Of a DNA stretch of 34,443 bases, positions 1 through 34,443 are shown piece after piece; position 1 is the stretch's first letter; every line of letters starts with the position of its first letter. The notes under the pieces are model-generated. The model was given only the letters and a program-made list of their open reading frames with translations, was not told the DNA's origin and did no database searches. The translations under genes were made by a program, and so were the position numbers. This DNA comes from Candidatus Kaiserbacteria bacterium. GTDB taxonomy: Bacteria > Patescibacteriota > Minisyncoccia > Phycocordibacterales > UBA918. The DNA lies in assembly GCA_024653575.1 (NCBI GenBank), contig JANLIJ010000076.1, positions 1 to 34,443 of the forward strand, written 5' to 3'.

Positions 1-345
1 GATAAGTTTGACGGTATCTCAATCCGCGTACCTGTCCCTGTTGGTTCTATTGTCGACATCACCTTTATTGCAAAGCGCAACACGACCGTGGAGGAGGTAA
101 ACGACGCGCTTACAAAAGCGTCACAGAGCGATGCGTGGAAGAACTATTTTGCAGTCACCAAAGAGCCACTCGTCTCCACGGACATCATTGGCGCAGAGGT
201 AGCATCGATTGCTGACCTTGCACTCACTCGCGTTGTTGATGGTAATCTTGTGAAAGTACTCGCGTGGTATGACAACGAGACGAGTTACACGAGTACACTT
301 GTCGCACACGTTGCGAAAATAGCTTCAATTATTCAGAGTACATAA
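1..345 (+). CDS. gap: Glyceraldehyde-3-phosphate dehydrogenase, type I, C-terminal part (truncated by window start)
   Basis: Frame open from base 1 to TAA at 343-345; translation ...RVPVPVGSIVDITF...VLAWYDNETSYTSTLV matches the GAPDH C-terminus (WYDNE motif). Confidence 0.93.
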   Translation, partial: DKFDGISIRVPVPVGSIVDITFIAKRNTTVEEVNDALTKASQSDAWKNYFAVTKEPLVSTDIIGAEVASIADLALTRVVDGNLVKVLAWYDNETSYTSTLVAHVAKIASIIQST

Positions 346-357
346 TTTCTATAGCGT

Positions 358-807
358 ATGACCATTTATTTTGCTACCGATCACGCTGGATTTGCGCTCA
401 AGGAGGTGCTCGTTCCGTATGTACGTGACGTTCTTGGGTATGAGGTCGTCGATTGCGGTGCAGATGAATATTCTCCCGAGGATGATTATCCTGAATTTAT
501 CAAGAAGGCCGGTGAGGCAGTGTCGAAGGATGAAGACAATACTCGTGCAATCATTCTTGGTGGATCGGGGCAGGGTGAGGCAATGGTTGCAAACAAATAC
601 CCCCACGTACGCGCTACGGTGTATTACGGGGGAACACGAGATATCATCACACTCTCGCGCGAGCACAACAACGCCAATGTGCTCTCGCTGGGTGCGCGGT
701 TTGTGAGCGAGGGTGAGGCAAGGGAGGTTGTGGCCTTGTGGCTCCAAACTCAGTTTGGAGGAGATGAACGACATGTCCGACGTATTGCTCATATTGATAT
801 CGCATAA
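358..807 (+). CDS. rpiB: RpiB/LacA/LacB family sugar-phosphate isomerase (ribose 5-phosphate isomerase B)
   Basis: 149 aa; MTIYFATDHAGFALKE...GGSGQGEAMVANK...SREHNNANVLSLGARF is typical of RpiB. Confidence 0.93.
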   Translation: MTIYFATDHAGFALKEVLVPYVRDVLGYEVVDCGADEYSPEDDYPEFIKKAGEAVSKDEDNTRAIILGGSGQGEAMVANKYPHVRATVYYGGTRDIITLSREHNNANVLSLGARFVSEGEAREVVALWLQTQFGGDERHVRRIAHIDIA

Positions 808-809
808 GT

Positions 810-1475
810 ATGTCACCAGTTATCCCTGCAATTATTCCAACATCGTTTTCACATCTTGAGGAGACGCTTCGCCGAGTTGCTCCGTTTGCTCGTGAGGTGC
901 AGGTGGATATCGTCGATGGAAAGTTCGTGCCGTTCACCTCATGGCCATATGTGGAAGGGGCGAAAGTGAGTGACCTCTCTCAATTTACCGATGATTTTAT
1001 TATTGAAGTTGACCTCATGCTCAATAACCCCGAGGAGGTTATTTTGGAATACATTGACGCCAAGGTACGACGTATCGTCGTACACCTCGAGAGTACACAA
1101 AAACTCAATGACATCATTGCTCTTAGAAAAGAGTATGATTTCAAGCTCGGTTTCTCAATCAATAACGATACTCCGCTCGAGGTGCTTACAGAAGTGATAG
1201 AGCATGCTGAGTACGTACAGCTCATGGGTATTGCTCACATTGGCTCACAGGGGCAGGCATTCGACGAGCGAGTACTCGAGCGCATTGTGACATTAAAAAA
1301 CAGGTACCCGAGTCTCCTTATCAGTATTGATGGGAGTGTGAACCAGTCCACTATTTCAAAATTAGCGCATGCAGGTGCCGACCGCTGTGTCTCAGGGTCA
1401 GCAATTTTGAAGGAAGAGAACCCCGAAGAGGCATATGAGAACCTCACGTCGCTTTACACTATTGGAGTGCAATAA
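810..1475 (+). CDS. rpe: Ribulose-phosphate 3-epimerase
   Basis: 221 aa TIM-barrel; VQVDIVDGKFVPFTSW, VDLMLNNPE, SIDGSVNQSTISKLAHAGADRCVSGSAIL. Confidence 0.9.
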   Translation: MSPVIPAIIPTSFSHLEETLRRVAPFAREVQVDIVDGKFVPFTSWPYVEGAKVSDLSQFTDDFIIEVDLMLNNPEEVILEYIDAKVRRIVVHLESTQKLNDIIALRKEYDFKLGFSINNDTPLEVLTEVIEHAEYVQLMGIAHIGSQGQAFDERVLERIVTLKNRYPSLLISIDGSVNQSTISKLAHAGADRCVSGSAILKEENPEEAYENLTSLYTIGVQ

Positions 1476-1526
1476 AAGATTGTCCGGATTTTCATATTTT
1501 GTGCAATCAAGTCCCCAAGGCACTAT

Positions 1527-1556
1527 AAAATTAGTACAGCTAACGGTACTAATTTT
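1527..1556 (+). terminator. Hairpin terminator after rpe
   Basis: AAAATTAGTAC-agctaacg-GTACTAATTTTt, 11-bp arms followed by a T-run. Confidence 0.6.
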
Positions 1557-1564
1557 TGTTTTGC

Positions 1565-1608
1565 CAACATATACTGTAAGCAACAGGTGTTGCTTACAGT
1601 ATATGTTG
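1565..1608. repeat. Long inverted repeat, 21-bp arms with 2-nt centre
   Basis: CAACATATACTGTAAGCAACA-GG-TGTTGCTTACAGTATATGTTG read directly. Confidence 0.95.
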
Positions 1609-1634
1609 ATAATTACTCATTTTTAATTATTTTC

Positions 1635-1676
1635 AATGTGTACTATAAGCTCCAATTGGAGCTTATAGTACACATT
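1635..1676. repeat. Perfect 42-bp palindrome
   Basis: AATGTGTACTATAAGCTCCAATTGGAGCTTATAGTACACATT. Confidence 0.95.
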
Positions 1677-1682
1677 TGCAAT

Positions 1683-1718
1683 TTATATTTTAGTTCGCAT
1701 ATGCGAACTAAAATATAA
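1683..1718. repeat. Perfect 36-bp palindrome
   Basis: TTATATTTTAGTTCGCATATGCGAACTAAAATATAA. Confidence 0.95.
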
Positions 1719-1786
1719 GTGTGGGGGAACGCAGTACTGTGTGGTGGTAATTAACAGATGCTCCACTTTGATGCACTGGGACAGGG

Positions 1787-1792
1787 TATACT
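1787..1792 (+). promoter_or_regulatory. Putative -10 box (TATACT) 7 nt upstream of the transketolase start codon
   Basis: GGGTATACTagcgtatATG; supports start at 1800 rather than 1758 and a leaderless mRNA. Confidence 0.55.
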
Positions 1793-1799
1793 AGCGTAT

Positions 1800-2696
1800 A
1801 TGCATTATCTTTCTGATAAAGAAGTTCATGAGCTTGAAATACAGGCGAATGAAATACGTCAGAGCATCATCGAGATGCTCGTCGAGGCGGGGAGTGGACA
1901 CACGGCAGGGCCTCTCGGCATGGCCGATATTTTCACACTCCTCTACTTTGAGGTTTTGAAGCACAACCCAAAAGACCCATTCTGGAAAGAGCGAGACAGA
2001 GTCGTGCTTTCAAATGGACACATTTGTCCTGTACTCTACGCCACGATGGCGCACGTGGGATATTTTCCTGTTGAAGAATTGCTGACGCTTCGAAAGTTCG
2101 GCACTCGTCTCCAGGGTCACCCACACACGGAAGCGCTACCAGGAATAGAGACAAGCTCCGGCCCACTCGGCTCGGGCCTTTCTCAGGCGGTTGGCATGGC
2201 ACTTGCCGAGCGTATTGACAATCCATATTCTTCAAAATACTTCTACTGTCTCACGGGAGACGGAGAGCTCGATTGTGGACAGGTCTGGGAAGCGTTTATG
2301 CACGGAGGGAAGGAGAAGCTTCACAACCTCATTGTCATCATAGATAGGAATGGAATTCAGATTGATGGGTACACGAAGGATGTCATGCCTCTTGAGCCAC
2401 TCCGTGAAAAACTTGAATCATTCAATTGGGATGTACAGGAAGTTGATGGACACAATATTCGATCAATGAATGATGCGATAGGGAAGGCGCAGGCGGTCTA
2501 TGGACAGCCTTCTGTGATTATTGCGCACACGATAGCCTCAAAGGGGATTGATGTTTTTGAGCGCGACTTCAGATGGCATGGGAATCCCCCTGGGCTTGGT
2601 CCAGAGAACTATGTGAAGAAGTCAGAGCAGGCGAAAGTCGCGCTCCAGAAACTCCGAACACTCAACGGACACCTCCAGGCGCATGACGTTGAATAA
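1800..2696 (+). CDS. Transketolase, N-terminal (TPP-binding) subunit
   Basis: ORF 1758..2696, start reassigned to 1800; GSGHTAGPLGMADIFTLLYF, LTGDGELDCGQVWEA. Split transketolase with the next ORF. Confidence 0.9.
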   Translation: MHYLSDKEVHELEIQANEIRQSIIEMLVEAGSGHTAGPLGMADIFTLLYFEVLKHNPKDPFWKERDRVVLSNGHICPVLYATMAHVGYFPVEELLTLRKFGTRLQGHPHTEALPGIETSSGPLGSGLSQAVGMALAERIDNPYSSKYFYCLTGDGELDCGQVWEAFMHGGKEKLHNLIVIIDRNGIQIDGYTKDVMPLEPLREKLESFNWDVQEVDGHNIRSMNDAIGKAQAVYGQPSVIIAHTIASKGIDVFERDFRWHGNPPGLGPENYVKKSEQAKVALQKLRTLNGHLQAHDVE

Positions 2697-2722
2697 AATA
2701 TTTTGAATCTTAATTAATCCAT

Positions 2723-3715
2723 ATGGGAAACCTCGCACAGCATATAAATCCGAATCTGTTCAACAGCGATGTCGAGACAGCGCCAAATCGTAATGGGTAT
2801 GGGGACGGTCTCAAAGAAGCTGGGGAAGCCGACGTGCGGGTGGTAGCACTCTCTGCAGACCTCACCTCATCGACAAAGACGAATGTCTTTGCAGAAGCCT
2901 TTCCTCAGCGTTTTGTGCAGGTTGGTATTGCAGAACAGTCAATGGCGTCGGTTGCTGCCGGTATGGCGTCGATGGGGAAGATACCATTCTTCGCGTCGTA
3001 TGCAGCTTTTTCTCCGGGGAGAAATTGGGAGCAGATCCGTACGACCATTGCATACAATGGAACGAACGTGAAAATAATCGGAGCACATGCGGGTGTCTCG
3101 GTGGGACCCGACGGAGCGACACACCAAGCGCTTGAGGACATTGCGACAATGCGCATTATTCCGCGCATGGTGGTAATCGCACCGTGTGATTACCATGAGG
3201 CAAAGAAGGCGACACTTGCAATGGCAAAGTATGTCGGCCCTGCATATATGCGCCTCGCTCGGGAGGCAAGTCCTACGATTACTACTCCCGCAACACCGTT
3301 TGCTATAGGGAAAGCAGATGTATTCCTGAAAAGGAATGTTGAACACGGAAAGAAGGTTGGTATTATCTCGACAGGCATCGTCACCTACCAAGCACTTGTT
3401 GCAGGGAAAGTTTTAAATGAAAAGGGAATCGGGGCATCAGTCATGCATATGGCAACCATTAAGCCACTCGACAAAGAGGCAGTATTGAGATTTGCTGAGG
3501 AACACGATGTGCTCGTGACCGTTGAGGAGCATCAGCGTGCGGGAGGGCTCGGAAGTGCTGTTGCGGAATACCTGAGTCTTGTGCGCCCAACAAGAATTCT
3601 CCGACTCGGTATTGATGATGTCTTTGGACAATCAGGGACACCAGAACAGCTCTTTAAAGAGTATGGTATCGATAGTCAGAGTATTATTAATGAAACACAA
3701 AAATTTATAGGTTAA
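2723..3715 (+). CDS. Transketolase, C-terminal (pyrimidine-binding + C-terminal) subunit
   Basis: 330 aa; RFVQVGIAEQSMASVAAGMASMGKIPFFASYAAF, EEHQRAGGLGSAVAEYL. Confidence 0.92.
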   Translation: MGNLAQHINPNLFNSDVETAPNRNGYGDGLKEAGEADVRVVALSADLTSSTKTNVFAEAFPQRFVQVGIAEQSMASVAAGMASMGKIPFFASYAAFSPGRNWEQIRTTIAYNGTNVKIIGAHAGVSVGPDGATHQALEDIATMRIIPRMVVIAPCDYHEAKKATLAMAKYVGPAYMRLAREASPTITTPATPFAIGKADVFLKRNVEHGKKVGIISTGIVTYQALVAGKVLNEKGIGASVMHMATIKPLDKEAVLRFAEEHDVLVTVEEHQRAGGLGSAVAEYLSLVRPTRILRLGIDDVFGQSGTPEQLFKEYGIDSQSIINETQKFIG

Positions 3716-3733
3716 TTTAACCCTTTAACTCAT

Positions 3734-4777
3734 ATGAATAACATCACTCTCCGGAGCACCCTCATCACCTTCACCTCATTTATCTTCGTGATTACGGCGG
3801 TAAACGCATGGACTGGCCCATCGGTATCAGCACCGAACGGCAACGTCTCTGCGCCACTCACCATTTCAGCAACATCACAGAGCAAGACAGGAGGTCTTGA
3901 TGTGGGATGGCTCAGTGCGGTAGGTGCAGTGAAGGTAGGATACACCGCAACAGCCTGTACCGCAGACCTTGCCGGTTCACTCCGCTGGAACACTGGTGTC
4001 ATGGAATATTGTAACGGTACCGTCTGGGGACCGTTTGTAGGGAGTGGTACCAGTGGTGGAACAAATTCATGTTTAACAAAGGCAGGGCTCATGAAAGCGT
4101 ATGCAGGAAAGTCTGTTACACATAGTGGTTACCTTGGTATGGCAAGAGCCACGCTCACAGTTAATGCGGAGGGAACGTATTCTACCTGCTCAATGCAAGA
4201 TGCATATGGACGAACAAGCACGTTACCATCACAAGGACCAGATGGAGGTGCGCAAGGTGGTGTGGCCAATGCGGCTAACAGCGTTGTGATTTCTGCGTAT
4301 CAGGGCAGTGCTTTTGATTGTACAGCGTATTATGATAATGGGGGCACCCTTTATATGACGAGAGTTGTATTCCCCGAGTATAGTGACGGAGCTTTCTCTG
4401 CTGGGCAGTATCGTTGGGATATGGCTCCAGCGAATACTGGCCAAGCCTCTGGTGTTGCGGATCTCCCTGGTGGGTCTGTTCTGAATAAGTGTACTTCGGG
4501 TGGAAACGCAGTAACTGAGACCGATCCTACAGTCCTCACGAGCGTGAAGGATGGTGTGAGTTGGAGTGAAGTGACGGGGAAGCCGGATATCCAGCTTTCG
4601 TCAGGGTCAGTAGTTGCTGGATGCGAATGGGCAAGCCAAGCTAATCCATCGTATTGTTGGGGAGGCGCATCACAACAAAGTTCCGAACCAGTCACTGGCC
4701 TTTGTCCGTCAGGAACCCGAATAAGAAAAATGATCGAAGCGGGGATGGGCCTCTCTTTCTTGTGCATTAAAAATTGA
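3734..4777 (+). CDS. Secreted hypothetical protein
   Basis: N-terminal signal-like segment; motif DLAGSLRWNTGVMEYCNGTVWGPFVG; Cys/Gly-rich; no confident family. Confidence 0.75.
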   Translation: MNNITLRSTLITFTSFIFVITAVNAWTGPSVSAPNGNVSAPLTISATSQSKTGGLDVGWLSAVGAVKVGYTATACTADLAGSLRWNTGVMEYCNGTVWGPFVGSGTSGGTNSCLTKAGLMKAYAGKSVTHSGYLGMARATLTVNAEGTYSTCSMQDAYGRTSTLPSQGPDGGAQGGVANAANSVVISAYQGSAFDCTAYYDNGGTLYMTRVVFPEYSDGAFSAGQYRWDMAPANTGQASGVADLPGGSVLNKCTSGGNAVTETDPTVLTSVKDGVSWSEVTGKPDIQLSSGSVVAGCEWASQANPSYCWGGASQQSSEPVTGLCPSGTRIRKMIEAGMGLSFLCIKN

Positions 4778-4795
4778 GTATAGGTTTATAATAAA

Positions 4796-4826
4796 AAAAC
4801 ACCGCGCCCTTAAGGCGCGGTGTTTT
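4796..4826. terminator. Bidirectional intrinsic terminator between convergent genes
   Basis: AAAACACCGCGCC-cttaa-GGCGCGGTGTTTT, 13-bp arms. Confidence 0.85.
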
Positions 4827-4840
4827 ATTATCCTTGTAAA

Positions 4841-5845
4841 CTACTCAGCGACCTTTGCGACGTAGTCTGCAGGAGCGTTCTTGATGTATTCAAGTATCTT
4901 TTCCTTTGTAAGAAGTCCGTTCTGTGCGCCAATGTACTGAACGACGGACATGGAGTTGATTGGTCCCCACGCAAGTGCTGTCTTTACATCAAACCCAAGA
5001 ATGAGGGCGCTCACAAACGTCGATGAGAATGAGTCTCCGGCGCCGGTGCGTGAGACAGGTTCCTTTGGGTCTGGATACATCGGCATGTACCATGCGGTGT
5101 CGCCATCGAGCGCAAACGCTCCGTGCGGGCCGTCGGTAATAACTGGAATCTTTGGACCGAGTTCCTTCATCATACGGAGAAGGGTAGGGATATGCTGTTC
5201 TTCAGTCCCGAGGATTTCCTGAGCTTCCTCCTTGTTGCAGAAGAATATCTCAGTCACTGCATAAAGGTCTTTGAGCTCCTCATATCCGAGACGAATTTGG
5301 AATGTCCCTGGTTGGAAAGCGAGTTTTGTCTCAGGATGTTCTGTGACGTACTTTGCAACCTCATGATGGAACGCAACACCATTTTCGCCAATTGATGAGA
5401 AGTAGAGAAATCGTGGTGGTACTTGAAAATCGGGAAGCGTGTATGGATATTCCTCGTGCTTGATAAGAATGGTTCGCTCTGCTCCGAGGCGGAGGATGTA
5501 GTGGTAATTGGTCTTCTTTCCTTCGTGTACTTTTACGAAGTCGGTGTCAATACCTTCTTTGCGGAGCGTATCGAGACAGTCCTTCCCATTGCGGTCATGA
5601 CCAAGATTTGAGACGAGTGCTGAGCGAAGGCCGAGCCTGTGTGCAGCAACTGCAGCGTTTGCTGAGTTTCCGACTGCATTCACCACGACGACGTCCTTGT
5701 AGGGGAGTTTCCCCCCAAAGTCCATCTCGAGTTTCTTTCGGCCGGTCTTTTCATCGGTAGTAATGCGCGCATCGTTCTCAGAGAGTTCGATAAACGCGTC
5801 GACTGTTGTGTCGCCAAGGGCAACGAAATCATATTGTTGTGACAT
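4841..5845 (-). CDS. PfkB/ribokinase-family carbohydrate kinase
   Basis: ORF 4841..5908; start reassigned to MSQQYDFVALG at 5845 because TACAAT lies 9 nt upstream; VNAVGNSANAAVAAHRLGL and PVSRTGAGDSFSSTFVSALILG (PfkB GAGD signature). Confidence 0.88.
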   Translation of the reverse strand: MSQQYDFVALGDTTVDAFIELSENDARITTDEKTGRKKLEMDFGGKLPYKDVVVVNAVGNSANAAVAAHRLGLRSALVSNLGHDRNGKDCLDTLRKEGIDTDFVKVHEGKKTNYHYILRLGAERTILIKHEEYPYTLPDFQVPPRFLYFSSIGENGVAFHHEVAKYVTEHPETKLAFQPGTFQIRLGYEELKDLYAVTEIFFCNKEEAQEILGTEEQHIPTLLRMMKELGPKIPVITDGPHGAFALDGDTAWYMPMYPDPKEPVSRTGAGDSFSSTFVSALILGFDVKTALAWGPINSMSVVQYIGAQNGLLTKEKILEYIKNAPADYVAKVAE

Positions 5846-5928
5846 AGTCCTCACATTGTACCATTTACCGTGGGTCACGCGTGGTATAGTAGTGGGATTA
5901 TTACACATATAGTTTCAGTATACGTACT

Positions 5929-6903
5929 ATGGCACTTGTTTATATTACCCGGCACATTCCAGACATTGGTATCAACCTCCTTCGGGCGGCAGGGCACACT
6001 GTTGACGTGAGTACCAAGGATGGTGTCCTCACCCCAGCAGAACTTATTACCGCCCTCAAAGCAAAACCATATGATGCGGTCATCTCGCTTCTTACCGACA
6101 CTATTAATAAAGAAGTTTTTGATGCTGTGCCTACGGCAAAGATTTTTGCAAACTACGCGGTCGGATACAACAACATCACACTCAGTGATGCAAAGGACGC
6201 GGGAGTGACCATTACCAACACACCAGGGGTGCTTACGGACACCGTTGCGGAATTTACCATTGCGCTCATGCTCGCTGTAGCAAAACGCATTCCCGAATCA
6301 GACGCATTTACACGAAAAGGAATGTACGAGGGATGGGGCCCAGAGCTTTTCCTTGGAAGTGACCTCAAGGGGAAGACGCTCGGTATACTCGGAGCAGGAC
6401 GTATCGGGTATGAGGTTGCTCGTCGTGCGGGACTTGGTCTTGGTATGAAGATTGCATATTACGATGTAAACCAAATGCCACAGATTGAAAATGACTTCGG
6501 TGCGGTATTTGTCCCCGAGGTTAATGACTTACTCAAGATTGCTGACGTGGTTACTATTCATGTGCCGTTACTTCCAACAACTGAACACCTCCTCAATGCT
6601 GAGCGATTCGCGCTCATGAAGCCTTCCGCATATCTCATCAATACTTCACGCGGTCCCGTTGTCGATGAAGATGCACTTGTGGTTGCACTCAAGAATGGAG
6701 TCATTCGAGGTGCCGGTATTGATGTGTTTGAGCATGAACCAAAACTTGCTCATGGACTCGTAGACCTTCCAAACGTCATTATCACTCCACACATTGCATC
6801 CGCATCGGATGAGACTCGCAATAAGATGTCAGAGATGGCCGCTCAAAATGCCATTGATTTCCTCGCAGGGGAAGTACCTGATAACGTTGTCGCTCTAGAT
6901 TAG
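5929..6903 (+). CDS. NAD-dependent D-isomer 2-hydroxyacid dehydrogenase (glyoxylate/hydroxypyruvate reductase-like)
   Basis: 324 aa; TLGILGAGRIGYEVARRA, LINTSRGPVVDEDALV, VIITPHIASASDETR. Confidence 0.9.
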   Translation: MALVYITRHIPDIGINLLRAAGHTVDVSTKDGVLTPAELITALKAKPYDAVISLLTDTINKEVFDAVPTAKIFANYAVGYNNITLSDAKDAGVTITNTPGVLTDTVAEFTIALMLAVAKRIPESDAFTRKGMYEGWGPELFLGSDLKGKTLGILGAGRIGYEVARRAGLGLGMKIAYYDVNQMPQIENDFGAVFVPEVNDLLKIADVVTIHVPLLPTTEHLLNAERFALMKPSAYLINTSRGPVVDEDALVVALKNGVIRGAGIDVFEHEPKLAHGLVDLPNVIITPHIASASDETRNKMSEMAAQNAIDFLAGEVPDNVVALD

Positions 6904-7011
6904 GGCATATCCCAAAACCCCCACAAACGCCCCGCTGTCCCAGGGGGGTGTTTGTGTGTTTGAATATTTTCCAGTCTATGGTATGGTAATCGTCACATAA
7001 ATTATATTAAT

Positions 7012-7647
7012 ATGACATTTACACTCACCGTTGAAACACGAACCGTGCAGGGAAAGAAGCTTGCACAGCTACGCGATGCAGGGAAACTCCCTGCGGTCAT
7101 GTATGGTCCTAAGGAAGCATCAACATTGCTCACTGTTGACCGTGTGGCTTTTGAGAAGCTTTTTAAGCAGACAGGTGAGTCAAGCGTCATCGTCCTCGAG
7201 GGTCTTGACTCTTCTAAAGAGGTTCTCGTTCACGAAGTTGCCTTTGATGCACTTCGTGGAGGTATTACGCACGTTGATTTCTACGCTCTCGAAGCAGGAA
7301 AGGAGATTACCGTCGACGTCCCGCTCACGTTCGTGGGAGAGGCACCAGCACTGAAGCTTGGAGGTAACCTTACCAAGGTTCTCCATGAAGTGGAGGTTAC
7401 CTGTACTCCAGCAAACTTGCCAAAAGAGATTATTGTCGACGTGAGTGTACTCGATGATTTTGAAAAGCAAATTCACGTCAGTGACCTCGTTGTACCAAAA
7501 GGTGTTGTTATCGAGAATGACGTTACTGAGGTTGTCGCTCTCGTACAGGCCGTTGCCGAGGAGAAGGAAGTTGAGACTGTCATTGATATGAGTGCTATTG
7601 AGGTTGAAAAGAAGGGAAAGACAGAGGAACCAGAGGAAGTAAAATAG
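7012..7647 (+). CDS. rplY: 50S ribosomal protein L25/general stress protein Ctc
   Basis: 211 aa; RTVQGKKLAQLRDAGKLPAVMYGPKEAS and an L25 C-terminal beta domain with an acidic tail. Confidence 0.9.
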   Translation: MTFTLTVETRTVQGKKLAQLRDAGKLPAVMYGPKEASTLLTVDRVAFEKLFKQTGESSVIVLEGLDSSKEVLVHEVAFDALRGGITHVDFYALEAGKEITVDVPLTFVGEAPALKLGGNLTKVLHEVEVTCTPANLPKEIIVDVSVLDDFEKQIHVSDLVVPKGVVIENDVTEVVALVQAVAEEKEVETVIDMSAIEVEKKGKTEEPEEVK

Positions 7648-7656
7648 TCTTTCTAG

Positions 7657-7695
7657 AAAAAGCCCCACGTTTTCAAGCAAATGATGGGGCTTTTT
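7657..7695 (+). terminator. Intrinsic terminator after L25
   Basis: AAAAAGCCCCA...TGGGGCTTTTT. Confidence 0.8.
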
Positions 7696-7750
7696 CTGTG
7701 GTAAAAAGTATAGAGATTATTGAAGGTAATTTGCTATACTGTATGGATAC

Positions 7751-9118
7751 ATGAGAACGGGTTTTGCAGTCATCTTCACGATTTTTCTTTGTGCCACTTT
7801 CGCTGTGCCGAGCTTTAGTAGTGCACAGGAGGTTCCTGCTGTTTGTAACGACGATGTTGCAGGGAAGACTGAGGAACAGCTCAAGGCAGATCTGGCACTC
7901 TGTAATGCTGAGATAGCAAAATGGCAGGGGGTTCTTACGGGCACACGAGCAAAGGTGTCGACTATCGATGGTGATGTAAAGTCGTTGACTGCAAAAATAA
8001 AAGCGGCCGAAGCAACTATCAAATCAAAAAATATTGCCATCTCGCAACTCACGAAGGATATCAATACTCGAAGCAAAAAAATTGACGATATGGAGGTGCT
8101 CATTGATGAGGGTAAGAAGTCCCTCGCACAGCTCATCAGGCGGACACGCGAGCTCGACGAGTACTCGTTTGCTGAAGTTATTTTGAATAGTAAAAATCTT
8201 TCAGACTTCTTCAGCGACCTCGATTCATTCCTCGCAATTCAGCGTGGACTCGAAGACCACTTCTATGATGTACGTGAGGTTATTGTCCAGACAGAAGAAG
8301 AGCGCTCACGACTCAGCGAAGTTCAAAATCAGGAACTCGACGCAAAGTATGAAGTAGAGTCAAAAAAGAAGACAATTACCAAAAGTGAACAGGAAAAGAA
8401 ACAACTTCTCGCAGCAACAAAGCTTGAGGCAAAGTCATACGAACAGATTGTAAAGGACAGGCAGGCAAAAGCAGGTCAAATCAATGCGGCACTCTTCCGC
8501 CTTCGGGGCGTCGACGGTGGTGGAATTCCATTTAAAGATGCACTCTCGTATGCGCGTACCGCTGCTTCATATACGGGTGTCCGTGCGGCGTTTATTCTCG
8601 GTATCTTGAGGCAGGAGTCGAACCTTGGTGTGAATGTCGGGCAGTGCCTTCTTGTCGACACGAAGACCGGTGCAGGAAAGGGGAAGAATACCGGAACGCC
8701 GTTTGCAAACGTGATGAAGCCAGATAGAGACGTTCCGTACTTCCTCGATATGATGTCGCGTCTTGGGCGTGATCCATATACCACTCCTGTCTCATGTCCG
8801 CAGTCTATTGGATATGGAGGGGCGATGGGTCCAACACAGTTTATTCCGTCGACGTGGAAGGGGTATGAGGGGAGAATCGCACAGGCGTTTAGCGTCCCTG
8901 TCGGAGACCCATGGGACCCACAACACGCTATTATGGCAACAGCACTCTTTCTTCAAGACTTAGGTGCATCGCGAGGTGGGTACTCGGCTGAGCGCGAAGC
9001 GGCGGGACGCTACTATGCAGGAGGGAACTGGGCAACGTATGGACTTGGGTACGCAGCGAGCGTGCTTTCACATGCGGAGACTTATCAGGGGGATATTGAT
9101 TTCCTTGACGAAACCTAG
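7751..9118 (+). CDS. Secreted coiled-coil protein with C-terminal lytic murein transglycosylase (SLT/MltB-like) domain
   Basis: Signal peptide; long coiled coil; AAFILGILRQESNLGVNVG, GGAMGPTQFIPSTWKGY, ALFLQDLGA...RYYAGGNW. Confidence 0.88.
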   Translation: MRTGFAVIFTIFLCATFAVPSFSSAQEVPAVCNDDVAGKTEEQLKADLALCNAEIAKWQGVLTGTRAKVSTIDGDVKSLTAKIKAAEATIKSKNIAISQLTKDINTRSKKIDDMEVLIDEGKKSLAQLIRRTRELDEYSFAEVILNSKNLSDFFSDLDSFLAIQRGLEDHFYDVREVIVQTEEERSRLSEVQNQELDAKYEVESKKKTITKSEQEKKQLLAATKLEAKSYEQIVKDRQAKAGQINAALFRLRGVDGGGIPFKDALSYARTAASYTGVRAAFILGILRQESNLGVNVGQCLLVDTKTGAGKGKNTGTPFANVMKPDRDVPYFLDMMSRLGRDPYTTPVSCPQSIGYGGAMGPTQFIPSTWKGYEGRIAQAFSVPVGDPWDPQHAIMATALFLQDLGASRGGYSAEREAAGRYYAGGNWATYGLGYAASVLSHAETYQGDIDFLDET

Positions 9119-9243
9119 AGCATATTCCTAAAACCCACAAATCCTGCGTTGCATTCGCCAAGGTGACGTTCACCATATGTTAAATATGTCTCACGTCCCC
9201 TCGACTCTGCGTCTTGGATTTGCGAATTTTAGAAACATGCTCT
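9116..9243. repeat. Dispersed structured element (MITE-like), copy A
   Basis: TAGAGCATATTCCTAAAACCCACAAATCCTGCGTTG...GCGTCTTGGATTTGCGAATTTTAGAAACATGCTCT; complementary ends; homologous to 28023-28149. Confidence 0.75.
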
Positions 9244-9330
9244 CTGTTGAAGCGGATATCGAGGAGGAATGAAGTGGTTTTCAGCGAAGTACTTTGAGAA
9301 AACTGATATTGCTAAATAAATCAATTCTGG

Positions 9331-9336
9331 TATAGT
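9331..9336 (+). promoter_or_regulatory. -10 box TATAGT, 9 nt before the L31 start codon
   Basis: TTGCTA-16-TATAGT-9-ATG. Confidence 0.5.
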
Positions 9337-9345
9337 ATCCCGACT

Positions 9346-9603
9346 ATGAAAGCAGATATTCATCCAAAAAACTACCGCACAGTTATTTTCCACGATAATT
9401 CAAGTGGAGAGCGTTTTCTCGTTGGTTCTACAGTCCAAACTCAAAAAACCGAGAAATGGATTGACGGAGTAGAATACCCAATCGCGTTTGTGGACGTATC
9501 GAGTGCGTCACATCCATTTTATACTGGACAGGAGAAGGTTATGGACACTGCTGGTCGTGTTGAGCGATTCAAGGCACGTGCTGCAAAGGCAAAGAAGGCG
9601 TAA
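9346..9603 (+). CDS. rpmE2: 50S ribosomal protein L31 type B
   Basis: 85 aa; [30 protein letters not shown]...[21 protein letters not shown]. Confidence 0.95.
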
Positions 9604-9606
9604 GGG

Positions 9607-9643
9607 AAAAGCCGGATTCAAGCTTCGCTTGAATCCGGCTTTT
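9607..9643 (+). terminator. Intrinsic terminator, 17-bp perfect arms
   Basis: AAAAGCCGGATTCAAGC-ttc-GCTTGAATCCGGCTTTT. Confidence 0.85.
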
Positions 9644-9687
9644 TCGTACCCACCAAGTTCTGCACACGAAGTGATATAGTACTATCT

Positions 9688-10674
9688 ATGGAATTTAAAG
9701 ATGAACAACTGGCTCTCTTCCGAGAAAATCAAAAGACGCAGTTTCTCTGTGGGCAGTTTGATGGCCTTATGCGAAAGCACGATGAAGCTCGAGTACTTCT
9801 TGAAAATGATCCAGAAATGGCTGAGCTTGCGGAGGAGGAACTCAGTTCACTCAATGCTCAGCTTGAGCACCTGTACACTGAAATGGAGCGAATCATTGAG
9901 GCATCAAAGGAAGAAGAAGTTAAACCTTATGGAGTGATGCTCGAGGTACGCGCTGGCGCAGGTGGGGAGGAAGCCGCACTTTTTGCAGAGGAACTTGCGT
10001 ATATGTATCTCAAGTATGCAGAAATCAAAGGGTGGCAGACGAGTACGGCATCAGAGTCACGTGCTTCACAGGGAGGGTTCAAAGAAGCAACGTTCGAGAT
10101 CCTCGGGAACGATGTCTACGATGCGCTTCGCTATGAGACGGGCGTACATCGGGTCCAAAGAATTCCGGTGACTGAAAAAATGGGACGTGTGCACACCTCA
10201 ACCGCGTCAGTGGTGATTCTTCCCATGCGGAGAAAGCCGACCATTGAGGTCAATCCGAGTGACTTCGATATGGAATTTTCACGCTCGGGTGGAGCAGGGG
10301 GACAGAACGTCAATAAGGTGGAGACTGCAGTGCGACTTATTCATCGCCCAACGGGAGTTGATGTACGATGTCAGTCGGAGAGAAGCCAGCTCAAGAATCG
10401 TGAAAAGGCGATGGCGATGCTCATTGCGAAACTCGAGATGCTTCACGAGGAAGAGGAGTCAAGAAAGCATGCAGCGACCCGTAAGTCTCAAATTGGGACG
10501 GGGGATAGGTCAGAAAAGATTCGTACGTACAATGTGCCTCAAAATCGTATTACCGACCATCGCATCAAGGAGTCGTGGCATAACATCACCGAGATTCTTG
10601 CGGGGAACATGGAAGATATCGTCATTTCACTCAAGAACGCATCTCAGGCAGAAAACGGCACCATTGCGGAATGA
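9688..10674 (+). CDS. prfA: Peptide chain release factor 1
   Basis: 328 aa; catalytic GGQ in [45 protein letters not shown]. Confidence 0.93.
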
Positions 10675-10727
10675 CAACCTGTGTGGTAGCATTCCAAAGC
10701 TCATTAATCGGGGCATTTTTTGTAATT

Positions 10728-11465
10728 ATGAATATAAATCACACATCGGAGAAAACTCTTATCGAGCGTCTTTTTGACGTTGGTGCACACTTTGGGTTTA
10801 CTAAATCACGTCGCCACCCAACGACATCATCGTTTATTTTTGGAAATAAACAGGGTACAGACATTATTGATCTTGAAAAGACTGTTGAGTCACTTGCTTC
10901 AGCGCAAGCCGTCCTCACTGAGGCGGGTAAGGCGGGTAAGACTGTTCTCTTTGTGGGAACGAAGGAGGAAATTACGGGGATTGTACGAGCACATGCTGAA
11001 CAGGTTTCTATGCCATATGTTGTGAACAGATGGGTGGGTGGAATGCTTACAAACTTCTCTGAAGTTAAGAAGCGTGTTGCACGACTCGCAGAACTCACTG
11101 CACAGGGCGAATCTGGTGAACTTGAGCGAAAGTACACAAAGAAGGAACGAGTTGTTATCGGACGCGAGTTTGATAAACTCATGCACAATTTTGCTGGTAT
11201 TAAAAATATGGAACGACTTCCTCAGCTACTCGTGATTGTTGATCCACGTCATGATGAAATTGCAGTGAGTGAGGCACGAGCACTTAAGATTCCTGTTATC
11301 GGACTTGCAAGCTCAGATACCAATATTGAACTTATTACGCACCCTGTTGTTGCAAACGATGCGTTGCAAAGTAGTGTTACCTTTATCCTCGATGAGCTTA
11401 CGTCAGCATATGCGAAGGGTGTGTCAGAATTCACACCAGTGAAGCGAGAGGAGGTACGTCGTTAG
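10728..11465 (+). CDS. rpsB: 30S ribosomal protein S2
   Basis: Start trimmed from 10671 to MNINHTSEKT; LFDVGAHFGFTKSRRHPTTSSFIFG, RWVGGMLTNF, VIVDPRHDEIAVSEA. Confidence 0.93.
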   Translation: MNINHTSEKTLIERLFDVGAHFGFTKSRRHPTTSSFIFGNKQGTDIIDLEKTVESLASAQAVLTEAGKAGKTVLFVGTKEEITGIVRAHAEQVSMPYVVNRWVGGMLTNFSEVKKRVARLAELTAQGESGELERKYTKKERVVIGREFDKLMHNFAGIKNMERLPQLLVIVDPRHDEIAVSEARALKIPVIGLASSDTNIELITHPVVANDALQSSVTFILDELTSAYAKGVSEFTPVKREEVRR

Positions 11466-11512
11466 TCTATACGAATGGGGAACGAACAAATTTAACAATA
11501 GCTCTTTTAACT

Positions 11513-12097
11513 ATGGAGATCACATCAGCACAACTTAAGGAATTACGAGATTACACTGGTATTTCTGTCATGCAGTGTAAGAAGGCACTTGAAGAGGCAG
11601 GAGGCGACATGGATAAGGCAAAAATCATCCTTCAGAAGAAGGGTGGCGAGATTGCGCTTAAAAAGTCTGACCGTGAGCTCGGAGCAGGGGCTATTGGAAG
11701 CTACGTGCACTCGACGCATGAGGTCGCAGCACTCGTGTACCTCGCATGTGAGACAGACTTCGTTGCGAAGAATGATGAGTTCGTGGCACTTGCTCGCGAA
11801 ATTGCGATGCATGTTGCAGCGCAAAACCCACTCTATATCAATAGAGCTGAGGTGAGTGAGGAGGCGCTTCAGAAGGCAAAAGACGTCTTTAAGGAGGAAG
11901 TGAAGGATAAGCCAGTCGAAATGCAAGAGAAGATTCTTTCAGGGAAGCTCGATGCCTTCTTCAAAGATCGCATTCTCCTCGAACAGCCATTCATTAAGGA
12001 TCAGGAGAAGGCCGTTGGTGATCTCCTCAACACCGCTATCCAAAAATTTGGAGAAAATGTTGTGATTAGCGCTATCTCTCGACTTTCGGTAAAATAG
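11513..12097 (+). CDS. tsf: Translation elongation factor Ts
   Basis: 194 aa; LKELRDYTGISVMQCKKALEEAGGDMDKA, CETDFVAKNDEF, LLEQPFIKD. Confidence 0.95.
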   Translation: MEITSAQLKELRDYTGISVMQCKKALEEAGGDMDKAKIILQKKGGEIALKKSDRELGAGAIGSYVHSTHEVAALVYLACETDFVAKNDEFVALAREIAMHVAAQNPLYINRAEVSEEALQKAKDVFKEEVKDKPVEMQEKILSGKLDAFFKDRILLEQPFIKDQEKAVGDLLNTAIQKFGENVVISAISRLSVK

Positions 12098-12101
12098 CCC
12101 A

Positions 12102-12527
12102 ATGACTTTTGTACTTAGTGGCTTTTTGGGAAGCTTTGTCCTAGTAGTCTTTCTTGCGGTACTTTTTCATTATGAAGGTACCCTAGGAAGGCGCTTTGGA
12201 GAAAGGTGGCGTGTGCGTGCTGATTTTTATATCCTAAAAATCAAGTACACACTCCATAAGTCGTATCGACGCATCAGTAATGACTTACTGCGACAGATAT
12301 TCAGATATCTCTACCACATGGTCCTCAGGCTCACGCTTCTCTGCGTAACGAGGGCTGAGAAGTGGCTTCGAGAGAATATTCACGCAAACAGATCCCTCGC
12401 AAAGTATGCTGACCGCGAGAGTGTCACGAAAAGCAAACTTGAGGAACTGACGCTCCACAAGGCAGAGGTCGCGCTCACTGAAGAGGAAAAGAAGATTCAT
12501 CGTGAACGTTCACTCGAGGGGATGTAG
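12102..12527 (+). CDS. Hypothetical protein with N-terminal transmembrane segment
   Basis: 141 aa; FLGSFVLVVFLAVLFHY then a charged region; closely follows tsf. Confidence 0.6.
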   Translation: MTFVLSGFLGSFVLVVFLAVLFHYEGTLGRRFGERWRVRADFYILKIKYTLHKSYRRISNDLLRQIFRYLYHMVLRLTLLCVTRAEKWLRENIHANRSLAKYADRESVTKSKLEELTLHKAEVALTEEEKKIHRERSLEGM

Positions 12528-12583
12528 GTTGCATTTTTCTCTGTTTTCTCTCATAATTGTCCCTGCACGTTTTCCGTGCATAT

Positions 12584-12656
12584 GCCGCCTTAGCTCAGCT
12601 GGTAGAGCAACACTTTTGTAAAGTGAAGGTCCTCAGTTCAAGTCTGAGAGGCGGCT
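12584..12656 (+). tRNA. tRNA-Thr (anticodon TGT), discriminator U, CCA not encoded
   Basis: GCCGCCT/AGGCGGC acceptor, GCTC/GAGC D-stem, loop TTTGTAA (TGT), T-arm CTCAG-TTCAAGT-CTGAG. Confidence 0.92.
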
Positions 12657-12680
12657 CAAAGAAAATAATACTAAATAGGG

Positions 12681-12768
12681 TAGCCTTAGCGAAGGTGGTG
12701 GAGTTAAAACAGCACGGGATGCTGTTTTAAGCTTTTGATAGTGAAGGTCCTCAGTTCAAGTCTGAGAG
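12681..12768 (+). pseudogene. Decayed tandem duplicate of tRNA-Thr with hairpin insertion
   Basis: CCTTAGC..TGGTGGAG..CAGCAC aligns with the tRNA 5' half; GTGAAGGTCCTCAGTTCAAGTCTGAGAG is identical to 12623-12650. Confidence 0.65.
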
Positions 12769-12978
12769 TGAGGAGTGACACAAAGTCACTCCGCAAGACT
12801 CACTGAGTGCTTTTGTGAATGAAATGAAACAAAAGAACCAGTGAGTGGACAGATCCTGTAAGGATGGCTCAAAAAACAAAATCATATACTCAAGAATAAG
12901 TAACAGATCTTCAGTTCAAACTCGAATGTGGGGGCTACGGGGATGGCTCAAAATTTTGAATCGTGCTTCCTAGTCACT

Positions 12979-13006
12979 AAAAAACTCTCCAAAAGGAGAG
13001 TTTTTT
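12979..13006 (+). terminator. Intrinsic terminator downstream of the tRNA-Thr/tRNA-like region
   Basis: AAAAAACTCTCC-aaaa-GGAGAGTTTTTT. Confidence 0.85.
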
Positions 13007-13049
13007 AATGCTTCCATTATTCACGAAACGGCGCTATACTCAGCCCACA

Positions 13050-14603
13050 ATGGCAAAACACAACCACCTATTACCATACGCTACACGGCCTGATTTTAAG
13101 GTTGGACGCGCCACTGAACTCACGGGCAAGAATAGGGTGCTCTATCGTTTCCTTGAAATCCTTCCCGGCGCAGCGTCGTGGTCCTCTCTCATTGCTATGG
13201 TGCTTGCATCTATATACGCGCCGTTTTTTGCTGCGTATTTCATTATTGCCTTCGCAGTTTTTTGGGTGCTTAAGACAGCATTTCTTTCCTATCACCTTCG
13301 GTACAATTGGAAGCGACTCAAACACCATATGTCGGTTGACTGGAAACTTATGATTGAGCGATTTGAGTATGAGCACCTCTATCAGCTCATTATTCTTCCG
13401 TATTACAACGAACCAGAGGAAGTTATTGAGGCGTCACTCCGTTCACTTTCGGAGGTGCGGTACGACAAAAAAAGCATGATCGTGGTACTTGCTCGTGAAG
13501 AACGTGCCGGGGAAAATGCACGGATAGTATCAGAGCGGATGAAGGAGAAATGGGGCGATACATTCGGTGGTTTTCATGTATCAGTGCATCCTGCGGATAT
13601 TCCTGGTGAAATGGCGGGGAAGGGCTCAAATGCGACATGGGCAGCAGAGGACGTGCGGAAGACCATTCTTGACCCACACGGTATTCGGTACAATCATACC
13701 CTCGTCTCAATCTTTGATATTGATACCGTTGTTTACCCCGATTACTTCAACTGCCTCGTGTGGCACTTCATGACCGCCGCGCACCCCCTCAAGAGTTCGT
13801 TCCAACCGGTGCCGGTATTTAATAACAATATGTGGGAAGCGTCTGCACTTGCACGTGTCGTTGCGATGTCGAGTACATTTTGGGAAATGGTACAGCAGGA
13901 GCGACCAGAACGAATGGCAACTTTTTCTTCACACTCGGTTTCTTTCCAAGCGCTCTATGAGATAGGGTATTGGCAGACAAATATGGTGAGTGAGGATTCG
14001 CGCATCTATTGGAATCTTCTTCTTGCAAATAATGGTGAATACGACGTTATCCCGCTTTCGTACCCGGTCTCGATGGATGCAAATGCCGCCCCAACGTTTT
14101 TGGGTACAGTAAAGAATATCTATAAGCAACACCGACGATGGACATACGGAGTTGAAAATTTTGTATACATTGTCTACCACTTCACGAAGAATAAATCGAT
14201 ACCGCGCGGTACACGCATCAAAATCGCGCTTCAGCAGGCAGAAGGGTATTGGTCTATGGTGACGAATCCAATCATGCTCATTATCCTCGGATGGGCGCCA
14301 ATCTTTTTCGGTGGACGAGTCTTTCACGAGACAGTTCTCTCGTACAACCTCCCGATTGTCGTTCGTGACCTTCTTATTCTTGCTATGTTTGGTCTCGTGG
14401 TCTCTTCTATCATCTCCCTCACCCTTATTCCGAAGCGCCCCGAGGGGAAGAATCGATTCATCTATGTTGTCATGGCACTTCAGTGGATACTCGTACCGGT
14501 CACGATGGTTGTCTTTAGCGCTATTCCAGGACTCGATGCACAGACTCGGCTCATGCTCGGAAAGTATATGGGGTTCTGGGTTACTCCCAAGGTCCGCAAC
14601 TAG
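13050..14603 (+). CDS. Membrane-bound family 2 glycosyltransferase
   Basis: Start trimmed from 13008 (TATACT 9 nt before 13050); ILPYYNEPEEVIEASLRSL, FDIDTVVYPDY, SEDSRIYW, QHRRW motif and several TM helices. Confidence 0.88.
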   Translation: MAKHNHLLPYATRPDFKVGRATELTGKNRVLYRFLEILPGAASWSSLIAMVLASIYAPFFAAYFIIAFAVFWVLKTAFLSYHLRYNWKRLKHHMSVDWKLMIERFEYEHLYQLIILPYYNEPEEVIEASLRSLSEVRYDKKSMIVVLAREERAGENARIVSERMKEKWGDTFGGFHVSVHPADIPGEMAGKGSNATWAAEDVRKTILDPHGIRYNHTLVSIFDIDTVVYPDYFNCLVWHFMTAAHPLKSSFQPVPVFNNNMWEASALARVVAMSSTFWEMVQQERPERMATFSSHSVSFQALYEIGYWQTNMVSEDSRIYWNLLLANNGEYDVIPLSYPVSMDANAAPTFLGTVKNIYKQHRRWTYGVENFVYIVYHFTKNKSIPRGTRIKIALQQAEGYWSMVTNPIMLIILGWAPIFFGGRVFHETVLSYNLPIVVRDLLILAMFGLVVSSIISLTLIPKRPEGKNRFIYVVMALQWILVPVTMVVFSAIPGLDAQTRLMLGKYMGFWVTPKVRN

Positions 14604-14696
14604 TGCACACTGAAAAATCGCTCATACTGCGTTGTATTTGCCGAGGCGATGCTGGGGAGGAAAAAAAGCACATAACGTGCTACGCTAGAGCAAATT

Positions 14697-15854
14697 ATGA
14701 ACAACGCACGTATTGACGTACAGCCGTTGCCGTACAAAAAGCGTCAGAGGACGTTTCTTTTTCTTGTGCTGGTATTTGCTGTGTCACTCCCATTCCTCTA
14801 TCTCTATGCGACTGGGTATCGATTTGATTTTAAAAGGCCGACAAACCTCGTAAGTACAGGAGGGATTTACGTCGCTGTTGAAGGTACGGGTGCTGAGATT
14901 TTTATTGATGGTGAGCTTGTTCGTGAGACGAGAACTTTCAGAAAGGCCTTCTATGCACAGAATCTGGATGTGGGTACACATCGACTTCATGTGCAGAAAG
15001 ACGGATACCACACGTGGGTAAAAGAGCTTCCTGTCTCGAAGCGTCTCGTGACCGAAGCTGAGGCATTCAATTTGCCACTCGTCCCGCAAGTTCGTGTGGT
15101 GAGTCCGTGGCAAACTGCCACAGGGACAACAGTAGTCCGTGGAATTCCCACGAATGCATCATCGACAAACATTCTCTACGCAACAACGACAACTGCGACG
15201 AGCACGTTCATACAAAATACCGAATACGGCTCGCTCCTCGCCCATTTTGGAACAACGACTGAGGTGGAAGGGGGTAGTGTAAAAGAGACTCGAGCAATCA
15301 ACTTTAAGGAATTACTCGACGCGACCACAACCTCGGAATCGGATGAGTCTCTCGCAACGTCAACAATTGTTCAGGGTGGAGTGCGACTTGGATTTGCTGG
15401 GGAGGATTTGTATGCAACATGGGTCGGTTCATTCGAACAAATGCCGTATTACTACTGTGCTCCGGATTTTCCTCCATACAGTACGGCAACGGTAACTGCA
15501 CCATTTGTCTTGCCAGAAATTCTCGACGAGGAGACAGATTTGGATGAAATTGAATCTGAGGAGTTTGTCATACATCCAGTCCAGACGGTTCCAAAGGACA
15601 CCGCATGCGAACCTTCAATTCGTATCGATAGGAAATGGCAGAGTGTTCAGGATTTTGACTTCTTCCCTGGAAGTACTGATTTAGTGGTTCTTGCACTCGA
15701 GGATGGTGTCTATGTTGTCGAAATCGATGATCGCTCATGGCAGAACGTACAGCCGATTATGCGTGGCAGTAATCTCCGTTTCTATATTGAAAGTAATAAC
15801 ATCTACGTGTACGATGGAAATCTTATCTATCAGATATTGTTACAAACAGAGTAA
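14697..15854 (+). CDS. Membrane-anchored PEGA-like domain protein
   Basis: N-terminal TM; AEIFIDGELVRETRTFRKAFYAQNLDVGTHRLHVQKDGYHTW resembles PEGA repeats. Confidence 0.7.
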   Translation: MNNARIDVQPLPYKKRQRTFLFLVLVFAVSLPFLYLYATGYRFDFKRPTNLVSTGGIYVAVEGTGAEIFIDGELVRETRTFRKAFYAQNLDVGTHRLHVQKDGYHTWVKELPVSKRLVTEAEAFNLPLVPQVRVVSPWQTATGTTVVRGIPTNASSTNILYATTTTATSTFIQNTEYGSLLAHFGTTTEVEGGSVKETRAINFKELLDATTTSESDESLATSTIVQGGVRLGFAGEDLYATWVGSFEQMPYYYCAPDFPPYSTATVTAPFVLPEILDEETDLDEIESEEFVIHPVQTVPKDTACEPSIRIDRKWQSVQDFDFFPGSTDLVVLALEDGVYVVEIDDRSWQNVQPIMRGSNLRFYIESNNIYVYDGNLIYQILLQTE

Positions 15855-15863
15855 ATATTTCGT

Positions 15864-16595
15864 ATGACAACACGTCTTGATACACAGGGACATCGACACC
15901 CGCTCAGTCACATGATTGCTGAGATAAATACCATCTTCTCCGAGATTGGTTTTGTGTTTGCGGAGGGTCCTGAGGCTGAACGGGAACGATACAACTTTGA
16001 TCGACTCAATGTGCCAAAAGATCACCCCTCACGCGATATGCAGGATACATTTTGGTTTAAGAATGTGGATGTGAAAGAGCCAACAGTACTTCGTACACAA
16101 ACATCTCCTGTACAGGCTCGATATATGGAGACACACACACCACCCATTCGTGTCATTGTGCCGGGGAAAGTGTTTCGGAACGAGGCAACCGATGCGACTC
16201 ACGAGGCACAGTTTTATCAACTTGAAGGTCTCTATGTAGATAAGGGAGTCAATGTAGGTCATCTCAAGGGGGTGGTTGAGTATTTTTTCTCACGATTTTT
16301 CAAGGGAGATGTTGAGGTGAGGTTTCGACCCAGTTATTTCCCATTTGTTGAACCGGGGTTTGAGGTTGATATGCGACTTAACTCAGGCAACTCAAAGATG
16401 GTGGGACGGTGGGTAGAAGTCTTTGGGGCAGGAATGGTACATCCAAAAGTACTCCGTGATTCTGGGATTGATCCAACCGTGTATTCTGGGTTTGCGTTTG
16501 GGATGGGAATCGACAGGCTCGGTTTCATGAAATATGAGTTCGATGATATTCGCGCGCTGTATAATGGGGACCTCCGTTTTGTTAATCAATTTTAA
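15864..16595 (+). CDS. pheS: Phenylalanine--tRNA ligase alpha subunit, short form
   Basis: 243 aa; GHRHPLSHMIAEINTIFSEIGFVFAEGPEAE, DHPSRDMQDTFW, GMGIDRLGFMKYEFDDIRALYNGDLRF. Confidence 0.93.
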   Translation: MTTRLDTQGHRHPLSHMIAEINTIFSEIGFVFAEGPEAERERYNFDRLNVPKDHPSRDMQDTFWFKNVDVKEPTVLRTQTSPVQARYMETHTPPIRVIVPGKVFRNEATDATHEAQFYQLEGLYVDKGVNVGHLKGVVEYFFSRFFKGDVEVRFRPSYFPFVEPGFEVDMRLNSGNSKMVGRWVEVFGAGMVHPKVLRDSGIDPTVYSGFAFGMGIDRLGFMKYEFDDIRALYNGDLRFVNQF

Positions 16596-16597
16596 AT

Positions 16598-18523
16598 ATG
16601 GTAGTACTTCATGATTGGCTAAAGGATTATTGCGGGGAATGGATACCTGATGTTAAGACTATTGAGGAACTTTTCACTTTCCATGCCTTTGAAATTGAAG
16701 AGACACAAGTTGTCTCGGGACATGAGGTGATTGATGTAAAGGTGCTTCCCGATAGAGCGAGCGACTGTCTCTCACATCGAGGTGTTGCACGAGAGCTCGG
16801 TACACTCATGGGAAAACCTCTCGCTCATGATCCCCTTATAAACCCAGTTGATCTTTCTCCGAAGGTAGAGAATATCAGGGTTACTATTGATGACTCAAAT
16901 AAGTGTCGGCGATTTGCAGTGGCCCACATGACCGGAATCACTATCGCAGAATCTCCTGTGTGGCTCAAATCACGCCTTGAAGCGCTTGGACAGCGTTCTA
17001 TCAATAACGTCGTTGATGCGACCAATTACGTCATGCTCTCGTTGGGTCAACCACTCCACGCATATGATGCCAAGAAACTTTCCCACGGTAACGGTGAGTG
17101 GCATTTTCTTGTTCGTATGGCGCGTAAGGGAGAGGAGATAACCACACTCACCAATGACACGTATGTATTGCCAGAGACGGTCCAACTCATCGTTGACGGC
17201 TGTACGGATGCGCCTGCAGGTATTGCAGGTATTAAGGGAGGGAAGCTTGCCGAAGTGGATGCACAGACTACTGATATTATTATTGAGGCTGCAAACTTCG
17301 ACCCGCAGGTTACGCGCAAGGCGTCGCAAATTCTCAAGCTTCAGACCGATGCTTCGAAACGATTTGAAAATTCACTTTCTCCAGAGCTTGTCGCATACGC
17401 ACTTACCGACATTGTGTCTCTCATCCGAGATATCGCAGGAGGAACGTGCGAGGGGTACTTCGACACTTATCCCACGCCAATTAAGAACGTGCCAGTCACC
17501 GTCACACTCTCACACATTCATGGGCTCCTCGGTGTGCATCTTGCCGATGCAGTAATTGAAGAAATATTGAATCGTCTTGGGTTCCTCCATTCTCGTACTG
17601 AAGAGGGGTGGGAGGTCGTTGCGCCGTTTGAGCGGATGGACATTGTCATTCCCGAAGATGTCATTGCCGAGATTGGTCGTGTGTATGGATATGAACATGT
17701 AGAGTCAGTTGTTCCAGAAAAGGTTGCGCTCGCTGAATATAACACCAAGCACTACTACAGTGAGAAAATTCGCACTGCACTTGTGGAGCGTGGTTTTTCT
17801 GAAGTCATCACTTCATCATTTCGAAAGAAAGATATCATTGAGCTTCAAAACGCTCTTGCAAGCGACAAAGGATGTCTTCGAAGCTCCCTTGCGCCCAATA
17901 TTCGCGAAGTCCTTGACCGCAACACGCCAAACATAGATTTGCTCGGTTTGAATGCCGTTCGGGTCTTTGAAATTGGAACCGTGTTTGCAAAAAATGATGA
18001 GGGAAATGATGTTGTGGAGCATGTGTCGCTTGCCATCGGTGTCCGTACTAAACAGCAGGGGTATACACCAAAAGATGATGTGATGATCGGAGAGGATGTG
18101 ACAGCGCTCAAGGAGGCTTTGGGAACATCACTTCACGGCAATATAAAAGAAGGAGTCTTTGAATGTAATCTCTCAGACTTAATTTCGAAACTTTCAACCC
18201 CTACTTCGTATGACGCATACACACCACTTAAGGATGTGCTCTTTGCTTCCTATTCAACATACCCATTTATTTCTCGCGACATTGCGCTCTGGGTGCCCGA
18301 GTCAGTTTCAGGAGATGAGATTGAAAAAATTCTTAAAGAGAATGGTGGAGAATTACTCACAAAGTGCAGACTCTTTGACGAGTTTAAAAAAGAGGGGAAG
18401 GTCTCGTATGCCTTCAGACTCATCTTCCAATCGTTCGAGCGTACGCTGACTGATGACGAAGTGGGGAAGGTTATGGATTCTATAACGGGAGTGCTGAAAG
18501 AGAAGGGCTTTGAGGTGCGGTAA
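16598..18523 (+). CDS. pheT: Phenylalanine--tRNA ligase beta subunit, short form
   Basis: 641 aa; DVKVLPDRASDCLSHRGVARELGTL, NVVDATNYVMLSLGQPLHAYDA, C-terminal anticodon-binding-like domain. Confidence 0.93.
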   Translation: MVVLHDWLKDYCGEWIPDVKTIEELFTFHAFEIEETQVVSGHEVIDVKVLPDRASDCLSHRGVARELGTLMGKPLAHDPLINPVDLSPKVENIRVTIDDSNKCRRFAVAHMTGITIAESPVWLKSRLEALGQRSINNVVDATNYVMLSLGQPLHAYDAKKLSHGNGEWHFLVRMARKGEEITTLTNDTYVLPETVQLIVDGCTDAPAGIAGIKGGKLAEVDAQTTDIIIEAANFDPQVTRKASQILKLQTDASKRFENSLSPELVAYALTDIVSLIRDIAGGTCEGYFDTYPTPIKNVPVTVTLSHIHGLLGVHLADAVIEEILNRLGFLHSRTEEGWEVVAPFERMDIVIPEDVIAEIGRVYGYEHVESVVPEKVALAEYNTKHYYSEKIRTALVERGFSEVITSSFRKKDIIELQNALASDKGCLRSSLAPNIREVLDRNTPNIDLLGLNAVRVFEIGTVFAKNDEGNDVVEHVSLAIGVRTKQQGYTPKDDVMIGEDVTALKEALGTSLHGNIKEGVFECNLSDLISKLSTPTSYDAYTPLKDVLFASYSTYPFISRDIALWVPESVSGDEIEKILKENGGELLTKCRLFDEFKKEGKVSYAFRLIFQSFERTLTDDEVGKVMDSITGVLKEKGFEVR

Positions 18524-18552
18524 TTGTTGCAGAGTACATCACCTCAATCTTA

Positions 18553-18581
18553 TTGACACGTAGTTAAGCAAAACGTATAGT
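18553..18581 (+). promoter_or_regulatory. Sigma70-type promoter
   Basis: TTGACA-17 bp-TATAGT. Confidence 0.6.
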
Positions 18582-18658
18582 TTGTTTAGTAAAACTGTAC
18601 ACCAAAAGTGAATATAAACCCAAACCAGAGGGGCTGATCTGGTGTTATGGAGAAGACA

Positions 18659-18946
18659 ATGAATATTGATTTACCCATAATGATCATTCTCCTCATTTTC
18701 TCCGCTGATTGCGGAACAATGGTTGAGGAGGGTATCAGGCACTCTTCGAGTCGACCGTGGCTTCCCGCTTTCGTGTCGGCAGTCCTCTGGATTTTGTTCA
18801 TGGTGTCCATGTATCCAACATGGATGACACTACTCGTTGCGGTTGCAAACCCAGTCGCATTTGCGTATGGGCTTTTGTATAGCCCATACAAGAGAGCATC
18901 ATGTGGGCAGGTCCTAGACAACAGGCCTCCAGCAGACCACCCGTGA
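18659..18946 (+). CDS. Small hypothetical membrane protein
   Basis: ORF 18647..18946; start at 18659 preceded by GGAGAAG; two hydrophobic segments; own promoter and downstream terminator. Confidence 0.5.
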   Translation: MNIDLPIMIILLIFSADCGTMVEEGIRHSSSRPWLPAFVSAVLWILFMVSMYPTWMTLLVAVANPVAFAYGLLYSPYKRASCGQVLDNRPPADHP

Positions 18947-19000
18947 GCTAGTCCTCACACCAAGTTTCAAAGCTTCTTTTGAAGGGGCTTGAGATGAGAG

Positions 19001-19047
19001 CCGCCTTGGGAAATACATCGGAAGATGTATTTCCCAAGGCGGTTTTT
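19001..19047 (+). terminator. Intrinsic terminator, 19-bp perfect arms
   Basis: CCGCCTTGGGAAATACATC-ggaa-GATGTATTTCCCAAGGCGG-TTTTT. Confidence 0.85.
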
Positions 19048-19159
19048 CTATATTTTTCAGGCTGGAATGCCATACAGTTTTGCTCGTCTCCCATGAGACA
19101 AAATGGCGTATATTTGCTATACTTTGGGCTATTATAGGTTTGTAAAGTGAAATATCATC

Positions 19160-21250
19160 GTGGCTAAACAAAGTTCATACAGTGCTGATTCCATCCAGAT
19201 TCTCGAGGGGCTTGAGCCAGTGCGAAAGCGCCCAGGGATGTACATTGGTACCACAGGCCCCGATGGGCTTCATCACCTCATCTGGGAGATTTTCGACAAC
19301 TCACGTGACGAGGCCATGGGTGGCTTTGCAAACCGCATCGAGGTAGCACTCCTCCCAGGGAACTACATTCGCGTCGTTGATAACGGACGTGGTATTCCCG
19401 TCGACATGCACAAGCAGACAAAGGTCTCTGCGCTCGAGACTATTCTCACTACACTCCATGCAGGAGGAAAATTTGGCGGTGAAGACACGGGATACAAAGT
19501 CTCAGGAGGACTCCACGGAGTGGGTGCTTCAGTAGTGAACGCGCTTTCGACGCATATGATTGCGGAGGTCCACCGTGACGGAGGATATTTCATTCAGGAA
19601 TACAATATTGGAAAGCCAAAGGCAAAGGTAAAGAAAGTGGGTCCTTCAAAACTTCAGGGAACTATCATTACGTTCAGGGCGGACGACACCATCTTCAATG
19701 AGATTAAGTATGACTACAAGCGCATCGTCTCACACATTCGCCAGCAGGCGTATCTGGTGAAGAGTATGCGTATTGCAGTTATTGATGCGCGCCCTACAGA
19801 AGAGGAGATGAAGGAAATGAGCGAGAAAGATGTACAGAAATTCCTCTCAGCGTTTGAGGGAAAGCAGTACCTTGCAGACCTGCACCTTGAGGTTCCTCAT
19901 ATGCATTTCTTCTTTGAGGGAGGATTGCGTTCGCTCGTTGCATTCAACAATCAGTATCAGAAGCCAGTACACGACAATATCTTCTATATTGAAAAGCAAA
20001 ATGTAGATTCCGCAGTACTCTCGGTTGAGGTTGCACTTCAGTATGTTGATGACATCACTCCTCGCATCAGCGCATTCGCAAACAACATATACAACCCTGA
20101 GCAGGGTACGCATATAACCGGCTTCAAGACCGCCCTTACGAGAACACTCAACAACTATGCTAAGAAGAATAATTTCTTCTCGGTGAAAGATAAAGATGCC
20201 GGGTTTACCGGAGACGATGTACTCGAGGGTATTACTGCCGTTGTCTCGGTGAAAATGCCTGAGATTCAGTTTGAAGGGCAGACAAAGGCAAAGCTCGGCT
20301 CCGTTGAGGCGCGTAGTGCAGTAGAGACTGTCTTTGGTGATGCCTTCAATGAGTATCTTGAGGAGAATCCAAATGATGCAAAAGCAATCATCAATAAAGT
20401 CATCATTGCGGTGAAAGCGCGTAAGGCCGCGAAGGCTGCAAAGGACTCTGTACTTCGTAAGGGAGCACTCGAAGGCATGACACTCCCCGGAAAGCTTGCT
20501 GACTGTCAGACAAAGAGCGCAGAGGAATCGGAGCTTTTCATTGTGGAGGGAGATTCTGCGGGTGGTTCTGCAAAGATGGGACGCGACCGCCGTACACAGG
20601 CAATCCTTCCACTCCGCGGAAAAATTCTCAACGTAGAGCGCGCGCGCCTCGATAGAATGCTTGGCTCAGAGCAGGTGAAGAACCTCGTCGTCGCGCTCGG
20701 TACTGCAATTGGCGATGTGTTCGATCTCTCAAAGCTTCGCTATCACAAGATTATTATCGCAACAGACGCTGACGTTGACGGAGCACACATTCGCACGCTT
20801 CTCCTCACGCTCTTTTATCGATATTTCAGGCCAATCATCGATGGGGGTTTCCTCTACATTGCACAACCACCACTCTATAAAATTCAGAGAGGAAAGGAAG
20901 TGCTCTACGCATACACGGATGAAGAAAAGCACAGTATCCTCGGCGTAGACGCTCCGACGGACGAAGGTGGGGAGACTGAGGAGGAAGAGGTAGAAGTCGA
21001 CGAAGAGACAGTAGAGGTTGCTACAAAAACTCAAAAAGTTCGCATCCAGCGATACAAAGGTCTTGGAGAGATGAACCCAGAAGAGCTTTGGGAGACAACG
21101 ATGAATCCAAAAAACCGTGTACTCAAGCAGGTCTCGGTCATTGATGCGCAAGATGCCGATAGGGTATTTGATATTCTCATGGGTACGGATGTGTCGAGTA
21201 GGAAGTCGTTCATACAGTCTAACGCTCACATGGCCAACCTCGATGTATAA
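19160..21250 (+). CDS. gyrB: DNA gyrase subunit B (type IIA topoisomerase B subunit)
   Basis: GTG start; LEPVRKRPGMYIGTTGPDGLHHL, VNALS, EGDSAGGSAKMGRDRRTQAILPLRGKILNVE, DADVDGAHIRTLLLT. Confidence 0.93.
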   Translation: MAKQSSYSADSIQILEGLEPVRKRPGMYIGTTGPDGLHHLIWEIFDNSRDEAMGGFANRIEVALLPGNYIRVVDNGRGIPVDMHKQTKVSALETILTTLHAGGKFGGEDTGYKVSGGLHGVGASVVNALSTHMIAEVHRDGGYFIQEYNIGKPKAKVKKVGPSKLQGTIITFRADDTIFNEIKYDYKRIVSHIRQQAYLVKSMRIAVIDARPTEEEMKEMSEKDVQKFLSAFEGKQYLADLHLEVPHMHFFFEGGLRSLVAFNNQYQKPVHDNIFYIEKQNVDSAVLSVEVALQYVDDITPRISAFANNIYNPEQGTHITGFKTALTRTLNNYAKKNNFFSVKDKDAGFTGDDVLEGITAVVSVKMPEIQFEGQTKAKLGSVEARSAVETVFGDAFNEYLEENPNDAKAIINKVIIAVKARKAAKAAKDSVLRKGALEGMTLPGKLADCQTKSAEESELFIVEGDSAGGSAKMGRDRRTQAILPLRGKILNVERARLDRMLGSEQVKNLVVALGTAIGDVFDLSKLRYHKIIIATDADVDGAHIRTLLLTLFYRYFRPIIDGGFLYIAQPPLYKIQRGKEVLYAYTDEEKHSILGVDAPTDEGGETEEEEVEVDEETVEVATKTQKVRIQRYKGLGEMNPEELWETTMNPKNRVLKQVSVIDAQDADRVFDILMGTDVSSRKSFIQSNAHMANLDV

Positions 21251-21623
21251 TTTAGGAAATCACTTCGTCACTGCTCGTTACATTTTGTTCACCGTACGTC
21301 TATGTACGTTTCACAAAATGTAACTTCGCGTTCCTCGCGCTTTCTCCAAATTCTACATCGAGGAACTTGGATGTGTAATTTTGCGGAATTGCTTTGTCGC
21401 TGCTCGCAATTTTTCATTTCTTACAGAAACTGTCTACTCATTGGACCTTCTGCGTCGCTTTGCTTGCATAAGGTCTCAATGAGTCTTGCGAAACTCCAAG
21501 TGTTCGTTTCTCACACCGTATCTATATACGGCTCATGAAAAATTACTTCACGCTCCGCGCACTTCCACCAAAATAACACCTCCAAAAAACCTCGACGTAT
21601 AATTTAGAAAATCACTTTGCCAC
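21241..21623. repeat. Tandem structured repeat region downstream of gyrB (2 full units + 1 partial)
   Basis: CGATGTATAATTTAGGAAATCACTTCGTCACTGCTCG (21241), GGATGTGTAATTTTGCGGAATTGCTTTGTCGCTGCTCG (21369), CGACGTATAATTTAGAAAATCACTTTGCCAC (21593), with nested hairpins. Confidence 0.75.
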
Positions 21624-21628
21624 TAACA

Positions 21629-21660
21629 CAAAAACCTTCCAGATAACTGGAAGGTTTTTG
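21629..21660. terminator. Bidirectional terminator hairpin
   Basis: CAAAAACCTTCCAG-ataa-CTGGAAGGTTTTTG. Confidence 0.8.
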
Positions 21661-21678
21661 TGTATTTGGATTTGATTA

Positions 21679-22686
21679 TTATCGTACGGTGACGGTGACT
21701 GATTTTGTGTCATTGGATTCATTTGTGTCTGTAGTACTGTAGAGCATTGTGGTCAGTGTTGCTTGTGCGCCACTATCTCCATCAAGGTAAAATCCGAGAG
21801 TAAACTCAATGTGGTCACCTGGTCGTAGGGCTGATTGCTTTGGTGAGGTATATACCTTTCCAGAAGGGAGGACTGCATTGAAGTACCATGTGTCAGAGAC
21901 TGCGGTTCCAACATTCTTCACGTCAAACCGAAGTGCATTGTTGAGGTCGCGATCATACCTCTGTGTGAAGGTAAATATGCCATTTCTTATCACACCACTT
22001 CCGAGGATAGTCATTGCAAGATCACTCTGTCGAGAAACTTGGGAAGGTGCAGTAATAGTGACTGGAGCAGTCGGGGTATCAATAACTGGTGTTTCTGTGA
22101 CCACTTCTTCAGTTGGTTGTACCACAGGAATCGCTATCACTTCAGGTATTTCAGGAATTGTCTGTTCTTTAATTTCAATCCCTGCGTTCACAACAGTAAT
22201 CTTCACGGTATTTTCGAAAGCCTCAGATTTGTCGGCATTTGTGAAAGAGACATGAAGGGGGACATCAGTAAATCGTGATGTTGTGGAATCGATGGTGAGG
22301 TAGAGACCATGAACGGTTGCAGGCAATGTAAGCGTGTCGGTACAGCTCATAGGCATGAGCGAGTCATTCTCACCACGAACCTGAAGGGCGATGCCTTCGG
22401 TACAGGTGTAGGTGAATGCGTACTCGCCCGTCTGTCGAACATCGGTCCAGAGTATTTCAAATGACTCAGCTGAATTCACTACAGTCTTCGGGGTAGTAAT
22501 AGTGAGTTCGTGGAGTGGACGGTACGTCTGCATACTCTCGACGATAGAGGCAAGGGAAGAGAATACCCTTGGTGCTTGTTTAATAGCGAGTGTTGCTCCC
22601 CATACAACTACAGCCACGGTTACTAAAAAGCCAGTAATTGCGAGTACTTTGACAACGACGTCTCTAAAAGTCATATTTTCAGTCAT
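21679..22686 (-). CDS. Membrane-anchored protein with CARDB-like C-terminal domain
   Basis: N-terminal TM; C-terminal LRFDVKNVGTAVSDTWYFNAVLPSGKVYTSPKQSALRPGDHIEFTLGF...DTNESNDTKSVTVTVR. Confidence 0.7.
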   Translation of the reverse strand: MTENMTFRDVVVKVLAITGFLVTVAVVVWGATLAIKQAPRVFSSLASIVESMQTYRPLHELTITTPKTVVNSAESFEILWTDVRQTGEYAFTYTCTEGIALQVRGENDSLMPMSCTDTLTLPATVHGLYLTIDSTTSRFTDVPLHVSFTNADKSEAFENTVKITVVNAGIEIKEQTIPEIPEVIAIPVVQPTEEVVTETPVIDTPTAPVTITAPSQVSRQSDLAMTILGSGVIRNGIFTFTQRYDRDLNNALRFDVKNVGTAVSDTWYFNAVLPSGKVYTSPKQSALRPGDHIEFTLGFYLDGDSGAQATLTTMLYSTTDTNESNDTKSVTVTVR

Positions 22687-22695
22687 AATTTGAAC

Positions 22696-22724
22696 ATGCT
22701 ACCACGGAAATTATACTCTGTCAA
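22696..22724 (-). promoter_or_regulatory. Promoter of the CARDB-like gene
   Basis: TTGACA-17 bp-TAGCAT-9 nt-ATG on the minus strand. Confidence 0.55.
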
Positions 22725-22785
22725 CTCATCTGTTTGACAAACTTGAAAAGTAGTGTATTATATTGACATCATTTATATTCAGTAT

Positions 22786-23472
22786 ATGGAATCAAAAACC
22801 ACAAAAAATCATATGCAGTTCACTTCAAAGCTCGAAGAGAGGGTTGTTTTCTTCTTTGTTGTTGTTGGTGTCATATCGATTACCTATGGAATCTTTTTCA
22901 TTGCTGATTTTCTCCCTGAGAAGAAAGTTGAAGTTGAGGTAGAGGAACAAGTGCCTGCGGTTCCAACGGAAATTATTGCAGAGGAACCTGTGACAGTTGT
23001 GGAAGAGGTTGTTGATCCGCTCCCGATTTCTATAATTTTTGACGCACTCGATGGGAAGCGAGTAACAATTCTCAATCCAGACTCAGGTACTGTAGAAGCG
23101 CTTGATTCGGCCCTTCTTTCAGGTGTTGTCCGTCACCCCGAGTCAGCTGACTTCAAAGAATCAGGAACCATCTTTCTCCTTGGTCATTCAAGTTACCTTC
23201 CTGTTGTCCGCAACAAGAACTTTCAAGCATTCAATGGAATTCAAAAACTTAAGTGGGGCGACACCATCAGGCTTCAGTCATCAGATGTAGAGTATGTGTA
23301 TAGTGTTGAGCGTGTCTATGAAACGAAAGCAACTGATGCTGAGGTGAAGATAGAAAGGGGTGATGCAAAGCTTGTTCTTGCAACCTGTAATTCATTTGCA
23401 ACAAAGGATGACCGCTTCATTGTTGAGGCTGTACTCGTCGGCTCTCACCCAGTCGGGACACCTGCGGTCTAA
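22786..23472 (+). CDS. Sortase (transpeptidase), membrane-anchored
   Basis: N-terminal TM; LLGHSSYLP (His), LVLATCNSFATKDDRFIVEAVLVG (Cys, Arg) catalytic signatures. Confidence 0.88.
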   Translation: MESKTTKNHMQFTSKLEERVVFFFVVVGVISITYGIFFIADFLPEKKVEVEVEEQVPAVPTEIIAEEPVTVVEEVVDPLPISIIFDALDGKRVTILNPDSGTVEALDSALLSGVVRHPESADFKESGTIFLLGHSSYLPVVRNKNFQAFNGIQKLKWGDTIRLQSSDVEYVYSVERVYETKATDAEVKIERGDAKLVLATCNSFATKDDRFIVEAVLVGSHPVGTPAV

Positions 23473-23483
23473 ATAGGGAAGCC

Positions 23484-23512
23484 TTGACAGATTTTGAGTA
23501 CCACTGTATAAT
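23484..23512 (+). promoter_or_regulatory. Consensus-like sigma70 promoter upstream of the lipoprotein gene
   Basis: TTGACA-17 bp-TATAAT, about 230 nt before the start codon. Confidence 0.6.
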
Positions 23513-23743
23513 ATAGTCATAAGTAGTACCTCCGTAGTTTCTTAAAAATTTGGCTTATTTGAGCGATAAACTGTATTGCAACCATTCAGCCGTTCGGTCG
23601 GCATCAATTATGAGGCCTTTATATTGTCGGTGACTTTTGTACAAAATTAGATTTTGTGCGGTGAGTTGCCTGCAATAACGTGGGTGATACGTTCGTAACG
23701 CACGGACGTCGTTCTCTGATAACCAACTTAAAAGGAGGCCATC

Positions 23744-24892
23744 ATGGCCAAGCAAATCATTCGCGCCCTTGTGGCGCTCCTCGCAACATCAGTTCTGGTC
23801 GCTTGCAGCTCGCAACCGTTTGGCCAGACGCCAAACAACACCCCCGCCCAGCCCGCAACGGCTCCGACGAACAGTGTTGCTCTGGCAGTCCCCAAGTCTT
23901 CACCGGCTTCGGCGACCAACGTCGCTTCAGCTGCGGTGGATGCAAGCAAGCTTGCATCTTTCCAACTCTACATCCCCATCTCCGCTGTGAAGCGTGGTGA
24001 GGGTGACGGGTACGCCAAGGGCGAGTTTTATCGTAATCGGAGCTTGAAGGAAATCGTAAATCTTCTCAAGACTCCGAAGGTATGGGCGAAGGAAATGAAT
24101 GTCTCTTGCGAGACGTTCGTCGCGCAAGTCCGCGAGTCCCATGGTTTCATCGACCAAGGGTCCCAGACTTGCGAAGGGCTGGCGACGTTCCTCGAACGTG
24201 AGAAAGTCACGGTCGAGGACTGTACGCCGGAGATGTTTACGACAAAGCACAAGCTTGCTCTCAAAGCGGGCAAGGGCTTCAGTATGTGGCATCGCGCTTG
24301 CAAGACCGACAAAAAAGGAAAGGTCGAGCAAGTCGTGATGTGGAAGGGCGTCCCGCTCTTCTCGACGTTCTGCATGAACATCGCCGTGTCAGCAATGCCT
24401 GCCGTCGTCGCACCACAGGCGCCCGCTCCGGCGACTACGACCACATGTCCCAACCCCCTCGTCATTCGCGTGAATGTGTGGCAACCGGGTGTTCTTGAAA
24501 AGGTCGCTGGTCTGAAGCAGGCGGTGGAGGCGAACAAGAAGGACACCACCACCAACCACTTCAGTCCTGGAAACATTTCGCGGGATTGGGGAGATCCAAT
24601 CCTACTGGCTGCGAAGGTTGGGGATGCTGTGCGAAGCGCCAACGCCTACACCTACCAAGTTTCCATTCACAAAAAGGGTGGGGGCGTGGTCAATGTGCGC
24701 ACACCACCGACGATTACCGGAGAGCACACATTCCTGATGCCGGCGGAGTTCACGGAAGGCGATGTGATGCGGGTTGATTTTGCGGATTTGTCGAAGTTTC
24801 ATTCGCCGACGTCCGCCATCTTGGCTCGCTGGATCGAGTTCAAAAAGTCCACATGTGGCCATCGGAATAACTTCCACGCCATTGAGTGGTAG
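23744..24892 (+). CDS. Putative lipoprotein of unknown function, compositionally atypical
   Basis: Lipobox LLATSVLVACSS; AAAAGGAGG Shine-Dalgarno; GC-rich codons. Confidence 0.78.
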   Translation: MAKQIIRALVALLATSVLVACSSQPFGQTPNNTPAQPATAPTNSVALAVPKSSPASATNVASAAVDASKLASFQLYIPISAVKRGEGDGYAKGEFYRNRSLKEIVNLLKTPKVWAKEMNVSCETFVAQVRESHGFIDQGSQTCEGLATFLEREKVTVEDCTPEMFTTKHKLALKAGKGFSMWHRACKTDKKGKVEQVVMWKGVPLFSTFCMNIAVSAMPAVVAPQAPAPATTTTCPNPLVIRVNVWQPGVLEKVAGLKQAVEANKKDTTTNHFSPGNISRDWGDPILLAAKVGDAVRSANAYTYQVSIHKKGGGVVNVRTPPTITGEHTFLMPAEFTEGDVMRVDFADLSKFHSPTSAILARWIEFKKSTCGHRNNFHAIEW

Positions 24893-24944
24893 TCCTCCAA
24901 TTAGACCATCACACTCGGGAGAGTCGTGATCGGTCGCAGGTTCC

Positions 24945-24978
24945 AGCGAGCGCACTCGTGCGCTCGCTGACAACCTTT
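24945..24978 (+). terminator. Intrinsic terminator
   Basis: AGCGAGCGCAC-tc-GTGCGCTCGCT followed by CTTTTTT. Confidence 0.75.
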
Positions 24979-25067
24979 TTTCTTTTTCATCCTTTCAATA
25001 TTCTTGCGTACAAGCGTAGGTAGGAATATTTAGAAGCATGAATTTATTACACTCATACATAATCACT

Positions 25068-26846
25068 ATGAAAACAATTCAAACAAATAGTGTCGCAGTG
25101 ACCATTGCAAAGGGATTGCTTGGCGTCTTTGCTGTTGTGGTATTCATGTTCGCTGTACTACCTACGCTTTCAGTATATGCTGACGAATCGGGAGACGAGT
25201 ATTTTGATTCAAGCGTAGGAGGAGATGCTGAGAACTATGGTTTCTATAGTTCCTTTGAAGACACCACAGCTTTCTTCGTCGGAGACTCAAACGTTGGTGG
25301 TGATGTATATTCTCAGAGTGAAGAATATCTTGATGTGAGTGTTGGCGGTGACATTTTTTCTGAGAATGCCTATACCGATTCAAGTGTTGGTGGTGACTCC
25401 GTCTTCAGTGACTCAACAGAAATTGCCTATGTCGTCTACGAAGAAACTTCATACCCATACTATTATGATACAAGCTATAACGGGTACTCAGGTTACTCTG
25501 CGGGATATTCATATACTTACCCCGATTATCGAGATGATTACAACTACAATTATAATTATACGTACCAAGCCCCGGAGCAGAGTCCAACCTGTACGTTCTC
25601 TGCAAATCGAACGTCAATAGATGAGGGTGATGATGTGCGACTCACATGGTCAACGAGAAATGCGACAAGTATTTCAATTAATAATGGCGTTGGTACTGTC
25701 TCACGAAGTGGTTCAGATACTGTTTCGCCGTCATCGTCACGTACCTACACACTTGTGGCTAACGGTCCTGGTGGTTCTATGCGGTGTTCTGAGACTATTC
25801 TCGTTGATGAGGACGACAACAATGATAACAATGACAATGTACGCTGTGACTCATTTACGGCGAGTGATACTCGTGTCGATGAGGGAGATGAGATAACACT
25901 CAGATGGAGAACTACAGACGCTAATGATGTTCGTATCAATCAGGGTGTTGGAGATGTGGACGATGATGGAAGTGAACGAGTGACTATTGATGAAGACACG
26001 ACGTTCACACTCACTGCACGCGACGGTTCTGATACCGACACCTGTCGTGTGACTGTGCGCGTTGAAGACGACAACGACAATGACCGAAATGCACCACGAT
26101 GTACACTCCGTGTATCTGATACACATATCAGTACTGGTGAGAGCACGATTCTTTCATGGAACAATGACCGAACTGACAGAATGATTCTTAGAGATGATAA
26201 TGGAAGAACACTTGCTGACTCTGACGATGACCGTGATGTGAATGAGGATATTGACGCCCTTACCGTCCGTCCTCGTGAATCAACGACGTACACACTCAGT
26301 GTATACAATGACAATGTACGTCGTACGTGTGAACTCGATGTGATTGTGGGGGAGCAAGTTATTGGTGGCGTTACACTTGCGAGTGTGCCGTACACCGGTT
26401 TTGATGCAGGTCCAGTACTCACCAGTATCTTCTATACAGCGATAGTTGCGTGGGGTTTGCTCCTTGCCTATATGCTCGTTATTCGTAGACGAGTGGATGA
26501 TGTGAAGGATGTTGAGCACGATTGGTCACTTACCAATACTGAAAGTACTTTAGTCTCTGAGGAGGGTGAGATCGATTTTCCAATGAATCTTCCTACCCAA
26601 GATGCAGAGGTTGTGGAAGAAGTGTCGGGAGACATGTCTCGACTTCAAGAGCTTGAGGCGTATGCACATGAGCACTTCGCACTTGTCTCAAGTGATGCAC
26701 TCAGGTTTATTGTGGGGCAGGAGGGTACCGATATAGAACATACGGCTACTCTTGACCGAGTTATTGAACTGGTGAAGGCAAAGTATCCTAAGGAAGGCGA
26801 ATGGGTTGTTATTAATAAGGAGCGAGTCTTGGCAGTGCTTGCATAA
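25068..26846 (+). CDS. Surface protein: SVGGD repeats, Ig-like domains, VPYTGF sorting motif, TM and cytoplasmic tail
   Basis: ORF 25038..26846; four SVGGD/NVGGD repeats, three Ig-like units (CTFSANRTSIDEGDDVRLTW..., CDSFTASDTRVDEGDEITLRW..., CTLRVSDTHISTGESTILSW...), VPYTGFDA then TM and RRR. Confidence 0.85.
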   Translation: MKTIQTNSVAVTIAKGLLGVFAVVVFMFAVLPTLSVYADESGDEYFDSSVGGDAENYGFYSSFEDTTAFFVGDSNVGGDVYSQSEEYLDVSVGGDIFSENAYTDSSVGGDSVFSDSTEIAYVVYEETSYPYYYDTSYNGYSGYSAGYSYTYPDYRDDYNYNYNYTYQAPEQSPTCTFSANRTSIDEGDDVRLTWSTRNATSISINNGVGTVSRSGSDTVSPSSSRTYTLVANGPGGSMRCSETILVDEDDNNDNNDNVRCDSFTASDTRVDEGDEITLRWRTTDANDVRINQGVGDVDDDGSERVTIDEDTTFTLTARDGSDTDTCRVTVRVEDDNDNDRNAPRCTLRVSDTHISTGESTILSWNNDRTDRMILRDDNGRTLADSDDDRDVNEDIDALTVRPRESTTYTLSVYNDNVRRTCELDVIVGEQVIGGVTLASVPYTGFDAGPVLTSIFYTAIVAWGLLLAYMLVIRRRVDDVKDVEHDWSLTNTESTLVSEEGEIDFPMNLPTQDAEVVEEVSGDMSRLQELEAYAHEHFALVSSDALRFIVGQEGTDIEHTATLDRVIELVKAKYPKEGEWVVINKERVLAVLA

Positions 26847-26870
26847 GAGTAGTTGTAACGATTAAAAATC

Positions 26871-27947
26871 ATGAAACAAGTCACTAAAAATTTTATTGTA
26901 ACGAGTCTTGCACTTGCTCTTATCGTGTCTGCCGGTGAGATGGCATACGAAAGTAAGGCAAATATTGACTTCTCACCAAATATTGCATTTGCCGAGGGGG
27001 AGTTCAGTGTAGGTGGAGATGTCTTTTTTGGAGGTGGATATATCGATTCAAGTGTAGGTGGAGATGTCTTTTCCATAGGCACAAGTTTTATTGACAGTAG
27101 TGTAGGTGGAGATGTCTTTTTTGGAGGTGGATACATCGATTCAAGTGTCGGAGGTGATATTTCTGTAGGAGGTGGATATATCGATTCAAGTGTAGGTGGA
27201 GATGTTTCCTCGGCATACATTGATTCAAGTGTCGGAGGTGACATCACCTCAGGAGACGGATACATCGACTCAAGCGTTGGTGGAGATATTGTTGCTCTTG
27301 GTGGTGGGGGCGACGGCGGAGGCGGAGGGGGTGGATCTGTGCCAATAATACCTCCGGTAGTACCACCAGTTGTTCCTCCTGTGGTGCCCCCGGTAGTACC
27401 ACCAGTCGTACCACCAGTCGTACCACCTGTAGTACCACCAGTCGTACCTCCTGTTGTTCCTCCTGTCGTACCACCAGGTGGTGGGGGTGGAGGCGGTAGT
27501 TTCTCAAGTAGTAACGGCGGAGGCGGAGGAAGCTCTTCTCGTTGTGTTCTCGCTATCTCTGATAGAAATATCTTCGCGGGAGAAAGCATCTCACTTTCAT
27601 GGAATAACAACCGAATCACTGAATTCATCCTTACCGATGCAGAGGGGAATACACTCATTGACACAAACAGAACTGATGCATACAGCGTCAATCGAGGAAC
27701 GTTTACTCTTCGCCCAAGTGAGTCAACAACATATACGCTTACCGCAACCCGTGGATCTGTCACGCGAATCTGTGAAGTGCCACTTACTATTGGAGGCGGT
27801 ATCACACTCTCAAGTGTTCCATACACCGGTTTCGATGCAAGAGACACATTGCTCTACACATTCTATGGAGCTGTGCTCGCATGGGTGGGTGCAATGGGCT
27901 ACTTCATGCGCAGGAGAAAATATTCACGTATTTCTTCAAAAGTATAA
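26871..27947 (+). CDS. Surface protein paralog: SVGGD repeats, poly-(PPVV) linker, Ig-like domain, VPYTGF sorting motif
   Basis: Seven SVGGD repeats, ten PPVV units, Gly-rich flanks, CVLAISDRNIFAGESISLSW Ig-like domain, VPYTGFDA-TM-RRRK C-terminus. Confidence 0.87.
   Translation: MKQVTKNFIVTSLALALIVSAGEMAYESKANIDFSPNIAFAEGEFSVGGDVFFGGGYIDSSVGGDVFSIGTSFIDSSVGGDVFFGGGYIDSSVGGDISVGGGYIDSSVGGDVSSAYIDSSVGGDITSGDGYIDSSVGGDIVALGGGGDGGGGGGGSVPIIPPVVPPVVPPVVPPVVPPVVPPVVPPVVPPVVPPVVPPVVPPGGGGGGGSFSSSNGGGGGSSSRCVLAISDRNIFAGESISLSWNNNRITEFILTDAEGNTLIDTNRTDAYSVNRGTFTLRPSESTTYTLTATRGSVTRICEVPLTIGGGITLSSVPYTGFDARDTLLYTFYGAVLAWVGAMGYFMRRRKYSRISSKV
27351..27477. repeat. In-frame 12-bp minisatellite encoding (PPVV)n
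   Basis: About ten copies of CC(N)CC(N)GT(N)GT(N). Confidence 0.9.
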
Positions 27948-27962
27948 ATAATTTAAAAGCAG

Positions 27963-27993
27963 AAAAAATACCGACATCAAGTCGGTATTTTTT
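27963..27993. terminator. Intrinsic terminator
   Basis: AAAAAATACCGAC-atcaa-GTCGGTATTTTTTT. Confidence 0.85.
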
Positions 27994-28022
27994 TGTGTTA
28001 CTCACTGAAAGGGTATGTTTTT

Positions 28023-28149
28023 AGAGTGTGTCATTAAAATTCACAAATCCAAGGCGTCAAATCGTAATTGTGTGAGGCGTATTCTATATACGATGAACCA
28101 ATTACGATGCAGACAACGCAGGATTTGTGGGTTTTAAGACATGCTCTTA
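28023..28149. repeat. Dispersed structured element (MITE-like), copy B, abutting the thrS stop codon
   Basis: On minus: TAAGAGCATGTCTTAAAACCCACAAATCCTGCGTTG...GCCTTGGATTTGTGAATTTTAATGACACACTCT; ends complementary. Confidence 0.75.
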
Positions 28150-29907
28150 GAGTGCCTTCGTATCAATCTCTGTAAGGAGATGGTTTCCGAGTCTACTGAG
28201 TGACATCTCCACCGACTCACCCTTTCGTGATTCGAGCGTCACATTTTTTGCGGTGACTTCTTTATCTCCTACGACGGCAAAGTATGGGAGTCTATCGGTC
28301 TTTGCGTTTCTGATGCGCTTTCCGAGGGATTCATTACTGTCATCGAGCGTAGCCCGAATACCGATCGCCTTCAGCTCTTCATATACTTGGCGCGCATATT
28401 CGCTATGTATTTCTGATACAGGAATGATTCGGATTTGCTCAGGCGAAAGCCAAAGCGGAAAGTTGCCTGCGGTGTGTTCAATATAGACACCAAGGAAACG
28501 ATCGATCGTGCCGAGGAGCGCTTTATGAATCATGACAGGCGTCTTCTTCGTTCCGTCCTTGTCTGTGTATTCGAGTCCAAAACGCCCCGGTTGAACGAAG
28601 TCGAGTTGTTCAGTTGCACACTGCCATTCACGGCCGAGTGCATCAATAACCATGATGTCAATTTTGGGACCATAGAAAGCAGCCTCACCCTTTGCTATCC
28701 AGTAATTAAGCTCCAACTTTTTTGCAACTGTCTCAATTTTTTCTTCTGCCATTTTCCAGAGTTCGTCATCACCGAGATACTTCTCGCGATTTTCGGGATC
28801 ATGAAATGAAAGGCGTGCTTTAAACTCCATACCAAGTGCACCATAGAGTGTCTTAATCATGTTCATGATATTTTCAAACTCTTGCTCGATTTGGTCTGGA
28901 CGACAGAACACATGCGCGTCATCTTGTGTGAGTGAGCGAACACGGGTAAGACCGCCAAGTTCTCCAGTTTTTTCGTCACGGTAGCAGGTCGTCGTTTCCA
29001 TATAGCGGATAGGGAGGTCACGGTAGCTTCGTGGTCGACTTACATATATCTGAGTGTGGTGTGGACAGTTCATCGGTTTGAGTGCAAAGGAGTCATTCGA
29101 CTCTTGACTCTGCACGAGAAAGAGCTCATGTCCGAATTTGTCCCAGTGACCAGAAGTCTTATAGAGGTCAATCTTTGTGATGTGTGGAATCCATACTTTC
29201 TCGAAACCACATCGTGCCTGAAGTGACTCAGAGAATTTTCCGAGTTCATCGCGAAGGATTGTCCCCCGAGGTGTATAGAGGGGGAGACCAGATCCTACGA
29301 GCTCTGAGAATGTGAAGAGATCGAGCTCTTTTCCGATCTTTCTATGGTCGCGTTTTTTTGCTTCTTCAACTTGTGTGAGATGTGTGTCGAGTTCTGTTTT
29401 ACTATCAAATGCAAGTCCATAGATGCGGGTGAGCATTGGGTTTTTTTCACTCCCACGCCAGTACGCACCGGCAAGAGATGAGAGTTGGAATGAGTCGGCA
29501 TCGATGTCATCTGCAGGAGAATCACAGTGTCCACCACGACAGAGGTCGGTGAATTCAAAATGGCCTTCACCGACAGTATAGAGGGTGATTACCTCATTAT
29601 TTTTTTCGAGTTCGTTGATGAGTTCTGTTTTAAAGAGGTTGTCTTTAAATACTTCACGCGCCTCATCGGGAGTTACGACTCTGTGAGAAAACGACTTCCA
29701 CGATGGAAGCGCTTTTCGCATGTTCTTCTCAATTTGCTTCAGGTCATCATCCTTTGGCGCCGGCCCTCCGCTGAAGTCAAAGTCATAGTAGAAACCGTTG
29801 TCGATCGCGGGACCTATCGTTGGTTTTGCGTGAGGAAAATCTCTCCGTACGGCAAGGGCGAGGAGGTGAGCAAGTGTGTGTCTTTTATGTTCTAGGTTAT
29901 TTTCCAT
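28147..29907 (-). CDS. thrS: Threonine--tRNA ligase lacking the N-terminal TGS domain
   Basis: Start reassigned to MENNLEHKRHTLAHLLALAV at 29907; FTDLCRGGHC, MNCPHHTQIYVSRPRSYRDLPIRYMETTTCYRDEKTGELGGLTRVRSLTQDDAHVFC. Confidence 0.93.
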   Translation of the reverse strand: MENNLEHKRHTLAHLLALAVRRDFPHAKPTIGPAIDNGFYYDFDFSGGPAPKDDDLKQIEKNMRKALPSWKSFSHRVVTPDEAREVFKDNLFKTELINELEKNNEVITLYTVGEGHFEFTDLCRGGHCDSPADDIDADSFQLSSLAGAYWRGSEKNPMLTRIYGLAFDSKTELDTHLTQVEEAKKRDHRKIGKELDLFTFSELVGSGLPLYTPRGTILRDELGKFSESLQARCGFEKVWIPHITKIDLYKTSGHWDKFGHELFLVQSQESNDSFALKPMNCPHHTQIYVSRPRSYRDLPIRYMETTTCYRDEKTGELGGLTRVRSLTQDDAHVFCRPDQIEQEFENIMNMIKTLYGALGMEFKARLSFHDPENREKYLGDDELWKMAEEKIETVAKKLELNYWIAKGEAAFYGPKIDIMVIDALGREWQCATEQLDFVQPGRFGLEYTDKDGTKKTPVMIHKALLGTIDRFLGVYIEHTAGNFPLWLSPEQIRIIPVSEIHSEYARQVYEELKAIGIRATLDDSNESLGKRIRNAKTDRLPYFAVVGDKEVTAKNVTLESRKGESVEMSLSRLGNHLLTEIDTKAL

Positions 29908-29946
29908 ATTTTGCCGTTGGTTAACTGTTGTGAATAAAATAAAAAG

Positions 29947-29989
29947 CGTCCGAGCAAAAATACGACGAAGTCGTATTTTTGCTCGGACG
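29947..29989 (-). terminator. T-box regulatory terminator, 20-bp perfect arms
   Basis: CGTCCGAGCAAAAATACGAC-ttc-GTCGTATTTTTGCTCGGACG then a U-rich tract (minus strand). Confidence 0.85.
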
Positions 29990-30077
29990 ATCTTTGCAAA
30001 TGCAAACCCGCGGTTCCACCGAGCTTTCGGGCTTTTTCCCGACACTTCATTCACAGATTAGGGAAGAAAATCCTCCG

Positions 30078-30103
30078 CACTATTCCATTCGAATGGAATA
30101 GTG
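30078..30103. repeat. Perfect 26-bp palindrome within the thrS leader
   Basis: CACTATTCCATTCGAATGGAATAGTG. Confidence 0.95.
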
Positions 30104-30227
30104 GTGCTGGCGGTTGGTAGGCGCCACAACTTCTGTCCTGTATATCCTAGCGTGTCCATTGATATTGTCAATTGCCATAGGGCTGGGCTATTTTATTTGT
30201 CGGTCGTGTAAGGTAACATATTTGTAT

Positions 30228-30914
30228 ATGTCCAAGAAACTTAAGGGAGTATCCCTCGCTGGCCTGCAAAAACTAATTGAGGAGATTTATGGAGTGCCTG
30301 ATGATAGGCTCTATTCTATTGAAGATATGCTTACGCATCAACAGCGTTTTGCCATGAGATCATTGAAGGGCATCAGAAAAGGTGATCTCAAAAAGATAAA
30401 ACTCAATTTAATGATTGCCTTGTCATGGCTCCTTGCAATCTCAAACCGTTTTCATATTGAAGTCGATGATGTTGTATGGAAAAGATTTCCAGGTGCTTGC
30501 CTCTACTGTGGAGAAAAAACATGTGAATGTAAGAGGACGAAACTAACAAAAAGAAAAACCATACGTGGGGATCTTTTACGTAAACCAAAAACGCTTAATG
30601 AATGGCAATTACTTTTTAATAAAATATACCCTGCGTCAGGGCGTACACTTGATGAAGCCGGCGTTCACTTTGCAGAAGAAGTTGGAGAAGTAAGTGAGTC
30701 TGTACACAACTATCTCGGGCAACACCTCAAGAGACAATTTAGTGAGATACAAGACGAGATTGCCGATGAAATTTCATGTATTTTTGGCATTGCAAATTCA
30801 GCAGGGATTGATGTTGTGACAGAGGTAGAAAAAATGTATTCAAATGGTTGCCATGTCTGTGCCCGTACTCCGTGTGTTTGTGATTTTGCTAAAGTCTCAT
30901 TACTAAAGACATAA
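30228..30914 (+). CDS. MazG-like all-alpha NTP pyrophosphohydrolase with two Cys-rich (zinc-finger-like) motifs
   Basis: ORF 30114..30914, start trimmed to MSKKLKGVSL; FAEEVGEVSESVHNYLG...EIQDEIADEISCIFGIANSAGID; CLYCGEKTCEC and CHVCARTPCVC. Confidence 0.75.
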   Translation: MSKKLKGVSLAGLQKLIEEIYGVPDDRLYSIEDMLTHQQRFAMRSLKGIRKGDLKKIKLNLMIALSWLLAISNRFHIEVDDVVWKRFPGACLYCGEKTCECKRTKLTKRKTIRGDLLRKPKTLNEWQLLFNKIYPASGRTLDEAGVHFAEEVGEVSESVHNYLGQHLKRQFSEIQDEIADEISCIFGIANSAGIDVVTEVEKMYSNGCHVCARTPCVCDFAKVSLLKT

Positions 30915-30932
30915 CAGGGGTTGTGTGGCTAT

Positions 30933-30976
30933 CAATTTATACCATAAGACGCAATTGCGTCTTATGGTATAAATTG
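30933..30976. repeat. Perfect 44-bp palindrome between convergent genes
   Basis: CAATTTATACCATAAGACGCAATTGCGTCTTATGGTATAAATTG; ends one base from the dnaE stop codon. Confidence 0.95.
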
Positions 30977-30977
30977 C

Positions 30978-33900
30978 TTAATTTGTCGGAATCGTTTCTT
31001 GAGGGGCGAGGCTCTTTACTCGCTCGATGACAATGGTCGGTTCCTCGTTGCGCATTGAAATCTTTCCCTGAATAGCAATACAAGAACCAGTGAAAAAGAG
31101 TGTTTGGTGCGCTCTGAATGTTTCGGGGAAAGCAACGAGTTCAACCGCTTCGTTTCCGTCACTGAGTATCACAAAGGCCATGCGATCACCTTTCTTTGTG
31201 AGGAGTTCTTGTACACTCTCTACCATGCCCGCAGTGACGACAGGAATACCATTTCGTGTCTCTCGCTTGAGTGCACTGATGCGAGGGCGCTTCTCGAGTT
31301 CGTCTTGATACTCATCGAGCGGATGCCCTGATACATAGACGCCGAGGAGTTCCTTTTCCCAAACAAGTTTTTCTCGCTTTGTTGCGGGTGTTCCTGGTAT
31401 GAGTACTAATGTATGAATATTTGATGACGCGAGTCCAGCAAAGAGCGAGTCCTGTGAGGATTCTTTTCCGTGGGACTGTTCTTTGTGATACGAGAGCAAT
31501 GTCTCGGTATTTGCAAGCATCATCCCACGTTCATGGAAACGGTCGAATGAACCAGACATGATGAGTGCTTCAAGAGATTTTTTGTTGAGGTTTCTGCTCG
31601 TGACTCGGGTAAGAAAATCTTGGAGAGAAACGAATTGTCCGTTCGTTTTGCGTTCTTCGATGATGGACTCAGCGATTCCTTCACCAAAATTTTTGATGGT
31701 TGTTAACCCGAAACGTATTTTAGCTGGTACTCCATCCTTTGCTGGTACCACGGAGAACGGTGCAAAACTTTCATTGATATCGGGGGGAAGTACCTCCACT
31801 CCCATGCGCGTACACTCGTTGATGATTTCAGAAATTTTCTCAGTGTCACCCGCGTCTGCGGTGAGTACGGCGGACATGTATTCCACAGGGTAATTTGCCT
31901 TCATGTATGCCGTCTGGTATGCGACACGTCCATAGCTCGCAGCGTGTGCCTTGTTGAATCCGTACGCAGCAAAAGGCTCAATGAGCTTCCAAAGCTTGTC
32001 TGAGAGTGAAGCACTCAGTTTGCCGTATTCGACAAATCCCTTGAGGAGCTTTTCTTTCTCTGCCTCCATTACTGCAGGAATCTTCTTTCCCATCGCCTTA
32101 CGCAACATATCTGCCTCGAGCCACGAGTATCCCGCAAGCTCTCGTGCAATCATCATAACGTCGTCTTGGTAGGTGATGACTCCGTATGACCGGTCGAGAA
32201 TCTTCTCGAGGCGACGGTCGAGATATGAGATGAGGTTGGGATTATTCTTTCGTTCAATATACTGTGGGATAGATTCCATCGGCCCTGGGCGATAGAGCGC
32301 CACCATGGCGTTGATGTCGTGAATGGTTGATGGACGAAGTTGCTTGAGGAAAGCGGTCATACCTGTTCCATTTAATTGGAACAGTCCCATCGTCTCACCG
32401 CGCGCGAGCATCGCGAATGTCTTCTCGTCGTTCACGGGGATGTTCTCTATATCGACTTCAACGTTGTGAATCTTTTGTACTCGCTTCACGGCATCAGCGA
32501 GTATTGAGAGGTTTTTAATACCGAGGAAGTCGAACTTAAGGAGTCCGACGCCATCTTCACCAACTGAGTGCATTTCATATTGGGTGATGAGCTTTCCAGT
32601 CTTTGGGTCGGGCTGGAGAGGGACAAACTCCGTGAGCGGTTGTGGCGAGATGACGACTCCCGCAGCGTGCACACCAACGTGGCGTACGCGCCCTTCAATG
32701 CGTTTTGCAAGATCGATGACTTCCTTTGTCTCAGGGTCTTTGGTATAGAGGCTCTTGAGGTCGGGCTCAATTTCGAGCGCCTTTTCAATAGTCATAGGGA
32801 ATCCTTGGCTCCCCATAGGGATGAGTTTGGCGATACGGTCGCCGGTGGAGTAGGGGTGTCCGAGGGCGCGTGCGACGTCACGCACCGCAGCGCGCGCCAT
32901 CATAGTTCCGAAGGTTCCTATCTGTGCGACGTTGTCTTTACCATACATCGTGCGCGCATACTCAATAATCTCGTCTCGCCTATTGTCAGCGTAGTCCATG
33001 TCGATATCAGGTGCGGATGGTCGTTCAGGATTGAGGAATCGTTCAAAGGGAAGTTTGTATTCAAGTGGGTCTACATTGGTGATCCCGAGAACGTATGTCG
33101 TGAGAGAACCTGCAACTGACCCTCGAATAGTGGTGAGGATTTTTCGTTCACGCGCTTCACGAATGAGGTCACCCACCACGAGGAAGTATTTTGCATACCC
33201 CTTCATCTTGATGACTCCAAGTTCATAATCAAGACGCTCTTTTACCACAGGGTCCTCAAGTGAGAGTCCTCGCCACGCAACGCCTTCATATGCGGTGTCT
33301 TTGAGTTCGGCATCAGGTTCTTTTCCACTCTTTATTTTGTAGTCAGGGAAGTACCACGTCGAGCCAGGGCTCATTTCTACTGTGCATGAAGATGCAATAC
33401 TCACTGTATTCTTGAGTGCTTGCACTTCGTCCTCTCCGGTAAAGAGTTCTTTTGCACGTTCTTGTGAGATGAATGAAAAGTTTGGGGCGAGTTCGCCTTC
33501 TGCATCTTGCGTCTCCACAACACCACCGTTCTGGATTTTTATCATGGTCTCGCGGGCAAGGTGGTCACGTTGCTCGAGGTAATACACATCATGTCCCGCA
33601 ACAAGCGGAGTGTTCGTCTTCCTTGCGAGTGTCTTGATATGTTCCTGAAGCGGTTCGTGTCCCTCAATCTCTGGATGGTGGGTGATTTCGAGATAGCAGT
33701 CATCTCCAAAGAGGCTCTTGTACCAATCAAGTGTTGACTCAGCATGTTCAGTATTCCCATCCCGGAGTGCGAGCACGGATTCACCACTGAATGAGGGGAT
33801 GATGCAGACGAGGTCATTATGGAATTCTTCGATGAGTGCGTGGTCGATGCGGGGTTTGTAGTAGAAACCGTTCACGTATGATTCGGTCACTATCTTGATG

Positions 33901-34226
33901 AGGTTTTTGTAGCCGTCATTGTTCTTCGCGAGGAAGACGACACGCCCACGGGGTTTGTCGATCCCTGCATCTTTATCGAAACGTGTTCGTGGTGCGAGGT
34001 GTGCGTCGAGCCCGATAATCGGCTTTATTCCTTCCTTGGTGCAGGCTTTATAGAAATTGATAGCACCGTAGAGCGCTCCGTTATCGGTGAGTGCAAGTGC
34101 GGGCATTCCGTATTCTTTCGCGCGCTGTGCAAGCTCTTTGGGGGTAGGGAGTGCATTTAAAAGCGAATAGTGGCTGTGGACATGGAGGTGGATGAAATCA
34201 GCGTCGAGTTTTTTGGGTTCAGCCAT
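30978..34226 (-). CDS. dnaE: DNA polymerase III subunit alpha
   Basis: Start trimmed to MAEPKKLDADFIHLHVHSHYS at 34226; PHP domain, PDIDMDYADNRRDEIIEYA, YRPGPMESIPQYIERKN, C-terminal OB domain. Confidence 0.95.
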   Translation of the reverse strand: MAEPKKLDADFIHLHVHSHYSLLNALPTPKELAQRAKEYGMPALALTDNGALYGAINFYKACTKEGIKPIIGLDAHLAPRTRFDKDAGIDKPRGRVVFLAKNNDGYKNLIKIVTESYVNGFYYKPRIDHALIEEFHNDLVCIIPSFSGESVLALRDGNTEHAESTLDWYKSLFGDDCYLEITHHPEIEGHEPLQEHIKTLARKTNTPLVAGHDVYYLEQRDHLARETMIKIQNGGVVETQDAEGELAPNFSFISQERAKELFTGEDEVQALKNTVSIASSCTVEMSPGSTWYFPDYKIKSGKEPDAELKDTAYEGVAWRGLSLEDPVVKERLDYELGVIKMKGYAKYFLVVGDLIREARERKILTTIRGSVAGSLTTYVLGITNVDPLEYKLPFERFLNPERPSAPDIDMDYADNRRDEIIEYARTMYGKDNVAQIGTFGTMMARAAVRDVARALGHPYSTGDRIAKLIPMGSQGFPMTIEKALEIEPDLKSLYTKDPETKEVIDLAKRIEGRVRHVGVHAAGVVISPQPLTEFVPLQPDPKTGKLITQYEMHSVGEDGVGLLKFDFLGIKNLSILADAVKRVQKIHNVEVDIENIPVNDEKTFAMLARGETMGLFQLNGTGMTAFLKQLRPSTIHDINAMVALYRPGPMESIPQYIERKNNPNLISYLDRRLEKILDRSYGVITYQDDVMMIARELAGYSWLEADMLRKAMGKKIPAVMEAEKEKLLKGFVEYGKLSASLSDKLWKLIEPFAAYGFNKAHAASYGRVAYQTAYMKANYPVEYMSAVLTADAGDTEKISEIINECTRMGVEVLPPDINESFAPFSVVPAKDGVPAKIRFGLTTIKNFGEGIAESIIEERKTNGQFVSLQDFLTRVTSRNLNKKSLEALIMSGSFDRFHERGMMLANTETLLSYHKEQSHGKESSQDSLFAGLASSNIHTLVLIPGTPATKREKLVWEKELLGVYVSGHPLDEYQDELEKRPRISALKRETRNGIPVVTAGMVESVQELLTKKGDRMAFVILSDGNEAVELVAFPETFRAHQTLFFTGSCIAIQGKISMRNEEPTIVIERVKSLAPQETIPTN

Positions 34227-34252
34227 AGTGCTAACTATTGTATAGTACATAG

Positions 34253-34443
34253 GTGAAAAAGAAAGTTGTTGAAAAACGGTACATTATTGGAATTGACGAA
34301 GCCGGCAGAGGCCCATTAGCCGGCCCAGTCGCTGTCGGTATTGCCTGTATTCCTCGTGATTTTGACTGGAATACTATTTCAGGGGTAGGGGATTCAAAGA
34401 AGGTGTCGACGAAAAATCGCGAAGCGATTTTTCGTCGAGCACA
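34253..34443 (+). CDS. rnhB: Ribonuclease HII, N-terminal part (truncated by window end)
   Basis: GTG start 34253; VKKKVVEKRYIIGIDEAGRGPLAGPVAVGIACIPRDF...GVGDSKKVSTKNREAIFRRA; TATAGT 6 nt upstream. Confidence 0.9.
   Translation, partial: MKKKVVEKRYIIGIDEAGRGPLAGPVAVGIACIPRDFDWNTISGVGDSKKVSTKNREAIFRRA

Follow-up and report, generated by a model that had tools for sequence, protein, structure and literature searches.

REP palindromes are known to lie close to the 3′ ends of open reading frames (ORFs); in the GTAG class, the flanking ORF often takes its TAG stop codon from the REP itself, and the CGTC class occurs without a dedicated transposase (PMC3733652). E. coli REPs located within 15 nt of a stop codon stall ribosomes, as summarized in PMC12306157. 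The attC sites are recombined only through their folded bottom strand and show little sequence conservation (PMC2727003). Rickettsia palindromic elements (RPE) have also been mentioned in this context (PMC3733652). Ever since REPs and attC sites were first described, it has been asked how such palindromic repeats originate and find the ends of genes. The attC sites are similar in length to the elements described here and lie near a stop codon, and RPEs are palindromes of ~100–150 bp in a reduced genome, without a known transposase, that can sit in frame inside genes.

Here, we describe a family of palindromic, non-coding elements of ~137 bp that is apparently undescribed so far; no earlier description was found in the open-access literature, and the elements had no match in Rfam 15 at the gathering cutoff or at E ≤ 1. 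The genomes concerned are compact, yet one structured element is located at the ends of many genes, ribosomal ones included, and takes up the ends of up to ~4% of the genes in host genomes. The element may be a non-autonomous DNA palindrome of the REP/attC kind, moved as a folded single strand by a probably host-encoded, structure-specific enzyme, a reading that we hold to be about evenly balanced between right and wrong. Such a family, with Watson–Crick-compensated arms, an antisense fold, and exact joining to gene ends, would give a new handle on the origin of REPs and attC sites and on the way in which they find gene ends.

The elements resemble the REP/BIME/RAYT systems in that both consist of dispersed non-coding palindromes near the 3′ ends of upstream ORFs. 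However, REPs measure only 20–40 bp, whereas the elements are longer, keep nearly always one orientation to the gene, and have locus-specific compensated arms. Only 15 of 119 elements had GTAG or CGTC within −7 to +13 of the left border, and no link to RAYT-type Y1 transposases was seen. With attC sites, the elements share an imperfect palindrome whose bottom strand folds better than the top strand (115 of 116 elements), which is a common property and not a sign of membership. The attC boxes RYYYAAC and GTTRRRY (R″/R′) were found together in none of the 119 elements, and four recombinases of the group scored 131–141 bits against TIGR02249, the model of the integron integrase IntI, for which the cut-off is 265. 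The tyrosine recombinases of the group are XerA/XerD-like. Identity with integron attC sites was therefore rejected, as boxes and integrase are absent; moreover, the hosts are dispersed housekeeping genes, not cassettes. One copy lying in frame inside lepA resembles the palindromic elements within Rickettsia genes, but the family is set apart from RPE, by description, through its location mostly at gene ends and its strand-asymmetric fold.

Element copies in the window

The window, that is, the whole 34,443-nt stretch of DNA that was analysed, contains three full copies (lytic transglycosylase, thrS, and gyrB), one diverged gyrB copy, and two truncated copies. The first full copy, which belongs to subfamily A, extends over 9116..9244 on the plus strand, flush with the TAG of the lytic transglycosylase gene, with the left arm at ~9117–9150 and the right arm at ~9210–9243. 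It was matched by BLAST and by the covariance model (118–140 bits) and folds into one long imperfect hairpin (z = −6.4 against dinucleotide shuffles), with energies of −66.1 kcal/mol for the antisense strand and −40.8 kcal/mol for the sense strand. The second full copy, also of subfamily A and matched by the covariance model, occupies 28022..28149 on the minus strand, flush with the TAA of thrS (z = −8.7 against dinucleotide shuffles; antisense −56.4 vs. sense −44.6 kcal/mol), and an intrinsic terminator lies past it at ~27966–27996 in plus-strand coordinates. The initial annotation had singled out a dispersed structured element at these two places, which the matches and folds bear out. The length of ~125 bp given there was slightly short, as in subfamily A ~10 nt past the right arm (TTGGTTGGAG) are also common to the copies.

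A third full copy, overlooked at that stage along with the two features behind it, is located at the end of gyrB at 21237..21374 on the plus strand (covariance-model match, 78 bits with model R2). Its outer stem takes in the last gyrB codons and the stop codon, and its energies are −55.7 kcal/mol for the antisense strand and −44.2 kcal/mol for the sense strand. The adjoining stretch at 21374..21586 (plus strand), which falls below the covariance-model call, is probably a diverged second copy in tandem, judging from sequence inspection and fold. It carries the core motifs TTGCTTTGTCGCTGCTC, CACACCGTATCTATATACGGCTC, and CGCTCCGCGCACTTC and holds an inserted second structured module at ~21415–21500. 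A duplicate of the gyrB gene end and left arm (AACCTCGACGTATAATTTAG...) follows at 21588..21624 on the plus strand, 352 nt away from the first and ahead of the terminator; it forms direct repeat D5 (89% identity).

The relatives suspected at 6901 and 14601 proved to be real, but both are truncated and lack the right half. At 6901..6930 (plus strand), the left arm alone is flush with the TAG of the hydroxyacid dehydrogenase gene, and an ordinary hairpin comes after it. At 14601..14650 (plus strand), a subfamily B-like left half with the AAAAATCGCTCATACTGCGTTGT block is flush with the TAG of the GT2 gene. They have blocks of 27 nt and 23 nt in common with the left arms of subfamilies A and B, and their scores exceeded those of every one of 2000 shuffles and of 2781 gene ends taken as controls from another genome.

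Distribution among genomes

A BLAST search with the first copy returned nine copies in the 1.03-Mb source genome, all in one orientation and positioned at, or immediately adjacent to, a long-ORF stop codon. Covariance models were built from six copies (R1) and from 48 copies (R2), and R2 placed the element at ~36 distinct sites in this genome, where two subfamilies with common arms (A and B) have been amplified to ~17 genes. Among the source genome and its relatives, 26 of 41 genomes had R2 matches at E ≤ 0.01, the E-values being rough owing to a short calibration and weak copies being dropped by strict filters. The counts included 30 in G007, 30 in G024, 25 in G012, and 21 in G022, although copies inside one genome are kin and such counts are thus not independent. 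No copy was found by the R2 search in G010 and G013, which are near-complete relatives of the same family. When more same-family genomes were searched with R1, copies were found in most of them (e.g., 27 in G033), and a shallow class-wide scan, in which only 11 candidates were scored per genome, gave matches at E ≤ 1e-6 in 39 of 289 genomes. Distant copies keep the core of CTTCGTTG, TCACCGTA-loop-TACGGCTC, and CGCCTCG. Genome size and gene content suggest that the bacteria carrying the family are Patescibacteria (Paceibacteria, “Parcubacteria”).

Structure and compensatory changes

From the gene outward, the element starts with a locus-specific outer stem of ~16–28 bp and an internal-loop region, the two sides of which carry CTNCGTTG and CGCCTYG. 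A variable middle stem comes next, and then a symmetric internal loop and a 5-bp apical stem, both conserved. The outer stem usually takes in the stop codon and can extend up to ~14 nt into the coding end, in which case the right arm mirrors the last codons of the gene. In a 48-row alignment, 44 of 46 pairs showed change on both sides, amounting to 665 two-sided cells. The covariation score was 0.70 compared with ~0.10 when the partner was slid (0 of 500 shuffles), and its absolute value is biased upward by an alignment fitted to the structure; even so, the slid controls and the shuffles leave little doubt that the compensatory change in the arms is real. A protein encoded on the antisense strand (a recurrent RIWTYGE-like peptide) was dropped as a candidate because the frame is lost when the loop length changes.

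Position at gene ends and host genes

The orientation flush with a stop codon, first noted at the sites in the window, holds for most copies of the family. Of the two outcomes that the initial annotation had named as refuting, a lack of enrichment at stop codons and a lack of compensatory change in the arms, neither was observed. In 86 of 119 distinct copies, the stop codon of a same-strand ORF of at least 60 codons lies at −5 to +16 of the model start, where 4.9% would be expected; with an ORF limit of 45 and an interval of −6 to +20, 92 of the 119 start at a stop codon. TGA is scarce at these sites (2 of 86) compared with its share of ~14% among long-ORF stops in G024. Three copies, in three genomes, lie directly behind the 3′ end of 23S rRNA, and the copy inside lepA (L140 4493–4632, G024) adds ~40 codons to the gene. 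Another copy is reversed and adjoins the start of a gene that reads as rpmI by eye, and in tandem pairs the copy nearer the stop codon outscores the distal one. These cases indicate that the anchor is the gene end and not translation termination as such.

The hosts in most genomes are core genes, many of which would be expected to show high expression. Ribosomal proteins make up 7 of the ~21 coding hosts in G024 (L2, L6, L7/L12, L20, S7, S12, and S13), and GroEL, trigger factor, DnaN, and 23S rRNA are further hosts there. S7, S12, L6, L28, NusG, AtpE, AtpD, NDK, PilC, and GroEL, some of them named from their C-termini, recur as hosts in distant genomes. Downstream neighbours are oriented as they are for genes on average (co-directional to convergent 25:9, compared with 424:164), so the elements are not limited to operon ends, and many copies lie within operons.

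The main rival explanation is a gene-end DNA device that serves the host, such as a site where gyrase or a nucleoid protein binds or a barrier in replication/transcription conflicts, which selection would keep at highly expressed genes and recombination between copies would spread. The ribosomal, GroEL, trigger factor, and 23S rRNA hosts of G024 and the average downstream context fit this explanation, and the return of the same hosts in distant genomes (S7, NusG, L6, AtpE, and NDK) would also fit a host function kept by selection. In addition, nothing in the DNA alone accounts for gene-end targeting, which is a point against mobile DNA. However, the family is patchy, with no copy found in G010 and G013, the amplified subfamilies of the source genome are on ordinary genes that are not obviously highly expressed, one copy lies inside lepA, and orthologous genes are often empty. 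We regard a host-serving device as a serious possibility, although a doubtful one.

Folding of the two strands

In 115 of 116 copies, the antisense strand has the more stable fold, the mean advantage over the sense strand being 12.2 kcal/mol with RNA energies and 4.8 kcal/mol with DNA energies. In sense-strand stems, A·C outnumbers G·T in 93 copies and the reverse holds in 8; the bias persists outside the source genome (72 copies vs. 5) and in each of the three variable helices. On the antisense strand, the sense A·C mismatches become G·T wobbles, and the frequent C·T mismatches become G·A pairs. As a control, 118 intrinsic terminators of related genomes, picked by a strand-neutral rule, were without bias (38 vs. 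36; G·T 17 vs. A·C 15). Together with the two-sided pair changes, this asymmetry indicates that the folded strand complementary to the gene matters, and it suggests handling as single-stranded DNA. Mutational strand bias was rejected as the cause, since ordinary terminators show no bias and the best-known biases, caused by deamination of the coding or leading strand, would act in the opposite direction. Part of the asymmetry could arise because a stable sense-mRNA hairpin is selected against, and not because the antisense fold is selected for. In that case, the element would still be a DNA element, but the claim that the antisense fold is used would be weaker.

The better fold of the antisense strand would also be expected of a structured small antisense RNA that ends at the stop codon of the gene. 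Read antisense, the elements have a G·U to A·C ratio of ~3:1, with no significant difference from the tRNA stems of the same genomes (25 to 4; Fisher p 0.26), a likeness that fixes the strand but not whether RNA or DNA is involved. The search for an antisense promoter gave no signal (best score 8.22 vs. 8.29 in shuffled sequence), which speaks against an independent antisense RNA. The right flanks are conserved in subfamily A only, many copies are inside operons, and Rfam gave no match, which makes such an RNA improbable in our judgement.

The initial annotation had offered, as one of its two readings, a conserved 3′UTR or terminator-like RNA. A sense 3′UTR hairpin could protect the mRNA 3′ end, slow ribosomes at the stop codon, or terminate transcription; its position would be like that of the E. 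coli REPs treated in PMC12306157, and the sense strand folds well in its own right, at ~−40 kcal/mol. However, the sense fold is almost always the weaker one, and a U-tract directly past the sense hairpin is absent, the right flanks reading, for example, TTGGTTGGAG, CATTTTG, and CTATACT. Intrinsic terminators of their own lie behind several copies (thrS, pilB, and class-I aldolase), some copies are mid-operon, and those behind 23S rRNA have no need of a stop codon. The strand test and the separate terminators thus rule against a sense RNA, which we consider very improbable. Annotation pipelines would take the element for a terminator or a 3′UTR RNA, and the strand test is a simple way to tell them apart.

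Gain, loss, and replacement of copies

In the source genome (G000), the element of thrS lies between the stop codon and the terminator. At 29 other loci that were inspected, two of them from the same genus, the thrS stop codon was free of the element, and in most of these an ordinary terminator directly follows the stop codon. The pilC gene is present as two alleles on two contigs (C179 and C180 of G000), which are 93% identical in the coding sequence and 90% identical in the distal flank but carry unrelated elements beginning at the same TAG. One allele keeps, behind its own element, a seeming remnant of the right arm of the other element, and the pilC end of the same-genus relative G001 is empty. 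As a side observation, the two alleles point to a probable mixture of two strains, or to a recent duplication, in the G000 assembly. Protein C-termini are intact at the element-bearing genes. The empty thrS sites and the different elements of the two pilC alleles indicate that copies come and go, and their position, single orientation, empty sites, and replacement indicate that they arrive at gene ends.

These results agree with the other reading of the initial annotation, a MITE-like element targeting gene ends, insofar as the element is dispersed, recently amplified in the source genome, absent at thrS in relatives, and flush with gene ends. It does not qualify as a classical MITE, because no target-site duplication is present and, in most genomes, each locus has terminal arms of its own. 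A classical MITE that a DDE transposase moves, with GAGCATGTC... as the terminal inverted repeats and TA or TNA duplicated at the target, is scarcely credible. In its favour, subfamilies A and B have common ends like some IS5-group ends, which is a lead only, and TA is present at both ends of some copies (L021, L068, and L029). Against it, TA occurs at the right end (after CTC, beside a left TA) in only 4 of 14 subfamily A/B copies, which is chance level, outer arms that are locus-specific in most genomes leave no fixed terminal repeat, and a TA target alone would not prefer in-frame stop codons. A TA/TNA transposon with IS5-like ends was rejected for lack of target duplication.

Proposed mode of movement

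The preferred reading remains a non-autonomous palindrome moved as a folded single strand of DNA. Its working shape would be the hairpin of the strand complementary to the upstream gene, with purine-rich sequence in the conserved internal loops of this antisense hairpin. New copies would attach to gene 3′ ends, directly against the stop codon or immediately past 23S rRNA, with almost always the same orientation; they would spare the protein C-terminus and would later be replaced or displaced. A structure-recognising recombinase or transposase would handle the folded single strand in the style of attC or REPs, and the strand asymmetry would set the orientation. A dedicated reaction, and not recombination between copies, probably accounts for the movement, and the enzyme is presumably encoded by the host.

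The search for a candidate enzyme gave none, as Y1 transposase, reverse transcriptase, and tyrosine recombinase do not track copy number. An IS200/REP-type Y1 transposase was rejected because PF01797 is absent from the element-rich genomes G004, G007, G012, G018, G017, and G021. Retro-insertion by a reverse transcriptase, an idea prompted by the truncated copies with only the left part, was rejected because PF00078 is absent from the copy-rich genomes G004, G006, G007, and G023. A single Xer-type recombinase occurs in nearly all genomes, and its near-universal presence neither favours nor disfavours it as the enzyme.

A more far-reaching version, which we think unlikely, is a new mode of mobility in which genes with abundant expression, coding or rRNA, would receive the element at their 3′ ends and the antisense strand would serve as working strand or template. 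Targeting would then act via the transcript or its 3′ end and not via the DNA sequence. This idea draws on the anchoring at both mRNA and 23S rRNA ends, the highly expressed hosts in the non-amplified genome G024, the loss of the distal half in truncated copies, and the absence of target duplication.

Other structured sequences

A second dispersed structured module, CGCAAGACTCA..TG ... CA.TGAGT..GACAG...CTGTAAG, was observed in the window at 12766–12870 and 21415–21500, in the ackA element (L003), and in L117 at 8590–8690 and 9120–9200. The module is embedded in other elements or follows them; it also follows a tRNA and is embedded in 5S-like sequence. Intergenic positions of the window at 1565–1608, 1635–1676, 1683–1718, and 30933–30976 hold four perfect palindromes (arms 18–22 bp, loops 0–2 nt), none of which matches the covariance model of the element.

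The rRNA and tRNA loci of G024 showed further peculiarities. At L117 8980–9290, a broken 5S rRNA-like copy with hairpin-forming inserts at several places lies beside an intact 5S gene, and at L117 8282–8450 a tRNA gene has an insert, perhaps an intron, that holds a 23S rRNA-like stretch (CCGTAACTATAACGGTCCT). The 3′ end of 16S rRNA at L118 6440–6480 reads GGATTAATTCC where GGATCACCTCC is usual, and the usual anti-Shine–Dalgarno sequence seems to be missing or interrupted there. In the window, at 12584–12768, a tRNA has a second copy of its 3′ half (TGAAGGTCCTCAGTTCAAGTCTGAGAG) 118 nt downstream, and the stretch in between is structured; this arrangement resembles the duplicated gene end behind gyrB.

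Follow-up and report, generated by a model that had tools for sequence, protein, structure and literature searches.

The leader of the threonyl-tRNA synthetase gene (thrS) of a Candidatus Kaiserbacteria bacterium, whose genome has a size of 1.03 Mb, raises the question of whether it is a T-box riboswitch and to which kind of T-box it would belong. According to a review, a long Stem I bearing an elbow-binding tip is generally required in transcriptional T-boxes, and ultrashort stems are those of translational ones (PMC7583486). An early survey described T-boxes in Firmicutes, Actinobacteria, Chloroflexi and Deinococcus/Thermus, with rare cases in Proteobacteria (PMC2494555), and the TBDB class II model was applied to Actinobacteria genomes (PMC7778990). 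Within the open-licence literature, which was the scope of our search, no paper was found that deals with T-boxes in Patescibacteria, CPR or Saccharibacteria. The window analyzed here is the whole 34,443-nucleotide stretch of contig JANLIJ010000076.1, and all positions refer to it. The original prediction had proposed that thrS is controlled by a T-box, possibly with an ultrashort Stem I, in a CPR-like genome. The origin agrees with the nearest named relative carrying the same leader, a Patescibacteria group bacterium (JAIEOU010000001.1), whose leader equals that of the same-family genome G006 in model score and, by eye, in sequence.

A T-box leader upstream of thrS

The leader lies on the minus strand, between a divergent gene that starts near 30231 and the thrS ATG at 29907 (Table 1). 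In the 5' part, the promoter is followed by ACAGA, AGTTG, the specifier hairpin, the 26-nt palindrome, the GGAGGA-TTT-TCTTCC hairpin, CTAA and TCTGT; the 3' part consists of TCGGG-AAAAAG-CCCGA, then GCTCGG-TGGAACC-GCG ... CGT-CCGAGC, and then the 20-pair terminator with its U-tract. The 209-nt leader folds with an energy far below that of shuffled sequences (z -6.8; 0 of 200 shuffles as good). A GTG-started open reading frame at 30054 that reads through the T-box was rejected as a chance open frame, the conserved protein starting at ATG 29907. Matches to SNORA20 and other Rfam families on the plus strand were below gathering score and fall on the terminator palindrome. The divergent gene (30229-30914, plus strand) has a 330-bp intergenic region in common with thrS, and its protein resembles MazG by eye.

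Table 1. Features of the thrS leader and the gene that it precedes
Feature	Position	Strand	Basis
Predicted promoter, TTGACA (30171-30166), 16-nt spacer, TAGGAT (30149-30144)	30144-30171	-	10/12 consensus matches, sigma-70-like
P1 5' strand ACAGA, pairs with 30057-30053	30132-30136	-	Covariation over 56 leaders
Junction motif AGTTG (GATTG in most relatives)	30127-30131	-	GATTG in 45/56 leaders, also where P1 differs
Specifier hairpin (ultrashort Stem I), TGGCG-CCTACCAAC-CGCCA	30108-30126	-	Six aligned positions covary
Specifier codon ACC (loop CTACCAA), complement of the anticodon GGU	30116-30118	-	Loop conserved in relatives
Hairpin II, perfect 26-nt palindrome CACTATTCCATTCGAATGGAATAGTG	30078-30103	-	Altered but still perfect in same-genus leader L071
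Hairpin IIb, GGAGGA-TTT-TCTTCC	30062-30076	-	Predicted fold
Junction CTAA	30058-30061	-	CTAA in 50/56 leaders, also where P1 differs
P1 3' strand TCTGT	30053-30057	-	Covariation
Stem III, TCGGG-AAAAAG-CCCGA, conserved AAGTG just 5'	30027-30042	-	Four aligned pairs all covary; aligned to RF00230 Stem III
A1 5' strand GCTCGG	30019-30024	-	98% of cells paired; both-side changes in three of six pairs
T-box bulge TGGAACC, in which TGGA is the complement of the tRNA 3' end UCCA	30012-30018	-	UGGA before thrS in 59/63 cores
A2 5' strand GCG, pairs with CGT 29989-29987	30009-30011	-	97% of cells paired
A1 3' strand CCGAGC, also part of terminator 5' arm	29981-29986	-	Sequence and covariation
Intrinsic terminator, 20-pair hairpin 29989-29947, then U-tract CTTTTTATTT	29936-29989	-	Hairpin fold
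thrS, threonyl-tRNA synthetase, regulated gene, 586 aa, ATG start	28147-29907	-	NCBIfam TIGR00418 650 bits vs cut-off 384; start from alignment with relatives

The T-box core that had been noticed, GGTGGAACCGCG, was found at 30020-30009 and is the sole match in the window, even with one mismatch permitted. The core match alone is not rare, as 25 of 100 shuffles contained a match with at most one mismatch. A search with the Rfam T-box model (RF00230), which had been suggested as a check, gave a mixed answer: the model does match the leader (30136-29980, E 2.8e-4), and its score of 27.2 bits is below the gathering score of 93. The same was seen in related genomes, with sub-threshold matches in 56 of 99 relatives and above-threshold matches in 0 of 99, so that the standard model at its own threshold overlooks these elements. 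In nearly all identified cases, in the own and the related genomes, the genes behind the matches code for aminoacyl-tRNA synthetases; read from their translations, they are nearly always thrS, aspS or ileS. The low score thus reflects an unusual form of T-box and not a chance match.

What decides the question is conservation across homologous leaders. When 25 thrS leaders were aligned, pairing was present in 93.2% of the cells that make up P1, the specifier hairpin, Stem III, A1 and A2. Of the 25 pairs, 16 have changed on both sides, and 0 of 500 shuffles come close; when partner columns were shifted by one to three positions as a control, pairing fell to 30–38%. The covariation expected from the original prediction is therefore present, and this comparison establishes the structure at the level of sequence and confirms the leader as a T-box riboswitch.

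Within the order, a covariance model built from the 25 leaders matched 64 of 297 genomes, spread over 41 of 166 genera; phylum-wide, it matched 42 of 379 genomes. All strong matches that were read lie upstream of thrS, and weak matches in the phylum also precede other genes. Altogether, 57 distinct thrS-type leaders share the plan P1-GAUUG-hairpin(CUACCAA)-hairpin interval-CUAA-P1'; the search that yielded them demanded the loop motif, and this set is therefore unusable for counting the specifier codon.

A P1-closed junction in place of a long Stem I

Transcription is predicted to start near 30137. In 24 of 25 related thrS leaders, a promoter-like site ends 8–14 nt upstream of the AGA of P1 (in 23 of them, it agrees with the consensus at 9 or more of 12 positions), and the transcription start is therefore expected at P1 in these organisms as well. 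Since the promoter ends just upstream of P1, a long Stem I has no room. Consistent with this, the thrS leaders showed no long Stem I bearing the elbow-binding tip (IDTM), and the specifier sits in an apical loop, just as it had been remarked that no canonical long Stem I is obvious. The distance from P1 to the core has a median of 101 nt.

P1 itself, which was absent from the original prediction, is by its covariation a long-range helix (ACAGA/UCUGU) that closes a multi-helix junction. In 56 leaders (one leader, L125, whose motif was misread by the script, is omitted from this count), its first four base pairs are intact in 223 of 224 cells, with 17 different sequences, and over five pairs the observed pairing total was reached by 0 of 2000 shuffles. 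In distant leaders P1 is swapped entirely (UUGA/UCAA, CGAA/UUCG, UCCU/AGGA, AAAC/GUUU and others), with GAUUG and CUAA retained. An alternative long-range register, AGAUUG/UAAUCU, was rejected; it is broken in the window and in L024, L038 and L071, and CAGA/UCUG covaries instead. The window leader deviates from its relatives by AGUUG in place of GAUUG and by a C-C mismatch that tops the specifier stem, and both deviations also occur in the sister leader L071. It appears from these alignments that the P1-closed junction, with its nearly invariant GAUUG and CUAA, takes the place of the long Stem I tip and the S-turn Stem II.

Two further stems suggested originally were upheld. The palindrome at 30078-30103 (hairpin II) is kept as a perfect hairpin by L071 despite base changes; in other leaders its position is filled by unrelated hairpins, and minimum-energy folding puts two hairpins into the hairpin II/IIb interval in 34 of 57 leaders. 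TCGGG/CCCGA, proposed as a Stem III analogue, has the covariation and the alignment to Rfam given in Table 1.

Specifier hairpin and cognate tRNA

The small hairpin with ACC in its loop, which had been put forward as the specifier, is located at 30126-30108. Its stem shows both-side changes at all six aligned positions, with 93% of cells paired. Counted by reading, ACC lies in a hairpin loop in 26 of 27 thrS-linked T-boxes, which had been collected with the Rfam model, blind to the specifier hairpin. In one thrS leader, L011, the ACC hairpin is lost.

The host genome has tRNA-Thr with anticodons UGU, GGU and CGU, of which only GGU matches ACC. The likely ligand of the leader, judged by this codon match, is tRNA-Thr(GGU), encoded elsewhere in the genome, outside the window. 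Its discriminator, U, is complementary to the bulge UGGA. Thus, the original prediction of a U discriminator was correct, and its choice of the tRNA-Thr at 12584-12656 was not: this is tRNA-Thr(UGU), whose anticodon is mismatched to ACC. Within the loop, the U that precedes the codon and the A that follows it would extend this pairing, to A37 and U33 of the tRNA.

The codon and the bulge can also be followed across genes. Of 63 cores before thrS, 59 have A as the bulge base; before aspS, the base is C or U (UGGC/UGGU) in 38 of 38 cores, and before ileS it is U (UGGU) in 3 of 3. The thrS and aspS bulges fit the discriminators of tRNA-Thr (U) and tRNA-Asp (G). The discriminator of tRNA-Ile is A, which the ileS bulge would fit. 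The apical loops of aspS leaders in the same order contain GAC in 26 of 36 cases and AAC in 6 of 36 (in a few cases the loop was assigned with some uncertainty), and the ileS leader L026 has ATC in its specifier loop. Specifier codon and bulge base thus both follow the downstream gene. Comparison with the related genomes bears out the proposed control of thrS by a T-box and shows, at the level of sequence, that codon and bulge correspond to the gene.

Several leaders depart from this picture. In L112 (G310, thrS) the specifier (ACG) and the bulge (UGGG) are changed together, and the G could wobble-pair with the U discriminator. In L138 (G108, thrS; 1400-1600), core and Stem III lie right behind a promoter-like site without a specifier hairpin, and this is possibly a Stem I-less or a decaying T-box. 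AAC (Asn) apparently replaces GAC (Asp) in the apical loop of L019, L020, L031, L041 and L044, which precede AspRS-like genes in other families; these loops may point to a synthetase serving tRNA-Asn or to a switch of sensing.

Antiterminator, terminator and proposed mechanism

The antiterminator is complete, with six A1 pairs, the seven-base bulge UGGAACC and three A2 pairs. As the original prediction had it, GCTCGG (30024-30019) pairs with CCGAGC (29986-29981), and the latter is also part of the 5' arm of the 20-bp terminator stem (29989-29947), which is followed by a U-tract. Because the A1 3' strand is the terminator 5' arm, the two structures are mutually exclusive, a relation that the sequence itself establishes. 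Predicted folds agree: the leader without the terminator 3' arm folded into the antiterminator, and with this arm it folded into the terminator. An automatic search found a terminator overlapping the A1 3' strand in at least 46 of 57 thrS leaders, and this is a lower bound, because the script overlooked several visible terminators.

We consider it highly probable, given these features, that the leader is a transcriptional T-box acting by antitermination with uncharged tRNA-Thr(GGU). RNA polymerase would start at about 30137. P1 would close the junction that bears the specifier hairpin and the further hairpins, Stem III would come next, and ACC in the loop would pair with the GGU anticodon. The 3' end UCCA of an uncharged tRNA would pair with the bulge UGGA and stabilize A1/A2, so that CCGAGC is withheld from the terminator and thrS is transcribed. 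With a charged tRNA, bulge pairing would give the antiterminator no support, the 20-bp terminator would form, and transcription would stop before thrS. The binding of tRNA, the sensing of its charge and the effect on transcription are what we infer from the structure. If so, bacteria with tiny genomes are predicted to have retained a means of sensing tRNA charge at synthetase genes, thrS and aspS among them.

Other explanations of the leader have to be weighed against this. It might be a translational T-box, as in Actinobacteria with an ultrashort Stem I, that masks the ribosome binding site, and the specifier hairpin does resemble the ultrashort Stem I of the reviewed translational T-boxes. 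However, the 20-bp hairpin and U-tract overlap the A1 3' strand, here and in at least 46 of 57 relatives, and the terminator ends ~40 nt before the ATG and so leaves the translation start uncovered; we regard this reading as very unlikely. The original comparison with ultrashort translational Stem I elements thus holds for the specifier hairpin and fails for the type of switch, since the switch ends in an intrinsic terminator. That the leader is a decayed T-box remnant, functionless in this genome, is slightly less probable still. The low Rfam score and the change from GATTG to AGTTG would fit decay, but every helix is intact, promoter and terminator are intact as well, and hairpin II remains perfect in the same-genus leader L071 despite base changes.

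In E. coli, thrS is under autogenous control by the synthetase, which binds mimics of the anticodon arm. Autogenous control of this kind, in which threonyl-tRNA synthetase would bind hairpins mimicking the tRNA-Thr anticodon arm, could account for a short stem with a seven-nucleotide loop in front of thrS. However, the loop carries the codon ACC and not an anticodon, a comparable design with GAC occurs in aspS leaders, and control of this kind would give no explanation for the antiterminator and the conserved UGGA bulge; its probability is about as low as that of a remnant. Least probable of all is ribosome-mediated attenuation, in which a threonine-rich leader peptide would act on the same terminator. 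An intrinsic terminator ahead of a threonine-related gene would be expected in this case too, but bulge, specifier loop and P1 are conserved as non-coding elements, and the absence from the leader of an open reading frame of at least 20 aa with a run of Thr codons also counts against it.

Relation to known T-boxes

The leader has a UGGN bulge between A1 and A2 whose variable base is complementary to the cognate discriminator, a specifier codon matching the amino acid of the downstream synthetase, and exclusive antiterminator and terminator. With canonical transcriptional T-boxes (RF00230, TBDB class I) it has in common Stem III, the UGGN bulge, A1/A2, the overlapping terminator, the codon-anticodon specifier and an aminoacyl-tRNA synthetase gene downstream. 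In contrast to these, neither the long Stem I tip nor an S-turn Stem II was found (the latter is absent in some canonical members too), and its specifier lies in the loop of a 5–6 bp hairpin, with a P1-closed junction instead. With class II translational T-boxes, whose Stem I is intermediate or ultrashort (actinobacterial ileS; PMC7583486), it shares a short Stem I without the elbow-binding motif (IDTM) and an antiterminator-like core; however, the regulated gene is thrS and not ileS, and an intrinsic terminator is found instead of ribosome-binding-site sequestration.

In the same order, the T-boxes before aspS and ileS (for example L006, L010, L026 and L298) also have a short apical specifier hairpin, the core and a terminator. 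The aspS type differs in having a K-turn-like base (ACC-GAU-GA ... GA-GGU) and usually a Stem II with an AGUAGAA-like strand, whereas the thrS type has P1 and GAUUG/CUAA. An S-turn-like strand is common in the aspS leaders (24 of 36) and nearly absent from the thrS leaders (only 1 of 57), by which the two types differ. The aspS type resembles the architecture with short Stem I and Stem II of actinobacterial ileS. The host's own aspS T-box, L298 (G000:C36), has its core at locus position 1367 and a GCAG/CTGC hairpin with GAU in its loop; it was not among the matches of the Rfam genome search.

T-boxes as such already occur in the phylum, with above-threshold Rfam matches elsewhere in 13 of 379 genomes; the unusual feature is an ultrashort specifier stem coupled to an intrinsic terminator. 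We lean towards the view that the thrS leaders make up a T-box class of their own, which is transcriptional, lacks an elbow clamp and has its tRNA reader rebuilt as a P1-closed multi-helix junction. In such a class, the 7-nt apical loop could pair with up to five anticodon-loop bases (UACCA with U33-GGU-A37), and GAUUG/CUAA would shape a junction that replaces the S-turn and the IIA/B pseudoknot of canonical Stem II. If this is true, fast transcription-coupled tRNA sensing needs no Stem I elbow contact. With matches to short transcriptional T-boxes in 41 genera of one Patescibacteria order and RNAs of ~150–200 nt, the long-Stem I rule becomes directly testable.

Two other observations concern the genes. 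Several thrS genes that lie behind these T-boxes (L018, L051, L067, L107, L113 and L115) seem to start at the catalytic domain (MEERDHK...), apparently without an editing domain. In other orders of the phylum (L136, L139, L140, L149), cores precede argG-, valS- and glyS-like genes and have other leader shapes.
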